In this document: one piece after another, positions 1-64,000 of the stretch
Layout of the letters: each line of letters begins with the position of its first letter
Position numbering within the stretch: position 1 is the stretch's first letter
NCBI GenBank assembly: GCA_947624485.1
Contig: CANQKM010000010.1
Coordinates: forward strand, 1 to 64,000
Direction of reading: 5' to 3'
From: an uncultured Clostridia bacterium
GTDB lineage: Bacteria > Bacillota > Clostridia > UBA1381
DNA length: 64,000 nucleotides
Made by a program: the position numbers and the translations under genes
The notes under the pieces: model-generated
Seen by the model: only the letters and a program-made list of their open reading frames with translations
What the model was told of the DNA's origin: nothing
The model's database searches: none

Positions 1-91
1 CCTCTACCGTTACCGCGTCTGACGTAACTGAACCCGAAAACGCGGAAGAGGTGTATTTTATGCGGTTTTTGCGACATGCCTTACACGATTT
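1..91. other. left edge: unassigned sequence with att-like repeats
   Basis: No complete gene fits here. One forward frame stays open from the window edge to a stop at 152-154 and runs into the 3' end of the integrase gene, so it may be the tail of a gene interrupted by integration or simply chance. The repeats CGACATGCC (72-80) and TTACACGA (81-88 and 92-99) recur upstream of the integrase start at 1299-1307 and 1337-1344. Confidence 0.3.
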
Positions 92-1252
92 TTACACGAA
101 CGGAAATAATTTATTCATAAGCGTTACGGCACGCTCCTCCTCGCGCGGATAGAGGTGGGAATAGATGTTCCACGTTATCTCGATGTCGGAATGACCGAGC
201 CTGCGCGCTATTTCCTGGATATTTATGCCGTTGTTCGCGAGCAGCGACGCGTGCGAATGGCGGAAATCGTGGACGCGTATGCGCTCCAGTCCGGCGCCCT
301 GCGAGTAGCGCGTGTTGCGGAAGTCCGTCGTTGTTGTGCGAATGCTGCGTTCGCCGCCGCATATGCGGAATTCCTCGGTGAAGCCGTCAAGCTTTTCCTG
401 ACGCGCGCGGTGGTCGCGCAGTATGTTCACGAGCGGCTGCGGCATTTGCAGGTCGCGCATGGACGTTTTGCTTTTCGTCGGCGTTTCCATGTCGCCGCCG
501 TTGATTTTCTGTATCAGGCTGCGGCGGACGTGAATGATGTCGCCGTCGATGTCCGACCATTTCAGCGCGCATATCTCGCCGCGGCGCATACCGGTGAAAA
601 AGGCAATGTTGAAAAATACATAGTAATTCCACTCCTTGTCATTGCCGCGCGCCTCGGCGCGCTCCGATTCCTCGCGCGCGACCGCGATGAATTTCGCAAA
701 CTGTTCGGGCGTGTAGTATTTCATTTCTTTTTTCATTTCGTACGGGTTCTTGAAATTTCCCACGCTCGTGAGCGGATTGCGCGGCAGGTATTCCATGCGT
801 ACGGCGTAGTTGAGCATTGTGCGAAGCTCACCGTATATGTCCTGCTTCAGCATAAGTGATACCTTGCGGTCCGGACGGCGCGAGTTTGTGCGCTCGTCAA
901 AGCACGACTTCCACTTTTGCAGCAGCGGCACGGTAAGCTCGCGCAGGGTGTAAGCGCCAAGCTCGGGCAGTATGTACGGCTCTAAGCGGGTTCGTATCGC
1001 GCGGAGCGTGTTCTCCCGAAGCTCATGGCGGCGCGCTTCGATGTATTCCGCGTAAAGCTCGTTTAACGTCATGTTGGGCGCGCCTATCGGCTTTACCTCA
1101 TGGTTAAGGCGTTCTTCAAGCTGTTTCGCCGCCTCTCTGCCGTAAGCCACTCGGTCAAGCTGACGCGCTTTGCCGTTTTTGTCGGTGTAGTTGATGCGTA
1201 CGCGGTAACGCTGTAATCCGTCGCGTTTTCCTTGCATTTTATAGATGGGCAT
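92..1252 (-). CDS. tyrosine recombinase / phage-type integrase
   Basis: Site-specific recombinase of 386 residues that would cut and rejoin att sites through a phosphotyrosine link. An N-terminal AP2-like arm-binding segment (about 1-55) is followed by a SAM-like core-binding domain (about 60-165) and a catalytic domain. The catalytic set is visible: Arg in TGMRRGE (about 220), HDFRH (about 327), LGHS and the Tyr in NIYSHLY (about 364). The start at 1252 is chosen because AAAAGGAGGT lies 9 nt upstream; an in-frame ATG at 1291 has no such site. No excisionase or replication gene is next to it, so it may be a remnant or the end of an element lying beyond the left edge. TTACACGA repeats flank the gene on both sides. 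Confidence 0.93.
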   Translation of the reverse strand: MPIYKMQGKRDGLQRYRVRINYTDKNGKARQLDRVAYGREAAKQLEERLNHEVKPIGAPNMTLNELYAEYIEARRHELRENTLRAIRTRLEPYILPELGAYTLRELTVPLLQKWKSCFDERTNSRRPDRKVSLMLKQDIYGELRTMLNYAVRMEYLPRNPLTSVGNFKNPYEMKKEMKYYTPEQFAKFIAVAREESERAEARGNDKEWNYYVFFNIAFFTGMRRGEICALKWSDIDGDIIHVRRSLIQKINGGDMETPTKSKTSMRDLQMPQPLVNILRDHRARQEKLDGFTEEFRICGGERSIRTTTTDFRNTRYSQGAGLERIRVHDFRHSHASLLANNGINIQEIARRLGHSDIEITWNIYSHLYPREEERAVTLMNKLFPFV

Positions 1253-1336
1253 GATGTTCGACCTCCTTTTGCGTATAGGTAAATTATACACAAAAATTCG
1301 ACATGCCGCAATACGCTTATTTTTTGTACACGTTTC

Positions 1337-1346
1337 TTACACGATT
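1337..1346 (+). repeat. TTACACGATT direct repeat flanking integrase (right copy)
   Basis: The same 10-mer is at 81-90, with a further TTACACGA at 92-99 overlapping the integrase stop codon. CGACATGCC is likewise present on both sides (72-80, 1299-1307). Spacing and direct orientation fit arm-type integrase sites or an att duplication. This is an inference from repetition only. Confidence 0.5.
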
Positions 1347-1395
1347 AAAAATCATTTTACCCGAATTGGGTGTGGGTGTCCCGATAGCCCGTGTG

Positions 1396-1424
1396 TTGAC
1401 ATTACTGCCGACGCGTGATACAAT
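1396..1424 (+). promoter_or_regulatory. sense promoter of type I TA-like locus 1
   Basis: TTGACA (1396-1401), a 17-nt spacer and TACAAT (1419-1424). The predicted start near 1431 places the complementary leader arm (1436-1463) almost at the 5' end of the RNA. Confidence 0.8.
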
Positions 1425-1488
1425 AATTACAGGCTATGGAAGGCATGCAAAGGGCGGTTTGTCACTCTCTGAATAAGGGGGTGATTTT

Positions 1489-1563
1489 ATGGACATGAAT
1501 TTACTTATTCAATTGGTAATGCTAATTATCATTCTTGAAATAATTCGGAACATAAAAAAATAG
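1489..1563 (+). CDS. 24-residue hydrophobic peptide, putative type I toxin (locus 1)
   Basis: A very short ORF with a strong AAGGGGGTGA ribosome-binding site. The peptide starts MDMNLLIQLV, has one continuous Leu/Ile-rich membrane segment and ends IRNIKK. The leader (1436-1463) is complementary to the 3' tail (1604-1636), and a hairpin with AATAGCCGC/GCGGCTATT arms begins at the stop codon. A consensus promoter on the opposite strand drives an antisense RNA over the tail. Small hydrophobic peptides under such control are typical of type I toxins (TxpA, BsrG and Fst-like, and holin-like toxins). Toxicity is inferred. Locus 2 (40708) has nearly the same leader and tail, and locus 3 (40374) has the same plan. 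Confidence 0.72.
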   Translation: MDMNLLIQLVMLIIILEIIRNIKK

Positions 1564-1636
1564 CCGCCCCGACCAAGGAATGCGGCTATTTTCGCAAACC
1601 TAGGACAAACCGCCTTTAAAGCGGATGCCTTTCCAT
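1554..1636 (-). ncRNA. putative antisense antitoxin RNA of locus 1
   Basis: A minus-strand promoter is followed by about 80 nt ending in a GC-rich stem (1559-1567 with 1582-1590) and a run of seven T on the transcribed strand, which is a good intrinsic terminator. The RNA would be fully complementary to the 3' part of the peptide mRNA. It also contains a near copy of the mRNA leader arm. RNA ends are estimated from the promoter and T-run. Confidence 0.65.
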
Positions 1637-1642
1637 ATGCCT

Positions 1643-1671
1643 ATTATACCACACCCGTTATCTTATGTCAA
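1643..1671 (-). promoter_or_regulatory. antisense promoter of locus 1
   Basis: Read on the minus strand, TTGACA (1666-1671), 17 nt, TATAAT (1643-1648): a perfect sigma-A consensus pointing back into the peptide gene's 3' region. Confidence 0.85.
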
Positions 1672-1690
1672 GTGAATGGGTGTGGTATTT

Positions 1691-2179
1691 TTATTGTTCG
1701 CCGACGTCGATAATGTGGATGGGGCGCATATCAACATAGCTGTACGTTGACAGCGGGCGGCAGTTCGCGTCGTAGGAGTTTGCGGCAATAAGTATTCCGG
1801 ACGGGGTGTTGTTGCCGGCGTCCACCACCACGGGACTGTGGTCAAACCGCGTTCCCTCGTCGAATTTTAGCTGAATAATGTCGCCGTCGCGTATCTCGTC
1901 CAATCCCGTCACGCGTCCGCGCGGCCCCGCGCCGCGGTTCGTCGTGAGAAAACGGTACAGCTCGTCAACGCCCGTCCACGCCGGAGCGCGGTTGTTTAAT
2001 GAGATGTAGTACCAGCCGTAAATCGGCGTGTAATTCATAACGCCGCTGCCCGCGTACAGGCATTGCGACGCAAAATTTGTGCAGTTGCCGCCGAGGTCGG
2101 AAAAATCGAAGTATTCCGGGTTGCGCCGGTATGCCCATTCGTTCGCGTAAGCGACCGCGGCGGCTCTGTTATATTCCAT
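1691..2179 (-). CDS. putative amidase-domain protein (Amidase_6-like)
   Basis: 162 residues with the NlpC/P60-like hallmarks of the putative amidase family: GGNCTNFASQCL near residues 30-41 supplies the candidate nucleophile Cys, and FDHSPVVVD near residue 113 supplies the His. No signal peptide is visible, so it is either cytoplasmic or exported by another route (for example phage-type release). GGGAGGAT lies just upstream of the ATG. The family is often linked to peptidoglycan peptide or amide bonds; the substrate here is unknown. It sits alone between toxin-like locus 1 and the ABC exporter and may be part of the integrase-associated cargo. Confidence 0.75.
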   Translation of the reverse strand: MEYNRAAAVAYANEWAYRRNPEYFDFSDLGGNCTNFASQCLYAGSGVMNYTPIYGWYYISLNNRAPAWTGVDELYRFLTTNRGAGPRGRVTGLDEIRDGDIIQLKFDEGTRFDHSPVVVDAGNNTPSGILIAANSYDANCRPLSTYSYVDMRPIHIIDVGEQ

Positions 2180-2247
2180 AGCTATCCTCCCTTTCCTTGT
2201 AGTGTTATTATATTATGCCGGCGCGGTGCGTTTGGATAAAATTTATG

Positions 2248-2276
2248 TTGAATAATCCGTCGCGGCGTGGTACAAT
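2248..2276 (+). promoter_or_regulatory. promoter of the ABC exporter operon
   Basis: TTGAAT (2248-2253), 17 nt, TACAAT (2271-2276), about 30 nt before the first ATG. Confidence 0.7.
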
Positions 2277-2307
2277 AGATACGCGAAAAACACAAAAGAG
2301 GTAAATT

Positions 2308-4038
2308 ATGAAACGACTTTTTCCGTTCCTGAAGCCCTACCGCCTGCAGCTTACGATAGGCCCGTTCTTCAAGCTGTCCGAGGCGGTTCTCGAAATCCTT
2401 ATCCCGACGTTTATGGCGATGCTCATAGACAACGGCGTAAACGCGGGCGACAGGTCATACGTTATTAAAATGGGTATATTTATGCTTATCGTCGCGACGT
2501 GCGGCGTTATTTTCGCGCTTATCTGCCAGTACAGCGCGTCGATCGCGTCGCAGGGCTTCGGCACGGACGTGCGGCGGGCGATGTTCAAAAAAATCGGCAC
2601 GCTGTCATTTTCGCAGATCGACAAATTCGGTACGCCGTCGCTTATAAACCGCATCACCGGCGACGTGAACCAGCTCCAGGGCGCGGTCGCGATGCTTATC
2701 CGCCTCGTTATCCGCGCGCCGTTCTTGTGCGTCGGCGGACTTGTTATGGCGATGTCGATAGACCTCAAGCTGTCGGTTATTTTCATGATTGTAATACCGC
2801 TGTTCGTGCTTGTGCTGTTTCTCGTGATGTTTAAGGCTGTGCCGCTTTACAAGTCGGTGCAGACGAAGCTCGACAGGCTCACTCTCGTTTTACGTGAAAA
2901 TCTGTCGGGCGTTCGCGTAATACGAGCGTTCGCCGGAACGGGGCGCGAGCGCAAACGGTTCGACGACAAAAACGACGAGTACGCGCGCGTCGCAATACGC
3001 GTCGGACGTATCGCCGCGCTCACGAACCCGCTCACCACGATTATTATGAATCTCGCTGCTATCGCCGTCATTTACTTCGGCGGTCTGCGCGTGTACTCCG
3101 GTAATCTGACGCAGGGCGAGGTCATAGCGTTCATAAACTACATCACGCAGATTTTGAACGCGATGATCGTTCTCGCGAACCTCGTCGTGCTGTACACAAA
3201 AGCATACGCGTCGGCGCTGCGCGTGAGCGAGGTGCTTGCGGAGGAGCCGGATATTAAGTACGGCGATAAGGAATTTAATGGTAACAGTGACGCGGCGGTT
3301 GAGTTTAAAAACGTGTCACTCACGTACGGCGGCAGCGGCGCGCCGGCGATTGAAAATATAAATCTCACCGTACACCGCGGCGAAACGCTCGGTATTATCG
3401 GCGGTACGGGCAGCGGTAAAACCACGCTCGTGAGCCTTATACCGCGTTTTTACGACGCGACTGACGGCGAGGTGCTTCTGGGAGGCGTGAATATAAAAGA
3501 CATAAGCGAGAGCGAACTGCGTAAAAATGTGGCGATAGTGCAGCAGAGGGCAAATTTGTTTTCAGGCACAATCGCGGACAATCTGCGTATGGCGAAGGCT
3601 GACGCGTCGGAAAGCGAAATGCGTTCCGCCGCCGATACCGCGCAGGCGAGCGAGTTTGTGAACCGTCTCGGCAAGGGCTTTGACACGCACGTGTCGCAGA
3701 GCGGCAACAACCTGTCCGGCGGTCAGAAGCAGCGCCTTACGATTGCGCGCGCGCTTATGAAAAACTCACCGATACTCATTCTCGACGACAGCGCGAGTGC
3801 GCTCGATTACGCGACCGACGCTTCGCTTCGTCGTGCGATTAAGGAAAACACGGAGAGCAAAACCGTTATAATCGTTTCGCAGCGCGTGAACAGCGTTAAA
3901 AATTCCGACAGGATAGTCGTCATGGACGACGGCGTTATTGTCGGCGTCGGTACGCACAGCGAGCTTGTGAAAACGTGCGAGATATACCGCGAAATATGCG
4001 TGTCGCAGGAGCAGTACGGAGGTGACGGCGATGAATAA
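2308..4038 (+). CDS. ABC exporter half-transporter, degenerate-site subunit
   Basis: 576 residues: six-helix exporter membrane domain (about 1-310) fused to an ATPase domain. Walker A GGTGSGKTT is near residue 366, the Q-loop is VQQRANLFSG, and the signature LSGGQ is intact. Walker B reads LILDDSASALD, with Asp in place of the catalytic Glu, and the switch loop reads VSQRV, with Gln in place of His. These two changes mark the non-catalytic half of heterodimeric multidrug-type exporters such as BmrC/BmrD and TM287/288. The next gene overlaps by 8 nt and is the canonical half, so the two surely form one transporter in the cytoplasmic membrane. The substrate cannot be read from sequence; drugs, lipids or peptides are all possible. 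Confidence 0.93.
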   Translation: MKRLFPFLKPYRLQLTIGPFFKLSEAVLEILIPTFMAMLIDNGVNAGDRSYVIKMGIFMLIVATCGVIFALICQYSASIASQGFGTDVRRAMFKKIGTLSFSQIDKFGTPSLINRITGDVNQLQGAVAMLIRLVIRAPFLCVGGLVMAMSIDLKLSVIFMIVIPLFVLVLFLVMFKAVPLYKSVQTKLDRLTLVLRENLSGVRVIRAFAGTGRERKRFDDKNDEYARVAIRVGRIAALTNPLTTIIMNLAAIAVIYFGGLRVYSGNLTQGEVIAFINYITQILNAMIVLANLVVLYTKAYASALRVSEVLAEEPDIKYGDKEFNGNSDAAVEFKNVSLTYGGSGAPAIENINLTVHRGETLGIIGGTGSGKTTLVSLIPRFYDATDGEVLLGGVNIKDISESELRKNVAIVQQRANLFSGTIADNLRMAKADASESEMRSAADTAQASEFVNRLGKGFDTHVSQSGNNLSGGQKQRLTIARALMKNSPILILDDSASALDYATDASLRRAIKENTESKTVIIVSQRVNSVKNSDRIVVMDDGVIVGVGTHSELVKTCEIYREICVSQEQYGGDGDE

Positions 4039-5749
4039 GGGTGTGCTGAAACGGCTTTACCGCTATATCGCGGGAAATAAAAAATATCTGTATTTCGTGA
4101 TAATATCCGCAGTGCTTGCGAACATATTCATGCTTGCCGCGCCGTACATTTCGGGACGCGCTATAGATTTTATACGCGGCAAGGGCGACGTTGATTTCGG
4201 CATGGTTATAAAAATATCGTCCGTACTGCTCGGCGTGTACGTGCTTAACGCGCTGTTCACATGGGGCATGACGGTGTTCACGAACCACCTTTCCAACCGC
4301 ACAATCGAAAGGATGCGCTCTGACGCGTTTAAACGGCTCTCTCGGCTTCCTTTGAGCTATTTTGATAATCATTCCCACGGCGACATAATAAGCCGTTTAA
4401 CGAACGATACGGACGCCGTATCGGACGGACTTCTTCAGGGTATAACGCAGCTTTTTGCAGGACTGGTAACGGTTGTAGGCTCGCTTGCGGTAATGTTTAG
4501 TCTCAATTACAAAATCGCGCTGTGCGTCGTCGCCGTGACGATACTGTGTGTGTTCGTGTCGCGGTTTATAGCGGTAAATTCGGGTAAAATGTTCCGTATG
4601 CAGGCGGCTGTGACGGGCGAGCTTAACGGATACGTAAGCGAAATTGTGGGCAATATGAAGGTCGTTAAGGCGTTCGGATACGAGGAGCGCAGCGGCGAGG
4701 CGTTCGGTGAAATCAACTCGCGCCTGTACGACTGCGGTCAGAAGGCGCAGTTTTACTCGTCGCTCGTGAACCCGACGACGCGGTATATAAACAACCTCGC
4801 GTACATCGGGGTGGGTGTGCTGGGCGGTCTTGCCGCGATAGCGGGCGGACTGAGCGTCGGCATAATTTCGAGCTTTCTGATTTACGCCACGCAGTTTGCG
4901 CGTCCGATAAACGACATGACGAGCATACTCACCCAACTGCAGTCCGCGACGGCTGCCGCCACGAGAATATTCGCGCTCACCGACGAGCAGCCCGAAACGG
5001 ACGACAGCAGCCGTCCCGAGTTAAAGCTTGACGGCGGCGAGGTCGTGTTTGACGGCGTAAGCTTTTCGTACGACAAGAACCGCGGGCTTATAAAGAATCT
5101 GAATATCACCGCGAAAAAAGGTCAGCGCGTCGCGATAGTCGGTCCGACGGGCGCGGGCAAGACGACCATTGTAAATCTGCTCATGAATTTTTACGGCGCG
5201 GATAAAGGCGCGATAATCGTTGACGGTCAGGACATCGACTCCGTCACGCGCGACAGTCTGAGAAAGAGCTTTGGAATGGTGCTTCAGGACACATGGCTGT
5301 TTTCGGGTACGGTAAGGGAAAATATCGCGTACGGCAAGGCTGACGCGACCGACGCCGAAATCGAGGCGGCAGCGAGAGCGGCGGAGGCGCACGGATTTAT
5401 CAAGCGTCTGCCGCAGGGCTACGGCACGATGATAACGGAGGATGGCGGCAATCTGTCAAGCGGTCAGAAGCAGCTGCTTACGATCGCGCGCGCGATGCTC
5501 ACAAATCCGGAGGTGCTGATACTCGACGAGGCGACGTCGAACGTTGACACAATGACCGAGCGGCGTATTCAGCGCGCGTTTTTGAAGATGATGGAGGGCA
5601 GAACGAGCTTTATTATCGCCCACCGCCTGTCCACGATCCGCGAAGCGGATCTGATACTCGTTATGGATAACGGCGCGATTGTCGAGCAGGGTACGCATGA
5701 CGAGCTTCTCGCCAAAAACGGCTTTTACGCGAAATTGTATAACAGCTGA
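4031..5749 (+). CDS. ABC exporter half-transporter, catalytic subunit
   Basis: 572 residues, partner of the preceding gene. The ATG at 4031 is preferred over the in-frame GTG at 4022, because GGAGGT at 4018-4023 sits 7 nt before it and overlaps the GTG. Walker A GPTGAGKTT (about 370), Walker B LILDEATSNVD with the catalytic Glu, and switch His in IIAHRLST are all intact. The signature reads LSSGQ instead of LSGGQ. In a head-to-tail dimer this altered signature faces the degenerate Walker B of the partner, so both defects fall in the same composite site, as expected for an asymmetric exporter. Translational coupling is likely. Confidence 0.93.
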   Translation: MNKGVLKRLYRYIAGNKKYLYFVIISAVLANIFMLAAPYISGRAIDFIRGKGDVDFGMVIKISSVLLGVYVLNALFTWGMTVFTNHLSNRTIERMRSDAFKRLSRLPLSYFDNHSHGDIISRLTNDTDAVSDGLLQGITQLFAGLVTVVGSLAVMFSLNYKIALCVVAVTILCVFVSRFIAVNSGKMFRMQAAVTGELNGYVSEIVGNMKVVKAFGYEERSGEAFGEINSRLYDCGQKAQFYSSLVNPTTRYINNLAYIGVGVLGGLAAIAGGLSVGIISSFLIYATQFARPINDMTSILTQLQSATAAATRIFALTDEQPETDDSSRPELKLDGGEVVFDGVSFSYDKNRGLIKNLNITAKKGQRVAIVGPTGAGKTTIVNLLMNFYGADKGAIIVDGQDIDSVTRDSLRKSFGMVLQDTWLFSGTVRENIAYGKADATDAEIEAAARAAEAHGFIKRLPQGYGTMITEDGGNLSSGQKQLLTIARAMLTNPEVLILDEATSNVDTMTERRIQRAFLKMMEGRTSFIIAHRLSTIREADLILVMDNGAIVEQGTHDELLAKNGFYAKLYNS

Positions 5750-5971
5750 CGCGATAAACCGACCGACCGTATTTGACGCTGCTGCGGCACGGATTTTGCC
5801 GGAATGTTCGTTCGCATTTTAAACAAAAAACACTGTAAATTACACACAAAAATTATAAAAAACCACTTTAAAATTTGTTCAAAATATGGTATTATGAATA
5901 CAATAATCACTATGCTCTAAGACAGAGTATACAAAATGTGATATGTAAAATATCAGAGGGAGGACTGCGAA

Positions 5972-8728
5972 ATGTTCAAAAACTTAAAGAAATTGGGTAT
6001 ATTTACCCTGGTTCTTGCGCAGATTGCGGCTGTAGGTCTTGCAATGCCGACAAGCGCGGGAGCATTTGCGGGATCGGCGTCGACGAGAAATATGGAAAAG
6101 CTCGACCGCGGCGTCGTTGCCACAAAAATCAGTGACGGCGTACTCGTATCGTGGAGAAGACTTGCCACGGAGCCGGCGGACACAACATTCACGCTTTACA
6201 GAAATAAGGAAAAGATTAACGAGGGCGCGGTAACGAACTTTGTTGATAAGCAGGGTACGGTAAACGATAAGTACACTGTTGTAGCCAACGGCGAGATGTC
6301 GGCTCCCGCTTCCGTATGGGAGAAGGGTTACCTCGACATTCCTCTGCACGACACGCCCGAAAGCGATGTTGTACAGATGGACAGAAACGGCGTTTATATC
6401 GGCGCTTACGCACCGGGCGACTCGTCCTACGGCGACCTTGACGGCGACGGTCAGTACGAGATCGTAATGCTCTGGAACCCGTCAGACGCAAAGGACGCGG
6501 CTACAACGGGCAGAACCGGCAACGTTTATATGGACGCGTATGAGCTTGACGGTACGTTCATGTGGAGAATTGATATGGGCTACAATATCCGCGCGGGACA
6601 GCATGACACAATGCTTAACATTGCCGACTTTGACGGCGACGGTGCGGCAGAGGTTATTGTAAGAACGGCTGACGGTACGATCGACGGTACGGGCAAGATG
6701 ATCGGCGATGAGTCGAGAGGTACAACCTATGAGGCAAGCTGGGCTGCCTTGAACGCAGGCAAGAACCTCCAGGGACCGCTTTACGTAACATGCTTTGACG
6801 GTGAAACGGGCGCGGCTCTCGACACAATCGATTACTTCCCGAACAACGTTGTAGGTTCGATGGCTACATGCTATAGCTTCGGTGATGACTTCGGTAACCG
6901 CTGCGAAAGATACAACGGTACTGTAGCTTACCTCGACGGCGTAACTCCGTCCGCAGTATTCGCGAGAGGTTATTACTTCGGTAAGAACATCTCGACGCCG
7001 AACGGACGTACAGGCTGCGCTGCTTACAACTTCAAGAACGGCAAGCTTTCGCTCGTATGGTCGTTCGACACGGCTGAAAGCGCTAACAACGGCTATATAG
7101 GTCAGGGTAACCACCAGATCGAAGCCGGCGATATTGACGGCGACGGTAAGGACGAAATCATTTACGGCGCTCTTGCGTGGGACGATAACGGCAAGATTCT
7201 CTGGTGCACATATCAGGAACACGGCGACGCTATGCACCTCGGCGACTTCGATCCGACCAAGGAAGGTCTCGAATTCATGAAGGTTTACGAGGACTACGGC
7301 GCTGACAGCGAAGTATTTGCTCTTAACAGCAAGCAGCTTTCACCGTTTATCACGTCGAATACAATATTCAAGAATTCGGCGGGCGCGACCGGCGCTCCGG
7401 AAGACCGTCACCAGTGGGGCGGTACCGTTCAGAACGCTAAGACGGGTGAATTCTATCAGATGCACAACGGCGTTAAGGATACGGGCCGTGGTATGATCGG
7501 TAATATCGGTTACGGCGACTCCTACTATGTAATGTGGGGCGCAGGCTCGATGGGTTACTGGGATGACAAGGGTAACGAACTCGGCGATCTCGGCGCTTCG
7601 ATGAACGGCAGAATTTACTGGGACGGCGACCTCCAGGATGAGCTTCAGGACCACAACGGAACAGAAGTTACGCTTACAAAGTGGAACGACGATACAAAGA
7701 AGTTTGATGAAATATTCAAGGGCGAGGGTTCGCACTCGATCAACGGCACAAAGGGTAACGTAAACCTCCAGGCAGACCTTCTCGGCGACTGGAGAGAGGA
7801 AATCGTTTCCTATGCTGTTATAGGCGAGAATACGGAAACAGAGCCGATGACAATCAAGGGCGACTATGATGCTGATGTTGAGGTTGAAATGAAGAAGACC
7901 GTATATCAGTACTCCCTGAGAATCTTCGAGACACCGTATCCGACGGATTACAACTTCTACACGCTTGCTCACGACGACATTTACAGAAACTCGTCGGGAT
8001 GTAACTCGAACTGCTACAACCAGCCGCCTCATATCAGCTGGTACATGAACGACGCAATCGAGGGTTCGACATACACAACTCAGCCTGCGGCTAATGTAAA
8101 TCTTGTAAACAACAAGTATACGCCGGCTAAGTTTGACGAGTCGCTTCTCCCCGAGGGCGGTTCATCGACACCTTCGACGCCTTCGACAGGCGAGACATTC
8201 TCGGATATAAGCACTCACTGGGCTAAGGACTTCATCCTTAAGATGAACGGCGTAGGCGTTATAAACGGTATGGGCGACGGCACATTCCAGCCGGACGGCA
8301 CTGTAACAAAAGGTCAGTTTGCTACTCTTATCGTAAACGCTCTCAAGCTTGATGTTGACACATCGCTTGAAAGCGAACACTGGGCAATGCCTTATGTAAA
8401 GGCTGCGCAGAACGCTAACCTCATCGCTGAGGATATTCCGTTCACGCTTGACCAGTTCGATGTAAACATCTCAAGAGAAGAGATGGCTTCAATGGTTGCT
8501 AAGGCAGCGGCTTACAAGGGCATTACGGCTGAACCCGCTGCACAGAACGCGTTTATAGACGAAGGCGACATAGCTTCATGGGCTGCGGCGGATGTTAAGA
8601 ACGCTGTTGCACTCGGTATCATCAACGGTATCGACACAGACGCAGGTCTTACATTCCAGCCGAAGGCTAACGCTACAAGAGCGCAGTCGGCTACAATGCT
8701 TTCAATGCTCTGGGATTTAATGCAGTAA
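5972..8728 (+). CDS. rhamnogalacturonan lyase (PL11-like) with C-terminal SLH anchor
   Basis: 918 residues, secreted and wall-bound. A signal peptide (about 1-31, ending near AGAFA) precedes a PL11-type rhamnogalacturonan endolyase module related to YesW/YesX (about 35-710). This is an eight-bladed propeller fold whose calcium loops appear as DLDGDGQYE, DFDGDGAAE and DIDGDGKDE. A Ser/Thr/Pro linker (about 728-740) leads to three SLH repeats (about 741-795, 797-845, 858-918) that bind secondary wall polymers. It should cleave the rhamnose-galacturonate backbone of pectin RG-I by beta-elimination at the cell surface. A GAGGGAGG site precedes the ATG. Codon choice is strongly biased (for example AAG and CTC), suggesting high expression. 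No uptake system for the products is adjacent. Confidence 0.93.
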   Translation: MFKNLKKLGIFTLVLAQIAAVGLAMPTSAGAFAGSASTRNMEKLDRGVVATKISDGVLVSWRRLATEPADTTFTLYRNKEKINEGAVTNFVDKQGTVNDKYTVVANGEMSAPASVWEKGYLDIPLHDTPESDVVQMDRNGVYIGAYAPGDSSYGDLDGDGQYEIVMLWNPSDAKDAATTGRTGNVYMDAYELDGTFMWRIDMGYNIRAGQHDTMLNIADFDGDGAAEVIVRTADGTIDGTGKMIGDESRGTTYEASWAALNAGKNLQGPLYVTCFDGETGAALDTIDYFPNNVVGSMATCYSFGDDFGNRCERYNGTVAYLDGVTPSAVFARGYYFGKNISTPNGRTGCAAYNFKNGKLSLVWSFDTAESANNGYIGQGNHQIEAGDIDGDGKDEIIYGALAWDDNGKILWCTYQEHGDAMHLGDFDPTKEGLEFMKVYEDYGADSEVFALNSKQLSPFITSNTIFKNSAGATGAPEDRHQWGGTVQNAKTGEFYQMHNGVKDTGRGMIGNIGYGDSYYVMWGAGSMGYWDDKGNELGDLGASMNGRIYWDGDLQDELQDHNGTEVTLTKWNDDTKKFDEIFKGEGSHSINGTKGNVNLQADLLGDWREEIVSYAVIGENTETEPMTIKGDYDADVEVEMKKTVYQYSLRIFETPYPTDYNFYTLAHDDIYRNSSGCNSNCYNQPPHISWYMNDAIEGSTYTTQPAANVNLVNNKYTPAKFDESLLPEGGSSTPSTPSTGETFSDISTHWAKDFILKMNGVGVINGMGDGTFQPDGTVTKGQFATLIVNALKLDVDTSLESEHWAMPYVKAAQNANLIAEDIPFTLDQFDVNISREEMASMVAKAAAYKGITAEPAAQNAFIDEGDIASWAAADVKNAVALGIINGIDTDAGLTFQPKANATRAQSATMLSMLWDLMQ

Positions 8729-8745
8729 TATCGGCATAATTTAAG

Positions 8746-8773
8746 GAGGACGCTTATGCGTCCTCTTTTTTTT
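8746..8773 (+). terminator. intrinsic terminator after the rhamnogalacturonan lyase
   Basis: 8-bp stem GAGGACGC / GCGTCCTC with a TTAT loop and a long T-run. Confidence 0.92.
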
Positions 8774-8811
8774 GCGGTTTGGGGGTATAACGGCGCGTAA
8801 TTTGACCGCGC

Positions 8812-8841
8812 TTGACATATGAGCGCGAACTATGGTAAAAT
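8812..8841 (+). promoter_or_regulatory. promoter of the deacetylase gene; decides its start
   Basis: TTGACA (8812-8817), 18 nt, TAAAAT (8836-8841). An in-frame ATG at 8819 lies inside this promoter, so translation must begin downstream. Confidence 0.75.
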
Positions 8842-8863
8842 ACCGTTATTGGAGGTGGACAGG

Positions 8864-9637
8864 TTGAAGAAAATATTTGCTATAGCGGTATTCTGCGCGG
8901 TTCTTGTGCTTGGAGCGGCGTCGGCTTCCGCGTCGGCGAATGTGGTGACGCTTATGTACCACAGTGTTACGGAGGATACGGAGCGTCTGGGCGACTACAC
9001 GGTTTCGCCCGAACAGCTTGAAAGCGATATAAAGTATTTTATGGACTGCGGCTACATACCCATGACCGCAAGCGAGCTTGCAACGGAAAACCTTGCGAAT
9101 ATAAACAACAGGAAGGTGCTGCTGCTTACGTTTGACGACGGCTACGACAACTTCTACACCGAGGTATTCCCGATATTGCAGAAGTACAACGCCAAGGCGA
9201 CAATGTTCCTCATAGGCTCGTATATAGACCGTTACGGCTATCTCAACCGCGACCAAATCTTTGAAATGGCGCACAGCGGTCTTGTTGAAATGGGGAACCA
9301 CACCGACGCGATACATCACACGCCCGTGTCGCTGCTTTACGACATATACAACGATCCGTACACAATGTACGACGTTATCGAGGACGTGAGCCGCAACGGA
9401 GCGTTTATAAAGAGCATTACCGGTTACGACGTGACGAGTATATCATGGCCCTACGGCTATTACACGAGCTTTCTCGACTCATCGGTAAAAAGGATGCTCG
9501 GCTATAAGATTTCTTTCGGAACGACCTACGGCGTAAACTTCTTCACGGGCGACACGTCCGTGCCGCTCAAGCGCATGAACCGTGAAAGCTCCGCGTCAAC
9601 TCAGTGGGTATTTGACAGGGCGAACAAGTTTTTCTAA
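8864..9637 (+). CDS. secreted polysaccharide deacetylase (CE4, NodB-like)
   Basis: 257 residues from a TTG start at 8864, chosen because GGAGGTG at 8851-8857 lies just upstream and the promoter lies over the only earlier ATG. The new N-terminus reads MKKIFAIAVF and forms a clean signal peptide ending near SASA. The NodB motifs are present: TFDDGYDN (metal-binding and base Asp pair), GNHTDAIHH (metal His pair) and ISWPYGYY. Enzymes of this family remove N- or O-acetyl groups from peptidoglycan or other glycans. The gene is followed after 14 nt by the RACo-like gene, perhaps only by proximity. Confidence 0.88.
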   Translation: MKKIFAIAVFCAVLVLGAASASASANVVTLMYHSVTEDTERLGDYTVSPEQLESDIKYFMDCGYIPMTASELATENLANINNRKVLLLTFDDGYDNFYTEVFPILQKYNAKATMFLIGSYIDRYGYLNRDQIFEMAHSGLVEMGNHTDAIHHTPVSLLYDIYNDPYTMYDVIEDVSRNGAFIKSITGYDVTSISWPYGYYTSFLDSSVKRMLGYKISFGTTYGVNFFTGDTSVPLKRMNRESSASTQWVFDRANKFF

Positions 9638-9651
9638 AAAGCGGTGAACTT

Positions 9652-11445
9652 ATGGACAGGACGGAAATTGAGGATTTTGCCGTAAAACTGAATAAGGACG
9701 ACATACTCCGCGCCGTAGGCTGCGGTGAGAGCGGCGCGGCGCGCGACATGGCGTCACGCTGTTTCGATGAGCTTAAAAATGAGCTTGCGGCTGCGGCAGA
9801 GCCGTACGCCGCGGCGGTAAAGGAAAACGACAAAATATACTGCCTGCTCACGCTCGGCGACGGTGTGAGTAAGCTCATTGACCGTCTTTTCACAGAAGGC
9901 GAGGCGGTGAAGGGACTTGTCGCGGACGCTATGGCTGACGCGTATCTTTTTGAAATTGACGCGCTGCTTACGGAACGGATAAAGCGTGAGTGCGCCGTTA
10001 TGAACGTCGGCGTGGGTAAACGCCTTACCGCACCCGACGACTTTCCGCTTTCGGAGCAGACCGTTATAATATCGAAAATCGGCACGAACCGCGTAACGGT
10101 GACGGACGCGTTTATGCTGAATCCCGTAAAAAGTATGGCTTACGCGCTGGAGCTTACCGACGACCGCGCCGTTTTCAACGCGCAGCACGACTGCTCGAAA
10201 TGCGCCGCGAAGGACTGCCCGATGCGTAAAACAGAGCACAAGGGAGAATTTTCGATTTTGTCGGGTTACTCGTACGCCCCCGAAAACACGGTCGGCTCGG
10301 CGGTATGTATAGACATCGGCACGACTACCGTTGTGTTTGAATATATAGAAAACGGCAAAGTAACCGCGTCGCACAAGGTCATAAATCCGCAGCGCAGGTT
10401 CGGTCATGACGTGATTTCGCGTATCGAAGCCGCGAACCGAGGCAGGGGCGCGGAGCTTGCGTCCGACATACGCTACGCGCTGATAAACGGTTATAACGCG
10501 GTGATGCGCGGCAAAACGCCCGACAGAGCGGTAATAGCCGCGAACACAACAATGGTGCATCTGCTCATGGAATACGACTGCGCGCCGCTCGGACAGTACC
10601 CGTTTACCGCGCGGACGGACACGGTAAAAACGACATTTGACAAAGTCACCGCGTCGCAGTGCGCGCCTGTCCCAACGCTCATATTCGGCGGCATTTCCGC
10701 GTTTGTGGGCGGCGATATTACGAGCGGACTGTATATGTGCGATTTTGATTTGTCAGACAGTGTGAACCTTTTTATCGATCTCGGCACGAACGGCGAAATG
10801 GTAATAGGAAATAAGGACAAAATGCTCGCCGCGTCAACCGCCGCCGGTCCGGCGTTTGAGGGCGGACTTATTTCGTGCGGCACGGGCAGCGTTGACGGCG
10901 CTGTATGCTCGGTGCGGCTGAATCCGCCGCGCTTTGAGACGATAGGCGGCAAGCCGCCGGTCGGTATCTGCGGCACGGGCATAATCGAGCTTGTGTCGGA
11001 AATGAGGGACTGCGGCGTTATCGACGGTACGGGTAAGCTTTGTGATAAATACTTCGCGTCGGGCTTCCCCGTGACGGACAAAATAACGTTCACGCAAAAC
11101 GATATACGACAGGTTCAGACCGCGAAAAGCGCGGTGAGAGCCGGAATAGAGTGTCTTGTGCGCGCTTACGGCGCAAATTACGACGATATAGGCGCGGTTT
11201 ATATCGCCGGCGGCTTCGGTTACGGACTGTCGGTAAAAAAGGCGTGCAATATCGGTCTGCTGCCGGCGGAGCTTGCCGATAAGGCGGTACCCGTCGGCAA
11301 CAGCTCGCTCGGCGGCTGCGTGAAAATGACCGCGCGCGCCGACGGGGAAGAGAGGATAAAACGTATACAAAACGTGTCGTCCGACCTGCCGCTTGCCTCG
11401 GACGGTGAATTTAACAAGCTTTACATTAAATATATGAATTTTTAA
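9652..11445 (+). CDS. corrinoid-protein reductive activator-like (MetH-activation-like domain plus ASKHA/DUF4445)
   Basis: 597 residues. The N-terminal part (about 1-178) resembles the activation domain of B12-dependent methionine synthase: the segment around residues 125-165, with DFPLSEQ and MLNPVKS, follows that family's pattern. A CSKCAAKDC cluster (about 180-188) could hold a metal or Fe-S centre. From about residue 215 comes an ASKHA-fold ATPase of the RACo C-terminal type, with IDIGTTTV, DLGTNGEM and GTGIIELV. Classical RACo carries an N-terminal [2Fe-2S] ferredoxin domain instead. The likely role is ATP-driven reactivation of an inactive cob(II)alamin protein, possibly a methionine synthase. 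No corrinoid protein or methyltransferase gene is in the window. It is followed after 12 nt by nfo. Confidence 0.75.
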   Translation: MDRTEIEDFAVKLNKDDILRAVGCGESGAARDMASRCFDELKNELAAAAEPYAAAVKENDKIYCLLTLGDGVSKLIDRLFTEGEAVKGLVADAMADAYLFEIDALLTERIKRECAVMNVGVGKRLTAPDDFPLSEQTVIISKIGTNRVTVTDAFMLNPVKSMAYALELTDDRAVFNAQHDCSKCAAKDCPMRKTEHKGEFSILSGYSYAPENTVGSAVCIDIGTTTVVFEYIENGKVTASHKVINPQRRFGHDVISRIEAANRGRGAELASDIRYALINGYNAVMRGKTPDRAVIAANTTMVHLLMEYDCAPLGQYPFTARTDTVKTTFDKVTASQCAPVPTLIFGGISAFVGGDITSGLYMCDFDLSDSVNLFIDLGTNGEMVIGNKDKMLAASTAAGPAFEGGLISCGTGSVDGAVCSVRLNPPRFETIGGKPPVGICGTGIIELVSEMRDCGVIDGTGKLCDKYFASGFPVTDKITFTQNDIRQVQTAKSAVRAGIECLVRAYGANYDDIGAVYIAGGFGYGLSVKKACNIGLLPAELADKAVPVGNSSLGGCVKMTARADGEERIKRIQNVSSDLPLASDGEFNKLYIKYMNF

Positions 11446-11457
11446 GGGGAGATTTTT

Positions 11458-12294
11458 ATGCTATACATTGGTTGTCACTTATCCGCGTCGAAGGGATATA
11501 TGCACATGGGCAAGGAGGCTGACGGTATCGGCGCGAACACGTTCCAGTTTTTCACGCGCAACCCGCGCGGCGGAAGCGCGAAAGCGATCGATGAGGAGGA
11601 CGTAAAAGCGTTTCTCGAGTTTATGAAGGAAAAAAACTGGAAATATATCCTCGCACATGCGCCGTACACGTTAAACGCGTGCAGCGCGAAGGAGGAAACG
11701 CGCGACTTTGCGCTACGCACAATGAAGGACGACCTTGCGCGTATGGAATACACGCCCAACCAGCTTTACAATTTCCACCCCGGCAGCCACGTGGGACAGG
11801 GAACTGAGACCGGTATTGAGCTTATAATAAATCAGCTAAACGAGTGCCTCACGCCCGACATGACCACGACGGTGCTGCTCGAAACGATGTCTGGCAAGGG
11901 CAGCGAGGTAGGCGGCAGATTCGAGGAGCTTCGCGCGATAATAGACGGGGTAAAGCTGAATGAAAAGCTCGGCGTGTGCCTTGACACGTGCCACATATAC
12001 GACGGCGGTTACGACATTGTAAACGACCTTGACGGCGTGCTTGACGAGTTTGACCGCGTGATCGGGCTTGACCGATTGAGAGCGATACACATGAACGACA
12101 GCAAAAACCCGTTCGAGAGCCACAAGGACAGGCACGAAAAAATAGGCGAGGGAAGCATCGGCTTTGACACTATGGTAAAAATCATAAACCACCCGAAGCT
12201 TCAGGGCATACCCGTATTTCTCGAAACGCCGAACGAGCTTGACGGCTACGCGAAGGAAATAAAAATGCTCAGGGACGCGTACAAAGAACAATAA
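11458..12294 (+). CDS. nfo: endonuclease IV (AP endonuclease)
   Basis: 278 residues, usual length for Nfo. It cleaves DNA 5' to abasic sites in base-excision repair with three zinc ions. Family landmarks visible are the N-terminal [10 protein letters not shown], the NFHPGSH segment, [13 protein letters not shown] and the C-terminal ETPNELDGY; these carry the zinc-binding His, Asp and Glu residues. AAGGGGAG precedes the ATG, and the gene probably shares a transcript with the two genes before it. Confidence 0.96.
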
Positions 12295-12300
12295 AAAAAT

Positions 12301-12323
12301 TCCCGAAGGACTGTCCTTCGGGA
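12301..12323. terminator. bidirectional terminator between convergent genes
   Basis: 10-bp stem TCCCGAAGGA / TCCTTCGGGA with A-rich and T-rich flanks, lying between nfo and the convergent small Cys-rich gene. Confidence 0.9.
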
Positions 12324-12337
12324 TTTCTTCTTATGCG

Positions 12338-12490
12338 TCAGCAGCAGCAATCATTGTTTTGGTTCTCACAGCCGCAGCCGCAGTTATTGCCGCTGCCCAA
12401 TACGTTACCGTCCGTAAAGAGAAGAACCAAAACGACTATGACGATAATCCAAACCCATGAGTTGTCGCTGTTGTTACCGAATAAACACAT
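12338..12490 (-). CDS. 50-residue membrane peptide with Cys-rich tail
   Basis: The ATG at 12490 follows AAAAGGAGGT; an upstream in-frame Met has no such site. After a short polar N-terminus (MCLFGNNSDNSW) comes one membrane helix of Val/Ile/Leu, then a tail with CGCGC and a final CCC. Its layout recalls the small spore-associated YjcZ-type membrane peptides, but those lack the cysteines. The tail could bind metal or a partner. Function unknown. Confidence 0.65.
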   Translation of the reverse strand: MCLFGNNSDNSWVWIIVIVVLVLLFTDGNVLGSGNNCGCGCENQNNDCCC

Positions 12491-12538
12491 AATTATTACC
12501 TCCTTTTGACATATACTATGCCGCAAGGGGGCAAACGG

Positions 12539-12829
12539 TTACCGCTCCGCCACAGCCGATTCCGAGAAAATGTAATTGCCGTTTAGGTCGCACGTCACGT
12601 ACAGTATGATTTTCGGCATACCGGCGCGGCGTATAACCGTAACCCAGCCCTTTTCAGTGGCTGAAATGGGCGAGTAAAAAGCGCCGGGGTAGTGCGTCTC
12701 GACGTAATTCGCTATATGCTCGTGCTGGTCGCGGAAACGCAGCCTGTTAAAAGGACCTTTGCCGTTTACCGCGCCGTATATACCGGCGGCAGCGGCGCTG
12801 ATTAAAAATGCCTTAGTGCTTCTTTTCAT
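12539..12829 (-). CDS. hypothetical secreted or membrane-anchored protein
   Basis: 96 residues from the ATG at 12829, which follows GGGAGGACT. The N-terminus MKRSTKAFLISAAAAGIYGA is a short signal or anchor sequence. The rest is a small globular domain containing HIANYVETHYPGAFYSPI and GWVTVIRR. I do not recognise the family. It begins 1 nt after the rsmI stop and is probably translated from the same mRNA. Confidence 0.7.
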   Translation of the reverse strand: MKRSTKAFLISAAAAGIYGAVNGKGPFNRLRFRDQHEHIANYVETHYPGAFYSPISATEKGWVTVIRRAGMPKIILYVTCDLNGNYIFSESAVAER

Positions 12830-12830
12830 T

Positions 12831-13673
12831 TCAGTCCTCCCTGTGATATTCGTTGTACACATCGCGTTTCGGAACGCCTCGGTCGGCAGCCGCGGCTTTG
12901 ACCGCGTCCTTTACCGTCATTCCCTGTGCGATGTAACGCTCGACATGCTCCTTTACCGGCACGTCCTCCCATTCGTTTTCCGTCTCATTTTCTTTTTCAG
13001 CCGCGCCTTCAACGACTATGACATATTCGCCGCGCGGCGCGTTTTCCTCATAGTACGCCGCCGCCTCGTCGAGCGTGCAGCGCATGACTTCCTCGTGTAT
13101 TTTCGTAAGCTCACGCGCGAGCGCTATTTTACGCTCACCGCCGAACACCGACTGCATATCGGCTATCGTGTTTTTAAGCTTGTGGGGCGCTTCGTAAAAT
13201 ATAAGCGTACGCGTGTCGTTTTTAATGCTTTCAAGATGCTCGTGACGGTGACGCTTGTTCACCGACAAAAATCCCTCGAACGCGAACCGCGACGCGTTAA
13301 GTCCCGACAGTATAAGCGCGTTTACCGCCGCAACTGGACCGGGTACTGACGTAACCTCTATGCCGTTTTCAATGCACAGCTTTACCATATCCTCGCCCGG
13401 ATCGGAAATAGCCGGAGTACCGGCGTCCGACACGAGCGCGACGTTTTTGCCGTCCTTTAACAGCGATATTATATAGCCGCCCTTTTCGTGCTTGTTATGC
13501 TCGTGGTAGCTTGTGAGCGGCTTTGTTATGCCGAAATGATTTAAAAGCTGCAGCGTCCTGCGCGTATCCTCGGCGGCTATAAGGTCAGCCGACGAAAGTA
13601 CCTCGAGACACCGCGCCGATACGTCGCCGAGATTGCCTATCGGCGTGGCGCATAAGTACAGTTTTCCGCTCAT
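12831..13673 (-). CDS. rsmI: 16S rRNA 2'-O-methyltransferase RsmI
   Basis: 280 residues from MSGKLYLCATPIGNLGD, the classic N-terminus of this tetrapyrrole-methylase-fold family. It methylates the ribose of C1402 in 16S rRNA using S-adenosylmethionine. Other conserved parts are AAEDTRRT, SDAGTPAISDPG and VPGPVAAVNA. The C-terminal KDAVKAAAADRGVPKRDVY matches the family's helical tail. It follows trmN6 by 4 nt, the same pairing as yabB-yabC in Bacillus. The start is fixed by homology rather than by its rather weak ribosome-binding site. Confidence 0.95.
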   Translation of the reverse strand: MSGKLYLCATPIGNLGDVSARCLEVLSSADLIAAEDTRRTLQLLNHFGITKPLTSYHEHNKHEKGGYIISLLKDGKNVALVSDAGTPAISDPGEDMVKLCIENGIEVTSVPGPVAAVNALILSGLNASRFAFEGFLSVNKRHRHEHLESIKNDTRTLIFYEAPHKLKNTIADMQSVFGGERKIALARELTKIHEEVMRCTLDEAAAYYEENAPRGEYVIVVEGAAEKENETENEWEDVPVKEHVERYIAQGMTVKDAVKAAAADRGVPKRDVYNEYHRED

Positions 13674-13677
13674 ATTC

Positions 13678-14409
13678 TCACTTTGTCCTTCCGTAGATAA
13701 TGTCAATTTCATCCGTGTACGAGCCGTCCGCGTTATGCACGACAAGCGGCGGCAAAACCTTTAATTCTCCGCCGCCGTCCTTCATGCCCTCGACAAGCAC
13801 AAGGTTCGGCGCTTTGCCCTCCGATGGACACACGAGCCGCAGCCTTTTCGGCTCTAACCTATATCCGCGCATACAGCACAAAATATCAGTAAGCCGCGAC
13901 GGACGGTGTATCATAAAAAATCTGCCCTTCGATATGAGCAGCTTCGAGCTTACCCTTACAACATCATCAAGCGTGCATAAAATCTCGTGCCGCGCGACCG
14001 TTTTCGCGTCAGCCTCTCCCAAAAGTCCCGCGCCGCGCTTCATGTACGGCGGATTGCACGTCACCGTGTCGAAGCTCGCGCCGCCGTAAATCGCTGCCGC
14101 GTCCTTTAAGTCGCCGCGCGTCACGGTTATGCGGTTTTGAAGCTTGTTGTACTCTACGCTCCGCTGCGCCGCGTCAGCCATATCCTCCTGAATTTCGAGC
14201 GCATCTATACGCGGCGTGTCGGTTTTTGCCGCAAGCAGAATCGGCACAATACCCGTACCGGTGCAGAGGTCGAGCGTCCGTTTCGAGCGCGCGTCCTTTG
14301 CGAAATCGGATAATAAAACGGCGTCAACACCGAATTTGAAGCCGTTTTGTTTCTGAATGATGAAATAGCCGTTCTGCAAATCGTCTAAAATCTCGTCTGC
14401 TTTAAGCAT
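13678..14409 (-). CDS. tRNA (adenine-N6)-methyltransferase, TrmN6-like
   Basis: 243 residues. A Rossmann methyltransferase with LDLCTGTGIVPILLA (SAM loop, about 47) and the catalytic NPPY (about 118) of N6-adenine enzymes. The N-terminal LQNGYFIIQKQNGFKFGVDAV is typical of the YfiC/YabB group, which modifies A37 of tRNA1(Val) in E. coli. The substrate in Clostridia has not been read from sequence. It overlaps the end of fabZ by 8 nt and precedes rsmI, so the three genes are likely one operon. Confidence 0.88.
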   Translation of the reverse strand: MLKADEILDDLQNGYFIIQKQNGFKFGVDAVLLSDFAKDARSKRTLDLCTGTGIVPILLAAKTDTPRIDALEIQEDMADAAQRSVEYNKLQNRITVTRGDLKDAAAIYGGASFDTVTCNPPYMKRGAGLLGEADAKTVARHEILCTLDDVVRVSSKLLISKGRFFMIHRPSRLTDILCCMRGYRLEPKRLRLVCPSEGKAPNLVLVEGMKDGGGELKVLPPLVVHNADGSYTDEIDIIYGRTK

Positions 14410-14854
14410 TTGCCGCGTTATCCACTACCGCGAAGCTTATTTCGCCGCCCGCGGCAAGCTTGCCGTCAACCGTAGCCTTGACCTCCGCCTTACCCATACC
14501 GTGGCGGTACGTCACGAGGTCGGCGTGCAGCACGAGCGTGTCGCCGGGGACTACCTGACGGCGGAACTTGAAGTTGTTTATACCCGTGAAAACGCCGAGT
14601 TTACCCTTATTTTCCGGCATCGAGAGCAGCATCACCGCGCCAACCTGCGCGAGAGCCTCGGTTATAAGCACGCCGGGCATGATAGGGTTGCCGGGGAAAT
14701 GCCCCGTAAACTGCGGCTCGTTCGCCGTCACGTTTTTGATACCTGTTATGCTCTTGCCCTCCTCGAACTCCGTTATCGCGTCAACGAGCAGAAACGGGTA
14801 GCGGTGGGGGAGTATTTTCTGGATATCCACATTTGTGAGTACAATATTTTCCAT
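14402..14854 (-). CDS. fabZ: 3-hydroxyacyl-ACP dehydratase FabZ
   Basis: 150 residues, hot-dog fold. It dehydrates 3-hydroxyacyl-ACP in fatty-acid elongation. The active-site His is in GHFPGNPIMPGVL (about 52) and the Glu is in ITEALAQVG. ILPHRYPFLLVD near the N-terminus is the usual family start. It lies alone from other fab genes, between mreB/mbl and trmN6. AGAAAGGAC precedes the ATG. Confidence 0.97.
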   Translation of the reverse strand: MENIVLTNVDIQKILPHRYPFLLVDAITEFEEGKSITGIKNVTANEPQFTGHFPGNPIMPGVLITEALAQVGAVMLLSMPENKGKLGVFTGINNFKFRRQVVPGDTLVLHADLVTYRHGMGKAEVKATVDGKLAAGGEISFAVVDNAANA

Positions 14855-14875
14855 AGTCTTTGTCCTTTCTTTGTA

Positions 14876-15901
14876 CTAATCTCTTATATACGCCTTTTTA
14901 TGGAATATATGCGTCGGATCTTTAACGGTGTCGATGCTTTCGAGCGCCTTGCCCGCGCCGAGCGCCACACAGTCCACTATATTGTCGGCAAGCACTGCTC
15001 TCACGCCCGCAGCGTCGCTTATGCGCTTGTCGAGACCGTATATGAGCGAGCCGCCGCCCGTCATAATTATGCCGTCCTGTATAATATCGCCGTGAAGCTC
15101 CGGCGGCGTTTCCTCCAGCACCTCGCGCACACGCTCCGTGATGTTATGCACAAAGTCGTCAAACGTGTCGCACAGCTCGTCCGACGATATTGTGACCGAC
15201 CTCGGCAGACCGGATACGACGCTTATACCCTTGACCTCGCAGTAAAGCTCCTTGCCGCGCGGTATAACGCCACCGACCTCGAGCTTTATCCTCTCAGCCG
15301 TGCGCGGACCTATCAGCATATTTTTCTCCTTGCGCAGGTAACGCATAATAGCGTCGTTAAACTCGTCGCCCGCGATTTTAAGCGAGCGAGACGCAACAAT
15401 GCCGCCGAGCGAAAGCACGGCTATATCGGTTGTGCCGCCGCCTATGTCAACGACCATCGTTCCGCGCGGACGCGATATGTCAAACCCCGCGCCGAGTGCC
15501 GCCGCGACAGGCTCCTCGATGATATATATATCCTTCGCGCCCATCTCGCGCGCCGCGTCAATAACGGCTCTCTGCTCAACGTCCGTAACGCCGCTCGGAA
15601 CGCACATCATAATACGCGGATGACCGAGCGTCCGCGCCAATATTTTTTTGAAGAAATACTTAATCATTTCCTCGGTAAGCGTGAGGTTCGAGATAACGCC
15701 GTCGATGAGCGGTCTCACCGCCTGAATGTGCGGCGGCGTTCTTCCGAGCATCTTGAGCGCGTCCTTGCCGACCGCGCACACCTCGTTTGTCTTGGTGTTT
15801 ACGGCTATAACGGTAGGCTCGCGCAGCACAATGCCCTTGTTTTTGATATACACGAGCATTGTCGCCGTTCCGAGGTCTATACTTATATCATTATCGAACA
15901 T
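14876..15901 (-). CDS. mreB: MreB/Mbl-family actin-like cell-shape protein
   Basis: 341 residues from MFDNDISIDLGTA, chosen over an earlier Met because GGGAGT lies 9 nt upstream. Actin-fold ATPase that guides side-wall peptidoglycan synthesis. Phosphate-1 loop IDLGTATMLV, phosphate-2 VVDIGGGTTDIAVL and adenosine motif TGGGSLI are all present. Without mreC and mreD next to it, it is more likely an Mbl or MreBH paralogue than the primary MreB, so the symbol is a family name. It is followed by fabZ after 21 nt. Confidence 0.92.
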   Translation of the reverse strand: MFDNDISIDLGTATMLVYIKNKGIVLREPTVIAVNTKTNEVCAVGKDALKMLGRTPPHIQAVRPLIDGVISNLTLTEEMIKYFFKKILARTLGHPRIMMCVPSGVTDVEQRAVIDAAREMGAKDIYIIEEPVAAALGAGFDISRPRGTMVVDIGGGTTDIAVLSLGGIVASRSLKIAGDEFNDAIMRYLRKEKNMLIGPRTAERIKLEVGGVIPRGKELYCEVKGISVVSGLPRSVTISSDELCDTFDDFVHNITERVREVLEETPPELHGDIIQDGIIMTGGGSLIYGLDKRISDAAGVRAVLADNIVDCVALGAGKALESIDTVKDPTHIFHKKAYIRD

Positions 15902-15960
15902 TAAATTTACTCCCAAATCATATGTTTGTAAATATATTATACATTATTATTCCCGTCAAC

Positions 15961-16773
15961 TCAATACAAATTAAGAAGTTTTTGAGCATTTTTGTAAAAA
16001 ATATTGTCCGTTTCCTCCGCACTGAGTCCGAGAGTTTTGATATACTCCGCCGCGTGCGACTGTTTTTCCCACGGCGAATCGGTCGCGTAGAGTATTTTTT
16101 CGCTGCCGTGGTTTTTTATAATACGCACGAGCTGCTCCTTGTCAATAAAATCGACGGTAAACGCAGTGTCTAAGTAAACGGGTGTGCCGACGAGGTACTT
16201 TTCAACGTCGTCCCACATGTCCCAGCCGCCGAGATGTCCGGCGACTATTTTTTCGCCGCTCACATAATCAAGAGCGCGGCGCAGCCTTTCGGGTTCACAG
16301 TGTACCGGCGGATCCGTGCCGTGATCCTTTCCGGCGTGGAGCAGCACGATAAGGTCAAGTTCCTCGCACTTTTTAAATATCCTCAGCGCCTCAGGACTGT
16401 CAACGTAAAATTTCTGATACTCGGGGTGCAGCTTTATCCCTTTAAGCCCCTTTTCCTTTATGTCATACAGAACGCTCTCCCAATCCTCCTGCGCCGGGTG
16501 CAGGCTGCCGAACGAAAACAGTCCGTCCGTCTCATTCACGATTTTGGCGAAGCTGTTTATGCTCGCCGACTGGTGCGTGTTCGTCGCTATGGGCATGATG
16601 ACCGAGTAATCTATATTGTTTTCCGCCATTGACTCTTTAAGCGCCGTAAGCGTTGCGGGAATAACGGCGCGCACATCGTCGCGGAAACGGTTGTGTATGT
16701 TGCTTTCGAGCGACGCCACCGCCCGCTCGGCTATTTTGTCGGGGAAAATATGCGTGTGAAAATCTATAATCAT
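15961..16773 (-). CDS. amidohydrolase-family TIM-barrel enzyme
   Basis: 270 residues, Amidohydrolase_2 superfamily. The metal-binding HTH is in MIIDFHTHIFPD, a further His is in LLHAGKDHG (about 146), His in AGHLGG (about 182) and the catalytic Asp in YATDSPW (about 233). Family members are decarboxylases, lactonases or hydrolases; the substrate is not evident. AAGGAG precedes the ATG. It runs in the same direction as the upstream ferredoxin but a terminator separates them. Confidence 0.88.
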   Translation of the reverse strand: MIIDFHTHIFPDKIAERAVASLESNIHNRFRDDVRAVIPATLTALKESMAENNIDYSVIMPIATNTHQSASINSFAKIVNETDGLFSFGSLHPAQEDWESVLYDIKEKGLKGIKLHPEYQKFYVDSPEALRIFKKCEELDLIVLLHAGKDHGTDPPVHCEPERLRRALDYVSGEKIVAGHLGGWDMWDDVEKYLVGTPVYLDTAFTVDFIDKEQLVRIIKNHGSEKILYATDSPWEKQSHAAEYIKTLGLSAEETDNIFYKNAQKLLNLY

Positions 16774-16793
16774 GGTATAACTCCTTAAAAACA

Positions 16794-16822
16794 GAAAAAA
16801 GACGTTGTATTAAATACAACGC
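16794..16822 (-). terminator. terminator of the ferredoxin gene
   Basis: Read on the minus strand, a stem CGTTGTATT / AATACAACG is followed by TTTTTT. Confidence 0.85.
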
Positions 16823-16841
16823 CTTTAATTTCTTATATGTA

Positions 16842-17012
16842 TTATGCCTGTGCCGGAGCGCCTACGGGGCAAACACCCGCGCATGCGCCGCATTCTATAC
16901 ATGTATCGGCGTCGATTGCGTACTTGGTATCACCCTCGGAAATCGCACTTACGGGACATTCCGCCGCACATGCGCCGCACATGATGCATTCATCTGAAAT
17001 TGCATAAGCCAT
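16842..17012 (-). CDS. 2[4Fe-4S] ferredoxin
   Basis: 56 residues, the length of clostridial ferredoxins. Two cluster-binding motifs are plain: CIMCGACAAECP and CIECGACAGVCP, each of the CxxCxxCxxxCP type. It carries low-potential electrons between redox enzymes such as pyruvate:ferredoxin oxidoreductase and hydrogenase, which marks an anaerobe. AGGAGG lies 8 nt before the ATG. It is monocistronic, with its own terminator. Confidence 0.96.
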   Translation of the reverse strand: MAYAISDECIMCGACAAECPVSAISEGDTKYAIDADTCIECGACAGVCPVGAPAQA

Positions 17013-17089
17013 TTGATACACCTCCTCATGATATAACTATTTCAGCTATTACTACTTTAACACAAAAACGTGCTTATTTCAAGACAACT

Positions 17090-17938
17090 TTAGTTAGCCG
17101 CATCTTCCTTGGAGAAGTCGTTATTTTTGCCGCGCTTTAAGGGCTTTACATCCGCAACATCAAAATCCTTTAAGGTTTTTTCGTGATCGTTCTCAAACTT
17201 CACTTTCACAAGCCCTTTCAGGATATTGACATACTCGACCGTGCCGTTGCCTGACGGTGTGGAAACGGCCGCGCCCTGCTTCGGCGTGACCTTCAGAAGC
17301 TCTTCATACGTGTCCTGCTCGTATTTGAGACAGCACATAAGCCTGCCGCACGCGCCCGATATTTTTGACGGGTTAAGCGACAGTCCCTGCTCCTTTGCCA
17401 TTTTAATGGACACAGGCACAAATTCCTCCAAAAAGTTGCTGCAGCAAAGGCCTCTGCCGCACACGCCTATCGAGCCGAGCGTTTTCGCCTCGTCTCTTAC
17501 ACCTATTTGCCTAAGCTCTATTCTCGTTCTGAAAACATTTGCCAGATCCTTTACAAGCTCGCGGAAATCTATTCTGCCGTCGGCGGTGAAGTAGAACAGA
17601 ATCTTGCTTCCGTCAAACGTGTACTCAACCTCGACGAGCTTCATTTCAAGCTTGTGGTCGGCGATTTTTTCGAGACAGATTTTGTACGCTTCCTTTTCAA
17701 ATTCCTTGTTGTAGCGGTACCTTTCCGTGTCGTCGTCCGTCGCGATGCGGATAACGTCCTTGACCGGCTTTTTGAACTGCTCCGTCTCGATTGCGCGCTT
17801 GCCCATAACGACGTCGCCGTACTCCATGCCGCGCGACGTTTCGACTATAACGTGATCGCCCGCCTTAATATCCAGTCCGGCGGGATTGAAATAGTATGTT
17901 TTACCGGCGCTTTTAAAGCGAACTCCTATAACTTCCAT
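17090..17938 (-). CDS. ricT: PSP1-domain protein RicT (YaaT)
   Basis: 282 residues. The central PSP1 domain contains the Cys-rich stretch CGRGLCCSNF (about 159-168) and CGRLMCCLKYE (about 195), the ligands for the Fe-S clusters of the RicAFT complex. In Bacillus that complex aids RNase Y-dependent mRNA maturation and affects sporulation and competence. The C-terminal segment forms a KOW-like fold. No ricA or ricF is adjacent. It is followed upstream by a hypothetical membrane gene 26 nt away. Confidence 0.93.
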   Translation of the reverse strand: MEVIGVRFKSAGKTYYFNPAGLDIKAGDHVIVETSRGMEYGDVVMGKRAIETEQFKKPVKDVIRIATDDDTERYRYNKEFEKEAYKICLEKIADHKLEMKLVEVEYTFDGSKILFYFTADGRIDFRELVKDLANVFRTRIELRQIGVRDEAKTLGSIGVCGRGLCCSNFLEEFVPVSIKMAKEQGLSLNPSKISGACGRLMCCLKYEQDTYEELLKVTPKQGAAVSTPSGNGTVEYVNILKGLVKVKFENDHEKTLKDFDVADVKPLKRGKNNDFSKEDAAN

Positions 17939-17964
17939 ATATATCTAAAACCTTTCAACATAAA

Positions 17965-18426
17965 TTATTTTGCGTGCTTCACGCCGCCTTTGATTTTTTC
18001 CGCCATTTTGTTTGAAATCGTGCATACAAGGAGCATATCCTCTTTGTTTTTCCTGTATAAGATATACCACAAATCCTTTTTGGAAAACACGGTCGTACGC
18101 ATATTCTGCGCTCTCGGTGAATTTTTCGGACGCGTTCTTGTAACCGATTTCACGCTTGACAGCGCCACCTCAAATTCCTTGTTCCTGTGACCGATCTGAC
18201 GGTTCGCGCGGAAGCGCGTATTTTTCAGCGAATATGTATACACCGCGCTGTAACGCGTCAGCACGAAAAATCCGAGTACGCAGAACATGAGCAGCGTAAT
18301 TATCGTGCCTATCACCTTGTAACGCGGCAGCGCGAATATTATGAACCGTCCGGCAACCAAAAGTGCCACAGCCCACAATACGGAATACAAAAATTCCTTT
18401 TTACCGCCCGTTCTTTTTTCCTCCAA
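17965..18426 (-). CDS. hypothetical two-helix membrane protein
   Basis: 153 residues. A basic N-terminus (MEEKRTGGKKEF) precedes two membrane helices (about 13-31 and 38-56). These are followed by a basic cytoplasmic domain with KSVTRTRPKN and SKKDLWYILYRK that resembles a small PH-like or photosystem-like beta domain. I do not recognise the family with certainty. It lies between radA and ricT, and all three are co-directional. Confidence 0.75.
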   Translation of the reverse strand: MEEKRTGGKKEFLYSVLWAVALLVAGRFIIFALPRYKVIGTIITLLMFCVLGFFVLTRYSAVYTYSLKNTRFRANRQIGHRNKEFEVALSSVKSVTRTRPKNSPRAQNMRTTVFSKKDLWYILYRKNKEDMLLVCTISNKMAEKIKGGVKHAK

Positions 18427-18498
18427 TTTGATTTCTCCTCACAGCTTTGATCCCGTTAATTATATAACATATCGCGCGAATTGTCAACCGCACGGAAT

Positions 18499-19875
18499 TT
18501 ACTTCTTGCGCAGCATGTTCACCATTTCGCTGACGGTGCGTATGCCGTAAGCCGCGAAGCCGTCCGGCACCTTAACGCCGCGCAGCGACTGCTTCGGCAC
18601 GAACGCCGACTTAAAGCCGAGCTTTGCCGCCTCGTTTATGCGTTTTTCGAGCCTGCTCACTCCGCGCAGCTCACCGCCCAGGCCGACCTCGCCGATAAAC
18701 ACCATATCGGGACTTATCGCGACGTCCGCCTGACTTGACGCTATCGCCGCGCACACGCCCAAATCGACGGCTGTTTCGTCGATTTTAAGACCGCCCGCGA
18801 CGTTTATATACACGTCCGAATTCGACAAATTCATTCTCGACCGCTTTTCGAGTATCGCTATAAGCATTAAAGAGCGGTACATGTCGATACCGTTCGCCAT
18901 ACGGCGCGGATTGCCGAAGCCCGTGGGCGTGACAAGCGCCTGAATTTCAGCCATAACGCCGCGGCTGCCCTCCATTGCGCACACTACCGCGCTGCCCGAA
19001 ATGTTCTCGTTCCGTCCCTCAAGCAGCGTCGCCGACGGGTTCTCCACCTCTTTAAGACCGGTGTCGAGCATTTCAAACACGCCTATCTCGTTCGTCGAGC
19101 CGAAACGGTTCTTTACGGCTCTCAAAATTCTGAACGAAAGCTGCCTGTCGCCCTCGAAATACAGCACGCAGTCGACCATGTGTTCAAGCACTCTCGGACC
19201 TGCGATCGCGCCCTCCTTCGTGACGTGACCGACAATGAACATCGCCGCGCCGGTCGATTTCGCGGCGCGCATAAACGCGTTTGTCGCCTCTCTGACCTGC
19301 GGCACGCTTCCCGCCGCGGACGATATTGCCTCATGGCTCATCGTCTGTATCGAGTCGATTATGACTATGTCGGGCTTTAGCTCATTTATTGTTTCGAGTA
19401 TAAGCTCCACGTCCGTTTCGGTTATAAGGTACAGATTGTCCGACGTAACGCCAAGCCTTTCGGCGCGTATTTTTATCTGTCCCTCGCTTTCCTCGCCCGA
19501 CACGTACAGCACTTTTTTATCCTTGCCGAGCGTTTCGCATATCTGCAGAAGCAGCGTCGATTTGCCTATACCCGGATCGCCGCCGACGAGAATGAGTGAG
19601 CCCTTTACTATGCCGCCGCCCAGCACGCGGTCAAGCTCCTTCATACCCGTCTTGTACCGCGTTTCATACCCCGCCTTGACCTCGCCTATGCGCTTGGGCA
19701 TATGCGCCGACGCTGCGCTCTCGCGCACGAGCGACTTCGTTGCCGACGTTTTTTTTTCGGGAGCGACAATCGTCTCCTCGAGCGTGTTCCAGTTGCCGCA
19801 CGACGGACATTTTCCGAGCCATTTCGGTGATTTATAGCCGCATTCGCGGCAAATATACGTTGTTTTCGATTTCAT
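18499..19875 (-). CDS. radA: DNA repair protein RadA
   Basis: 458 residues from MKSKTTYICREC, the canonical start, with GAAAGGA upstream. An N-terminal C4 zinc finger (CRECGYKSPKWLGKCPSC) precedes a RecA-like ATPase with Walker A GGDPGIGKST (about 97). The RadA-specific KNRFG motif (about 252) and a Lon-like C-terminal domain follow. It acts as a branch-migration helicase in homologous recombination. The upstream 378-bp gap holds its promoter region and a run of DnaA-box-like sites. Confidence 0.97.
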   Translation of the reverse strand: MKSKTTYICRECGYKSPKWLGKCPSCGNWNTLEETIVAPEKKTSATKSLVRESAASAHMPKRIGEVKAGYETRYKTGMKELDRVLGGGIVKGSLILVGGDPGIGKSTLLLQICETLGKDKKVLYVSGEESEGQIKIRAERLGVTSDNLYLITETDVELILETINELKPDIVIIDSIQTMSHEAISSAAGSVPQVREATNAFMRAAKSTGAAMFIVGHVTKEGAIAGPRVLEHMVDCVLYFEGDRQLSFRILRAVKNRFGSTNEIGVFEMLDTGLKEVENPSATLLEGRNENISGSAVVCAMEGSRGVMAEIQALVTPTGFGNPRRMANGIDMYRSLMLIAILEKRSRMNLSNSDVYINVAGGLKIDETAVDLGVCAAIASSQADVAISPDMVFIGEVGLGGELRGVSRLEKRINEAAKLGFKSAFVPKQSLRGVKVPDGFAAYGIRTVSEMVNMLRKK

Positions 19876-20253
19876 ACGCCTTTTCCTTTCGGTTTTATCC
19901 CTAAAAATATTATATAACATTTCCGCGCCCAATTCAATTACAAATTTTTGTTTTACATAATAATGTTACAAATATGTTATTATCCTCTTTATCCCCGCAC
20001 TTATCCACGTTTTTTCACGGCAAAATTTCCCGAAAGCCTGTCCTTTTGGTGAGTTATCCGCGCTTTTTACGTAAAACGGGGATAACTTTTTCGTTTACAT
20101 AACATTTTCTGTCCCCGAGGGATAAAATTACATATACGGCGAATAAATGCTAAGGCGGCGGAAAATGTCAGAAATGGCTTGACAAACCTGTCGATATTCA
20201 ATAAAATATATGTATAAATAATTATTATCCGCATATGAAAGGACAAGGTATAG
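19876..20253. other. radA-glyS intergenic region with DnaA-box-like cluster
   Basis: There is no gene in these 378 bases. TTATCC nonamers occur at 19980, 19989, 20001, 20054 and 20225 on the plus strand and at 20077-20085 on the minus strand. An imperfect minus-strand one lies at 20118-20126. The best match to the consensus TTATCCACA is TTATCCACG at 20001-20009. The rest is AT-rich with T-tracts. The glyS promoter lies at its right end. Confidence 0.45.
20179..20207 (+). promoter_or_regulatory. promoter of glyS
   Basis: TTGACA (20179-20184), 17 nt, TAAAAT (20202-20207). The 5' leader is only about 40 nt, too short for a T-box riboswitch. Confidence 0.85.
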
Positions 20254-21645
20254 ATGAAAAATTCAGAGAAAACAATGGACAAAATCGTGGCTCTCTGCAA
20301 GGGACGCGGTTACGTATATCCCGGCAGCGAGATTTACGGCGGCTTGGCAAACACATGGGATTACGGCCCTTTGGGAGTTGAGTTCAAAAATAACGTAAAA
20401 AAGGCATGGTGGAAAAAGTTTATACAGGAATCGCCGTACAACGTCGGCATAGACTGCGCGATACTGATGAACCCCGAAACATGGGTTGCATCGGGACACG
20501 TGGGCGGCTTTTCAGATCCGCTTATGGACTGTAAGGAATGTAAATCGCGTCACAGAGCGGACAAGCTTATAGAGGATTTCGCGCACGAAAAGGGCGAGGA
20601 TATAACCGTTGACGGCTGGAGCAAGGAAAAAATGGTTGAGTACATCAGCGCGAACAATATCGTCTGCCCGAAATGCGGAAAGAGCAACTTTACCGATATA
20701 CGCGAGTTTAATCTGATGTTCAAGACGTTCCAGGGCGTAACGGAGGATTCGTCGTCAGTTGTTTACCTTCGTCCCGAAACGGCGCAGGGTATATTCGTAA
20801 ACTTCAAAAACGTGCAGAGAACGAGCCGCAAAAAGGTGCCGTTCGGTATCGGACAGGTCGGTAAATCGTTCCGTAATGAGATCACGCCCGGCAACTTCAC
20901 ATTCAGAACGCGCGAGTTTGAGCAGATGGAGCTTGAATTTTTCTGCGCGCCCGGTACAGACCTCGAGTGGCACGCGTACTGGAAAAAGTACTGCATGGAC
21001 TTCCTTCTGAGCCTCGGTATGAAGGAGGAAAACCTCCGTTTCCGCGACCATTCGCCGGAGGAGCTTGCGTTCTATTCAAACGCGACCGCCGACATAGAAT
21101 TCGTGTTCCCGTTCGGCTGGGGCGAGCTTTGGGGCATCGCCGACAGAACCGACTACGATTTGAAGCAGCATCAGGAACATTCGGGAGAGAGTATGGAGTA
21201 CATCGATCCCGTGACGAATGAAAGATATGTGCCGTACTGCATCGAGCCGTCGCTCGGCGCGGACAGAGTGGCGCTGGCGTTCCTTTGCGAGGCGTACGAC
21301 GAGGAACAGCTTGAGGGCGGCGACAGCCGCGTGGTTCTGCACCTGCACCCCGCGCTCGCGCCGGTAAAGGCTGCGGTGCTGCCGCTGTCGAAAAAGCTTG
21401 ACGAGGGCGCGACGGCTGTATATCAAAAGCTCGCGAAAAAATACAACTGCGAGTACGACAACGCCGGCTCGATAGGCAAGCGTTACCGCCGTCAGGACGA
21501 GATAGGCACGCCGTACTGCATAACGTTCGACTTCGACTCGCTCGAGGACAACGCGGTAACAATAAGAGAAAGAGACAGCATGGAGCAGGAGAGAGTGAAA
21601 ATTGAGGATCTTGAAAAGTTCCTTGATGATAAATTAAATTTTTAA
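20254..21645 (+). CDS. glyS: glycyl-tRNA synthetase (homodimeric class II type)
   Basis: 463 residues of the single-chain GlyRS type, not the alpha2beta2 type. It charges tRNA-Gly in the cytoplasm. The start [20 protein letters not shown] is characteristic. Motif 2 includes [21 protein letters not shown], and motif 3 is [11 protein letters not shown] small zinc-like segment [11 protein letters not shown] and CPKCGKSN are in the insert. It is followed by the anticodon-binding domain at about 365-463. GAAAGGAC precedes the ATG. Confidence 0.97.
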
Positions 21646-21671
21646 CGTATTTTTAAGGGGGTAAATGTTCC

Positions 21672-22109
21672 ATGAAAATCATTGACGAGTTTAAGGAGTT
21701 TATCGCGAAGGGCAACGCGATGGACATGGCGGTCGGCGTTGTTGTCGGCGGCGCATTTACGGCGATAGTAAATTCGCTCGTGGGCGACATCATCACGCCG
21801 TTTATCGGCTTTTTGGGCAGCCTTATAAAGAAGGGCGCCGGAGCCGTAGGCGCTGGCGGCGCGGTTGACAGCGCAAACTCCATGGCAAGCTGGGTAATTC
21901 CCGGAACGGAAATTAAAATCGGCGCGTTCATTTCAGCCATAATCAGCTTTCTGCTCATCTCATTCGTAATCTTCTGCATCGTTAAGGGCATAAACACAAT
22001 GAAGGACAAGATGACAAAGAAGGAAGAACCGGTTGAGGAAGCTCCCGCAGGCCCGACACAGGAAGAGCTTCTCGCCGAAATCCGCGACCTTTTGAAGGAA
22101 AAGGAATAA
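21672..22109 (+). CDS. mscL: large-conductance mechanosensitive channel MscL
   Basis: 145 residues. It opens in response to membrane tension and protects against osmotic downshift. The N-terminal amphipathic helix FKEFIAKGNAMDMAVGVVVG and the first pore helix are canonical. A periplasm-side loop is followed by a second helix (about 79-104) and a charged C-terminal helix bundle rich in Glu and Lys. It follows glyS by 26 nt and is ended by its own terminator. Confidence 0.97.
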   Translation: MKIIDEFKEFIAKGNAMDMAVGVVVGGAFTAIVNSLVGDIITPFIGFLGSLIKKGAGAVGAGGAVDSANSMASWVIPGTEIKIGAFISAIISFLLISFVIFCIVKGINTMKDKMTKKEEPVEEAPAGPTQEELLAEIRDLLKEKE

Positions 22110-22130
22110 TAAATATATAATATACGATAA

Positions 22131-22155
22131 AACCCCCTTGCGAGGGGGTTTTTGT
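22131..22155 (+). terminator. terminator after mscL
   Basis: 8-bp stem AACCCCCT / AGGGGGTT and a T-run. Confidence 0.92.
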
Positions 22156-22158
22156 ATT

Positions 22159-23193
22159 TTACGAAAAATACGAAATCGCGGCTGCTGCTTTCAGCGTGTC
22201 GCCGCGCGCGCCGCCGTCGTTCACCGAACGCACAGCCTTTACGAGCGGCGTGTCGGCTCTCATCGCTTCGGCGCGGTAGCAGTCGAGCACAAGCTGTTTC
22301 AGTCCGTCGAAGGTGTATATTTCAAACGGGTTAATACGCAGCATTTCAGCCGCCTTTTCGATGCCCGATATTAGATCAGGGCTGTACCTCGCACGCGCGG
22401 AAATGTAGTCGTCCGACGCGAAGCTGTACGTACCGCCTGCGGCGTGACCGAGCGCGCGCATACACGCGACGTAGCCCTCCTCCATTGCGCGTACTATTCC
22501 GGCGCGGTTAAAATCCATTATGCCCGTCTGCGGACGCGCGGCGCGCACCGTTATGATATTCGCGTCAGCCGCCGAGGGTGCGCGGTTTATGCCGATACCG
22601 CCCGCGTCAACGGCGATTATGTCCTTTATGCCCCTTTGGAGCAGCATGTTCACGGGTAGGTTGTCGTAAAGTCCGGCGTCGGACAGCGTTTCCGAGTTCA
22701 CGCGCTTTGAGCCGAATATGCTCGCGCTCGCGACGATGTAATCGGTAAGCTCGCCGCACGGTATCTCGTCGGCGAAGCGGTACACGCCCTTTTTATCGCT
22801 CAGCGACAGCAGCGCAAGACCGAACATAATATCGGATTTACGGAGCTTGTCCTCATCCACGACGCGGTTTAAAAGACGTTTCAGCGGCGACATGTCAAGT
22901 CCGCCGTTTTTGTAGATTTCGCGTATTACGGGCGGTAGATTTTTTAATGCGAAAAGGTCATGCTGACCTTTCATGCACTTCGGCAGCGCGACAATATCGT
23001 CGGCTGAAATATTGCGCCACAGCCTGACGGCTTCGTCGTACTCGTCGAGCGCGATGAGCGCGCCGTTGATCGCGCCGACCGACGTTCCGACAGCCGCGCA
23101 TATTTCCACGCCCGTTTTACGCAGCGCCCTCCACACGCCGATGTGAAACGCGCCCCTTACGCCGCCGCCGGCGAGCGCGAGACCGTACCGCAT
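22159..23193 (-). CDS. patatin-like phospholipase
   Basis: 344 residues. The oxyanion loop GGGVRGAF (9-16), nucleophile motif GTSVG (about 35-39) and the Asp of the catalytic dyad in DAGLYDN (about 187) are all present. Bacterial members hydrolyse phospholipids or other acyl esters, some as secreted effectors and some as housekeeping enzymes. No signal peptide is seen, so this one is probably cytoplasmic or membrane-associated. The ATG at 23193 follows GGAGGTG. It is convergent with mscL. Confidence 0.9.
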   Translation of the reverse strand: MRYGLALAGGGVRGAFHIGVWRALRKTGVEICAAVGTSVGAINGALIALDEYDEAVRLWRNISADDIVALPKCMKGQHDLFALKNLPPVIREIYKNGGLDMSPLKRLLNRVVDEDKLRKSDIMFGLALLSLSDKKGVYRFADEIPCGELTDYIVASASIFGSKRVNSETLSDAGLYDNLPVNMLLQRGIKDIIAVDAGGIGINRAPSAADANIITVRAARPQTGIMDFNRAGIVRAMEEGYVACMRALGHAAGGTYSFASDDYISARARYSPDLISGIEKAAEMLRINPFEIYTFDGLKQLVLDCYRAEAMRADTPLVKAVRSVNDGGARGDTLKAAAAISYFS

Positions 23194-23227
23194 AAAAACA
23201 CCTCCGCAAAAACGCTTAATGCTTTTA

Positions 23228-23710
23228 TTATTGACGGTTTTCGGGAGTTTTATAGTCCTTTTTTGAATTTCGGAGCGATTTGAAAAAATCCTTCAAAACG
23301 GCGGCGCACTCATGCTCCATAACGCCGCCTTGCGCTGTGAGGCTGTAATTGCACAGTCCCTTGTCGAACAGGTTTACCGCGCTGCCGGCGCAGCCCGATT
23401 TTTTGTCGTACGCGCCGAAATACACGTTCTCTATCCGCGCGTTCAGAATAGCGCCCGCGCACATCGGACACGGCTCGAGCGTGACGTACATGTCGCAGCC
23501 GGGCAGCCGCCAACCGCCAAGCTTCCGACACGCCTTGTCTATAGCCGAAATTTCCGCGTGCATGAGCGCGTTTTTCTTCGTTTCGCGCTTGTTACAGCCG
23601 CGCGCGATAATTTTCCCGTCACGTACTATTACCGCGCCGACGGGCGTTTCGCCGAGGTCGGCTGCTTTTTTCGCCTGCTTTAAGGCTTCCTTCATAAATT
23701 TTTCGTCCAT
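23228..23710 (-). CDS. tadA: tRNA-specific adenosine deaminase TadA
   Basis: 160 residues from MDEKFMKEALKQA. A zinc-dependent deaminase that makes inosine at the wobble position of tRNA-Arg(ACG). The zinc and proton-shuttle residues are in MHAEISAI and the PCPMC motif. The start at 23710 is chosen by family alignment and GGAG upstream; the frame is open further but there it runs through the pnp terminator hairpin. Confidence 0.95.
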   Translation of the reverse strand: MDEKFMKEALKQAKKAADLGETPVGAVIVRDGKIIARGCNKRETKKNALMHAEISAIDKACRKLGGWRLPGCDMYVTLEPCPMCAGAILNARIENVYFGAYDKKSGCAGSAVNLFDKGLCNYSLTAQGGVMEHECAAVLKDFFKSLRNSKKDYKTPENRQ

Positions 23711-23733
23711 TATCTTAGCTCCAAGGTAAAACA

Positions 23734-23760
23734 ACAGCCGCTCCACGAGGGAACGGCTGT
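23734..23760 (-). terminator. terminator after pnp
   Basis: On the minus strand, stem ACAGCCG / CGGCTGT with inner pairing, followed by TTGTTTT. Confidence 0.8.
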
Positions 23761-23776
23761 GTGTGATTCTCATTTA

Positions 23777-25858
23777 TCAGTCCTCTGAAAATTCCTTGTG
23801 GGTAAGCGAGATTTTACCGTTTCTGGTGTCGATCTCCTTAACTCTTACCTTAAGATAATCGCCTTCCTTGACGACGTCCTCGACCTTCTCGACTCTGTGT
23901 CTTGCAAGCTCGCTGATGTGGCACAGACCGTCCTTGCCGGGGAGTATCTCAACGAACGCGCCGAACGGCTGTATCGTCTTTACAAGACCGTTGTAAATCT
24001 CGCCGACCTCGGGATCCTTGACGATTGTTTCGATCGCGTCTCTCGCCGCCTGACCTGCTTCCTGCGTCGTGGCGAAAATGTAGATCGTGCCGTCCTCCTC
24101 GATGTCAATCTTCGCGCCTGTTTCGGCTACTATCTTCTGGATGACCTCGCCGCCCTTGCCGATTACCTCGCGGATCTTGTCAACCTCTATCTTCATAACG
24201 TCAACCTTCGGCGCGTACGGCGAAAGTTCATCGCGTACAGCCGGTATAGCCTTCAGAAGAACGTCGTCTATAATGTGGCAGCGCGCCTTGTACGTCTTTT
24301 CGAGAGCCTCGGCGATTACCTCGTAGGGAAGACCGTCGTTCTTTATATCGACCTGAATGGACGTTATGCCCTTTTTCGTACCTGCAACCTTGAAGTCCAT
24401 TTCGCCGTAGAAGTCTTCAAGTCCCTGTATGTCGACCATTGTCGTAAAGCCGTCGTCGGTCGTGATAAGACCGCAGGAAATACCGGCTACGGGCGCTTTG
24501 ATCGGCACGCCTGCAGCCATGAGCGCGAGCGTCGAGCCGCATACGCTGCCCTGCGACGTTGAACCGTTTGATGAAAGCACCTCGGACACGACTCTTATCG
24601 CATACGGGAATTCGTCCTCCGACGGAAGCACCGGAACGAGCGAACGCTCCGCGAGCGCGCCGTGACCTATCTCACGTCTGCCGGGACCTCTCGACGGTCT
24701 TGTCTCGCCGACGGAGTACGACGGGAAGTTGTAGTGGTGCATATACCTCTTTTCCTCTTCCATGTCGATGCCGTCAAGACGCTGATGCTCCGAAAGCGGC
24801 GCGAGCGTCGCAACCGACAGTACCTGCGTCTGACCTCTCGTGAACATACCCGAACCGTGCGTTCTGGGGAGCAGGTCGACCTCGGCGGCGAGCGGTCTTA
24901 TCTCGTCAAGACCTCTGCCGTCAACGCGTCTGCCCTGCACGAGCCATGCGCGGACGATCTCCTTCTGCATCTTATATAAAATTTCGCCTATCTGCTCGTT
25001 AATGTCGGGGAAACGCTCCTCAAGCGCGGGGATAATTTCGTCCGTTATAACGCCGATTCTCTCGTCGCGGACGTTCTTGTCGTCGGTGTCAAGCGCGTAC
25101 TGCAGCTTCTCGAACGCCATTTCCTTTATCGCGTCGTAAAGGTCGTGGTCAACGTCGTGCGACTCGTACTCAAACTTTTTCTTACCGATTTCAGCCTGAA
25201 TACCGCTTATAAACTCACAGAGCGTGATGATTTCCTTGTGAGCGAACTTTATACCCTCGAGCATAACGTCGTTGGGGACTTCGTTCGCGCCGGCTTCTAT
25301 CATAACGACCTTCTGCTTTGTACCGGCTACGGTGACAAGCATATCGCTCTTTTCTCTCTGCTCGACTGTCGGGTTTATAACGTACTCGCCGTCAACGAGA
25401 CCGAGCCATACGCCGGCGATAGGGCCGTTCCAGGGAATATCCGAAATCGAGATTGCGATCGACGTGCCTATCATAGCCGCGACCTCTGGCGGGTTGTCCT
25501 GCTCGACCGAGAGAACCGTCGCGACAACGGTAACGTCGTTTCTAAGGTCTGACGGGAAAAGCGGTCTTATCGGTCTGTCGATAACGCGGCTCGTGAGTAT
25601 AGCCTTTTCGGACGGCTTGCCCTCGCGCTTGATGTAGCCGCCGGGGATCTTACCGACCGAGTAGAGCTTTTCCTCGTAATCGACACTCAGGGGGAAGAAG
25701 TCTATTCCCTCTCTGGGCGAGCGTGAAGCCGTTACGTTTACCATAACCACCGTGTCGCCGTAGCGCACAAGGCAGTTTCCGTTTGCGAGCTGCGCCATTT
25801 TGCCCGTTTCGATAACGAGCGGTCTGCCCGCGAGTGTTGTTTCAAATGTTCTGAACAT
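23777..25858 (-). CDS. pnp: polynucleotide phosphorylase
   Basis: 693 residues, full length. A 3'-5' exoribonuclease using phosphate in mRNA decay. Two RNase PH domains (about 1-215 and 310-545) are joined by an all-helical segment. A KH domain (about 550-610, with VIGKGGEVIQKIV) and a C-terminal S1 domain (about 620-690, GLVKTIQPFGAFVEI) follow. Catalytic-core signatures include FTRGQTQVL, GDFYGEMDFKV-like EDFYGEMDFKV and SNGSTSQGSVCG. AAAAGGAG lies upstream. It is downstream of rpsO, the usual order, but a palindromic repeat separates the two. Confidence 0.98.
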   Translation of the reverse strand: MFRTFETTLAGRPLVIETGKMAQLANGNCLVRYGDTVVMVNVTASRSPREGIDFFPLSVDYEEKLYSVGKIPGGYIKREGKPSEKAILTSRVIDRPIRPLFPSDLRNDVTVVATVLSVEQDNPPEVAAMIGTSIAISISDIPWNGPIAGVWLGLVDGEYVINPTVEQREKSDMLVTVAGTKQKVVMIEAGANEVPNDVMLEGIKFAHKEIITLCEFISGIQAEIGKKKFEYESHDVDHDLYDAIKEMAFEKLQYALDTDDKNVRDERIGVITDEIIPALEERFPDINEQIGEILYKMQKEIVRAWLVQGRRVDGRGLDEIRPLAAEVDLLPRTHGSGMFTRGQTQVLSVATLAPLSEHQRLDGIDMEEEKRYMHHYNFPSYSVGETRPSRGPGRREIGHGALAERSLVPVLPSEDEFPYAIRVVSEVLSSNGSTSQGSVCGSTLALMAAGVPIKAPVAGISCGLITTDDGFTTMVDIQGLEDFYGEMDFKVAGTKKGITSIQVDIKNDGLPYEVIAEALEKTYKARCHIIDDVLLKAIPAVRDELSPYAPKVDVMKIEVDKIREVIGKGGEVIQKIVAETGAKIDIEEDGTIYIFATTQEAGQAARDAIETIVKDPEVGEIYNGLVKTIQPFGAFVEILPGKDGLCHISELARHRVEKVEDVVKEGDYLKVRVKEIDTRNGKISLTHKEFSED

Positions 25859-25946
25859 ATTTTTTCTCCTTTTCTTTGTATTTTTCGGAGATATGTTTTA
25901 GCAGATAAATACAGGAGGGAAACATATTTCGTCAAAATCTTACTGT

Positions 25947-26050
25947 AAAACCCCTCAGTCAGCTTCGCTGACAGCTCCCCTAGTAGGGGAGCCATATTGT
26001 GAGCCTCCCCTAATAGGGGAGGTGGCGCCGCAGGCGTCGGAGGGGTTTCC
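25947..26050. repeat. palindromic miniature repeat between rpsO and pnp
   Basis: The element starts AAACCCCTCAGTCAGC and ends GGAGGGGTTT, with inner palindromes CTCCCCTAGTAGGGGAG and CCTCCCCTAATAGGGGAGG. Related sequences with the same CAGTCAGCTTCGCTGACAGC core occur near 30640-30750 and, inverted, near 63594-63702. No open reading frame is inside. It looks like a non-autonomous, terminal-inverted-repeat element. Confidence 0.85.
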
Positions 26051-26096
26051 CGTCCTCTATTTATTTGCTAAACAAATATCTCCGTAAATATATACA

Positions 26097-26121
26097 GGCA
26101 AACCGGACGAACCGGTTTGCC
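26097..26121 (-). terminator. hairpin after rpsO
   Basis: 10-bp stem GGCAAACCGG / CCGGTTTGCC with an ACGA loop, but no strong T-run follows on the minus strand. It may act in partial termination or mRNA end protection. Confidence 0.55.
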
Positions 26122-26134
26122 CCATATAACAAAA

Positions 26135-26401
26135 TTACTTTCTTAAGCCTAATTTAGCCACGAGCGCACGGTATCTTTCGATATCCTGACCTTTAAGGTA
26201 GTTCATAAGTCCGCGTCTCTTACCAACCATCATAAGAAGACCGCGTCTTGAGTGATGGTCCTTCTTGTGGATGTTAAGGTGGTCGTTGTTAAGGTGGTTG
26301 ATTCTCTCGGTTAAAAGAGCGATCTGTACCTCCGGCGAGCCTGTGTCGCCCTCATGCGTAGCAAATTCCTTTATAATCTGCTCCTTACGTTCCTTTGTCA
26401 T
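26135..26401 (-). CDS. rpsO: 30S ribosomal protein S15
   Basis: 88 residues, full length. It binds the central domain of 16S rRNA early in 30S assembly. The conserved stretches [29 protein letters not shown] and [10 protein letters not shown] are clear. AGGAGGTG lies 5-6 nt before the ATG. It precedes pnp as in most Firmicutes. Confidence 0.98.
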
Positions 26402-26516
26402 GGTTTCACCTCCTATGATAAATCATCGCCCTCCGCTGAGATGCCGTTGGTGATTCGGCTTTCCAAGCAGGGGTTCACTTTGCATACTGAATTTGTTTTT
26501 TTTGTTTTGCGGCTTA

Positions 26517-26726
26517 TCAGTTAGCCGGCTTTCTGTTGAAACGCTTGTTGAACTTTTCAACGCGTCCGCCCGTGTCTACAAGCTTCTGCTTACCCGTGAA
26601 GAACGGATGACAGTTTGAACAGATTTCAACCTGGATATTTTCCTTTGTGGAGCCTGTCTCGATAACGTTTCCGCATGCGCAGGTAATGGTTGTCTGCTTG
26701 TAATCGGGATGTATTCCCTCTTTCAC
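26517..26726 (-). CDS. rpmE: 50S ribosomal protein L31 (zinc-binding type)
   Basis: 69 residues from a GTG start (MKEGIHPDY), with AAAGGAGG 7-8 nt upstream; an ATG 48 nt further upstream would include that site in coding sequence. The Cys set CACGN and CSNCHPF marks the zinc-containing (C+) form. [20 protein letters not shown] is the standard tail. It follows folC by 48 nt. Confidence 0.96.
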
Positions 26727-26774
26727 GCATACTCCTCCTTTCTTGAATTTCACGCGTCCGTAAGACGCCATCAT

Positions 26775-28001
26775 TTAGTATAACACAAGAATATTTTGTT
26801 TGCAAGTATTATTTTGCCGATTATTAAAATATTTTACCGCCTCGCCCGCGAGGTACAGCGAGCCGCACACGCAGACGATGCCGGTATTGCCCGACAAAGC
26901 CGCGTCAAGAGCCGCGTTCACGTCCTTTATGACCTCGGCGTTTTTAACAATGGACGCGATTTTTTCGGCTTTAAGGCAGCGCGGCATATTAAGCTCGGTC
27001 GCGATAAAGCGTTTTGCTGCGGAGCTTATTTCCCTTACGCACTCCTCCCACGCCTTGTCCTCCATCATAGCGGCGACAACAGTTATATCCTTATTTATTT
27101 CCTCAAGCGACTTTTTAAGCGCGCGTATACCGTCGGGGTTGTGCGCTCCGTCGATTATGACGTTATCCCCAACAAACTCGAACCGCGCGCGCCACGCCGT
27201 ATTTTTCAATCCCTCGCGCACGGCTTCGTCGGGAATTGTATACCCCGTTTCTCTAAGCGCGTTCACCGTTTCAAGCACAACAGCCGCGTTGTACTTTTGG
27301 TATCCGCCTTTAAGCGACAGCTCGTAACCGTCGGCGGCGTGCGCGTCCGCGACGGTAAGGCGCGCGTTTTTAGAGTCGGCGCACGCTCGGATAATATCGG
27401 TGACACGTTTTTCGTTCGGGTACGCCACGACTCTGCCGCCTTCGCGGATAATGCCGCACTTCTCGCGCGTTATTTCCTCTATCGTGCCGCCGAGGTACTG
27501 CGTGTGGTCGAGAGCTATTTTGCATATCACGCTCACGACGCTCCAGTCAATCACGTTCGTCGCGTCGAGCTTGCCGCCCATTCCGACCTCCAGCACCACT
27601 ATGTCGCATTTTTTTTCGTAAAAGTACAGAAACGCCGCCGCGGTGACGAACGCGAACTCGCTCACCGGCGCGCCGCTCGTTTCCATAATATTTTTTACTC
27701 TTCCGGCATATTCTATAAGTGCGGCGTCCGGAATATTTTCGCCGTTTATACTCACGCGTTCATTGAAGCGCTCGATAAAGGGCGACGTGAAAAGTCCCGT
27801 CACATAGCCCGAGCGTTTCAGAATTTCAGCCGTCATAGCGGCAGTCGAGCCTTTACCGTTCGTTCCTGCGATATGGACAAAGCACAGCTTTTTCTGCGGA
27901 TCACCCAAAAGAGCAAGCAGTCGGCTCAGATTTTCGTTGCCCAGCGGACGGCGGAATTTCGGTATCGAATGTATGTAAGATAAGGTTTCTTCGTAAGTCA
28001 T
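26775..28001 (-). CDS. folC: folylpolyglutamate synthase / dihydrofolate synthase
   Basis: 408 residues from MTYEETLSYIHSIPKF, with GGGAGGG upstream. A Mur-ligase-fold enzyme that adds Glu to folates. P-loop GTNGKGSTAAM (about 47), the folate-binding Ser/Thr-rich LFTSPFIERFNERV, the Asp-box in VGMGGKLDATNV and DGAHNPDG (about 290) are all present. The C-terminal alpha/beta domain ends normally. Whether it also has dihydrofolate synthase activity cannot be told from sequence. Confidence 0.95.
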   Translation of the reverse strand: MTYEETLSYIHSIPKFRRPLGNENLSRLLALLGDPQKKLCFVHIAGTNGKGSTAAMTAEILKRSGYVTGLFTSPFIERFNERVSINGENIPDAALIEYAGRVKNIMETSGAPVSEFAFVTAAAFLYFYEKKCDIVVLEVGMGGKLDATNVIDWSVVSVICKIALDHTQYLGGTIEEITREKCGIIREGGRVVAYPNEKRVTDIIRACADSKNARLTVADAHAADGYELSLKGGYQKYNAAVVLETVNALRETGYTIPDEAVREGLKNTAWRARFEFVGDNVIIDGAHNPDGIRALKKSLEEINKDITVVAAMMEDKAWEECVREISSAAKRFIATELNMPRCLKAEKIASIVKNAEVIKDVNAALDAALSGNTGIVCVCGSLYLAGEAVKYFNNRQNNTCKQNILVLY

Positions 28002-28080
28002 AATGCCCTCCCATAGCATAAATTATAATACGGCTCGGCGCGTAAGTCAAACCCGTAACAAAAAATTCACAAAAAACATA

Positions 28081-28109
28081 TTGATTTTTTCTCGGCAAAG
28101 TGATATAGT
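28081..28109 (+). promoter_or_regulatory. promoter of the paired membrane-protein operon
   Basis: TTGATT (28081-28086), 17 nt, TATAGT (28104-28109), about 70 nt before the first ATG. Confidence 0.65.
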
Positions 28110-28177
28110 TGATACAAATGTGTAAAAAGAAACAAGTTTTACCATTAACTATTATAAAAACGGAAGGAGAAAATTGA

Positions 28178-28831
28178 ATGAAGAGCAGTAAAACGTCAAA
28201 ATCCACATCAATGCTGACCTTGATTGCCGTTGCTGTTATAGTCGTGTTCGCGGTAGTATGCGGAATATTCGCGGGCCCCAAGTTCAAGGCTCACATCGAC
28301 AGCAAGCGCGCGGAGGAAGCGGCGACAGCGGAGGATATGGCGGTGGCGAACGGCGAGAAGGAGCCGACCGTTTCATACGCGGCAAGAGCAACGGGAATGT
28401 CTGTTGAGGACTATCTTGCGGAGTACGGTCTTACGCTTGGCGACGAAATAACGGAACAGACCACTTTGGATGATCTGACACACAACATGACGGTAAGCAA
28501 CTATGTAAAATTTGCGGGAATAACCGATGATGAAGGCAATCCCGATGTTGACAGCTATCTGGCGCAGTTCAGCGACGCGGTTACGGCTGACACGCTTATG
28601 AAGGATTTGAATGCGATGAGCGCCGAAACGGCGCTGGGAAGCGAAATGTTCAACGCTACCAAAGAGCAGTACGGACTCGGTGACGAGATAACGGGCGAGA
28701 CAACACTCGAAGATTTTGAAAATGCTTTAGTGCAGGCGCAGCAGGACGCTGCGGCAGCGGCGCAGAGTACGGCAAGTCCCGAAGGTGAAGCTCAGGCAAC
28801 CGAAGCACCCGCCAAAACACCTGCGGAATAA
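28178..28831 (+). CDS. single-pass membrane protein of unknown function, paralogue A
   Basis: 217 residues. A short basic N-terminus leads to one membrane helix (about 12-33), then an extracytoplasmic region. Within that region a motif recurs twice in degenerate form: GMSVEDYLAEYGLTLGDEIT (about 73-92) and EQYGLGDEITGETTLEDFEN. The tail is rich in Ala, Gln, Pro and Thr and looks disordered. The next gene, 27 nt downstream, encodes a protein with the same plan and recognisable similarity in the outer domain. I do not know this family. GGAAGGAG lies before the ATG. Confidence 0.75.
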   Translation: MKSSKTSKSTSMLTLIAVAVIVVFAVVCGIFAGPKFKAHIDSKRAEEAATAEDMAVANGEKEPTVSYAARATGMSVEDYLAEYGLTLGDEITEQTTLDDLTHNMTVSNYVKFAGITDDEGNPDVDSYLAQFSDAVTADTLMKDLNAMSAETALGSEMFNATKEQYGLGDEITGETTLEDFENALVQAQQDAAAAAQSTASPEGEAQATEAPAKTPAE

Positions 28832-28858
28832 TAAATTTTGTGTAGAGGAGACAGTAAA

Positions 28859-29953
28859 ATGGATGAGGAAAAGAATTTAAATGAAGCCGCCGAGGAAGTA
28901 ACGGAAGCGGCGGAGAATGTCGTTGATGACGCTGCCGACACGGCAGCCGATGCGGCGGAGGATGTTGTAAACGACGCTGCGGAAGCGGCGGAAACGGTGG
29001 TTGAACAGTCGGAGGAAGCTGCCGAAAACGCGGTTGAAGCGGTAACCGACGCGGCGGAGGACGCGGCAGACGCGGTTGCGGACACAGCCGACGATATTGC
29101 CGATACGGTAAGCGAAGCCGCCGGGGAAACGGCTGATATGTTTGAAAGCGCAGCAGAGAACACCGAGGACGCGGTAAGCGAAGCGGCGGAGAATATTGAT
29201 CAGACGGCTCAGTACGGCGAAGATATGTTAGGCGAGACTGCAAAGCCGGAGAATAAAAAGACGACGACTATAGTTATAGCCGTATGCGCTGTACTTGTTG
29301 CGGCAATAATCGTGCTTGCGGTAATTTTCGTTCCGAAGCTTTTTCATAAAAATCCGTATAACAAGTACATTGACATTACCGGCAGAACGGTAGGCGAGAT
29401 TGCGGAGCTGTCGGGTATGGAGCTTGACGAATTTCTTGAATCGAACAGTTTGCCCGCCGATATGCCCGCGGACACAAACGAGTCGTCGGCATTCAACACG
29501 ATCCCCATCGGCAAGGTACTTGAGATGTATCAGTACGAGAATATGACTACGGTTGACGAAGCCAAGTCGTTCCTCGCGCTGCCCGATTGGGTAGACGAGA
29601 ATACACCGTGGGGTGACGCAATAGGTGAAGCGCCGCTTAAAAACTATGTCGGTGAGGAAAATCTTGACGCGTTCCTCGAGCATTACGGACTTCAGGATAC
29701 AGCCAACGGCGACACGCTTTATAAGGATGTAAGACAGACGGTTGACGCTGCAGACCAGCAGGAGAGAATAGAGTACGAGAAGCAGATGGAAGAGCTTCAG
29801 AAGCAGATGGAGGAGCAGCAGTCGCAGTCCGACGACCAGACTCAAACGGAAGCTCCCGCGGACGATCAGGCTCAAACCGAGCAGACTGCGGACGGTCAGG
29901 CTCCGGCGGAGCAGACCGACGCGGCCGGCACCGAGGCACAGCCCGTTCAGTAA
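28859..29953 (+). CDS. membrane protein with long acidic helical N-terminus, paralogue B
   Basis: 364 residues from the ATG at 28859, with AGGAGAC upstream. Residues about 1-120 are a repetitive Ala/Glu/Asp/Val heptad-to-11-mer pattern (AADAAEDVVNDAAEAAETVV and like units) resembling LEA or apolipoprotein-type amphipathic helices, presumably cytoplasmic. One membrane helix (about 140-160) leads to an outer domain. There, GRTVGEIAELSGMELDEFL and LDAFLEHYGLQDTANGDTLY align in order with motifs of paralogue A. A Gln/Glu-rich coiled segment and a disordered Gln/Ala/Thr tail end the protein. Function unknown. Confidence 0.75.
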   Translation: MDEEKNLNEAAEEVTEAAENVVDDAADTAADAAEDVVNDAAEAAETVVEQSEEAAENAVEAVTDAAEDAADAVADTADDIADTVSEAAGETADMFESAAENTEDAVSEAAENIDQTAQYGEDMLGETAKPENKKTTTIVIAVCAVLVAAIIVLAVIFVPKLFHKNPYNKYIDITGRTVGEIAELSGMELDEFLESNSLPADMPADTNESSAFNTIPIGKVLEMYQYENMTTVDEAKSFLALPDWVDENTPWGDAIGEAPLKNYVGEENLDAFLEHYGLQDTANGDTLYKDVRQTVDAADQQERIEYEKQMEELQKQMEEQQSQSDDQTQTEAPADDQAQTEQTADGQAPAEQTDAAGTEAQPVQ

Positions 29954-29969
29954 CTTTTAAAACAAAAAA

Positions 29970-29998
29970 TGACGGATTTCGATCCGTCATTTTTTTTG
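29970..29998 (+). terminator. terminator after the membrane-protein pair
   Basis: 9-bp stem ATGACGGAT / ATCCGTCAT and eight T. It may also serve the convergent bioY. Confidence 0.92.
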
Positions 29999-30005
29999 CA
30001 TCGTT

Positions 30006-30548
30006 TTATATGAGATGCGCGCGGATAAGCCGCTGCTTTACCGTGTATCCGGCGTACGACGCGGCAGCCGCTTTCACGATGTCGAACGGTATAAACGGCA
30101 GCACGCAGAGCGTGAGTGCCGTCTGCAGGTTCGTTTTCTGCACGAGCATGAATTGAAGCGTGCCGAGCACGTAGCAGATTACCACGGATATAAGGCATGA
30201 CGCGAATATTGCCGCGAGGGCGGTAAGCTTTTTTTCGTACTGCCGCGATGCGGCGGAGCCTATAATCACAGCCATAATAACGTACGACCATATGTAGCCG
30301 CCCGTAGGCCCCGCGAGTACGCCGACACCGCCCTTAAAGCCCGAGAACACCGGCAGTCCGACCGCGCCGAGCAGTATAAACACAGCGGTTGATACCGCTG
30401 CCTTCGCCGGTCCGAGTATTACAGCCGTAATCATGATGCCGAACAGTCCCAGCGTTACCGGCACGATTCCCGTCGGTACCGTTATCACCGAGAACACGCA
30501 TATTACCGCCGCGAATAACGCGCATGTAATCATTGTTTTTGTTTTCAT
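30006..30548 (-). CDS. bioY: biotin ECF transporter S component BioY
   Basis: 180 residues, polytopic, with about six hydrophobic segments. It is the substrate-binding subunit of an energy-coupling-factor transporter for biotin. The GLPVFSGFKGGVGVLAGPTGGY region (about 64-85) is diagnostic. No EcfA or EcfT is adjacent, so it is probably a group II transporter that shares a common energy module. AAGGAGG precedes the ATG. No biotin synthesis genes are in view, which suggests biotin uptake. Confidence 0.95.
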   Translation of the reverse strand: MKTKTMITCALFAAVICVFSVITVPTGIVPVTLGLFGIMITAVILGPAKAAVSTAVFILLGAVGLPVFSGFKGGVGVLAGPTGGYIWSYVIMAVIIGSAASRQYEKKLTALAAIFASCLISVVICYVLGTLQFMLVQKTNLQTALTLCVLPFIPFDIVKAAAASYAGYTVKQRLIRAHLI

Positions 30549-30568
30549 TTTGCGCCTCCTTCATATAT

Positions 30569-30597
30569 AGTATAATATATAAAATGTGATTTGTCAA
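30569..30597 (-). promoter_or_regulatory. promoter of bioY
   Basis: On the minus strand TTGACA (30592-30597), 17 nt, TATACT (30569-30574). Confidence 0.8.
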
Positions 30598-30634
30598 CCT
30601 TTATGTTTGAGGTGGGTTTACAATTGGCGAGCAA

Positions 30635-30750
30635 GAGCCTCCCTTGTCAAAGGGAGGGGGACCGCCGAAGGCGGTGGAGGGATTCATTGTGAAAATTGAA
30701 AAGGAATCCCCCAGTCAGCTTCGCTGACAGCCCCCTTTGACAAGGGGGCC
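30635..30750. repeat. palindromic miniature repeat, bioY-purF gap
   Basis: A variant of the element at 25947-26050. Outer arms GCCTCCCTTGTCAAAGGGAG and CCCCCTTTGACAAGGGGGCC are inverted copies of each other. Inside are the paired GGAGGGATTC / GAATCCCCC and the shared CAGTCAGCTTCGCTGACAGC core. No coding potential is seen. Confidence 0.85.
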
Positions 30751-30803
30751 TTTCATCGGCCGCCCGCATCACAACTCCGTCCGCAAAAATTGTCGTAAAG
30801 CTA

Positions 30804-30832
30804 TTGAAATTTTACCATGATTGTTATATACT
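30804..30832 (+). promoter_or_regulatory. promoter of purF; decides its start
   Basis: TTGAAA (30804-30809), 17 nt, TATACT (30827-30832). Start codons upstream of about 30840 are therefore excluded. No purine riboswitch is visible in the short leader. Confidence 0.75.
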
Positions 30833-30875
30833 TATTATGTATGACCTGAAAAACAGGAAAAAAGGGGACATTTAT

Positions 30876-32279
30876 ATGCTTACGGAAAACAAAATCGGCG
30901 AGGACTGCGGCGTATTCGCGATATACGATCCGGCGGGTGACTGCGCAAGAACGGCATACTACGGACTATTCGCGCTGCAGCACAGAGGTCAGGAAAGCTG
31001 CGGTATCGCCGTCAACAATAACAGAGACATAACGTCTTACAAGGATATGGGGCTTGTAAACGATGTGTTTAACGAAGAAATACTGACGCGGCTCGGCGGC
31101 AAAATGGCGTGCGCCCACGTCCGCTACTCCACAACGGGCGAGAGCATGAGAGAAAACGCTCAGCCGCTCGTTCTGCGTTACAGCAAGGGCAACATTGCCA
31201 TTGCCCACAACGGCAACCTCGTAAACAAAAACACGCTTATGGACGAACTCAGCGTTACGGGTGCGATTTTCCAGACGACAACCGACACGGAAATGATAGC
31301 GTACACGATAGCGAAGGAGCGGCTTAACTGCGGCAGTATCGAAGCCGCAATAGAAAGAGCCGTGCCGCACCTTAAGGGCGCGTTTTCGCTTATCGTGATG
31401 AGTCCGAGAAAGCTCATCGCGGCGCGTGATCCGTGGGGCTTTCGGCCGCTCTGTATGGGCAGGCGCGGCGACGCGGTTATATTCGCGTCCGAGACGTGCG
31501 CGCTCGACAGCGTGGGCGCGGAATTTGAGCGCGAGCTTGAACCGGGTGAAATCGTGGTCGTGTGCGAGGGCAAAATAAAAAGCATTAAGACATACGTCGG
31601 CACAAAGCCGCATACGATGTGCATATTCGAGTACCTGTATTTCGCGCGTCCCGACAGCGTTATAGAGGGACAGTCGGCGCACGACTCGCGCATGCTCGCG
31701 GGAAAATACCTCGCAAAGGAACACCCTGCAGACGCGGACGTGGTAATAGGCGTGCCGGACAGCGGCATAAGCGCGGCTATGGGGTTCGCGCTCGAGTCGG
31801 GCATACCGTACGGCATCGGTTTTGTTAAAAATAAATATATCGGCAGGACGTTTATCCAGCCGTCACAGGCGATGCGCGAAAACGCGGTCAGAATTAAGCT
31901 GAACGTGCTTCGCTCCACCGTCGAGGGCAAGCGCGTTGTTATGGTTGACGACACGATCGTGCGCGGCACGACTTCAAAACATATTGTACATCTTCTGCGC
32001 AGTTTCGGCGCGAAGGAGGTACACGTGCGCTCGTCCGCTCCGCCGTTTATGTGGCCCTGCTACTTCGGCACGGATGTGTCGTCGCGCGACCAGCTCGTAG
32101 CGTGCAGGTATGACATGGAGGGTATAAGACAGCTTATCGGCGCGGACAGTATCGGATTTTTGAGCGTGGAGTCGCTTCCAAAAATAATCCCGAACGCGCG
32201 GTGCGGCTACTGCGACGGCTGTTTCACCGGCAAGTACCCCGTGGAAATTGAATTAAACGAAAAGAGTGATTTTGATTGA
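30876..32279 (+). CDS. purF: amidophosphoribosyltransferase
   Basis: 467 residues from the ATG at 30876 (AAAAGGGG upstream, downstream of its promoter). First committed step of purine synthesis: glutamine and PRPP give phosphoribosylamine. A ten-residue propeptide precedes the N-terminal nucleophile Cys11 in GEDCGVFAIYD. The PRPP loop VMVDDTIVRGTTS is near 354. The Cys residues in LVACRYD and CGYCDGC mark the [4Fe-4S] type that is processed and oxygen-sensitive, as in Bacillus. It stands apart from other pur genes and overlaps the MATE gene start by 4 nt. Confidence 0.97.
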   Translation: MLTENKIGEDCGVFAIYDPAGDCARTAYYGLFALQHRGQESCGIAVNNNRDITSYKDMGLVNDVFNEEILTRLGGKMACAHVRYSTTGESMRENAQPLVLRYSKGNIAIAHNGNLVNKNTLMDELSVTGAIFQTTTDTEMIAYTIAKERLNCGSIEAAIERAVPHLKGAFSLIVMSPRKLIAARDPWGFRPLCMGRRGDAVIFASETCALDSVGAEFERELEPGEIVVVCEGKIKSIKTYVGTKPHTMCIFEYLYFARPDSVIEGQSAHDSRMLAGKYLAKEHPADADVVIGVPDSGISAAMGFALESGIPYGIGFVKNKYIGRTFIQPSQAMRENAVRIKLNVLRSTVEGKRVVMVDDTIVRGTTSKHIVHLLRSFGAKEVHVRSSAPPFMWPCYFGTDVSSRDQLVACRYDMEGIRQLIGADSIGFLSVESLPKIIPNARCGYCDGCFTGKYPVEIELNEKSDFD

Positions 32280-33625
32280 TAACAGACCTTACGGAAGGTA
32301 AAACCTCGCGGGTTTTGTGGAAATTTTTTGTGCCGATGCTGCTGAGCGTCGTGTTCCAGCAGCTTTACAACATAGTCGACAGCGTTGTCGCAGGCAAATT
32401 CATAGGCGCGGACGCGCTCGCGGCTGTCGGCGCGTCATACCCGATAACGATGATATTTATGGCTGTCGCGACGGGCGCGAATGTCGGCGCGGCGGTCGTT
32501 ATCTCACAGCTTTTCGGCGCGAAAAACTACGAAAAGCTCAAAACGGCGATTTTCACGTCGGTAATCGCTATGGCTGCGCTCGCGGTAATACTCACAGCTG
32601 TCGGCGCGGTAACGTGTACGGCTATGCTGCGCATGCTGCACACGCCCGAAAACATAATGCCCGACTCGGTGATATATTTGTCCGTTTACATATGGGGACT
32701 GGCATTTTTGTTCCTCTACAACATCTGCACCGGCATATTTACCGCCCTCGGCGACAGCCGAACGCCGCTTTACTTCCTTATAGCGTCGTCGCTCGGCAAT
32801 ATAGCGCTCGATATACTTTTTGTGGCGGCGTTCAAAATGGGCGTCGCTGGCGTGGCGTGGGCGACGTTTATAGCGCAGGGAATAAGCATGGCCTGCGCGT
32901 TCGCGGTAATGGTAATAAGAGTGAGGAAAATAAAGTCGGGGCGGTACAGTAAATTTTCATGGAGCATGCTCGGACGAATATCGCGGTTCGCCGTGCCGAG
33001 TATTCTGCAGCAGAGCTTTGTGTCGGTCGGCAATTTGTTTATACAGACGCGCGTCAACTTTTTCGGCTCGGACGTGATAGCCGGTTACAGTGCGGCGATC
33101 AAATTAAACACGTTCACGATTACGAGCTTCGCGACGCTCGGCAACGCGATGTCGAGCTACACGGCTCAAAATACCGGCGCCGGCAGGTTCGACCGCGTAC
33201 GCGCAGGATTTAAGAGCGGTGTTATAATGTCGGTAGTGACAGCGCTGCCGTTCTTTATCGCGTATTTCATTTTCCCGACATACATGATGCACATATTCGT
33301 GAACCCGTCCGAGGCGGATATTGCGCAGGTTACGGACGTGGGCAGAGCGTTTCTTATGATAGCGTCGCCGTTCTATTTTATAGCGGCGGTAAAGCTCGCG
33401 GCGGACGGACTTCTGCGCGGCGCGGGAGAAATGCGGCCGTTTATGATTTCGACATTCACCGACCTGTTGCTGCGCGTAATAATAGCGTACGTGCTGTCAT
33501 ATATGATGAACAGCGAGATAGGCATATGGCTGTCGTGGCCCGTCGGCTGGACTGTCGCGGCGGCGATTTCGGTTTCGTTCTACTTTGTGTATATACGGAA
33601 AAAACCGCGAAATTCCCTATTGTAA
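32276..33625 (+). CDS. MATE-family efflux transporter
   Basis: 449 residues with about twelve membrane helices in two homologous halves. Family landmarks: the N-terminal [34 protein letters not shown] and the matching [20 protein letters not shown] at about 240, each quoted only as a position guide by their motifs QQLYNIVD and QQSFVSVG. Such proteins export cationic drugs or metabolites by Na+ or H+ antiport. It starts with TTG overlapping the purF stop, so translation is probably coupled. The tie to purine synthesis is not obvious. Confidence 0.93.
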
Positions 33626-33648
33626 TATCTGAAAGAGTGTGTTATAAT
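33620..33648 (+). promoter_or_regulatory. promoter of panBCD
   Basis: TTGTAA (33620-33625, overlapping the MATE stop codon), 17 nt, TATAAT (33643-33648). A leader of about 145 nt follows before panB. Confidence 0.75.
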
Positions 33649-33654
33649 ATGTCG

Positions 33655-33798
33655 GACGGGCAATATTTCTTTATGAAAACTGCACCAGACATATTGTGCC
33701 GCTTCGGGCGGCGTACTTTTGTCATGGAAAATATTGTCTGTACCATGCGGTACATGCCGCGCGGTGCGGATTTTTTCAATGAAAGAGGGAATTTAACA
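33655..33798 (+). promoter_or_regulatory. long structured leader before panB
   Basis: The leader contains the hairpin GCCGCTTCGGGCGGC (about 33699-33713) and a GC-rich stem made from ATGCGGTACATGCCGCG, followed by GCGGATTTTTTC just upstream of the ribosome-binding site. This could be an attenuator or a metabolite-sensing leader for pantothenate genes. No known riboswitch class is recognised. Confidence 0.35.
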
Positions 33799-34638
33799 AT
33801 GAAATTTACAACGGCAAGCTTCCGTGAAGCGAAGGAGCGCGGCGAGAAAATCACTATGATAACGGGCTACGATTATTCGACCGCGCGGCTTGAGGACGAG
33901 GCGGGCGTTGACGCGATACTCGTCGGCGACTCGCTCGGAATGGTCATGCTCGGCTACGACGACACTCTTCGCGTCACGATGGAGGATATGATACACCACA
34001 GCGCCGCTGTTTCGCGCGGAGCGGAAAACGCGTTCGTGGTAACGGATATGCCGTTTATGTCATACCAGACCTCGGTCTACGACGCGGTCGTGAACGCCGG
34101 ACGGCTCATAAAGGAAGGACGTGCCTCGGCGGTAAAATTAGAGGGCGGCGTTAAGGTAAAGGAACACATACGCGCCATAACCGACGCGTCAATACCCGTA
34201 ATGGGACACATCGGCATGACGCCGCAGTCGGTGAACGAGTTCGGCGGCTTCAAGGTTCAGGGCAAAAACATTGCCGCCGCGCACAGGCTTATCGAGGACG
34301 CGAAAGCGGTAGAGGAAGCCGGAGCGTTCGCGGTAGTGCTTGAATGTGTGCCTGCCGAGCTTGCCGCGCATATCACAAAAATACTCACGATCCCCACGAT
34401 CGGCATAGGCGCCGGCGCGGAATGCGACGGTCAGGTGCTTGTGTACCAGGATATGCTCACGATGTACGGCGGCTTTAAGCCGAAATTCGTAAAACGGTTC
34501 GCCGATGTTGGCGGCGCGATGCAAAGCGGCATAAAAGCGTATATAGACGAGGTAAAGGCCGGCACGTTCCCGGCGAAGGAACACACCTTTAAAACCGACG
34601 ACGAAACGCTTGGGGCGCTCAAAGAAGGAAGGCTATAA
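33799..34638 (+). CDS. panB: 3-methyl-2-oxobutanoate hydroxymethyltransferase
   Basis: 279 residues from [15 protein letters not shown]. Transfers a hydroxymethyl group to 2-oxoisovalerate to give ketopantoate, the first step to pantothenate and coenzyme A. Metal-binding [14 protein letters not shown] (Asp at about 42) and [19 protein letters not shown] are typical. The frame is open for 270 nt upstream, but the promoter at 33620-33648 and the family start support 33799. It is the first gene of panBCD. Confidence 0.97.
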
Positions 34639-34639
34639 A

Positions 34640-35479
34640 ATGAAAATCATAAAGAAAATAGACGAATTAAGACCTATCATAAAATCGTGGAAAAGGGAAG
34701 GGCTGACCATCGGACTTGTCCCGACAATGGGCTATCTCCACGAGGGACACAAAAGCCTTATCGACCGCGCCGTCAAGGAAAACGACCGCGTAGTCGTGAG
34801 CGACTTTGTGAACCCGACGCAGTTCGCGCCGAACGAGGACTTTGAAACGTATCCGCGCGACCTTGACGCGGATGCGGCTCTCTGCGAAGCCGCCGGCGCG
34901 GACGTTATATTTAATCCCGAGCCTGACGAAATGTACCGCGATGCGCTCACGTTCGTGGACATGAACAAGATAACAAAGGTATTGTGCGGCAAAACGCGCC
35001 CCATACACTTTTCGGGCGTATGCACCGTCGTGAGCAAGCTGTTTAACATAGTAACACCCGACAGGGCGTATTTCGGTCAGAAGGACGCGCAGCAGCTGTG
35101 CGTCATAAAGAAAATGGTTGAGGATTTGAATTTCGATATAGAGATAGTCGGCTGCCCGATCGTGCGCGAAAGCGACGGACTTGCGAAAAGCTCGCGCAAC
35201 ACCTATTTAAGCCCCGAAGAAAGAAAAGCCGCGCTGTGCCTGTCGCGCTCACTCGAAATCGGCAGGCGCATGGCAGAGAGCGGCGAAACAGACGCGAAAG
35301 CCATAACCGACGCGGTAAGAAACGAAATTTCAAAAGAGCCGCTCGCGCGTATAGATTATGTTGAGCTTGTAGACCTTACGACGCTCGAACCGCTCGAAAC
35401 CGTGAAAAAGCCGCTTTTGTGCGCGATCGCGGTGTACATCGGCAAAACGCGTCTTATCGACAATTTTATTATGGAGTAG
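34640..35479 (+). CDS. panC: pantothenate synthetase
   Basis: 279 residues from [12 protein letters not shown], one nt after the panB stop. Joins pantoate and beta-alanine with ATP. The nucleotidyltransferase HxGH signature is in [13 protein letters not shown] (about 28-40); [15 protein letters not shown] and SSRNTYLS are the other fixed points. Translation is likely coupled to panB. Confidence 0.98.
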
Positions 35480-35483
35480 GAAA

Positions 35484-35867
35484 ATGAACATAGAAATGCT
35501 TAAAGGAAAAATCCACCGCGCGACCGTTACGCAGGCGGAGCTTAACTACGTCGGCTCGATAACGATTGACGGCGCGCTCATGAAAGCTGCGGGCATACTC
35601 GAATACGAGAAGGTTCAGGTCGTGGATATAGACAACGGCAGCCGCCTTGAAACGTATGTGATAGCGGGCGAAGAAAACAGCGGCGTGATATGCCTTAACG
35701 GTGCGGCGGCAAGGCTCGTCGGCGTGGGCGACAAGGTTATAATTATGGCGTACTGCACCCTCACGCCCGACGAGGCGGAAACGCATACCCCGACCGTCGT
35801 GTTCGTTGACGGCGATAATAAAATAAAGAAAATCTCCGCCGCCGAAAAACACGGCGGGACGGAGTAA
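35484..35867 (+). CDS. panD: aspartate 1-decarboxylase proenzyme
   Basis: 127 residues. A pyruvoyl enzyme that makes beta-alanine for PanC. The self-cleavage Gly-Ser is in [10 protein letters not shown] (Ser25). [10 protein letters not shown] is the usual C-terminal mark. It lies 4 nt after panC and completes a full panBCD operon, so the organism should make pantothenate if ketopantoate reductase is encoded elsewhere; panE is not in the window. Confidence 0.98.
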
Positions 35868-35884
35868 GTTATATGCATTTATTA

Positions 35885-35905
35885 CCCCCTGCAAAGGGGG
35901 TTTTT
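35885..35905 (+). terminator. terminator after panD
   Basis: Stem CCCCC / GGGGG with a short loop and TTTTT. Confidence 0.85.
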
Positions 35906-35906
35906 G

Positions 35907-37445
35907 CTATTCAAAATATTTTCTGTCAAGACTGCGGTACTGTATCGCTTCGGCGATATGCGCCGCTTTTATATTTTCGCTGCCTTCGAGGTCGGCTATT
36001 GTACGCGCGACCTTTAAAATCCTGCCGTGCGCCCGCGCGCTCAGACCGAGGTTGTCGAACGCGGCTTTTAGCATCGCATTGCTCTCGTCGTCAAGCGGAC
36101 AGTATTTCTGCAGCATACCCGCATCAAGCTGTGAGTTTGAGTATATGCTTAAATCCTTGTACCGCTCAAGCTGAACCATGCGCGCCTTGTTCACACGCTT
36201 TTTGACCTCCGCGCTTGTCTCGCCCTTTGTTGTTGAGCTTAAATCATCGTAATCGACATTCGGCACCTCCACCTGTATATCGATTCTGTCGAGAAGCGGA
36301 CCGGAGATTTTACTGCGGTACTGGTTTATCTGCATCGGCGTACACGTGCATTGCCTGCGCGTGTCGCCGAGGTAGCCGCACTTGCACGGGTTCATCGACG
36401 CTATGAGCATGATGTTGCACGGATATGTAAGCGTCGCGTTCACGCGCGATATTGTGACAACGCCGTCCTCAAGCGGCTGACGCATTATTTCAAGCGTCGA
36501 GCGGCTGAACTCCGGCAGCTCGTCGAGGAACAGTATACCGTTGTGCGCGAGCGACAGCTCGCCCGGACGCGGAACGGTGCCGCCGCCCGACAGTCCCACA
36601 GCCGAAATGGTGTGGTGCGGACTGCGGAACGGCCGCTTTAATATGAGCGGCTCGTCCTTGCTCAAAAGTCCGGCTATGGAGTGTACCTTTGTTACCTCCA
36701 GCGCCTCGTCGAACGTGAGGTCGGGCAGTATCGACGGCATACGCTGCGCGAGCATTGTTTTGCCCGTGCCGGGACTGCCGATAAGGAGTACGTTGTGGTT
36801 GCCGGCAGCCGCTATCTCAAGCGCACGCTTGACGTTTTCCTGACCTTTGACGTCGCAGAAGTCAAGCACCGACGCCGCCGACTGCGCGAAATATTCCGTC
36901 AGGTCAACCGTGTGACGCTGTATTTTTTTAATACCTTCAAAATGATTGAACAAATCCTCGAGCGACTTTACGGGGTAAACGTTCACGCCGTCTATGACAG
37001 CCGCCTCGTCGGCGTTTTCGGCAGGCACGAACATTTCCGTAAATCCCTCTCTGTACGCCGATATGACCATCGGCAGCACGCCGTTTATGCCGTTTACCGT
37101 GCCGTCGAGCGACAGTTCGCCGAGGAACACGCATTTTTTGATGTAATTTTCGTCAGCCGAAAATCTGTCCATAGCTCTTAAAATCGAAACAGCCATAGGC
37201 AGGTCATAGCCCGAGCCTTCCTTTCTCTGCGCCGCCGGTGCGAGATTGATTATTATGCGCCGCGCCGGGAATTTGAAGCCCGTGTTTTTTATTGCGGAGC
37301 GCACGCGCTCCTTCGCCTCCTTGACGGCTGCGTCGGGCAGTCCCACGATGTCGAACGCGGGCATACCGTTTGAAATATCCGTTTCGACCGATACGGGAAA
37401 ACCGTCAATTCCCGCCAGTCCGCGCGAGTAAACCTTTGATAGCAT
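35907..37445 (-). CDS. comM: YifB/ComM-family Mg-chelatase-like AAA+ ATPase
   Basis: 512 residues. An N-terminal Lon-protease-like S5 fold (about 1-170) is followed by an AAA+ domain with Walker A GSPGTGKTMLAQ (about 220), Walker B LFLDELPEF and a zinc-like set (CKCGYLGD, CTCT). A Mg-chelatase C-terminal domain ends the protein. ComM acts as a branch-migration helicase in natural transformation in Gram-negatives; in Clostridia the role is unproven. CGGAGG precedes the ATG. Confidence 0.93.
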   Translation of the reverse strand: MLSKVYSRGLAGIDGFPVSVETDISNGMPAFDIVGLPDAAVKEAKERVRSAIKNTGFKFPARRIIINLAPAAQRKEGSGYDLPMAVSILRAMDRFSADENYIKKCVFLGELSLDGTVNGINGVLPMVISAYREGFTEMFVPAENADEAAVIDGVNVYPVKSLEDLFNHFEGIKKIQRHTVDLTEYFAQSAASVLDFCDVKGQENVKRALEIAAAGNHNVLLIGSPGTGKTMLAQRMPSILPDLTFDEALEVTKVHSIAGLLSKDEPLILKRPFRSPHHTISAVGLSGGGTVPRPGELSLAHNGILFLDELPEFSRSTLEIMRQPLEDGVVTISRVNATLTYPCNIMLIASMNPCKCGYLGDTRRQCTCTPMQINQYRSKISGPLLDRIDIQVEVPNVDYDDLSSTTKGETSAEVKKRVNKARMVQLERYKDLSIYSNSQLDAGMLQKYCPLDDESNAMLKAAFDNLGLSARAHGRILKVARTIADLEGSENIKAAHIAEAIQYRSLDRKYFE

Positions 37446-37456
37446 AATTTCCTCCG

Positions 37457-37963
37457 TTAATTTTCATTTGTGGATTTTCTGCGGCTGAACACGAACAGCT
37501 TCATTGCCGCAAACGTTATCGGCGTTCCTATGATCGCCGCGAATATGTAGGCGGTGGTGCGGTGCAGTCCGAGAGCCGTGAATAAAAATACGAAAATATA
37601 TTGAAACGCGAAATTCGGTATATAGCTGAGCGGAAATTTTACAAACCTTCGCAGCGTCGGTTTGACGTGGAAGGTGTATTTCGAGTTCAGGAAGAACGAC
37701 GTCACGATGCTTATTATATATCCGCATATGAAGTTGACGTTTGTGCGCGCTGCAAGTATTCTGTACGCGCTGCCGACCGGCAGAAGCCGCGCGGTGAGTA
37801 TGTCCAGAAGCGTGGCGGACGCTACGGAAATGACCGTGTTTATTATGCCCATAAGCATAAAGGTCAGAAACTGAACGGTCAGAAACGGACGCACCGTCCG
37901 CATCGCGCGCGGAGAAATATGGTTTTCGAGCCGTACGCGCAGATCCGATAAGACCTTATCCAT
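37457..37963 (-). CDS. GtrA-like polytopic membrane protein
   Basis: 168 residues from the ATG at 37963 (AAAGGGTGG upstream); the longer open frame upstream lacks a ribosome-binding site. Four membrane helices with the family pattern QFLTFMLMGIINTVIS and ANVNF-like TNVNFICGYIISIVTSFFLN, of which only the motifs GIINTV and SFFLNSKYTF are diagnostic. GtrA-like proteins are linked to moving or anchoring lipid-linked sugars for wall polymers. It follows upstream of comM by 11 nt. Confidence 0.85.
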   Translation of the reverse strand: MDKVLSDLRVRLENHISPRAMRTVRPFLTVQFLTFMLMGIINTVISVASATLLDILTARLLPVGSAYRILAARTNVNFICGYIISIVTSFFLNSKYTFHVKPTLRRFVKFPLSYIPNFAFQYIFVFLFTALGLHRTTAYIFAAIIGTPITFAAMKLFVFSRRKSTNEN

Positions 37964-38080
37964 GCAGACCACCCTTTCGCAGATATATAAATATATTATA
38001 TAACAAAAAAGCAATAAAAACAATAGCTTTTTTTGTCGGAATATGACATAAGAATTAAATGAAAATAATCCGTAAAAATA

Positions 38081-38109
38081 TTGACATTTTCGTCTTGCTA
38101 TGGTAAAAT
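38081..38109 (+). promoter_or_regulatory. promoter of the initiator tRNA
   Basis: TTGACA (38081-38086), 17 nt, TAAAAT (38104-38109), about 30 nt before the tRNA. Confidence 0.85.
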
Positions 38110-38140
38110 ATATAAGCACCGAAAAGGTGAAACGCTATAT

Positions 38141-38216
<76 letters not shown>

Positions 38217-38217
38217 T

Positions 38218-38270
38218 ACCGAGTGTTCACATTGGATTTGAGTGATCCAAATGGACACTCGGTTTTTTTA
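38218..38270 (+). terminator. terminator after tRNA-fMet
   Basis: Long imperfect stem ACCGAGTGTTCA / TGGACACTCGGT with inner pairing, then seven T. Confidence 0.9.
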
Positions 38271-38404
38271 TTCGCATAAATCCGTCTGTGCCGCATAGTG
38301 AACAGCTATGCTCTCTCTATAAGCTGCTGCCACTTTCGTTTTTCGGCAGGAGTTTGCACACACGACCTACCGTAAACAATTTTTTCAAAAATCACTCCAA
38401 ACTA

Positions 38405-38435
38405 TTGACTCGTTCATGGGTGAACGTGTTATAAT
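38405..38435 (+). promoter_or_regulatory. MerR-type promoter with dyad in a 19-bp spacer
   Basis: TTGACT (38405-38410) and TATAAT (38430-38435) are 19 bp apart. The spacer starts with a perfect dyad CGTTCA-TGGG-TGAACG (38411-38426). An over-long spacer carrying a dyad is the hallmark of promoters twisted by MerR-family activators. No merR-like gene is in the window. It faces the broken surface-protein gene. Confidence 0.55.
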
Positions 38436-38506
38436 TATAATATCTATGAAGAAAAATGTCAATATGCAGCATATTTACAATAAAATTATAACCGGAGGAA
38501 TGAACG

Positions 38507-39243
38507 ATGAGAAATCGAATTTTAAGCTTAACTGTTGCGTTTGCGATGATATTAACATTTATTCCGGCGTTTTCGCTGACCGCGTCGGCGGCATTTGCCG
38601 GCGCAAACGGCGGCAGCGGCACGGAGGACTCCCCGTATGAAATTGCCGGCTTGGAGCAGCTTGAGGCGTTTGTGAATATATTAACAAAGGCAACGGCAGC
38701 GGCGAGTATTTTAAGCTGACGGCGGAGATAGATATGTCGGCAAAGTACAGCGAGGGCGGCACATCATGGACGCCGATCGGAACGTATTCAAGGATGTTTA
38801 AAGGCGAATTTGACGGCGGCGGTCATACGGTAAAAGTGTTGTTATATACCGATAGTGACGATTTTAATTATGTAGGCTTATTTGGAGCGTTAGGCAACAG
38901 CTACGGCACGATAAGAAATCTCGGCGTATCGGGTTCAATAAGCAGTACTGCCGCTATATCTGCTATCGGCGGCGTTGTGGGAGATAACTGGGGTATAATA
39001 GAAAGCTGTTACAGCAGCGTAAATATCAACGGAAAGGGTTCGATCGGCGGTATTGCGGGAATGAATACACTTGGATCGATAGTAAACTGTTATAATACGG
39101 GCGATATTATAAACAGTCCGACATATGACGATGACGGAACGGGAGGTATTGCCGGTGACAATTACAGTGGGATAATGAGCTGCTATAACACGGGAAAGAT
39201 AACGCTTGCCATAGCCGCCGCAGACGCGGCGGCTTTAATTTAA
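38507..39243 (+). pseudogene. broken secreted GLUG-repeat surface protein
   Basis: An N-terminal signal peptide (MRNRILSLTVAFAMI, cleavage near TASA) leads into SGTEDSPYEIAGLEQLEAFVN, then the frame shifts. The reading continues one frame over as NKGNGSGEYFKLTAEIDMSA with GLUG-type repeats (IGGVVGDN, SIGGIAGMN, GTGGIAGDN). A single lost T near 38676 would explain it: restoring it gives VNYINKG. The 3' end is also abnormal. After the third repeat the frame runs into a perfect hairpin (AGCCGCCGC / GCGGCGGCT plus T-rich tail) just before tRNA-Ala, as if the rest had been deleted. Relatives are long cell-surface or adhesin-like proteins. Confidence 0.85.
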
Positions 39244-39245
39244 TC
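39211..39245 (+). terminator. hairpin at the truncated end of the GLUG pseudogene
   Basis: 9-bp perfect stem AGCCGCCGC / GCGGCGGCT with an AGAC loop and a TTTAATTT tail. It lies inside the residual open frame and was probably joined to it by deletion. Confidence 0.7.
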
Positions 39246-39321
<76 letters not shown>

Positions 39322-39322
39322 C

Positions 39323-39360
39323 GTCGGCGCGAACGTCGCAACGTTCGCGCCGACTTTTTT
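39323..39360 (+). terminator. terminator after tRNA-Ala(GGC)
   Basis: 14-bp perfect stem GTCGGCGCGAACGT / ACGTTCGCGCCGAC, then six T. Confidence 0.95.
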
Positions 39361-39459
39361 ATTTCATAAAATCGTGTTCGCCCGCAGCGCGCAAAACAAA
39401 ACGAGCGGCCGTGAAGGTCGCCCGTACGGAGGCTTAATAGATTTTACAGGGGAGGTATT

Positions 39460-40218
39460 TTAATTTAAGCCATTGGCTTCATTTATTTTTGCCAAAGTCT
39501 TTGGTCCTATATTTTGAACACAAACCTCCGTCCAAGAGTGCATAACATCATCCCAATACCAATTTTTATCTTCTGACAACTGATATTTAACTGTACCCTC
39601 TGTTGTCGGTATGGACTTCATTGCCATCCATTCCGCACCCCAGTGTCCTTCTCCTGTTATCTGATTTACATAGTAACCTTCATTATTTATGCGCATACCC
39701 GCTGAATCAACTTGGTCTCCAACATCACCTGAGAATACTAAACCTGTTACATTTGTCATTGTAACCGTGGTATTACCGACACCCGTTACCGTAACGCCCA
39801 AGTCCGGCGCAACTCCCTGTCCTTCGCCAAGCACGCCGTGCGGCCCTTTTTTCAGCACTACCGCTGTACCGTCCGCCTTTATAACGGTGTCGCCTTCTCT
39901 TGCAAGGCGGTTATCGCGCGGCTGACCTTCGTAGATTGTGATAGCTCCGTCGGTATTTGCGGGTTCGGGCGGTTCTTGTGATGTGCTGATTGTGATCGTA
40001 TTATTTGTAAATCCGACCGTAAATCCGCCGACCGCGCCGGCAACGTCGCGGAGCTTGAAGTAGGTGCTGTCATTTATGTTATAACCCTCTATTGATTTGG
40101 CAGCACCGTCAACTTTAATCGGAAACGGGTTCGCAGTTACGGCGTACTCAACCGCAAAGCCGGTAAGGGCGGAACAGATAATGCCGCCTATGATAAAACC
40201 TAAAGTAAATCTTTTCAC
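39460..40218 (-). CDS. secreted protein with copper-amine-oxidase-N-like stalk domain
   Basis: 252 residues from a GTG at 40218, which follows GAAGGGGGA; an earlier in-frame Met lies inside another locus's promoter region. Signal peptide VKRFTLGFIIGGIICSALT, then a stalk-like domain with YNINDSTYFKLRDVAGAVGG, common in clostridial wall proteins. A Gly/Thr-rich region with repeated VTGVGNTTVTMTNVTG and a C-terminal domain (NWYWDDVMHSW) follow. No catalytic motif is seen. Neighbours on both sides are tRNA and toxin-like genes. Confidence 0.75.
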   Translation of the reverse strand: MKRFTLGFIIGGIICSALTGFAVEYAVTANPFPIKVDGAAKSIEGYNINDSTYFKLRDVAGAVGGFTVGFTNNTITISTSQEPPEPANTDGAITIYEGQPRDNRLAREGDTVIKADGTAVVLKKGPHGVLGEGQGVAPDLGVTVTGVGNTTVTMTNVTGLVFSGDVGDQVDSAGMRINNEGYYVNQITGEGHWGAEWMAMKSIPTTEGTVKYQLSEDKNWYWDDVMHSWTEVCVQNIGPKTLAKINEANGLN

Positions 40219-40239
40219 AAAAATTCCCCCTTCCCGGGT

Positions 40240-40268
40240 ATTATACACCGAAGCGGCGGAAAAATCAA
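40240..40268 (-). promoter_or_regulatory. promoter of the stalk-domain gene
   Basis: On the minus strand TTGATT (40263-40268), 17 nt, TATAAT (40240-40245). Confidence 0.7.
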
Positions 40269-40278
40269 GGAGGCGATA

Positions 40279-40307
40279 TTGCAATAAATGACATAATGTG
40301 ATACAAT
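40279..40307 (+). promoter_or_regulatory. sense promoter of type I TA-like locus 3
   Basis: TTGCAA (40279-40284), 17 nt, TACAAT (40302-40307). Divergent from the stalk gene promoter, with 10 nt between the two -35 boxes. Confidence 0.75.
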
Positions 40308-40373
40308 AAAACAAGCCGAAAGGCTCGGGTATTGACAGCGAGCGGTAGGCGGTTGTTTCGGAAAGGAAATATT

Positions 40374-40436
40374 ATGAGCGAAATAACGATAAACCTTATC
40401 TTAATTTTGCTTATTGTATGGATAATCAAGAAATAA
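40374..40436 (+). CDS. 20-residue hydrophobic peptide, putative type I toxin (locus 3)
   Basis: The peptide begins MSEITINLIL and ends VWIIKK, with a single hydrophobic run between. GGAAAGGAAAT is the ribosome-binding site. The leader arm GAGCGGTAGGCGGTTGTTTC (40340-40359) is complementary, with few mismatches, to the tail at 40510-40530. A hairpin AACCGCC / GGCGGTT starts at the stop codon. A consensus antisense promoter lies at 40545-40573. Sequence similarity to loci 1 and 2 is weak at the DNA level, but the plan is identical. Toxin activity is inferred from architecture. Confidence 0.68.
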   Translation: MSEITINLILILLIVWIIKK

Positions 40437-40538
40437 CCGCCCTATATCGGTAAGGCGGTTATCTGGGTAGAATAATCTTTTCTACACATTTAATTATACT
40501 ACTGAAATAGAAACAACCGTTTTGCCGCTCCTATCTTT
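40426..40538 (-). ncRNA. putative antisense antitoxin RNA of locus 3
   Basis: Predicted from the minus-strand promoter to the hairpin 40435-40460 and its T-rich tail (TTATTTCTT on that strand). It is longer (about 110 nt) than at loci 1 and 2 because an extra hairpin, GTAGAA / TTCTAC (about 40468-40486), is included. Confidence 0.6.
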
Positions 40539-40544
40539 ACCTTG

Positions 40545-40573
40545 ATTATATCACTAAAAAATATGTATGTCAA
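40545..40573 (-). promoter_or_regulatory. antisense promoter of locus 3
   Basis: On the minus strand TTGACA (40568-40573), 17 nt, TATAAT (40545-40550): perfect consensus. Confidence 0.85.
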
Positions 40574-40612
40574 GCACATCTTTGCGGGTGTGCTTTATTT
40601 ATGGATACAGTA

Positions 40613-40641
40613 TTGCATCAAACGACATTATGTGCTATAAT
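40613..40641 (+). promoter_or_regulatory. sense promoter of type I TA-like locus 2
   Basis: TTGCAT (40613-40618), 17 nt, TATAAT (40636-40641). Confidence 0.78.
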
Positions 40642-40707
40642 GGCACACGGAAGAAAGATGGCTTATTAAGGGCGGTTCGTCACTCTCTTATACAAGGGGG
40701 TGATATT

Positions 40708-40785
40708 ATGGAAATTGTCGAAATGATTGTGACATTATTGATTATAATAGCACTAATCGAATTGATAAAATACATAAAAAAATAG
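40708..40785 (+). CDS. 25-residue hydrophobic peptide, putative type I toxin (locus 2)
   Basis: Begins MEIVEMIVTL, has an Ile/Leu-rich membrane segment and ends IKYIKK. The leader is nearly identical to locus 1 (GTCACTCTCT then AAGGGGGTGAT before the ATG). Leader arm GGCGGTTCGTC (40671-40681) pairs with tail GACGAACCGCC (40827-40837). At locus 1 the same pair reads GGCGGTTTGTC with GACAAACCGCC, a compensatory change that argues for selection on the pairing. The hairpin AATAGCCGC / GCGGCTATT (40781-40814) follows the stop codon. Probably a membrane-acting toxin held silent by structure and by antisense RNA. Confidence 0.72.
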   Translation: MEIVEMIVTLLIIIALIELIKYIKK

Positions 40786-40859
40786 CCGCCCCCACGACCA
40801 ATGCAGCGGCTATTTAGCTCGTATTGGACGAACCGCCTTTAAAGCGGAAGCCTCTTTCT
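40776..40859 (-). ncRNA. putative antisense antitoxin RNA of locus 2
   Basis: About 80 nt from the minus-strand promoter to the hairpin at 40781-40814 followed by seven T on that strand. Fully complementary to the peptide mRNA's 3' region. Confidence 0.63.
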
Positions 40860-40865
40860 TCTTTT

Positions 40866-40893
40866 ATTTTAACATAAAAATAATATTTGTCAA
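40866..40893 (-). promoter_or_regulatory. antisense promoter of locus 2
   Basis: On the minus strand TTGACA (40888-40893), 16 nt, TAAAAT (40866-40871). Confidence 0.75.
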
Positions 40894-40998
40894 TAGCAAA
40901 AATGTATTTTGTTTTTACATAAATATGAGTGAAAATGTGTCGGCGGACGGACTGTATATATGAAAGCGCTTTTAATTGAAGGATAAGAGGGGGTAAAT

Positions 40999-41550
40999 AT
41001 GGACAGTGAGATGAGCGGAGAGGAATTGGCCGCATTTATGCGAGACGAGCCGGAACGCGCATTCGCGGCGCTTGTCGAAAGGTACGGCGGCGTTGTTAAG
41101 ACCGTCTGCGCGAACACTCTTTCGGGATTTTGCCGCGAGGACATAGAGGAAGCCGTCGCGGACAGCTTTATAGGTCTGTGGCGGTCGCTCGATAAGCTCG
41201 CCGGCGCGCAGTCGGTGAAGGGATATATTATCGGAATAGCGCGCAACAGTGCAATAGACAAATTGAAGGCGGCTAAAAAGTCCGTGCCGCCGGTCGTGAT
41301 TGATGATGATATTGACGCTGATATGACGGACGAGGTCGCGCGGCGCGAGAATATTGAAACGGTGCGCAGAACAATCTACAATATGCCGCCGTTCGAGCGT
41401 GAGGTGTTTGTGCGGCGGTACTACCTCTACGAGCGCGTAAAGTCAATCGCGGAGCATATGGGCTGCGGCGAAAAGAAGGTCGAAAACATACTTTACCGCT
41501 ACAAGGAAAAGCTGAAAGCCGAATTGATAAAGGGAGGCGTTAATCTATGA
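40999..41550 (+). CDS. ECF-type RNA polymerase sigma factor
   Basis: 183 residues. Region 2 (about 19-90) includes FAALVERYGGVVKTVC, DIEEAVADSFIGLWRSLDK and the promoter-melting helix. A short acidic linker (IDDDIDADM) precedes region 4 (about 120-178), with MPPFEREVFVRRYY and a helix-turn-helix around IAEHMGCGEKKVENILYRYKEKL. AAGAGGGGG precedes the ATG. Its stop overlaps the next gene by 4 nt, and that gene encodes a membrane protein of the anti-sigma type. The pair probably responds to an envelope signal; target promoters are not identified. Confidence 0.93.
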   Translation: MDSEMSGEELAAFMRDEPERAFAALVERYGGVVKTVCANTLSGFCREDIEEAVADSFIGLWRSLDKLAGAQSVKGYIIGIARNSAIDKLKAAKKSVPPVVIDDDIDADMTDEVARRENIETVRRTIYNMPPFEREVFVRRYYLYERVKSIAEHMGCGEKKVENILYRYKEKLKAELIKGGVNL

Positions 41551-42647
41551 GTGGAATTGATGAAATCATGCAAAACATTGAAATTGAGGACGACTGCTGC
41601 GAGCCGCTGACAAACGCGGAGCGTAACCGTATTCTCCACCTGATAAGCAAAAAGACGGGCGTTGTACCGAAGAAAAGGAAACATCACGTTATGCGTACCA
41701 TGCTTATCGCCGCGTGCGTCACCGCGCTGCTTGCCGTTACGACCGCGCTCGCGGCGTACTATCTGGAGCTTGAAAAGCCGCTCGGCGATATGCTGGGCGT
41801 TACCGAGGAAAACTTTGATGAAATAGAAAATGCGGTTGACACTCCCGTATGCTCAGTCACGGATAACGGCGTTACGGTGAACGTGCTGCAAACGCTCGCC
41901 GACTCGCGGACGGTCTACGCGGTGTTTGAAGTGGTCGCGCCGGAGGGGACGGAACTGAAACAGTGGTACGAGTTTGAAAGGTATCATTTTGAACCGTCGG
42001 ACAGCTGGGATCATCCGGAGAAATACAGCTCGTTTGCAATGGATGTATCGGTCGTTGAGGCGGACGGCAACAGAATGAAGTGCATAGCGACGGCAGAAGG
42101 CTTTGCGTCGGAGCTGCACGACTGCGAATGGTCGCTGACGCTTGAAAACATAAGCGAGCATGTAAGCTATGAGCCGGAGCATGAATGGAACAATATTATT
42201 GAAGGCAAATGGCAGCTTACGTGGAACTACAGCAGCGAAAAAAATCCCGATATGCGTGAGTTTAGCGTCAATATCCCGATGGAATGTGAGGAGCGTAATA
42301 TAACCGTTACCGATATAACGCTGTCACCGCTGTCGGCACAATTTGTCGTACGGAGCGAGCTGACGGAGGACGAGGCGGCAAACATCAGGGAGAACGATCG
42401 GGCGAACCTTGATATATTCAGCGGCATAGAACCTTATATATCCGCGGCGAATTTGTCCGTAAAAATGAAGGACGGCACGGTAATAGACTGGCAGAACGCG
42501 AAACCGTTCCGCACGGGCGGTTTCCCCGAGGGAGAAAACTGTATGATATTCCGATATTATATGCGTTTTAACAACATAGTCGAAGTAGACGATATTGAGG
42601 GCGTTATAGTGAACGGCAGGGAAATAAAAATCGAAGATTTGCTTTAA
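41547..42647 (+). CDS. DUF4179-like membrane-anchored putative anti-sigma factor
   Basis: 366 residues. A cytoplasmic part (about 1-50) with CCEPLTNAERNRIL precedes one membrane helix (about 51-70). A large extracytoplasmic region has the DUF4179-like start near ALAAYYLELEKPLGDMLG and several beta-rich segments. Genes of this type usually follow an ECF sigma factor and hold it at the membrane until a signal arrives. Co-translation with the sigma gene supports that role here. The ligand is unknown. Confidence 0.82.
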   Translation: MSGIDEIMQNIEIEDDCCEPLTNAERNRILHLISKKTGVVPKKRKHHVMRTMLIAACVTALLAVTTALAAYYLELEKPLGDMLGVTEENFDEIENAVDTPVCSVTDNGVTVNVLQTLADSRTVYAVFEVVAPEGTELKQWYEFERYHFEPSDSWDHPEKYSSFAMDVSVVEADGNRMKCIATAEGFASELHDCEWSLTLENISEHVSYEPEHEWNNIIEGKWQLTWNYSSEKNPDMREFSVNIPMECEERNITVTDITLSPLSAQFVVRSELTEDEAANIRENDRANLDIFSGIEPYISAANLSVKMKDGTVIDWQNAKPFRTGGFPEGENCMIFRYYMRFNNIVEVDDIEGVIVNGREIKIEDLL

Positions 42648-42651
42648 CTTG

Positions 42652-42681
42652 AAGCTCCCGCACAGCGCGGGAGCTTTTTCG
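42652..42681 (+). terminator. terminator after the sigma/anti-sigma operon
   Basis: 10-bp stem AAGCTCCCGC / GCGGGAGCTT and a T-run. Confidence 0.9.
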
Positions 42682-42726
42682 TGTGCGCGAATATAATAAA
42701 CAAAAGGGTAAAAGGAGTTGTTTATT

Positions 42727-43554
42727 ATGAAATTTTCCGATAAGGATTTACGCGCGGCGACGCAGGTTGCGTACATGGATTTTAACGAGCTTGACGTTAT
42801 GCTCCACCGCGATTGGACTGTCGGCGAGCATTTAGAGCATAACAAAAGCCTCGGCGAATATTGGCAAAAGCATGATCCCGAACTGTACAATGAAATTGTA
42901 AACGGCGCGTATAAATTGTGGAGGGTGGTAAACTACAGGAACCGCAACAGGCGCACAGGTTTTGTCGCGTGCTGCATCGACACGGGCGGCGGCGACGCGA
43001 TAATTGCGTTCCGCGGCAGCGAGAGCTTTAATTCGCGGCAGATACTCAACGACTGGATTTTGTCCGACGCGGCTCTGATAAATTCCACGCAAACGCCGCA
43101 GCAGCGAGAGAGTGAAAAATATGTGAGGTACATAAACGATAAATTCGGCGGTAAATTCAATTCGTTTTCACTCACCGGACATTCGCTCGGCGGCAATCTC
43201 GCCGAACACGCCGCTATAACCGCGCCCGATGATTTTTATATGAAAATCGACCGTGTGCTGAATCTGGACGGCCCCGGTTACAGCGACGAGTACGTAGAGG
43301 CGCACAGGAGCGATATTAAACGAAAGGCGGGTAAAATCGACCACTACCAGTACAGCTGGGTGGGCGCGATATTAAATCCGCTGCCCGGCACAAATTACCG
43401 CAATATGCGCGCGAGCGGCGCGGGCGGTCAGGTGCTGAAGCACGACACGAAATATATCATATACGACGAGAGCGGAAACATGGTCAAAAGCGCACCCGAC
43501 AAGCTTTCGGTGTACACGCGCGGCTTTACGAACGCAGTCGATAACGGCATATAA
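42727..43554 (+). CDS. Mbeg1/DUF2974-like alpha/beta-hydrolase (lipase-like)
   Basis: 275 residues from the ATG at 42727 (AAAGGAG 9 nt upstream); an in-frame TTG at 42718 is less likely. The nucleophile elbow GHSLGG (about 158-163) and IAFRGSES (oxyanion region, about 95) are those of lipase class 3-like proteins. LNLDGPGYSDE probably holds the catalytic Asp. There is no signal peptide. Relatives are uncharacterised and often lie near mobile or secretion genes. The substrate is unknown. Confidence 0.85.
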   Translation: MKFSDKDLRAATQVAYMDFNELDVMLHRDWTVGEHLEHNKSLGEYWQKHDPELYNEIVNGAYKLWRVVNYRNRNRRTGFVACCIDTGGGDAIIAFRGSESFNSRQILNDWILSDAALINSTQTPQQRESEKYVRYINDKFGGKFNSFSLTGHSLGGNLAEHAAITAPDDFYMKIDRVLNLDGPGYSDEYVEAHRSDIKRKAGKIDHYQYSWVGAILNPLPGTNYRNMRASGAGGQVLKHDTKYIIYDESGNMVKSAPDKLSVYTRGFTNAVDNGI

Positions 43555-43559
43555 ATGTC

Positions 43560-43588
43560 TTGCATATCGGCGCGGAATATGGTACAAT
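43560..43588 (+). promoter_or_regulatory. promoter of the GH30-GH43 gene
   Basis: TTGCAT (43560-43565), 17 nt, TACAAT (43583-43588). Confidence 0.75.
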
Positions 43589-43631
43589 AGAAATAATATA
43601 TTAAATCACAAAAAGGGAAAGGAGCATAATC

Positions 43632-46600
43632 ATGAGACATAATAAATTCATATGCACCGTGACGGCGCTTGCAATGACGCTCGGAGTGTGCCGGGCTGCC
43701 GTGCCGTCACCGGCGTCCACCGTTTCAGCCGCGGGCGCGGCGACGGTCGTGCGGCTCGATCCTTCGGAGGCTTCGCCGTTCAACGACGGTAAGTTCGAGG
43801 GCTGGGGTACGAGTATGGGCTGGTGGGGCAATCGTATCGGCTACAGTGACACTATGGCGCAGCAGGCGGCGGAGGATCTGTATTCCGAGAACGGTCTCGG
43901 ACTTGACATCGTCCGCTACAACGTAGGCGGCGGCGACAACCCGACGCATAACCACATCACGCGCTCGGACTCTAAGCTGCCGTGCTTTGCCGTGCCGCAG
44001 TACGACGGTGACAGCTATACGGCTTCGGGCGATAACTCGAATGTCACCAATCTCAAAAAAGACGAAAACGGCGATGTAGTTTACAAATGGGATTGGAACG
44101 CGGATCATAATCAGGTAAATGTTCTTACGCGAATAAAGGAGCAAAATCCCAACGTTCATATCGAAGGCTATACAAACTCACCTCCGTGGTTTATGACAGA
44201 AACACAGTGTTCGAGCGGAGGAGAGGTTTTGGAAACAAACTCAGACGGAAGTAAAGTTACTAAAGCTGCGGAAAACCTTAGTCCGGACAATTATGATGTG
44301 TTTGCGGAATTCCTTGCTGAGGTCACGAAGCATATGGACGAGGAAGGTCTGCATTTTGACAGCTATTCGCCGATGAACGAGCCGAGTACTCAAACGGCAT
44401 ATTGGTTTGAAAAAAGCGGTAAGCAGGAGGGCAACCTTGTCGCTCCCGGAGAGCATCAGTCCGGACTTATTAAGGCTGTAAAGGACGCGTTTACGGCTGC
44501 CGGTATTACCGACACTCTCATTGCCGGCCCCGACGAAACCGACCTCGGCTATACGATAAGCTCGGTTAATGCGCTTACCGCAGATGCAAAAGCCGCGCTC
44601 GACAGAATAGATACTCATACCTACGGCGGCTCGAACCGTGCGGGCGTGAAAGCCGTTGCGCAGGCTGCAAACAAAAACCTTTGGATGAGCGAGGTTGACG
44701 GAAGCTGGGACGGATTCGGTCTCGCGGACAGAATTATAACCGACTTAAACGGAATGCAGGCTTCGGCTTGGGTTATGTGGGATATAATCGACTCGCACAA
44801 GGATTCAACAAAGTTTGAATATCCCGCGGGCAGCGGAACACATCCCGAGGCAAATACTTCGCTTAACGTAACAGGTAAGCTTTGGGGCGTAGGTATGGGC
44901 AACCACGATAACGAAACGATCGAATGGGCGAACAAGTATTACGCGTACGGTCAGTTTACGCGCTACATAAACCCGGGCGACACGCTTATCGCGTCGTCGA
45001 ACAGCACGCTCGCGGCGTATAACCGTGAAACGGGCGATATAAAGGTTGTCGTAAACAACAGCGGTTCAAGCGATATCCCGTACGAAATCGACCTGTCGGC
45101 ATTTAAGACGGTCGGAAATACCGTTAAGGAGATACGCTCGAACAACCTCACAGGCGGGAACGCCGAGCATTGGAAGGAAATCACCGGCGAGGCTGCGCTC
45201 GACGGCAAAAAGCTCACAACGACCGCGAAAGCCGGCACGATCACGACTTACGTAATAAGCGGCGCGCAGAATTTTGATGATAAATACGCGATAATCAAGG
45301 GCGGCGGCAGTGAAATAAACGTGAACGCGTCTGTTCAGCTTACGCTCGATACAAATATAGACGGAGATGTAACATGGTCTGTTTCCGACGCGTCGCTTGC
45401 GGATATTACTCCCAACGACAAGACGGCTGTCGTTAAGGCAAAGGCTGCGGGAAGTATTACAGTATACGCCGAGGTCGGCGGTTATAAGGTTGAAAAGAGC
45501 TTCCTTATACCGTCGTACAAGCTGTCGGGTACGCCGTCGTGGGGCAGCGATTCAAGCGCACCGGCTGACAGCGCGGACTACCGCAAGGCTGCCGACGGCG
45601 ATCCCGCAACGTATTTCGACGGCACGAAAAACGGATATGTAATGTACGACTACGGCTCGCCGTATAAGATAAGCGCGGTAAAAATGGCTGCTCGAAGCGG
45701 TAACGGTATGCCGGAACGCACGGTCGGCGGAACGGTTCAGGCGTCGTTTGACGCTATAAACTGGATAGATCTGTACACGATAAAGACGGCAATTCCCGCG
45801 GGCGAGTACACAACCGTAACGGCGGATAAGTTTACCAATGCGAACGCGTACAGATATTACAGATACACAAACCCGACCGATATGACAAACATCGCGGAAT
45901 TCCTGATAGAGGGCGAATATTCTTCCGAGGGATTTGCTCAGGTAATAGACCAATATTCCGTTTCCGACAGCAAGCTCTCCTACAGCTACACACTGCCGGA
46001 AAATCTGAAAGAAAACGACGCGTACTTTGCCTCCTATGATAAGAACGGAAGGCTTACATACGTTTCCAAAAACGAGCCTTCGGGCGAGGCGGACGGCGAT
46101 TTCACCGATAACACCTGTAAGCTGCTCGTATGGGAAAAGGACAGCGTTAAGCCGATGGATATGTTCGAGCATACCGAAACCGCCGAGGTGGAGGATATAG
46201 CCGAATTTACCGACGACTTTGAGGACAGCACGGGCAATATCTTCGGCGGCACAGCCGGCGCGCTTGCCGACGGTAAGGTAATTTACGCGTCGGGACTTGA
46301 GCGTTTCGGAAACGTGTTTGTACCTGTAAATACTACGGCGAAATCGGAACTTGACGAAGCGATCAATCTCGGTAAAAATCAGCTGTTCAGGCTGACGTTC
46401 AATATGTTCGCGGGCTGGGAAGGCAGCGGCAAGGATAACACGTTCGCGGTCAAGGACAAGGACGGAAATGAAATCGTCGCGCTGTATCTCACGGGCGGCG
46501 GCTATAACTTAAATCAGCTTCGTATCGGCGGGCAGAACGTGCTTGCGTCTCCCACGGTGGCGCAGAGCCGAACGGCTCCCGGTTCGGGAAGCAAAACCGG

Positions 46601-48929
46601 CGCAAACGGCTGGGACAACGCCGATCAGCCGTACAAAAACATTATGGGCTACAACAAGACGTGCGAAATACTGATTGACGGCGCAGGTAACGTAAGCGTG
46701 TCGTTTACGGGCGGTATGGCTGACACGACCGCGGAGGGTACGCTCACATCGCCGGTAAGCATAAAATCGATCGAGGCGACCGGAGCTTACGCTGTGTCGG
46801 CGGGCAGAGTCGCGTCATACGATAACTTTGACGGCGACGTTATAACGTACGGCACGGATTTTACCGAACCCGCTCCTCCTCCCGCTCCGCCGGAGACGCC
46901 GGATATTCCCGAGGACGGCACGCTTATAAGCCTTAATTTCAACAACGGCGATTTGACGAGCGGCTCGCCCTACGGCAAGGCTGCGGCTGCCGGAACGGCT
47001 AAGTTCGCGACGGTTGACGATAAAAAGGTGCTGCAGCTTGACAATACCAAAGATACCGTAATAAATCTTACCGACGCGAACGGCAACGGACTTTTAGCCG
47101 GACAGGACGAGATCACGGTTTCGTTCTCTGTAAAGCCGACTGTTAATGATCCGACATCGTGGTGGTTCTTTGCCGCGCCGAACGCGAATGTGCAAGAGTT
47201 CGAGAAGGAGCATTATATAGGCGCTTTGCTGAATAAGGACAACGGCAAATTCAAGGTTGAGCGTTATAACGGCGGCACGAGAGCGGCCGCAAACGAGGGT
47301 GATATAAATCTGAACGAGTGGAACGACATTATAATATCGCTGTCGGAGAATAAAACCGACCTATACATAAACGGCGCTCTCGCGAGCAGCGTCGCGTCGA
47401 GCGCTAAGCTTACCGATATTCTGGGAAGCAACCCTGTGGCGTACATAGGACGCGCAAACTGGGGTACGAACGGCGAATTTGCGACGGGCTATATCGACGA
47501 CTTCAAAATCGTTCAGGGCGCGCTTAAATCCGCGCTTGACGATATTGAGTTGGACGGCTTGTCGGCGGTTAAGAGTGATCTCACGCTGACGACCGCTAAC
47601 GGTATTACGTGGGAAAGCTCCGATCCCGAAATAATATCAACCGCGGGTGTTGTGAAACGGCCGCTTGACACGACCGACGTAACGCTCACGGCGAAGGTTA
47701 CCGAGAACGGTATTCCGTTTACGAGGAGCTTTACAGCCACGGTCATAGGACTTGCGGCGTCGGCTGAAACGTTCACCGCGTACGCGGAGGGTACGGCAAT
47801 CAAGTATACAAGCGAATACGGTGCGGACGACACATTCGCGCTCGAGGTCACGCTGACCGGCGAGGACGGCGCGCAAATAGGCGAGTCAAAGACAGACGCG
47901 ACCGGTGAGTTTACCGGCCTTGAAGAAGGCACGTATAAGGTAAACTATATCTTAAAAGAAGGAGCAACAGTTAAAAAGACCGTTACAAAGACTGTCACGG
48001 TAAAGGACGAGCTTGAAACTGCGGCATATCTGTTCGCGCACTTTGTGGGTACACAGGAGGACGCAAATAAGGAGCAGATGTATTTCTCCGTATCGACCGA
48101 CGGCACTACGTGGACGACGCTCAATAACAAGCAGCCCGTCCTTGTAAGCAATGTAGGCACAAAGGGCGTGCGCGATCCGTACATATTGCGCGGCGAGGAC
48201 GGCAATTTCTATATTATCGCAACGGATCTGAGCATTTTCCATAACGGCAATAACTGGACAAACGCGGCTCAGCAAGGTTCAAAGAACATCGTCGTATGGA
48301 AAAGCAGTGATCTTGTAAACTGGAGCAATGCAAGCCTTGCAGAGGTCGGCGGCGAAAACGCGGGTTGCGTATGGGCGCCCGAGGCGGTTTACGACCGTGA
48401 AAAAGGACAGTACATGGTATTCTGGGCTTCCGTTATAAGCGACGATAACTTTGCGAAATACAGGATTTTCAGGTCGTACACGAGCGATTTTGAAAACTTC
48501 TCCGAACCGGAAATCTATATCGAGGAGCCGAACGCCGTGATAGACACGACGATTGTCGAGGAAAAGGGCGTGTATTACAGGTTTACAAAGAACGAGGCAA
48601 AGTCCTCGATAACAATGCAGAAATGCACGTCGCTCAACGGAAATTGGAAAGACGTTGAAACGTACACGATAAATAACGTCGCGGGCGATACCGTGACGGG
48701 TTACGAGGGACCGACTATCTACAAAAACAACAACGGCGGCTGGACGCTGTTGCTTGACTATTTCTCAAAGAGCCAGGGCTACAAGCCGTTTGTGACAAGC
48801 GACTTGTCAAAGGGTGCGTTCACGTCGGGCAGCGATTTCACATTTGACGCGACGTACCGCCACGGCACAGTTATGCCGATAACGCAGACGGAATATGAAG
48901 CGCTTATGGCGGGATATCCAAATTCGTAA
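43632..48929 (+). CDS. multidomain secreted glycanase: GH30 plus GH43
   Basis: 1765 residues. Signal peptide about 1-34. GH30 module about 38-550 with acid/base Glu250 in SPMNEPST and nucleophile Glu354 in WMSEVDGSWDG, plus its beta-sandwich. Then a short Ig-like part, a F5/8-type C (CBM32-like) domain about 632-764 and a beta-sandwich with FEDSTGNIFGG. A laminin-G-like domain follows at about 1096-1297, an atrophied bacterial Ig domain at about 1298-1376 and a Cna-B-like segment. The C-terminal GH43 module (about 1462-1765) has the acidic triad in GVRDPYI (Asp1515), AVIDTTI and GYEGPTI. The pairing suggests attack on beta-1,6- and beta-1,3-galactan or arabinose side chains of arabinogalactan. 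No SLH repeat or sortase motif is seen. AAAGGAG precedes the ATG. Confidence 0.9.
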   Translation: MRHNKFICTVTALAMTLGVCRAAVPSPASTVSAAGAATVVRLDPSEASPFNDGKFEGWGTSMGWWGNRIGYSDTMAQQAAEDLYSENGLGLDIVRYNVGGGDNPTHNHITRSDSKLPCFAVPQYDGDSYTASGDNSNVTNLKKDENGDVVYKWDWNADHNQVNVLTRIKEQNPNVHIEGYTNSPPWFMTETQCSSGGEVLETNSDGSKVTKAAENLSPDNYDVFAEFLAEVTKHMDEEGLHFDSYSPMNEPSTQTAYWFEKSGKQEGNLVAPGEHQSGLIKAVKDAFTAAGITDTLIAGPDETDLGYTISSVNALTADAKAALDRIDTHTYGGSNRAGVKAVAQAANKNLWMSEVDGSWDGFGLADRIITDLNGMQASAWVMWDIIDSHKDSTKFEYPAGSGTHPEANTSLNVTGKLWGVGMGNHDNETIEWANKYYAYGQFTRYINPGDTLIASSNSTLAAYNRETGDIKVVVNNSGSSDIPYEIDLSAFKTVGNTVKEIRSNNLTGGNAEHWKEITGEAALDGKKLTTTAKAGTITTYVISGAQNFDDKYAIIKGGGSEINVNASVQLTLDTNIDGDVTWSVSDASLADITPNDKTAVVKAKAAGSITVYAEVGGYKVEKSFLIPSYKLSGTPSWGSDSSAPADSADYRKAADGDPATYFDGTKNGYVMYDYGSPYKISAVKMAARSGNGMPERTVGGTVQASFDAINWIDLYTIKTAIPAGEYTTVTADKFTNANAYRYYRYTNPTDMTNIAEFLIEGEYSSEGFAQVIDQYSVSDSKLSYSYTLPENLKENDAYFASYDKNGRLTYVSKNEPSGEADGDFTDNTCKLLVWEKDSVKPMDMFEHTETAEVEDIAEFTDDFEDSTGNIFGGTAGALADGKVIYASGLERFGNVFVPVNTTAKSELDEAINLGKNQLFRLTFNMFAGWEGSGKDNTFAVKDKDGNEIVALYLTGGGYNLNQLRIGGQNVLASPTVAQSRTAPGSGSKTGANGWDNADQPYKNIMGYNKTCEILIDGAGNVSVSFTGGMADTTAEGTLTSPVSIKSIEATGAYAVSAGRVASYDNFDGDVITYGTDFTEPAPPPAPPETPDIPEDGTLISLNFNNGDLTSGSPYGKAAAAGTAKFATVDDKKVLQLDNTKDTVINLTDANGNGLLAGQDEITVSFSVKPTVNDPTSWWFFAAPNANVQEFEKEHYIGALLNKDNGKFKVERYNGGTRAAANEGDINLNEWNDIIISLSENKTDLYINGALASSVASSAKLTDILGSNPVAYIGRANWGTNGEFATGYIDDFKIVQGALKSALDDIELDGLSAVKSDLTLTTANGITWESSDPEIISTAGVVKRPLDTTDVTLTAKVTENGIPFTRSFTATVIGLAASAETFTAYAEGTAIKYTSEYGADDTFALEVTLTGEDGAQIGESKTDATGEFTGLEEGTYKVNYILKEGATVKKTVTKTVTVKDELETAAYLFAHFVGTQEDANKEQMYFSVSTDGTTWTTLNNKQPVLVSNVGTKGVRDPYILRGEDGNFYIIATDLSIFHNGNNWTNAAQQGSKNIVVWKSSDLVNWSNASLAEVGGENAGCVWAPEAVYDREKGQYMVFWASVISDDNFAKYRIFRSYTSDFENFSEPEIYIEEPNAVIDTTIVEEKGVYYRFTKNEAKSSITMQKCTSLNGNWKDVETYTINNVAGDTVTGYEGPTIYKNNNGGWTLLLDYFSKSQGYKPFVTSDLSKGAFTSGSDFTFDATYRHGTVMPITQTEYEALMAGYPNS

Positions 48930-48936
48930 AAAATCA

Positions 48937-48965
48937 TTGACAAACCGATTAAAATAGTGTATTAT
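48937..48965 (+). promoter_or_regulatory. promoter of tRNA-Ala(CGC)
   Basis: TTGACA (48937-48942), 17 nt, TATTAT (48960-48965), 29 nt before the tRNA. Confidence 0.85.
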
Positions 48966-48994
48966 ATATGTGTTCGCCCGTTGGGCGGACATAT

Positions 48995-49070
48995 GGGGGT
49001 GTAGCTCAGCTGGGAGAGCGCTTGCTTCGCATGTAAGAGGTCAGGGGTTCGATTCCCCTCATCTCCACCA
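48995..49070 (+). tRNA. tRNA-Ala (CGC)
   Basis: 76 nt with encoded CCA. Anticodon loop TTCGCAT gives CGC. Acceptor GGGGGTG / CATCTCC again has G3-U70. In the anticodon stem CTTGC / GTAAG there is one non-Watson-Crick position at most. Large parts are identical to tRNA-Ala(GGC), including the sequence through CCACCACGTCG past the 3' end. Confidence 0.95.
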
Positions 49071-49094
49071 CGTCGCAGTACGCGACAGATTTAC

Positions 49095-49123
49095 GAACCC
49101 TTTTTACAAAGGGTTCTTTTTTT
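49095..49123 (+). terminator. terminator after tRNA-Ala(CGC)
   Basis: 9-bp stem GAACCCTTT / AAAGGGTTC and a T-run; also usable by the convergent Xre gene. Confidence 0.9.
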
Positions 49124-49129
49124 ATTCGA

Positions 49130-49372
49130 TTATTTTACCTCTTGTTCCAACTTAAAAAAAATTTCATCATCAAAAAACTCGGACAGTGTAATTTCCAAAC
49201 CGTCACATATTTTTTTGATTGTCGAAACTGTAGGATTTTTGCTTCCGGTATTTATAATGTTGTTTATGGTGGATTGTGTCATACCGGATATTGTGCTTAA
49301 CTTGTTCGGCGTAATACCGCGTTCACCGCACAAGTCAAGAATTCTTTTCGCGATTGCGTCAACCATAGTCAT
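49130..49372 (-). CDS. Xre-family helix-turn-helix regulator
   Basis: 80 residues, a lone Cro/C1-type DNA-binding domain. The five-helix pattern is clear: AIAKRILDLCGERGITPNKLSTISG then the recognition helix around SQSTINNIINT-like TQSTINNIIN and TVSTIKKICDGLEITLSEFF. AAAGGAAGTGAG lies before the ATG. It is divergent from the membrane protein at 49516. A dyad AACTGTA / TACAGTT overlaps that gene's -35 box and may be its operator. Confidence 0.92.
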   Translation of the reverse strand: MTMVDAIAKRILDLCGERGITPNKLSTISGMTQSTINNIINTGSKNPTVSTIKKICDGLEITLSEFFDDEIFFKLEQEVK

Positions 49373-49425
49373 AAAAACTCACTTCCTTTTTAAATTAAAG
49401 CTCTTATAACTAATTTTATCGTACT

Positions 49426-49454
49426 AACTGTAAAAAGTTTAACTATATACAGTT
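49426..49454. promoter_or_regulatory. candidate Xre operator
   Basis: Perfect 7-bp inverted repeat AACTGTA (49426-49432) and TACAGTT (49448-49454), the second arm touching the -35 box of the rightward promoter. Centre-to-centre spacing is 22 bp, two helical turns. Confidence 0.5.
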
Positions 49455-49481
49455 GACTTTTGGATTATCCTGTGCTATAAT
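49453..49481 (+). promoter_or_regulatory. promoter of the polytopic membrane protein
   Basis: TTGACT (49453-49458), 17 nt, TATAAT (49476-49481). Confidence 0.8.
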
Positions 49482-49515
49482 TTAGAAAAATATACGGAAG
49501 GTTGGGGAAGTTCTT

Positions 49516-51156
49516 ATGAAAGCGCCTCGCATGATAAGGAATACGGTGGATAATATCGATACCGGCGGACTTGCCGCCGCGCCCATATTGATTTTTGCTT
49601 TAACCGTGTTTATTTCATCGGTATGCTTTATGCTCAACATCACAAATATCACATTTTCGCTTATAATCGCGCTTGCCGCCGTTATTTTAATCGGTATTAA
49701 ATTTAACTGGTCGGTTACCGTATCATGTCTTATAACCATAGCGTTATCGCTGACCGCCGTTAAAGCTGCCGGACACATATATGATATTTCTTATGACGGA
49801 ATGTCCTTTCACAAGGAAGCCGTTTATGCGTTTTCAAACGGTTGGAATCCGTGGCGGCTTTCGTTTTGGTACTTCAATTCCTTCGGACGTATGCAGGACA
49901 CCGCGCTATGGCTTGACAATTACCCCAAGGGAGTGTGGTCTCTGTACTCGTGCGTATACAGCATATTCGGTAAGATAGAATATGCAAAGGGAGCGAATAT
50001 GTTATTTGTTCTGATGCTCTTTTTCACGGCATTTGACACAATTCGGTCGGTGTTTGACAAAAAGCTATGGGTATCCCTGCTGCTTGCGGCAATGTTTACG
50101 GCGAACCCTGTTATTGCGTCGCAGTATTTTACATTTATGAACGACCTCCCAGGAGCGGCGGTTATAATGGTCTGCGCCTTCTACGGCATGAAAATTTACG
50201 CGGATAAAGCGGACAACTTGGATTATATAAGTCTTGCCGCCGCGTTTTCATCGTCGTTTGCAATCAAGTTTACGGCGCCGGTATTTTGTGGTGCGGTACT
50301 GGCCTCGTTCGGTATTGTAAAGGCAATAAAAAACCGAGGCAAAAAGCTCCTAAAGCCTTGCGTAATTGTAACGCTTTCGGCGGTAATGGGTGTGTGTATT
50401 ATGGGTGCCGATCCGTATATAAAGCATTTAGCAGAAGGGAAAAATCCGATTTATCCTTTATTGGGCGAGAACAAATATGATATAATGAACACGAACGCAC
50501 CTGTCGGAATAAAGGATATGCCGACGGCAAAATCATTGCTCGTTTCGCTGTTTTCGCGTTCGACACCGAGTCCGGAGGATAATCCGCAGCTGAAAATTCC
50601 GTTTACTGTGGATCACAATTCGGAAATTTGGGCAATAAGTGTACCCGACACGCGGCTCGGCGGATTTGGCGTGCTTTTCAGCGGTATTTTGATTTTGTCA
50701 ATCATATTGGGGATTATAGCTTTGATTAAGGCTAAGAATGTCTTGGCAATACTTCCGGCGCTTGCGTCGTTTACGCTGCTGGCTTTGTTTTTTCCGGAAA
50801 GCTGGTGGGCGCGATACCATCCTTACATATACTATATTCCGTGTCTTATGGTACTCGCGTTCTCATGTGCCGATAAGAAAAAGATTGTCACCGTCAGCAT
50901 ATGTGCGCTTATGCTGTTTAACAGCGCTCTGAGCGGTTATCATGTATGTCTGAATTTTTATCGGCAGACAAAAATTCTTAAATGGAAGATAAACGAAATC
51001 AATAAAACACACAGACATGCCGTGTTTTGCATAAACGACTTTCCGAGCCATGAGATTTGGCTTAATGAGAATGACGTTGATTTTGAGATTGCATGGGATT
51101 TAAAGGACGGAACAATATACGAGTTCCACAAAACAACTACATTTCAATTGGAATAG
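49516..51156 (+). CDS. polytopic membrane protein, GT-C glycosyltransferase-like
   Basis: 546 residues with about eleven membrane helices and a C-terminal outer tail. After the second helix a loop reads HIYDISYDGMSFHKEAVYAF, with an acidic residue in the first outer loop as in GT-C lipid-linked-sugar transferases; the C-terminal part holds WWARYHPYIYYIP. I cannot assign a family with certainty. Base composition looks more AT-rich than the neighbouring core genes, which fits recent transfer. It is followed after 13 nt by the GH26-like gene and the two probably form an operon under Xre control. Confidence 0.75.
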   Translation: MKAPRMIRNTVDNIDTGGLAAAPILIFALTVFISSVCFMLNITNITFSLIIALAAVILIGIKFNWSVTVSCLITIALSLTAVKAAGHIYDISYDGMSFHKEAVYAFSNGWNPWRLSFWYFNSFGRMQDTALWLDNYPKGVWSLYSCVYSIFGKIEYAKGANMLFVLMLFFTAFDTIRSVFDKKLWVSLLLAAMFTANPVIASQYFTFMNDLPGAAVIMVCAFYGMKIYADKADNLDYISLAAAFSSSFAIKFTAPVFCGAVLASFGIVKAIKNRGKKLLKPCVIVTLSAVMGVCIMGADPYIKHLAEGKNPIYPLLGENKYDIMNTNAPVGIKDMPTAKSLLVSLFSRSTPSPEDNPQLKIPFTVDHNSEIWAISVPDTRLGGFGVLFSGILILSIILGIIALIKAKNVLAILPALASFTLLALFFPESWWARYHPYIYYIPCLMVLAFSCADKKKIVTVSICALMLFNSALSGYHVCLNFYRQTKILKWKINEINKTHRHAVFCINDFPSHEIWLNENDVDFEIAWDLKDGTIYEFHKTTTFQLE

Positions 51157-51169
51157 GAGTGATCTGTTT

Positions 51170-52906
51170 ATGAAGAAAATCATTTCGGCGATACTGTCGC
51201 TGACGTTATTCGGCGTTGCGGCAGGAGCGTACAATTTTCCTGAGCCGGATTGGGGTGCGCTGCTGCGTGAAAGAAAAACGATGGAAACGTCAACCGATTT
51301 TGAGCTTTACGTTGAGGGCAATACTGAAAGCGCGCCGTACTACGGGGCGAAGCTCGAACCGCGGGCGGGAACATACATCGGCATGATAGGAGAGCAATCG
51401 TCTCCATTTCAGCCGCTCGGTTCGTGTCTTACGTATATGGAGGTGCCTTTACGCCAGACGGAGCCGTATTACCCGCCTTCACCGACCGATAATGTTGTAA
51501 CCATGGTAGGCTGGAATACGTATTCCATGGACGATGTTGATTATGACTATATACGGGCGGCGCTGGATAATCTCAGCAAATACAACAAACCGATGTTTAT
51601 ACGATTTGCGAATGAAATGAATTGCTCCAATCTCGGCGACGAACCTGATAAGTACGTTCAAGTTTTCAGGAATGTGGCGAACATGATACATGAATATCCG
51701 AATTTCGCTGTTGTATGGTCACCGAACGATATGGGCGCGCTGGACAGACCGTTTGAGTATTATTATCCCGGCGACGAGTATGTTGACTGGGTGGGTATAA
51801 GCTGCTACATGACAAAGTATTTCACAAATGAACAGAATACCAAGCTTGTGGACTCACAGTATTTTATGACGGGCGATTACGCGTGGGCAACAAATAAAAT
51901 CAAGCCGTTTATGAAGTTTTTGAGTGATTACGGCATACAAAAACCGGTTATGATAAGCGAAGGCGGCGTTGCAAGATACAACAGCTTCGGTGACGATTAC
52001 ACAGGCTGGCATGAGCCTCGCCTCAGAAATATGCTGTGGAATGTCATTATGAAATATCCACAGATAAAAATGATTAACTATTTTAACAATCCGATGAGCG
52101 GTCACGGCGAACATTATTATATTACAGACTATCCCGAGTCCGCGAATATCTTCAAAGAAGCAGCAGCGAACGGAGCATATTTGAGAAGCGCGGACGCTGC
52201 ACCGGATTTTGTTTTCAGTCCTGCGAATAACGGTGAGACGCTTGCAGCGCATGACGGAATTGTTAAGTTATACACGCTTGCGTATTTTGCGAACCGTCCC
52301 GATGTTGCTGTTACATATAAGATTGACGGCGTGTGGATCCATGAGACAAACAGCATACCGTATATCTGTAACTTTGATATAAACAGCATAACGGACGGCG
52401 AGCATACGCTGACAATAGAAGCGGCGGGACAGTCAAAGCGGTATCAATTATACAAGCGCGGCAATGCCATGTGCTTCGGAAAAGAACCAGATCTTTCTGC
52501 AATACAGGCTCCCGCTGCGCCGAACCCGCCCGATAATACTGCTGCGGTTTTTGAGGATGTGGGGATTTCGGTGTTGCTGAAAGGGAAGAAACTGTCGTTC
52601 GACCAGCCTCCCATCATTGTGGACGGACGCACTCTCTTGCCGCTTCGCGCTATTTTTGAGGCTATGGCTGCCGCCGTGGACTGGGATCAGGACACAAAAA
52701 CCGCCACGGCAAGACGCGGCAGAGTCACGGTAGAAATAACCATAGGTGACAACAAAATTTATAGAAACGGAGAAGCAGACAAGCTTGACGTTCCGGCACA
52801 GCTCGTCAACGACAGAACGATGGTTCCTGCGAGAGCCGTCGCCGAAGCGTTCGGCGCACAGGTGGACTGGGACGGTGACAGCCGAACGGTTACCATAAAT
52901 GAGTAA
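51170..52906 (+). CDS. secreted GH26-like glycosidase with stalk domain
   Basis: 578 residues. A signal peptide (about 1-20) precedes a TIM-barrel with candidate acid/base Glu149 in IRFANEMNCS and nucleophile Glu264 in VMISEGGVARY, the clan GH-A pattern of GH26 (mannanase/xylanase) enzymes. WVGISCYM lies between. An Ig-like domain (about 340-430) is followed by a C-terminal copper-amine-oxidase-N-like domain (about 461-578, DGRTLLPLRAIFEA and NDRTMVPARAVAEAFGA), often used as a wall-associated stalk. The substrate is not certain. It follows the membrane protein closely, so the pair may act on one surface glycan. Confidence 0.82.
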   Translation: MKKIISAILSLTLFGVAAGAYNFPEPDWGALLRERKTMETSTDFELYVEGNTESAPYYGAKLEPRAGTYIGMIGEQSSPFQPLGSCLTYMEVPLRQTEPYYPPSPTDNVVTMVGWNTYSMDDVDYDYIRAALDNLSKYNKPMFIRFANEMNCSNLGDEPDKYVQVFRNVANMIHEYPNFAVVWSPNDMGALDRPFEYYYPGDEYVDWVGISCYMTKYFTNEQNTKLVDSQYFMTGDYAWATNKIKPFMKFLSDYGIQKPVMISEGGVARYNSFGDDYTGWHEPRLRNMLWNVIMKYPQIKMINYFNNPMSGHGEHYYITDYPESANIFKEAAANGAYLRSADAAPDFVFSPANNGETLAAHDGIVKLYTLAYFANRPDVAVTYKIDGVWIHETNSIPYICNFDINSITDGEHTLTIEAAGQSKRYQLYKRGNAMCFGKEPDLSAIQAPAAPNPPDNTAAVFEDVGISVLLKGKKLSFDQPPIIVDGRTLLPLRAIFEAMAAAVDWDQDTKTATARRGRVTVEITIGDNKIYRNGEADKLDVPAQLVNDRTMVPARAVAEAFGAQVDWDGDSRTVTINE

Positions 52907-52915
52907 GATTTAAAA

Positions 52916-52941
52916 ATCCGTAAAACATTTGCTTTACGGAT
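52916..52941 (+). terminator. hairpin after the GH26-like gene
   Basis: 9-bp stem ATCCGTAAA / TTTACGGAT but no following T-run; the SLH remnant begins 3 nt later, so the original T-tract may have been lost at the junction. Confidence 0.55.
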
Positions 52942-52944
52942 ATT

Positions 52945-53379
52945 ACACGGGGAATGTTTATAGCCGTGTTGTACCGTATGGAAGATGAGCCGGAGGCTGA
53001 TGGCGGATATACGTTTACGGATGTGCCGAGCGATGCTTACTATGCCGACGCTGTCGCATGGGCGAGCGCGAACGGAATCGTTAAAGGCTATTCCGATACC
53101 GAGTGTGCGCCCGACGACATCATAACGCGCGAGCAAGCCGCGGCGATACTGTTCAGATATGCGGCGTATAAGGGCGAAGGTCCGACGGGTGAATGGGCTA
53201 TACGGCTCGGCTATCCCGACCTTGACGAAATTTCCGATTGGGCGGCTGAAAGCGTAATGTTCTGCACAATGAAGGATATTATGGTGGGACGCGTCAGCGG
53301 AGAGTTCGATCCGAAAGCGAATATCACCCGCGCCGAGGGCGCAGCCGTGTTTGAACGGTATTTGAATATGACAAGGTAA
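52945..53379 (+). pseudogene. 5'-truncated SLH-domain gene remnant
   Basis: The frame opens TRGMFIAVLYRM, which is the conserved end of an SLH repeat, right after the preceding terminator stem. Two further SLH repeats follow: YTFTDVPSDAYYADAVAWA with GIVKGYSDTE and REQAAAILFRYA, then YPDLDEISDWAAESVMFC with RAEGAAVFERYL. There is no signal peptide and no ribosome-binding site before the ATG at 52954. It is best read as the tail of a larger wall-anchored protein whose front was lost by deletion. Its own terminator is intact. Confidence 0.8.
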
Positions 53380-53385
53380 AAACTG

Positions 53386-53419
53386 AAAAGGCGCTGTCCC
53401 CATGGGGATAGCGCCTTTT
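53386..53419 (+). terminator. terminator after the SLH remnant
   Basis: Long stem AAAAGGCGCTGTCCCC / GGGGATAGCGCCTTTT. Confidence 0.9.
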
Positions 53420-53449
53420 ATGTCCGAAGCCGTCGCCTTGCAGACAGAG

Positions 53450-53577
53450 AAAAAGGATGCCGCGCTAATGAGAAGACAACAAAAAACAAAAAAAGATTCA
53501 TTAGCAGAATACGGCATCCCCGCTCCCATGAAAAATGCGGGAGCTAAATAGAGAATACAAAATATGAAGCTTCATAT
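53450..53577 (-). ncRNA. candidate minus-strand small RNA
   Basis: On the minus strand TTGCAA (53606-53611), 16 nt, TAAAAT (53584-53589) would start an RNA near 53577. It contains the hairpin GCTCCCGC / GCGGGAGC, then a large stem GGATGCCG / CGGCATCC with a T-rich loop, followed by TTTTT. The layout is that of a terminated small RNA. It is downstream of folE with no obvious gene of its own. Confidence 0.4.
53468..53551 (+). CDS. possible 27-residue basic peptide within nested hairpins
   Basis: The ATG at 53468 follows AAAAAGGA by 10 nt. The peptide starts MRRQQKTKKDSL and ends MKNAGAK; it is not hydrophobic. Its start lies inside an inverted repeat (GGATGCCG with GCTAATG against CATTAGC with CGGCATCC, 53455-53519), and GCTCCC-GGGAGC follows. 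No clear plus-strand promoter is seen. The hairpin may instead belong to a minus-strand RNA (see the adjacent entry). Reality as a gene is uncertain. Confidence 0.3.
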   Translation: MRRQQKTKKDSLAEYGIPAPMKNAGAK

Positions 53578-53693
53578 AACTATATTTTAGCATAAATATA
53601 CATAATTGCAAGTGTTTTTTAAAAGATTTTGACATAATTTTCACTTTTTGTTTAAGTTGTAACGTTAAGGCATTACGTTCAACAAAAAATATA

Positions 53694-54275
53694 TCATTCC
53701 CGTATAAGGCTGTAAAATTCCTTTCTAAGCTCGTGGTCGGTGTCGAACATACCGCGGATTGCGGCGGTACGGGTTTTCGCGCCGCGCGCACGAATGCCGC
53801 GGGCGGTCATGCAGCTATGCTCGCCCTCAACGACGACGATAACGTCCTCGGTGCCGCACGCCTTCTGTATAATCTCCGCAATGTCGGCGCATATCCGCTC
53901 CTGAAGCTGAAGCCGCTTCGCCGCCATATCACATATCCGCGCGATTTTGCTGAGTCCGATAACCTTGCCGTTCGGGATATATCCGACATGGCACTTCATA
54001 TTATACATCAGCGCGATATGATGCTCGCAGAAGCTGAAAATATCTATATCCTTCACTATCACCAAATCGTTCGACTTGCTGTACTCGAAGCACTTGCCGA
54101 ACATCTCCGCGATCTCGTCGTTCGTGTAGCGCATACCCTCAAAAAGCTCATCGCACATACGCGCCACGCGGTCGGGCGTTTCAACGAGGTCGGCGCGGTT
54201 CGGATCGTCTCCGACAGCCTCTATAAACATACGCGCAGCCTCTTTTATTTTTTCGCTGTCAATTTCCTTTTTCAT
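53694..54275 (-). CDS. folE: GTP cyclohydrolase I
   Basis: 193 residues. Makes dihydroneopterin triphosphate from GTP, entry point to both folate and queuosine. Zinc ligands are in FCEHHIALMY (about 83) and EGEHSCMTARGI (about 149); SKIARICDMAAKRLQLQERI is the family's central helix. It starts directly after the queE stop, so here its product most likely feeds QueD. Confidence 0.97.
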   Translation of the reverse strand: MKKEIDSEKIKEAARMFIEAVGDDPNRADLVETPDRVARMCDELFEGMRYTNDEIAEMFGKCFEYSKSNDLVIVKDIDIFSFCEHHIALMYNMKCHVGYIPNGKVIGLSKIARICDMAAKRLQLQERICADIAEIIQKACGTEDVIVVVEGEHSCMTARGIRARGAKTRTAAIRGMFDTDHELRKEFYSLIRE

Positions 54276-54944
54276 TTATACCCCTCTTTCGTCCGCGTCC
54301 CAGACAACCTTGTGAAGCTGTATCTGAAACCGCGCGTCCTTTAGCTGCGGCTCTGTCAGTATCACGTTCACAAGCTTTTTGTAATCCATTGCGCCGTAAA
54401 CCGCTCCGACAAATATATGCGGCGGCTCGGTATACATTTCATTGAGCCGCGACGCGATTTCTGCCGCAGCGCGCACGTCCTCGTCAGTGCCGCACACGAG
54501 CTTTACAACGTCATGCGGAGTGAGACGCGTGAAGTTTGACCACATCATTTTATCGCTCACGCCGCTCGACGGCAGCTTATAGTCGATCGTGAAAAACAGC
54601 CCGCCGTACCTCGGCACGTCGCTTATGTCAGCCGCGCCGTTTGTTTCGATATTTATTTCGCAGCCCATATCCGCAAGCTTTTTTATAAGCGCGTTCACAT
54701 CCTTATGCACAAGCGGCTCACCGCCCGTGAGCGTGACGCGCATATAGCTTTTGTTTACGCGCGCGGCTATCTCGTCAGCGCTCATTTCCTCGTACCGGCA
54801 CGGCTCGTCCTCACCGAAAAGCGCGTAGAGCGTGTCGCAGTATGTGCAGCGCAGATTGCAGCCCGCGAGCCGTATAAACGTCGCCGGCTGACCGGTACGT
54901 ATACCCTCGCCCTCTATCGAGTCGAAAATTTCAACTACCTTCAT
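54276..54944 (-). CDS. queE: 7-carboxy-7-deazaguanine synthase (radical SAM)
   Basis: 222 residues from MKVVEIFDSIEGEG, with AAAGGATT upstream; a longer frame lacks support. The radical-SAM cluster motif is CNLRCTYC (CxxxCxxC). GEGIRTGQPATFIR and LTGGEPLVHKDV are family marks. It contracts the pterin ring to CDG in queuosine synthesis. It lies 2 nt after queD and abuts folE. Confidence 0.97.
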   Translation of the reverse strand: MKVVEIFDSIEGEGIRTGQPATFIRLAGCNLRCTYCDTLYALFGEDEPCRYEEMSADEIAARVNKSYMRVTLTGGEPLVHKDVNALIKKLADMGCEINIETNGAADISDVPRYGGLFFTIDYKLPSSGVSDKMMWSNFTRLTPHDVVKLVCGTDEDVRAAAEIASRLNEMYTEPPHIFVGAVYGAMDYKKLVNVILTEPQLKDARFQIQLHKVVWDADERGV

Positions 54945-54946
54945 AT

Positions 54947-55282
54947 TCAATCCTTTATATACGACGCCATATTGTCGCGGCTCTCCCACACGTCAACCCT
55001 GTAGCAGTGCGGCGCAAGCTCGTCGCAGATGTGCTTTGCAAGATTTTCGGCTGTGGGGTTGAAGTCAACGACCTCGTTTATGACCTTGTGGTCGAACTTG
55101 TCCTTTACGCGCTTTTTTATATGCGAAAAATCCGTAACCATGCCGTTTTTGTCGAGCGTGTCACTCCGCAGGTACACGTCGATTATCCAGTTGTGACCGT
55201 GGAGATTCTGACATTTTGACTTGTAGTCAAGCGTCAGGTAGTGCGCCGCGCTTATTTCTATACGTTTCTTTACCTCGTACAT
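54947..55282 (-). CDS. queD: 6-carboxy-5,6,7,8-tetrahydropterin synthase
   Basis: 111 residues. Converts dihydroneopterin triphosphate to carboxytetrahydropterin. Catalytic Cys in SKCQNLHGHNW together with the zinc His residues in ISAAHYL and HGHNW. PTAENLAKHI and VWESRDNMASY are typical of the C-terminal half. It follows argD by 12 nt. Confidence 0.97.
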   Translation of the reverse strand: MYEVKKRIEISAAHYLTLDYKSKCQNLHGHNWIIDVYLRSDTLDKNGMVTDFSHIKKRVKDKFDHKVINEVVDFNPTAENLAKHICDELAPHCYRVDVWESRDNMASYIKD

Positions 55283-55294
55283 ATCATATACCTC

Positions 55295-56482
55295 TTACGC
55301 GATAACGTCGGCAAGCGCGTTTACAAACATATCCGCCTCGTCCTTCTTCAAGATCAGCGGCGGAGCGATACGTATCGTGTTGCCGCCGCAAAGGCTTGTA
55401 AGAAAGCCCTTGCCGAACAGCTTCGCAAACACGTCCTTCGCGATCTCGTCCTTAAGCTGTATGCCGATAAGCAGTCCCGCGCCGCGCACGTCGGTGATTT
55501 TACCGTCCGAGCTATCCATAAGCGCGGTCAGCTTGTCCTTGAGGTACGCGCCGACCTCTCTCGCGTTGTCCACCAATTTTTCCTTTTCAAATATGTCGAA
55601 TACGGCAAGTCCCGCTGCCGTCGCAAACGGGTTGCCGCCGAACGTCGTGCCGTGGTCGCCCGGCTCGAACGCGTTCTGTACCTTTTTGCACGCGCACACC
55701 GCGCCTATCGGTATACCGCCGCCGAGCGCCTTCGCCGACGTGAATATATCCGGCTCAACGCCGTAAAGCTCGTGCGCGAACAGATAACCCGTCCTGCCCA
55801 TACCCGTCTGAACCTCGTCGAATATCAGCAGTATGTCCTTTTCGTCGCACAGCTCGCGCAGCGCCTGCACGTACTCCTTATCCATCGGGTGAACGCCGCT
55901 TTCGCCCTGTATGAGCTCTATCATAACCGCGGCGGTTTTATCCGTCACGGCTGCCTTCACCGCGTCAAGATTATTCGGCTCAACCTGCGTAAAGCCCGGC
56001 GTAAGCGGCTTGTACGGCTTTTGGTACTTCGGCTGACCTGTCGCCGCGACGGTCGCGAGCGTCCTGCCGTGGAATGAGCGGTCGAGCGTGATTATATCCG
56101 TTTTGTCAACGCCTTTTTTGTAGTAGTATATTTTCGCCAGCTTAAACGCGCCCTCGTTCGCCTCCGCGCCGCTGTTCGCGAAAAACACCCTCTCGGCGCA
56201 CGTGCTTTTAACGAGACGCTCGGCAAGACGCGCCTGATTTTCTATGTAGTAAAGGCTCGACGTGTGTATAACCTTGTCGAGCTGCGCCTTCAGGGCGGCT
56301 ATAAAGTCCCTGTGACCGTGACCGAGCGCGTTCACGGCTATGCCGCCGAGGAAATCGTAGTACGTCTTGCCCTCGGTATCGTACAGCTTAATTCCCTCGC
56401 CGCGCTCAAAGCACACCCTCTGCCTGTCGCCGAAGGTGTTCATATAATATTTTTTGTCCAAAGCGATTATATCTTCAAGCAT
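55295..56482 (-). CDS. argD: acetylornithine aminotransferase
   Basis: 395 residues. A PLP enzyme of the class III aminotransferases in arginine synthesis. The cofactor Lys is in SAKALGGGIPIGA (about 248). FANSGAEANEGAFKLAK, RSFHGRTLATVAATG and IFDEVQTGMGRTG are classic. It lies between clpE and queD in one co-directional run. No other arg genes are near. Confidence 0.95.
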   Translation of the reverse strand: MLEDIIALDKKYYMNTFGDRQRVCFERGEGIKLYDTEGKTYYDFLGGIAVNALGHGHRDFIAALKAQLDKVIHTSSLYYIENQARLAERLVKSTCAERVFFANSGAEANEGAFKLAKIYYYKKGVDKTDIITLDRSFHGRTLATVAATGQPKYQKPYKPLTPGFTQVEPNNLDAVKAAVTDKTAAVMIELIQGESGVHPMDKEYVQALRELCDEKDILLIFDEVQTGMGRTGYLFAHELYGVEPDIFTSAKALGGGIPIGAVCACKKVQNAFEPGDHGTTFGGNPFATAAGLAVFDIFEKEKLVDNAREVGAYLKDKLTALMDSSDGKITDVRGAGLLIGIQLKDEIAKDVFAKLFGKGFLTSLCGGNTIRIAPPLILKKDEADMFVNALADVIA

Positions 56483-56498
56483 TGTTTTCCTCCCGTAA

Positions 56499-58823
56499 TT
56501 ACTGCGTCAGCAGTTTTGACTGAACCGTCACGTTTATCTTATCGCCGTCTCTGTCCGCCACGAGTACGCAGCCCGCACTTATTCCGCCGGTGAGCGACAG
56601 CATCGACAGCTTATCCTCAAGAAGCTTCTGAATAGCGCGTTTAAGCGGTCTTGCGCCGTACTTTTTGTCATAGCCCTTTTCGAGTATAAGCTCCTTTGCC
56701 TCGTCGGTTATGACAAATTCCGCGCCCTTTTCGCGGAGCTTTTCCACAATGTCCTTTAAGAGCAGGTCGATGATCTGTCTCAAATCCTCCTTCGTGAGCG
56801 GCTTAAACGTTACAACCTCGTCGATACGGTTCAGAAATTCGGGCTTAAAGAAGTTTTTGAGGCTCTTGTTTACGTTGTCCTCCATGGAAACCTCGTCGCT
56901 CGAATTGAAACCGACCTCGGCTGTCTTAAATTCCGTGCCGGCGTTGGTCGTCATTATTATTATCGTGTTTTCAAAGTTGATTATTTTGCCGTGACTGTCG
57001 GCGATACGCCCGTCATCGAGAATCTGCAGGAACAGGTTGAACACCTCGGGGTGCGCCTTTTCAATCTCGTCGAGCAGTATTACCGAGTACGGCTTTCTGC
57101 GTATTTTTTCCGTAAGCTGACCGGCGTCGTCGTAACCGACGTAACCCGGGGGCGAGCCGATGAGCTTCGACACCGAGTGCTTTTCCATGTACTCCGACAT
57201 GTCGAGGCGCACGAGAGCCTCCTCGTTGTCGAACATTACCTCGGCTATCGTCTTTACAAGCTCCGTCTTGCCCACGCCCGTGGGACCGGCGAATATGAAC
57301 GAAACCGGTCGCTTGCGCGTCGTAATATCGGCTCTGCCGCGCCTTATCGCACGCGACACCGCCTCGACCGCCTCGTTCTGACCGATAACGCGCCTGTGTA
57401 TGCGGCTTTCGAGGTTAAGAAGCTTTTCCGACTCGCTCTCCGTAAGGCGGTGTACCGGTATCTTCGTCCAGTCCTCTATAACAGCCGCGATATCGTCAAA
57501 CGTGATCTCCGCCTTTTCCGCTTCGGCGGCAGCTTTCGCGATTTCGTTTTCGGTATTTATCTTCTCCACGCGCAGATTGGCGAGCTTTTCAAAATCGTCG
57601 TTCTCCTGCGCGACAGCCATATCCGCGTCAAGCACGTCGAGCCTGCCCGTAAGCAGCGTCATATCGTACAGCGCACGGTTTTTGAGGTTCACGCGCGAGC
57701 CTGCCTCGTCTATAACGTCGATCGCCTTGTCGGGCAGGAAACGGTCGGTGATGTAGCGCTCCGACAGCCTTACCGCCTGTTCTATCGTGTCGTCCGATAT
57801 TTTTACCTTGTGGTACTTCTCGTAGTAGTCCTTTATACCCTTGAGGATTTCTATACTCTCCGCTATAGACGGCTCGTCGATTATGACCGGCTGGAAGCGG
57901 CGTTCGAGCGCGCTGTCTTTTTCAATGTGCTTGCGGTACTCGGTGAGCGTCGTCGCGCCTATTACCTGTATTTCACCGCGCGCAAGCGCCGGCTTTAATA
58001 TATTCGCCGCGCTCATCGCGCCCTCCGCGTCACCCGCCGCGACAATGTTGTGGATCTCGTCTATTACGAGTATTACGTTGCCTCTCTCGGCAGCCTCGTT
58101 CAAAACGCCCTTAAGACGCGCCTCGAACTGACCTCTAAACTGCGTTCCGGCGACGAGAGCCGTGAAGTCGAGAAGATATAGCTGGTAGCCGAAAAGCTTC
58201 GGCGGAACGGTATGCTCGAATATTCTGCATGCCAAGCCCTCCGCGACAGCCGTTTTACCCACGCCCGGCTCGCCGAGAAGCACGGGGTTGTTTTTGGAGC
58301 GGCGGTTCAGAATCTGAATTACGCGCTCGATTTCTGCCTGACGGTTCACAACCCTGTCAACCTTGTCCTCGGCAGCCTTTTCGGTGAGATTTGTGCCGTA
58401 GGTGTCGAGCATGGTTTTTTTCTGCTTTTTCTTCTGCTTCTTTTCCTTCGCGCCGTTCGGTTTGCTGCCGTTGGGAGCGGAGGAGGGCATATTGTCGAAA
58501 AAGTCCTTGAACATGCTCAGCGGCGTTGTAGCCGCGCCGCCCTCGTCGTCGCCGCCGGACGAGAACTGCTCCATAATGGACATCGGATCTCCGTCCTCAC
58601 CGTCCAAATCGCCAAGACTTTCCATGAACTCCGACATCTGACTGTTCAGATTGTCAAGCTCCTCGTCCGACACGGCAAACTTGTCTATCATATTGTTAAG
58701 CGGCGCTATACCGAGACTTTTGGCGCACGAAAGACAAAGACCTTCGGTCTTTGAGCTGTTGCCGTCCATCTTGGTTATATAAAACACCGCCGGATTTTTA
58801 TTGCATTTTACACATAAATTCAT
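56499..58823 (-). CDS. clpE: ClpE-like AAA+ protease ATPase subunit
   Basis: 774 residues. Unlike ClpC it lacks tandem Clp-N repeats and starts with a zinc finger (CVKCNKNP and CLSCAKS), the mark of ClpE. A low-complexity acidic and Lys-rich linker (about 45-140) precedes AAA-1 (Walker A GEPGVGKT, Walker [11 protein letters not shown]), a UVR-like middle segment ([18 protein letters not shown]) and AAA-2 ([20 protein letters not shown]). It unfolds proteins for ClpP. A LGF-type ClpP loop is not obvious to me. ClpE genes are often CtsR-regulated, but no clear CtsR box is seen here. It leads the argD-queD-queE-folE run. Confidence 0.9.
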
Positions 58824-58871
58824 TTGAGTACCCTTTCCGTGAGATAAACCGAGTTTATCAATGTAAATTCA

Positions 58872-58899
58872 ATTATACCATAAACTCTCAAAATTTCAA
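58872..58899 (-). promoter_or_regulatory. promoter of the clpE operon
   Basis: On the minus strand TTGAAA (58894-58899), 16 nt, TATAAT (58872-58877). Two TTTGA copies near the -35 are spaced 8 nt apart, not the 10 nt of a CtsR box. Confidence 0.7.
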
Positions 58900-59027
58900 A
58901 CCCTTTTTCCGTATATTTACAAACTGTTCATTTTTTACGCGTATTATTTCGGAAATTTTCGGTAATATTCAGAAAATTACGCGCATATAATGTTATAAGC
59001 AAATTTTTACGAGAGGATAAATGACAC

Positions 59028-59186
59028 ATGATTACACAATTCGACAAAAACAGCGTTTACATCGCTTCGGCACTTTACCGCTCCGCGCGCAGGGAGAAAA
59101 GGCTTCGGGTATCGCTCGCGGTATTTTTCACGGTACTCGCAGCCGTATTCGCACTGTTGTGCGCGCTTTTGTGCCGTTCCGTTTAA
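59028..59186 (+). CDS. 52-residue single-pass membrane peptide
   Basis: A start at 59028 gives MITQFDKNSVYIASALYRSA, a basic stretch (RREKRLR) and one membrane helix (about 28-48) ending CALLCRSV. GAGAGG lies 11 nt upstream. An overlapping frame starting at 59021 is closer to that site but yields an Arg-rich, non-folding product, so 59028 is preferred. I do not recognise the family. It lies between clpE (divergent) and the glycosyltransferase. Confidence 0.55.
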   Translation: MITQFDKNSVYIASALYRSARREKRLRVSLAVFFTVLAAVFALLCALLCRSV

Positions 59187-59218
59187 GGCGCGCACACGCC
59201 CCAAAATCAAAAGCCGTA

Positions 59219-59247
59219 TTGACTTAATTCCTAATATGTGATATTAT
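59219..59247 (+). promoter_or_regulatory. promoter of the glycosyltransferase
   Basis: TTGACT (59219-59224), 17 nt, TATTAT (59242-59247). Confidence 0.75.
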
Positions 59248-59343
59248 GAATAATAATTGTAACTTAAACGGACATGCTCCCGTTTGACGTGTATTTATGC
59301 GCAATCGGAGTACGTTCGGGGAAGGATTACAGAGGGGAATATA

Positions 59344-60615
59344 ATGGCTGCAGTCAGAATGATAAATATGATTTTGGGTACGATGTTTCTGTTATTTTAC
59401 TCATATCAGATTTTCTATATATGCGTACCTTTTATAAAGAAGGACAAGCCTCACAAGGAAAGCAAGTTCCACAAATACGCCGTTCTCATAGCGGCAAGGA
59501 ACGAGGAAAACGTTATCGCAAACCTTGTGAACTCCATACATCATCAGGACTATCCCGCGGAGCTTGTCGATATATACGTTATAGCCGACAACTGCACGGA
59601 CAACACAGCCGGGCGTGCCGAGGAAGCGGGCGCAAACGTGTTTGTGCGCGAAAACCTTGAGCTTGTCGGCAAGGGCTACGCTCTCGATTACGCCATAGAC
59701 AGGATTTTTAAGGAAAAGGGCGAGGATTTTTACGACGGTTTTTTCGTGTTTGACGCGGACAACATACTCGACACCGGCTACATAACGGCTATGAACCGAA
59801 CGTTTTCCGACGGTCACAGAATTGTCACAAGCTACCGCAACTCCACAAACTACGGCACGAACTGGGTAACGTCCGGCTACGCGCTTTGGTATATAAGAGA
59901 ATCGCAGTACGTGAACCATTCGCGTATGCTTCTGGGAAGCGGCTGCGCCGTAAACGGCACGGGCTTCCTCGTAAGCGGCGAGGTTCTTAAGGCGTCCGGC
60001 GGCTGGAAATATCATCTGCTCACCGAGGACATAGAATTTTCGGTGGCTAAGGCGATAGACGGCGAAAGAATAGCCTTCTGTCCCGACGCGTTCGTGTACG
60101 ACGAGCAGCCTCGTACATTCAGGCAGTCGTGGAAGCAGCGTTTGAGATGGGCGCGCGGATTTCTGCAGGTGTTCCGCCATTACGGTCTCGAGCTGTTCAA
60201 AAAGGTGTTTTCCAAAAACGGCTGGACGTGCTACGATATGCTTATAACCGTCCTTCCGATAAACGTCATTACACTTGCCATAGCCGTGATGAACGCGGCG
60301 GCGTTTTCCGTTCAGATTATAAACGGAGCAATGGCTTGGTGGGAGCCGCTGTGGTCGGTCGGACAGTGGTGCGGGCGAATGTACGCGATGCTGTTCATAA
60401 TGGGACTTGTCGCCGCGATTTCCGAATCGAAAAGAATACACACAAGCACGGCGAAAAGGATGAAGTACCTTTTCACGTTCCCGCTTTTCCAGTTTACGTA
60501 CGTGCCGATTTCGATACTTGCGATATTCAAAAAGGTGCGCTGGGAACCGACGCGCCACCACGGACCGTCCGTAAGCTCCGAAAAGATTGAAAAAACAAGA
60601 GAACATGTGGAATAA
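59344..60615 (+). CDS. membrane glycosyltransferase family 2 (processive type)
   Basis: 423 residues from the ATG at 59344 (GAGGGG upstream). One N-terminal helix, a GT-A domain and three or four C-terminal helices. The donor-site DAD is in FVFDADNILD (about 137), the catalytic TED in LLTEDIEF (about 227) and the processive-synthase QxxRW as QRLRWARG (about 264). ARNEENVIANLV is the usual start of the domain. It probably makes or extends a cell-surface polysaccharide from a nucleotide sugar, like hyaluronan- or N-acetylglucosamine-type synthases. Product not determined. Confidence 0.9.
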   Translation: MAAVRMINMILGTMFLLFYSYQIFYICVPFIKKDKPHKESKFHKYAVLIAARNEENVIANLVNSIHHQDYPAELVDIYVIADNCTDNTAGRAEEAGANVFVRENLELVGKGYALDYAIDRIFKEKGEDFYDGFFVFDADNILDTGYITAMNRTFSDGHRIVTSYRNSTNYGTNWVTSGYALWYIRESQYVNHSRMLLGSGCAVNGTGFLVSGEVLKASGGWKYHLLTEDIEFSVAKAIDGERIAFCPDAFVYDEQPRTFRQSWKQRLRWARGFLQVFRHYGLELFKKVFSKNGWTCYDMLITVLPINVITLAIAVMNAAAFSVQIINGAMAWWEPLWSVGQWCGRMYAMLFIMGLVAAISESKRIHTSTAKRMKYLFTFPLFQFTYVPISILAIFKKVRWEPTRHHGPSVSSEKIEKTREHVE

Positions 60616-60640
60616 AAACCCCCTCCCGTGAGGGGTTTTT
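60616..60640 (+). terminator. terminator after the glycosyltransferase
   Basis: Stem AACCCCCTC / GAGGGGTTT with a CCGT loop and a T-run. Confidence 0.88.
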
Positions 60641-60651
60641 AAATTGCGGTG

Positions 60652-60680
60652 TTGACAAACGGCGCGGGAGAGTGTAAAAT
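60652..60680 (+). promoter_or_regulatory. promoter of the GNAT gene
   Basis: TTGACA (60652-60657), 17 nt, TAAAAT (60675-60680). Confidence 0.85.
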
Positions 60681-60711
60681 GGATTGAAAACTTACATAGA
60701 GGAGAATAGCA

Positions 60712-61209
60712 ATGGATATAGAGTTTCAGTCGCTGTTTCAGGTTCGTCTTGCGAACTACGACGACATTCCGGCAATAATGAGCATAACGCGTGAGGCCTT
60801 TGTGAAGTACCAGCAGATGACGAGTGTAAAGCACCTTGCCGCACTGGAGGAGTCGTACAACGATGTTAAAAAGGACATAGACACGAAGGTAGTGCTTATC
60901 GCGCTGTCGGACGGCGAGCCGGTGGGCAGCGTGCGTATAGAGATATTTCCCGACAAAACGGCGTACCTGTCGCGTTTCGCGGTTAAGGTGACGAGCCAGA
61001 ACAACGGTATCGGCAAGTCCATTATGAACCTTGCCGACCGTATAATGATGAAAAAAGGCGTGACGCAGATAAGCCTGCACACTGACTCAAAGGCAACGCC
61101 GCTTATCCGCTTCTACTACGGACGCGGCTTCTACATCGACTCTACCGACAAGTCGCGCGGCTACACACGCGCGCTGCTCGTAAAGGAGTACGAGAAAAAG
61201 GACTGCTGA
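60712..61209 (+). CDS. GNAT-family N-acetyltransferase
   Basis: 165 residues. The fold is recognisable from VRLANYDDIPAIMSITREAF, GEPVGSVRI, the acetyl-CoA loop region KVTSQNNGIGKSIMN (a QxxGxG variant, Q-N-N-G-I-G) and LIRFYYGRGFYI. The acceptor is unknown. AGAGGAG lies before the ATG. Monocistronic, between its own promoter and a bidirectional terminator. Confidence 0.92.
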   Translation: MDIEFQSLFQVRLANYDDIPAIMSITREAFVKYQQMTSVKHLAALEESYNDVKKDIDTKVVLIALSDGEPVGSVRIEIFPDKTAYLSRFAVKVTSQNNGIGKSIMNLADRIMMKKGVTQISLHTDSKATPLIRFYYGRGFYIDSTDKSRGYTRALLVKEYEKKDC

Positions 61210-61214
61210 ATAAA

Positions 61215-61249
61215 AATCCGACGGCAATAAACCGTCGGATATTTTTTTT
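61215..61249. terminator. bidirectional terminator between GNAT and malQ
   Basis: 9-bp stem ATCCGACGG / CCGTCGGAT with T-runs on both strands, overlapping the malQ stop. Confidence 0.92.
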
Positions 61250-62735
61250 ATAATCTTTCGCACCGCGCGTATATACTTGAAATTTCCGCTATTTCCTTTG
61301 CGAGCTTTTTTGTTGCGGCGTTTTTGCTCATGCGCCACTTCCAGTTGTTGCCGAGCGTCGAGGGGATGTTCATTCTCGCCTCCGAGCCGAGACCGAGCCA
61401 GTCCTGCATCTGAATTACAGCCGTGTCGCTTACGGACGCGAGTGCGGCGCGTATGAGCTTTTTCGGAATATCCCCGTCATTTTCCGCGTCGATGTACTTT
61501 TTGCAAAACTCGATCGTGCCGCGGTCAAGGCCGCCGAGCCAGCCGAGTATCGTGTCGTTGTCATGCGTGCCGATGTACACGACGCTGTTATACGCGTACG
61601 TGTGGGGCAGGTAGTTGCTCGGCTCGCGCGGATCAAACGCAAACTCCAGCACCTTCATGCCGGGGAAACCGCTGTCACGGAGCAGCTTGTGTACGTCTTC
61701 GGTGAGGAAGCCCAAGTCCTCCGCGATTATGGGAAGGTTATCGCCAAGCTCGCGCTTTACCGCGTCGAAAAGCTCCATACCGGGGCCTTTGCGCCACTCT
61801 CCGTGTTCCGCAGTCTTGTCGCCGTAGGGAATGGCGTAGTAACCCTCGAAGCCGCGGAAATGGTCAATTCTAACCGTGTCGTAAAGCGTGAGCGCCCACT
61901 TGATGCGGTCGATCCACCAGTTATATCCCCACTGTCTGTGCGCGTCCCAGTTATAGAGCGGATTTCCCCAAAGCTGACCGGTCGGCGAGAACGCGTCGGG
62001 CGGACAGCCCGCAACGGCATTCGGCCCGCGGTTTTCGTCGAGGTCGAACAGGTCGGGGAACACCCACACGTCCGCGCTGTCAAGCGCGACATATATCGGA
62101 ATGTCGCCGATTATACTTATACCGTTGTCGTTCGCGTACTTTTTGAGCGCCTTCCACTGCTCAAAGAATTTGAACTGTAAAAATTCCCAGAACATAACGT
62201 CGTCGCCGTGTTCCTGCGTGTACGCCCACAGCGCGCTGCCGTCGCGCATACGCAGGCCCTCATCCCATTCGAGCCACGGCTTGCCCTTGTACTTGTCCTT
62301 TATGCTCATGAACATAGCGTAATTTGAAATCCACCTGTCGTTTTCGCGAAGGAAGTCGTCAAATCCCGCCATATCGCTCTTTTTGAAATTCTTAAACGCT
62401 TTCCTAAGCACTTTGAAACGGTTCTTATAGATCGTCGCGTAATCGACGTAATTTTTGTGACCGCCCCAGTCAAGACCGTCGTAATCGCTCTTTTTGAGAA
62501 GTCCTTCCTCTCGGAGAAGGTCGAGGTCGATAAAGTACGGGTTGCCCGCGTATGTTGAAAATGACTGGTACGGCGAGTCGCCGTAGCTTGTCGGTCCTAT
62601 CGGAAGTATCTGCCAGCAGCGCTGATGCGCCTCCTTCAGGAAATCGACGAACTTGTACGCCTCTTTTCCGAACGTGCCGATGCCGTAATCGGACGGCAGC
62701 GACGATATGTGCATAAGTATTCCGCTTTGTCTCAT
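61248..62735 (-). CDS. malQ: 4-alpha-glucanotransferase
   Basis: 495 residues from MRQSGILMHISSLPSDYGIG, with AAGGGGG upstream. GH77 amylomaltase that moves alpha-1,4-glucan segments in glycogen or maltodextrin use. The active-site residues are in VRIDHFRGFEGYY (nucleophile Asp), IIAEDLG (acid/base Glu) and IGTHDNDT (transition-state Asp). It starts 1 nt after the HAD gene stop, so the two are co-translated. No other glycogen genes are in view. Confidence 0.97.
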   Translation of the reverse strand: MRQSGILMHISSLPSDYGIGTFGKEAYKFVDFLKEAHQRCWQILPIGPTSYGDSPYQSFSTYAGNPYFIDLDLLREEGLLKKSDYDGLDWGGHKNYVDYATIYKNRFKVLRKAFKNFKKSDMAGFDDFLRENDRWISNYAMFMSIKDKYKGKPWLEWDEGLRMRDGSALWAYTQEHGDDVMFWEFLQFKFFEQWKALKKYANDNGISIIGDIPIYVALDSADVWVFPDLFDLDENRGPNAVAGCPPDAFSPTGQLWGNPLYNWDAHRQWGYNWWIDRIKWALTLYDTVRIDHFRGFEGYYAIPYGDKTAEHGEWRKGPGMELFDAVKRELGDNLPIIAEDLGFLTEDVHKLLRDSGFPGMKVLEFAFDPREPSNYLPHTYAYNSVVYIGTHDNDTILGWLGGLDRGTIEFCKKYIDAENDGDIPKKLIRAALASVSDTAVIQMQDWLGLGSEARMNIPSTLGNNWKWRMSKNAATKKLAKEIAEISSIYARCERL

Positions 62736-62736
62736 G

Positions 62737-63405
62737 TTAAAATCCCCCTTGCAGCAATCCCAAAATCTCATCGGGCTTTTCTATTATAAATTCCGCGCCC
62801 GCGTTTTCAAGCTCTTCGCGTCCGCGAAATCCCCAAAGCACGCCGACCGAGTGCATACCGGCGTTTTTCGCCGTCGCTATGTCGACCTTCGTGTCACCGG
62901 AGAACAGACATTCCTCCGGCTTTACGTTAAGCTCCTCCGCTATTTCGAGCGCGGACGAAGGATCGGGCTTTGTCGGCGCGCCACCCTTAACGCCCCTTAC
63001 AATATCGAAAACGCCCCTGCCGAAAATCGCGTCGATCACAAAATGCGCCACGTTGTCGGGCTTGTTTGAGCATACGGCCGTTTTAACGCCGCGCTCTTTA
63101 AGCGACGATAAGAGTTCGCGTATACCGTCGTAAGCGTCGGTGTCGTAGAGAAAATCCTTCTCGTAATTTTCGTCGTACAGCGAGCCGACCTTTTCAAACA
63201 TCTCGGCGTTGTCCGCGCCGTTCGCGGCAAGTATGCGGTGAATGAGCTTGTCGCGCCCGTCGCCGACGTATAATTTGTAATCGGTCACCGATACGGGATT
63301 AAGCCCGTAGGCGGTCAGCGCCACGTTGCCGAAGTGCGAGATCGCGTTTATCGTGTTAGTCAGCGTGCCGTCCAAATCAAAAACACACGCTTTTATTTTA
63401 TCCAT
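62737..63405 (-). CDS. HAD-family phosphatase (phosphoglycolate-phosphatase-like)
   Basis: 222 residues from MDKIKACVFDLDGTLTNT, with GGAGGG upstream. Nucleophile and acid Asp in FDLDGTL, then CSNKPDN, the Lys region KPDPSSALEIAEEL and FSGDTKVDIATAKNAGM with the metal Asp. A helical cap (about 20-85) places it in subclass I near Gph/PgmB. Coupling to malQ makes beta-phosphoglucomutase or a sugar-phosphate phosphatase alternatives to phosphoglycolate. Confidence 0.9.
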   Translation of the reverse strand: MDKIKACVFDLDGTLTNTINAISHFGNVALTAYGLNPVSVTDYKLYVGDGRDKLIHRILAANGADNAEMFEKVGSLYDENYEKDFLYDTDAYDGIRELLSSLKERGVKTAVCSNKPDNVAHFVIDAIFGRGVFDIVRGVKGGAPTKPDPSSALEIAEELNVKPEECLFSGDTKVDIATAKNAGMHSVGVLWGFRGREELENAGAEFIIEKPDEILGLLQGGF

Positions 63406-63501
63406 ATGTATCCCTCCGAATGTATTATGCAACGTACATTATATATGTATTTCGCCGCCGTGTCAAATGAAATGAGGGAAATTGTGATTTGGCGGCGAAA
63501 T

Positions 63502-63580
63502 GCGGGCGACCGCAAGGGTCGCCCCTACGGCGCGCAATTTATAAAATACGGGTGTAGGGGCGACCCTCGCGGTCGCCCGT
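63502..63580. repeat. GGGCGACC inverted-repeat element
   Basis: Arms CGGGCGACCGCAAGGGTCGC and GCGACCCTCGCGGTCGCCCG face each other around a short AT-rich centre. A partial copy (GGCCGTGAAGGTCGCCCGTACGG) lies near 39411-39433. Non-coding, MITE-like. Confidence 0.8.
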
Positions 63581-63591
63581 CCACGACTACG

Positions 63592-63704
63592 TGTGACAGC
63601 TCCCCTTACTACGGCGTTTGTTCGCAGGCGAACACGCCTACCACACGCAAGCGTGTGGCTCCCCTACTAGGGGAGCTGTCAGCGTAGCTGACTGAGGGGT
63701 TTGT
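63592..63704. repeat. palindromic miniature repeat with internal insertions
   Basis: Inverse-oriented relative of the element at 25947-26050: it ends GTCAGCGTAGCTGACTGAGG then GGTTT, and holds GCTCCCCTACTAGGGGAGC. The centre carries extra hairpins (GGCGTTTGTTCGCAGGCG and CCACACGCAAGCGTGTGG). Confidence 0.82.
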
Positions 63705-63818
63705 TGCACTAAATCATATTTCATCCACCCACCGCCGCACATGTAAAATTGCACAAAATTATAGTATAAATTTCTGTAATTTTGTAAAAAATTTTATCGC
63801 CAAAAATACAAAAAATGC

Positions 63819-63847
63819 TTGCAAACATTGACGTATTCATGTATAAT
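63819..63847 (+). promoter_or_regulatory. promoter at the right edge
   Basis: TTGCAA (63819-63824), 17 nt, TATAAT (63842-63847). Confidence 0.75.
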
Positions 63848-63853
63848 TGGTAT

Positions 63854-64000
63854 GTTGTGACTTTTGCGTGAATCTTAAAAAGCCGGATTTGCGCAATGGA
63901 CTGATACGCGATGAAACGGGAGGTTGCGGCTGAAGAGCCTTTGAAAAAGGCTTGACGGAGCCGGTTTTTCCGCGGAGCGAGTCCGATTCATGAAACCGGG
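63854..64000 (+). ncRNA. start of a structured leader or RNA, cut by the window
   Basis: After the promoter come at least 147 nt without an open frame but with several GC stems. Examples are AGCCTTT / AAGGCTT (about 63937-63954) and paired GCCGG / CCGG segments near 63890-63998. A long structured leader fits a ribosomal-protein operon or a stable RNA. The downstream part is missing, so the class cannot be named. Confidence 0.4.

Follow-up and report, generated by a model that had tools for sequence, protein, structure and literature searches.

A probable type I toxin–antitoxin module with a BsrG/Hol_Tox-type RNA frame in an uncultured Clostridia bacterium

A short locus lies between a tyrosine recombinase gene (92-1291) and a gene for an Amidase_6 protein (1691-2179) in a 64,000-nucleotide stretch of contig CANQKM010000010.1 from an uncultured Clostridia bacterium (hereafter the window). 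The initial annotation took it for a membrane toxin under antisense control, related to TxpA/RatA, BsrG/SR4 and Fst, which possibly stabilises the integrase-linked segment. This raises the questions of what the locus is, which of the known systems it resembles, and whether it has anything to do with the integrase. The promoters, the ORF, the pairings and their compensatory changes, the purifying selection and the homology of the RNA frame were all read from the sequence, and on these grounds positions 1396-1671 with their flanks very probably constitute a chromosomal type I toxin–antitoxin module with the BsrG/Hol_Tox architecture.

Anatomy of the locus and predicted folding of its RNAs

All the features that the initial annotation had named were recovered in place and far above chance: the consensus sense promoter, the 24-residue hydrophobic ORF, the leader–tail complementarity, the hairpin at the stop codon and, on the other strand, the perfect promoter together with seven T after the hairpin (Table 1). 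The Shine-Dalgarno hairpin and the sense terminator are additional to them. The sense promoter predicts an mRNA start at about 1431, and the ORF, which is preceded by AAGGGGGTGAT, encodes a peptide whose best 17-residue hydropathy is 2.56. The locus thus has a gene for a short hydrophobic peptide, equipped with its own promoter and a ribosome-binding site, and, judging from conserved sequence signals, an overlapping antisense RNA gene with a promoter and a terminator.

Table 1. Features of the locus and their positions in the window
Feature	Position	Strand	Remark
Toxin mRNA promoter, TTGACA-17-TACAAT, TG before second hexamer	1396..1424	+	11/12 match
Predicted toxin mRNA, about 262 nt	1431..1692	+	predicted ends
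5′ leader arm pairing with 3′ tail	1431..1463	+	kept with compensatory changes
Shine-Dalgarno-sequestering hairpin, UCACUCUCU / AGGGGGUGA	1462..1484	+	9 bp, 1462-1470 x 1476-1484
Hydrophobic toxin-like peptide MDMNLLIQLVMLIIILEIIRNIKK, 24 aa, TAG stop	1489..1563	+	ORF translation
Seven-T tract of antisense terminator	1554..1560	-	encoded by A-tract of C-terminal Lys codons
Predicted antisense antitoxin RNA, about 83 nt	1554..1636	-	fully complementary to 3′ part of mRNA; predicted ends
Bidirectional hairpin from stop codon; antisense terminator	1557..1592	both	perfect 11-bp inverted repeat
Hypervariable antisense terminator loop region, YUNR motif	1566..1583	-	predicted recognition loop
3′ tail arm, includes conserved CCGCCTTTAAAGCGG hairpin (1610-1624)	1604..1641	+	
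Antitoxin promoter, TTGACA-17-TATAAT	1643..1671	-	12/12; conserved in 18/18 copies
Predicted sense terminator, inverted repeat 1646-1664 / 1670-1688, then TTTTT	1646..1693	+	overlaps antitoxin promoter

The minimum free energy of the predicted mRNA is -109.3 kcal/mol, whereas dinucleotide-shuffled sequences average -61.8 ± 4.6 (z -10.4, 0/200 shuffles); this, together with the conservation of the locus in many copies and genomes, indicates more than a chance fold. A long 5′/3′ helix (about 1431-1463 with 1604-1641) encloses the Shine-Dalgarno hairpin, a hairpin within the ORF and the stop-codon hairpin, while the sense terminator (1646-1688) folds separately. The core of this helix joins 1450-1463 of the leader to 1604-1617 of the tail, with 13 of 14 pairs being Watson–Crick and one G-U, and the predicted fold extends the complementarity outwards over both arms. 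The antisense RNA, in turn, is predicted to form a hairpin at its 5′ end and a terminator that carries seven U.

The Shine-Dalgarno hairpin (-11.3 kcal/mol, equalled in stability by 1/200 shuffles) shares the bases U1462-C1463 with the leader–tail helix; as they can pair either in the hairpin or with the tail, they would serve as switch bases. In the full mRNA the outer pairs of this lock are partly open (the unpaired probability at GAU 1483-1485 is 0.42-0.76), whereas they close (0.00-0.12) when the part complementary to the antisense RNA is withheld. The predicted extension of the lock upon occupancy of the tail has the same direction as the effect of SR4 on bsrG, where the lock grows from 4 to 8 bp (PMC6562991). 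The Shine-Dalgarno sequence is predicted to be sequestered in every modelled state, leaving no evident translation start, and this counts against our preferred explanation. One possibility is that transient structures formed during transcription could allow translation to start, as proposed for AapA3 (PMC6733600).

To explain these features we infer the transcription of the module, the order of binding, the action of RNase III, the toxicity and the physiological trigger as follows. The sigma-70 promoter would direct the synthesis of a roughly 260-nt mRNA for the 24-aa membrane peptide, which would fold into an inert form with the 5′ leader paired with the 3′ tail and the Shine-Dalgarno sequence held in its hairpin. 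The opposite-strand promoter, located inside the sense terminator, would yield an RNA of approximately 83 nt that ends at the shared stop-codon hairpin and is complementary to the end of the ORF as well as to the 3′ tail. The antitoxin would make its first contact through the variable terminator loop with its U-turn type YUNR motif and then zip along the tail, displacing the leader; this would free U1462-C1463 to form a longer Shine-Dalgarno lock, as SR4 does on bsrG, and the duplex would also be offered to RNase III. Upon the loss or dilution of the antitoxin, the peptide would be synthesised, causing membrane damage or growth arrest.

Conservation of the pairings and of the peptide

An alignment of 18 homologous copies (A1) served to build a covariance model, R1. 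When the leader–tail, Shine-Dalgarno and terminator helices as defined from this locus were scored in these copies, 98.1% of the cells were paired, compared with 94.8% after column shuffling and 42-51% for slid controls. Both sides had changed in 7 of the 29 pairs, a count which does not represent independent events because the copies are related; double changes affect 3 of the 8 stem pairs of the stop-codon hairpin. Cognate leaders and tails pair at -43.4 kcal/mol vs. -32.0 for non-cognate combinations (0/20,000 permutations), and for the outer arms alone the values are -18.6 and -11.0. The matching of the arms also holds with 11 non-redundant representatives. The leader–tail pairing, initially noted in a single sequence, is thus kept in relatives with compensatory changes, and both prediction and covariation point to a conserved mRNA structure that silences translation. 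The opposite-strand promoter occupies the same place in all 18 copies with 11-12 of 12 consensus letters (mean 11.6 vs. 7.8 in shuffles), whereas the sense promoter is weaker (mean 8.8 of 12, with one copy devoid of upstream sequence scored 0).

The peptide is under purifying selection, with a summed dN/dS of 0.22 in its own group and 0.11 in a second peptide group, although constraints on the RNA within the ORF may partly explain these figures. In the orthologues of two relatives (L010 and L011), only synonymous changes distinguish the ORF from that of this locus. Searches with the peptide returned no family match in Pfam, NCBIfam, PHROGs or PADLOC, including no match to PF16935 (Hol_Tox) at the Pfam cut-off, and searches of the open-access literature on PF16935 and on antisense-controlled holin-like toxins gave no description of this family. 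The Fst/Ldr superfamily was rejected, since the peptide, which has neither proline nor glycine, lacks the APXXXGXXX motif characteristic of that superfamily (PMC8309996). On its sequence, the 24-aa toxin-like peptide adds an unannotated putative toxin family to type I systems, one that protein-family libraries miss and the RNA frame finds.

Among 30 C-terminal Lys codons in the copies, 26 are AAA, vs. 44% in the genes of the window; the copies are not independent, so we claim no p-value for this bias. Such a bias is what one would expect if the final codons also serve as the U-tract of the antisense terminator. A single DNA stretch would then do three jobs, encoding the toxin C terminus, the stop codon and the antitoxin terminator. 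New points are this double use of the Lys codons, the carriage of different toxins by a single RNA frame, and a hypervariable antisense-terminator loop on an invariant stem.

Kinship with known systems and diversity of the copies

The covariance-model search proposed in the initial annotation revealed homologous modules widespread in the genus and family. R1 had matches in 15 of 16 genomes of the genus at E ≤ 1e-3, with as many as 14 in one genome, in 49 of 70 genomes of the family at 1e-5, and in 21 of a phylum-wide sample of 299 genomes. Those relatives that are named come from uncultured Clostridia MAGs with isolate names starting with 'Lapin', which we take to mean an origin from rabbit gut. 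Although R1 was built without Hol_Tox genes, its phylum-wide matches include true Hol_Tox peptides (PF16935, E 2e-9 and 2.5e-12), as well as a group of ITWxxLFSFCLV peptides that only grazes the PF16935 profile. As the hairpin was poorly aligned in a mixed alignment of both groups (A2), this was divided into A3 and A4. Models R2 and R3, made from those distant Firmicutes groups only, both returned this locus as the best match in the window, with E-values of 4.8e-11 and, for R3, built from Hol_Tox genes, 3.4e-14. Reciprocal covariance models thus place the locus within the Hol_Tox-type RNA frame.

The Rfam BsrG model (RF01412), run on the whole 2.7-Mb genome, gave a full-length match to this locus (24.9 bits, E 6.5e-4), and its top four matches (E 1.5e-8 to 6.5e-4) were all module loci of this family; the best copy in the genome scored 42 bits, below the gathering score of 55. 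Among 14 control genomes, RF01412 passes the cut-off in one. BsrG-type and Hol_Tox-type modules have the same RNA frame, but no searched protein library contains the peptide; we therefore classify the locus as a type I module with this architecture and not as a strict member of either family. The type I anatomy and the kinship to known modules put forward initially are thus strongly supported, the kinship to Fst is not, and the relatives are narrowed to BsrG and Hol_Tox.

The module resembles BsrG/SR4 of the Bacillus subtilis SP-beta prophage in its 3′-overlapping antisense RNA, its long-range 5′/3′ mRNA helix, a sequestered Shine-Dalgarno sequence that is here predicted to be further locked on antisense binding, and a terminator loop as the likely first contact. 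In both, different loci carry different toxins in the same RNA frame, as reported for bsrG and bsrE/H (PMC6562991). It differs in that BsrG has 38 aa (PMC8309996) vs. 24 aa here with no relationship between the peptide sequences, that this locus is multi-copy and falls below the Rfam gathering score, and that the overlap is predicted to be about 83 nt vs. the 100-140 bp reported for B. subtilis pairs. Hol_Tox (PF16935, putative holin-like toxin) shares with it the RNA frame, the stop-codon hairpin, the Lys-rich C terminus and the GGGCGG-type leader and tail, but the TYETLSLMI-type N-terminal motif of Hol_Tox is missing from the peptide. TxpA/RatA of the B. subtilis skin element is similar in its roughly 270-nt toxin mRNA and 3′-end antisense overlap (PMC3531473); its overlap is about 120 nt vs. 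the predicted 83 nt, and RatA acts through RNase III decay with no lock extension (PMC6562991), whereas extension is predicted here. Fst/RNAII of the Enterococcus par locus likewise comprises a small membrane toxin with its initiation region in a stem-loop; the antisense RNA here, in contrast, is a simple, fully complementary 3′ overlap.

By DNA similarity, the genome holds further copies on contigs C9, C6, C10 (at 40668, in the window), C26 and C20, and copies within one genome are 73-81% identical. The copy in the window, at 40648-40866, is a second full module with the same frame (209 bits with R1) and the peptide MEIVEMIVTLLIIIALIELIKYIKK. Directly upstream of it, at about 40282-40560, a third, more diverged module encodes the peptide MSEITINLILILLIVWIIKK and has GGCGGTTGTTTC / GAAACAACCG arms, a stop-codon hairpin and TTGACA-17-TATAAT on the other strand. 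Contig C13 (L008, about 52450-52540) bears a toxin-less remnant keeping the tail and the antitoxin promoter, which could either have simply decayed or be a solitary antitoxin with the C9 and 40648 copies as possible targets.

Comparison of the C9 and 40648 copies shows a nearly letter-identical leader, tail and antisense promoter with different peptides and loops, and the same pattern relates this locus to a copy adjoining the EF-Tu gene in a relative. Across the module, conservation is lowest in the loop of the antisense terminator (identity about 0.3), and the stem below this loop ranks among the best conserved (0.93-1.0). YUNR occurs in known recognition loops of the U-turn type; it is present in 17 of 18 antisense terminator loops, a weak indication by itself as the motif is common by chance. 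Duplex energies for four copies of this genome range from -167 to -181 for cognate pairs and from -91 to -121 for non-cognate ones; the latter binding is weaker but appreciable, so cross-talk between copies is possible. We tentatively suggest, at slightly less than even odds, that these gut Clostridia carry a genome-wide type I set (up to about 14 detectable modules per genome) with a common RNA frame, exchangeable toxin cassettes, specificity set by the hypervariable loop on its invariant stem, and partial cross-silencing between copies sharing leader and tail, such as those at 40648-40866 and on C9. If so, they would form a natural library of near-orthogonal antisense switches. The many paralogues in one genome are a natural data set on antisense RNA specificity, and they let one ask why bacteria hoard such modules and whether these are maintenance devices, phage-related or stress switches.

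A sister group (L007 on C20 of this genome, L021, L023 and L030-L032) has leader arms of the GGCTGTTCCGCC / GGCGGAACGGTC type and a longer 5′ leader, and model matches in three genomes (G010, G011 and G013) lie less than 1 kb from tyrosine recombinase genes. Related modules on two IMG/VR viral contigs (L158:9041 and L159) encode one identical peptide, MSLNDIFIISQIVVNSLFIVKIIKELIK, that differs from that of this locus, and their leaders and tails differ from each other by a compensatory A-U to G-C change. This locus itself had no DNA match in phages, and in plasmids only 28-nt chance matches in Borreliella.

The integrase and alternative explanations

In addition to its type I identity, the module might act as an addiction device that prevents the loss of an integrase-linked element from the chromosome. 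A gap of 0.1 kb separates it from the start of the recombinase gene, and one relative (G011) keeps this arrangement at 94-97% identity. Mapping of PF00589 against 80 modules in eight genomes placed five within 2 kb of a tyrosine recombinase vs. about 1.7 expected, a weak enrichment on which a general tie to recombinases was rejected. Of the 16 closest copies, 14 have no recombinase within 2 kb, and the other two are one orthologous pair; close copies in relatives are dispersed, one adjoining the EF-Tu gene and another the same Amidase_6 gene at a site where the integrase is absent. The initial suggestion that the module stabilises the integrase segment is thus unsupported, and we regard this role as unlikely. 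The contig ends just left of the integrase, and the element of the integrase itself may lie beyond this end. The first 30 bp of the window, also found at both ends of C26 (inverted) and near the end of C6, belong to a dispersed repeat that interrupted the assembly.

Less probable still is that the locus encodes a small membrane peptide under antisense control which has a harmless regulatory or structural function. The peptide is in no named family, and the many copies per genome might suggest a routine function, but reciprocal models show its RNA frame to be homologous to that of the Hol_Tox and BsrG modules. Moreover, the near-perfect antitoxin promoter and the weaker sense promoter (11.6 vs. 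8.8 of 12) are as expected if escape is harmful.

A MITE-like palindromic mobile repeat with an incidental ORF and promoters would account for the dispersed, multi-copy, about 270-bp unit with inverted arms and for its presence or absence at the EF-Tu site between genomes, where other repeats obscure the insertion boundaries; it is highly improbable, as same-genome copies are only 73-81% identical with compensatory changes in the arms, the ORF is under purifying selection and every copy keeps the antisense promoter. A roughly 170-nt palindromic repeat, GGCTCCCCTA...GGGGAGCTG...CACACGCAGTGTGACTGAGGGG, which an exact-pattern search did not find in the window, was observed at L043:2345-2516 and in more than 80 places in related genomes, with dozens of copies per genome.

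Follow-up and report, generated by a model that had tools for sequence, protein, structure and literature searches.

Cobalamin-dependent methionine synthase (MetH) occasionally lapses into an inactive cob(II)alamin state. Two drives are known for the uphill conversion of cob(II)alamin to cob(I)alamin, namely methylation by S-adenosylmethionine (SAM), as in the MetH activation domain, and ATP, as in RACo and RamA, and they are usually treated separately. RamA carries a C-terminal [4Fe-4S] ferredoxin part. That a RACo-family (DUF4445) activator can serve MetH is already known: in the part of the mutant fitness study consulted here (Price 2018, PMC5764234), DUF4445 genes are cofit with MetH lacking the activation domain PF02965 in Desulfovibrio and Phaeobacter. 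The gene described below lies in the window, a stretch of 64,000 nucleotides from an uncultured Clostridia bacterium, and joins an activation-type domain to a RACo-type ATPase in one unbroken reading frame (Table 1).

Domain composition of the fusion protein

Both RACo ATPase domains scored above their Pfam cut-offs (PF14574, 212.4 versus 27 bits; PF17651, 100.1 versus 26.8 bits), in agreement with the sequence-only reading, which had called the ASKHA half RACo-type. Residues 218 to 574 aligned with the RACo structure 3zyy (phmmer, E 6e-54). The residues of DIGTTT, which we take to be the phosphate motif, and of DLGTN and GGF, which presumably complete the set of ASKHA nucleotide-site motifs, were invariant in 15 of 15 rows of the RACo alignment. 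The models for AcsV and RamA scored the fusion far below their cut-offs (NCBIfam AcsV model NF040756, 244.6 bits against 800; RamA model TIGR04270, 98.1 bits against 500). RACo_C_ter reaches residue 596 of 597, and a RamA-type C-terminal [4Fe-4S] part is not present. The usual [2Fe-2S] domain is missing as well, as had been claimed: Pfam gave no Fer2 match in the fusion at E ≤ 1, and it matched Fer2 in the relatives at loci L150, L176, L180 and L184. Ahead of residue 217, Pfam reported no domain in the fusion. The gene is flanked by polysaccharide-deacetylase-like and endonuclease-IV-like genes (named by eye), and an S10-Clostridia ribosomal protein leader was found at the far end of the window, positions 63902-63994.

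Table 1. Coordinates of the fusion gene, its parts and the related loci of genus g2
Feature	Position	Strand	Remark
Whole gene: activation-type domain, Cys cluster and RACo ASKHA ATPase	9652..11445	+	597 aa
MetH-activation-like domain, residues 1 to ~175	9652..10176	+	fold match to 1j6r and hhalign to stand-alone proteins
Cys24, proposed fourth metal ligand	9721..9723	+	28/28 fusion rows, 6/30 stand-alone rows
RLTAPDD, residues 124-130, where stand-alone proteins have SAM-binding R-F-S-P-G-Y	10021..10041	+	2-residue deletion removes Gly-Tyr
HDCSKCAAKDCPMR, residues 179-192, with His179, Cys181, Cys184 and Cys189; proposed metal or Fe-S site	10186..10227	+	
Raco_middle (PF17651), residues 217-366, DIGTTT at 221-226	10300..10749	+	Pfam 1.4e-28
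RACo_C_ter ASKHA domain (PF14574), residues 371-596, DLGTN and GGF motifs	10762..11439	+	Pfam 7.9e-63
Domain-Fer2-RACo locus of g2	L113:1974-4055	-	Fer2 and RACo Pfam-confirmed
Domain-Fer2-RACo locus of g2	L114:1518-3629	+	
Domain-Fer2-RACo locus of g2	L115:2194-4317	-	

The front of the protein had been said to resemble the methionine synthase activation domain, with a profile search of residues 1-215 against the Met_synt_B12 family as the proposed check. PF02965 gave no direct match in these residues, even at E ≤ 1, but more sensitive methods revealed the homology. Residues 1-215 were modelled with AlphaFold2 (mean pLDDT 79; residues 178-215 below 50). The model matched the activation domain TM0269 of Thermotoga maritima (1j6r) with a Foldseek E of 1.4e-8, and 1j6r was also the best match in the PDB (VIA Z 17.8; 2.4 Å for 166 residues). 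The activation domains of Thermus, E. coli and human MetH followed with Z scores of 12.3-14.3 (E. coli 1msk, 13.1), and the first unrelated fold reached only 4.8. We also built two profiles, A1 from 14 fusion N-domains and A3 from 31 stand-alone activation ORFs, with L040 and L042 left out. Among 201 ORFs, A1 picked out those for stand-alone activation proteins in related genomes, with a best value of 5.8e-13, and it aligned with A3 in hhalign with a probability of 98.7 and an E of 4e-16. A3 in turn matched 1j6r at 6.7e-26 and E. coli 1msk at 9.2e-8, and A1 alone matched 1j6r weakly (0.0042). Thus, the fold match and the profile-profile comparison show a homology that PF02965 missed, and on model and profiles together the front domain is a genuine, distantly homologous MetH-activation fold below the reach of the Pfam model. 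The earlier description of a substrate-like domain fused to an ATP-driven activator therefore stands as regards the fusion; the term "substrate-like" does not, as the front is an activator (docking/SAM) domain.

SAM-binding motif and four-cysteine site

In E. coli MetH, the SAM contacts given in the consulted part of the source (PMC1282579) include Asp946, Glu1101, Tyr1130, Arg1134, Tyr1139 and Tyr1189. We compared the corresponding RxxxGY motif and the cysteines between 28 fusion rows (22 distinct sequences; L016=L073, L008=L078, L005=L075, L004=L077, L006=L074 and L014=L063 are identical) and 30 of the 36 PF02965 stand-alone loci. The stand-alone proteins read R-[FY]-S-[PA]-G-Y in 29 of 30 cases, L029 being the exception. 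Most fusion rows read R-L-x-A-P-x-D with two residues deleted, and Gly-Tyr is missing from all 28. Because of this loss, the front domain has probably given up the normal mode of SAM binding, and the lost motif suggests a changed energy source, ATP for SAM. The arginine of the motif (Arg124) is retained in 28 of 28 rows, as would be expected if the domain still bound SAM and the protein used both SAM methylation and ATP, the latter just speeding electron entry. We consider such a dual drive improbable, since Gly-Tyr is deleted in the very same rows and the GY-less domains form a branch of their own. For Tyr164 as a substitute SAM contact, we found no evidence.

The CxxCxxxxC cluster noticed in the sequence-only reading is C181-x2-C184-x4-C189. 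Its cysteines and Cys24 did not vary in the first alignment (14 rows), nor later in any of the 28 fusion rows. The cluster also exists outside the fusion: the same three-Cys core occurs in 21 of the 30 stand-alone activation proteins. Nine SAM-type stand-alone ORFs lack it entirely. The core is dispensable in SAM-type stand-alone proteins and invariant in the fusion.

We compared 29 SAM-type proteins that contain the core: the three that have Cys24 showed no other cysteine near the core, and 25 of the 26 without Cys24 had an extra cysteine at most 16 residues before or at most 12 residues after it. This either-or pattern between Cys24 and a local fourth cysteine gave a Fisher value of 0.0011 over the 29 SAM-type rows, in a test for which nine rows without the core were dropped, L174 (N-terminus missing) was scored as without Cys24, and L114 and L115 were shortened, so that the fourth cysteine of L115 was uncounted. 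The pattern fits a single metal site with four ligands, to which Cys24 would come close in the folded protein. Over 33 GY-less rows the pattern was absent (Fisher 0.37); there, most stand-alone proteins have neither Cys24 nor a local cysteine and a histidine before the core is common. Most SAM-type activation ORFs of the order (L020-L049) have a four-Cys motif at their end in which the position of the fourth cysteine varies, which hints at a metal centre in the ordinary MetH reactivation of anaerobes. The Cys region falls in the low-confidence part of the structure models, and the cluster may instead bind zinc or play a structural part.

MetH in the same genome and across the order

The window's genome (2.7 Mb, 91% complete) has one RACo and a single MetH of 803 aa (G000 C2:155383-157791), which stops at the B12 domain and has no activation domain. 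This is the truncation that the sequence-only reading had suggested looking for; a full MetH that includes an activation domain, which would have spoken against that reading, was not found, and PF02965 had zero matches across the genome. The gene metF immediately precedes metH with no gene between them. MetH is the only B12-binding_2 protein and the only corrinoid methyltransferase found in this genome. CoFeSP was not found; the sole match was sub-threshold and lay inside MetH, and CoFeSP as a substrate of the fusion was rejected with nothing beyond that match to suggest it. The fusion gene is not adjacent to metF-metH, none of 14 loci examined showed an operon link between the two, and no riboswitch was found near either at the gathering threshold in the scanned sources. 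Since the front is an activation domain, MetH lacks one, and MetH is the sole corrinoid methyltransferase found, a role in B12-dependent methionine synthesis, as first proposed from the sequence, is the best reading.

Across 95 genomes of the order, we called fusions by an A1 N-domain match at E < 1e-50 and stand-alone activation genes by an A3 match at E < 1e-40. PF02965 alone gave 36/95 stand-alone genomes and missed G007, G056, G075 and G077, so the A3 count was used. The fusion was found in 31 genomes and the stand-alone gene in 40, and the two never occurred in the same genome (0 observed, 13 expected; Fisher 2.7e-10, uncorrected for kinship). MetH was present in 87 of the 95 genomes. Among the open frames listed, none could accommodate both MetH and an activation domain; for a full-length match, the longest had 904 codons. 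By identity to the window's MetH, 81 of the 87 proteins were assigned to type A (at least 64%) or type B (at most 57%), short or uncertain matches being left out. The 40 type A genomes comprised 29 with the fusion, none with the stand-alone gene and 11 with neither, and the 41 type B genomes comprised none with the fusion, 39 with the stand-alone gene and two with neither. Hence all 29 fusion genomes with MetH carry type A, and all 39 typed stand-alone genomes carry type B. Where the region was fetched, the gene order was mostly metF-act-metH in stand-alone genomes and metF-metH in fusion genomes. The fusion genomes without a detected MetH are G031 (73% complete) and G044 (81% complete).

The 11 type A genomes with neither gene speak against a reactivase dedicated to MetH, as do the two fusion genomes without a detected MetH and the distance of the fusion gene from metF-metH. 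Some of the 11 have other RACo proteins. Fer2-RACo is carried by G010, G035 and G043, a RACo with the Cys cluster alone by G047, and another RACo of ~700 aa by G002, G004, G005 and G006, which is domain-Fer2-RACo in the three that were read. RACo was absent from the type A genomes G015 (99% complete), G016 and G030. G015 and G016 (L135, L148) have type A MetH in a whole genome without RACo or activation gene, which points to another activator or a gap.

According to the consulted part of PMC10418091, RACo/RACE proteins are frequently encoded near corrinoid methyltransferases and corrinoid proteins, and some GY-less domains in genomes of the class have genes for RACo and corrinoid methyltransferases as neighbours (L176, L184). 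The fusion might by this token activate another corrinoid protein, a methyltransferase or CoFeSP, with an accidental link to MetH. However, its own genome has MetH as the single B12-binding_2 protein and no CoFeSP, and in each of the 29 fusion genomes that have MetH, the fusion goes with the same MetH type; we therefore regard another target as very unlikely.

In a tree of 34 hand-picked MetH proteins, type A formed one clade (100/99) without a stand-alone member, and all RACo-linked type A MetH fell in one clade. The switch was thus possibly a single event, and the co-segregation may reflect few events. Each system is indeed clade-bound except in genus g9, and the Fisher values ignore kinship, so the fusion and the stand-alone gene could be neutral markers of two clades with no functional exchange between them. 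We give this explanation little credence. Genus g9 has 16 genomes, nine with the fusion, four with the stand-alone gene and three other. The four stand-alone genomes (G034, G036, G039, G040) have type B MetH and no RACo, whereas the nine fusion genomes all have RACo, and type A MetH in all eight where MetH was found, which indicates that whole systems were swapped. Furthermore, type A MetH was combined with a stand-alone SAM-type activator in 0 of 40 genomes.

Relatives, proposed mechanism and comparison with known activators

The A1 search was extended to 391 genomes of the class, which also hold stand-alone domains with GY lost (RYSPGD, RYQPDD and similar). The wider GY-less branch comprises stand-alone domains, sometimes beside RACo, domain-Fer2-RACo proteins and fusions to CobA adenosyltransferase. 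At L176, a GY-less stand-alone domain lies two genes after Fer2-RACo, and at L184 an operon runs methyltransferase, corrinoid protein, domain, RACo, an arrangement also seen in L166-L168. RACo was near the GY-less class genes in only four of 14 stretches (L176, L180, where it is fused, L184 and L187), so neighbourhood alone is weak. A neighbour of ~300 aa, similar in length beside several class stand-alone domains, was rejected as a common partner: the six scanned belong to unrelated Pfam families (EamA three times, AAA_5, CobW and Lactamase_B). Activation-type domains fused to ATP:corrinoid adenosyltransferase (PF02572, E 5e-56) were seen at L164:943-2064 (-) and L165:1369-2505 (+), with the GY motif absent and the Cys core present, and frames of similar length exist in G119 and G268. 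ATP:corrinoid adenosyltransferase also needs Co(II) reduced to Co(I).

At L180:6056-8455 (+) in G432, one frame of 800 aa contains the activation domain, Fer2 and RACo, the latter two Pfam-confirmed; it stands beside a divergent corrinoid protein gene, and an M-box riboswitch lies just downstream. In genus g2 of the window's family, proteins of ~700 aa combine activation domain, Cys cluster, Fer2 and RACo in genomes with type A MetH (Table 1), and have FGPGF or IGPGF where stand-alone proteins have RFSPGY. The RACo at L151:640-1995 (-) in G047 has a bare four-Cys stretch, PCGADRSCEDCPNGYCPLR, ahead of the ATPase, with no Fer2 and no activation domain, and is a natural minimal form. In a tree of 50 hand-picked activation domains, the GY-less domains split from the SAM-type ones (89/98; inner set 99/99), and the g2 domains, whose branch is very long, grouped with the SAM type. 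In a tree of 35 hand-picked RACo proteins (L076 left out), the fusion RACo grouped with the Fer2-RACo of G043 (100/98) and then with that of G432 (96/95). The activation-domain and RACo trees are broadly concordant. The simplest history would be a domain-Cys-Fer2-RACo ancestor, with Fer2 lost in the window's line, the domain lost in G043 and both lost in G047.

These relatives bear on the nature of the four-Cys site. The domain-Fer2-RACo forms hold both Fer2 and the Cys cluster, so the cluster is not simply a substitute for Fer2, and it also occurs in SAM-type stand-alone proteins, nine of which do without it. Both points would suit a structural zinc, with ferredoxin or flavodoxin passing electrons to cobalt directly and the N-domain merely a docking arm. 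However, the fusion has no Fer2 and yet keeps its four cysteines invariant, and the cluster in G047 stands without Fer2 or activation domain, as if sufficient for electron entry. A zinc site, which differs from our best explanation in the electron path only, thus seems the less probable assignment, though one to be taken seriously.

Domain make-up, fold, motif loss, the Cys pattern, the lack of another known activator, and the mutual exclusion and co-segregation argue for an ATP-driven reactivase of MetH. We consider it likely that the fusion is a one-piece reactivase for the cell's own truncated MetH, in which the former SAM domain now serves for docking and electron entry. The activation-type N-domain, judging by its fold, would dock on the B12 domain of MetH like an ordinary activation domain, without the usual SAM binding in view of the lost Gly-Tyr. 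A four-ligand centre, probably Fe-S, of Cys24 and Cys181/184/189 would replace the [2Fe-2S] domain as the point of electron entry. ATP binding and hydrolysis in the ASKHA half would, by analogy with RACo and RamA, drive the uphill step from Co(II) to Co(I), and would stand in for the pull otherwise supplied by SAM methylation. For a broader reading, the chances seem about even: SAM-driven MetH reactivation would have been replaced by ATP in a Clostridia lineage, with the GY-less activation domain as a docking/Fe-S arm and the wider GY-less branch as a general cob(II)alamin-reducing module.

In the literature searched, with most subscription papers outside its scope, we found no description of the fusion, the lost SAM motif or the four-Cys site. 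Here a single polypeptide unites the SAM-type and ATP-type families and has lost the SAM motif, and in the genomes concerned no other activator of MetH is apparent. Clostridia seemingly without MetH reactivation could thereby still make methionine. The protein lends itself to studies of how the hydrolysis of ATP transfers an electron to B12, of the functions that the activation domain has apart from SAM binding, and of whether MetH in anaerobes receives electrons from a four-Cys centre.

Compared with RACo/RACE (AcsV NF040756; 3zyy, 4c1n), the fusion has the same middle and ASKHA domains; however, RACo/RACE begins with an N-terminal [2Fe-2S] Fer2 domain and a linker, and the fusion has neither, with the activation-type domain in front instead. 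The MetH activation domain (PF02965; TM0269/1j6r, E. coli 1msk) shares fold and distant sequence homology with the fusion front, whereas the latter is undetected by PF02965, has a broken RxxxGY motif and is joined to an ATPase. The DUF4445/RamA-like proteins of Price 2018 (PMC5764234) are likewise of the RACo family and, like the fusion, proposed to reactivate MetH without PF02965; the consulted part of that paper describes a ferredoxin domain or two DUF4445 domains in them and mentions no activation-type domain. The stand-alone SAM-type activation proteins of the metF-act-metH operons (this order; TM0269-like) have a homologous domain and, in 21 of 30, a similar Cys cluster, but they keep GY, are unfused and are paired with the other type of MetH.
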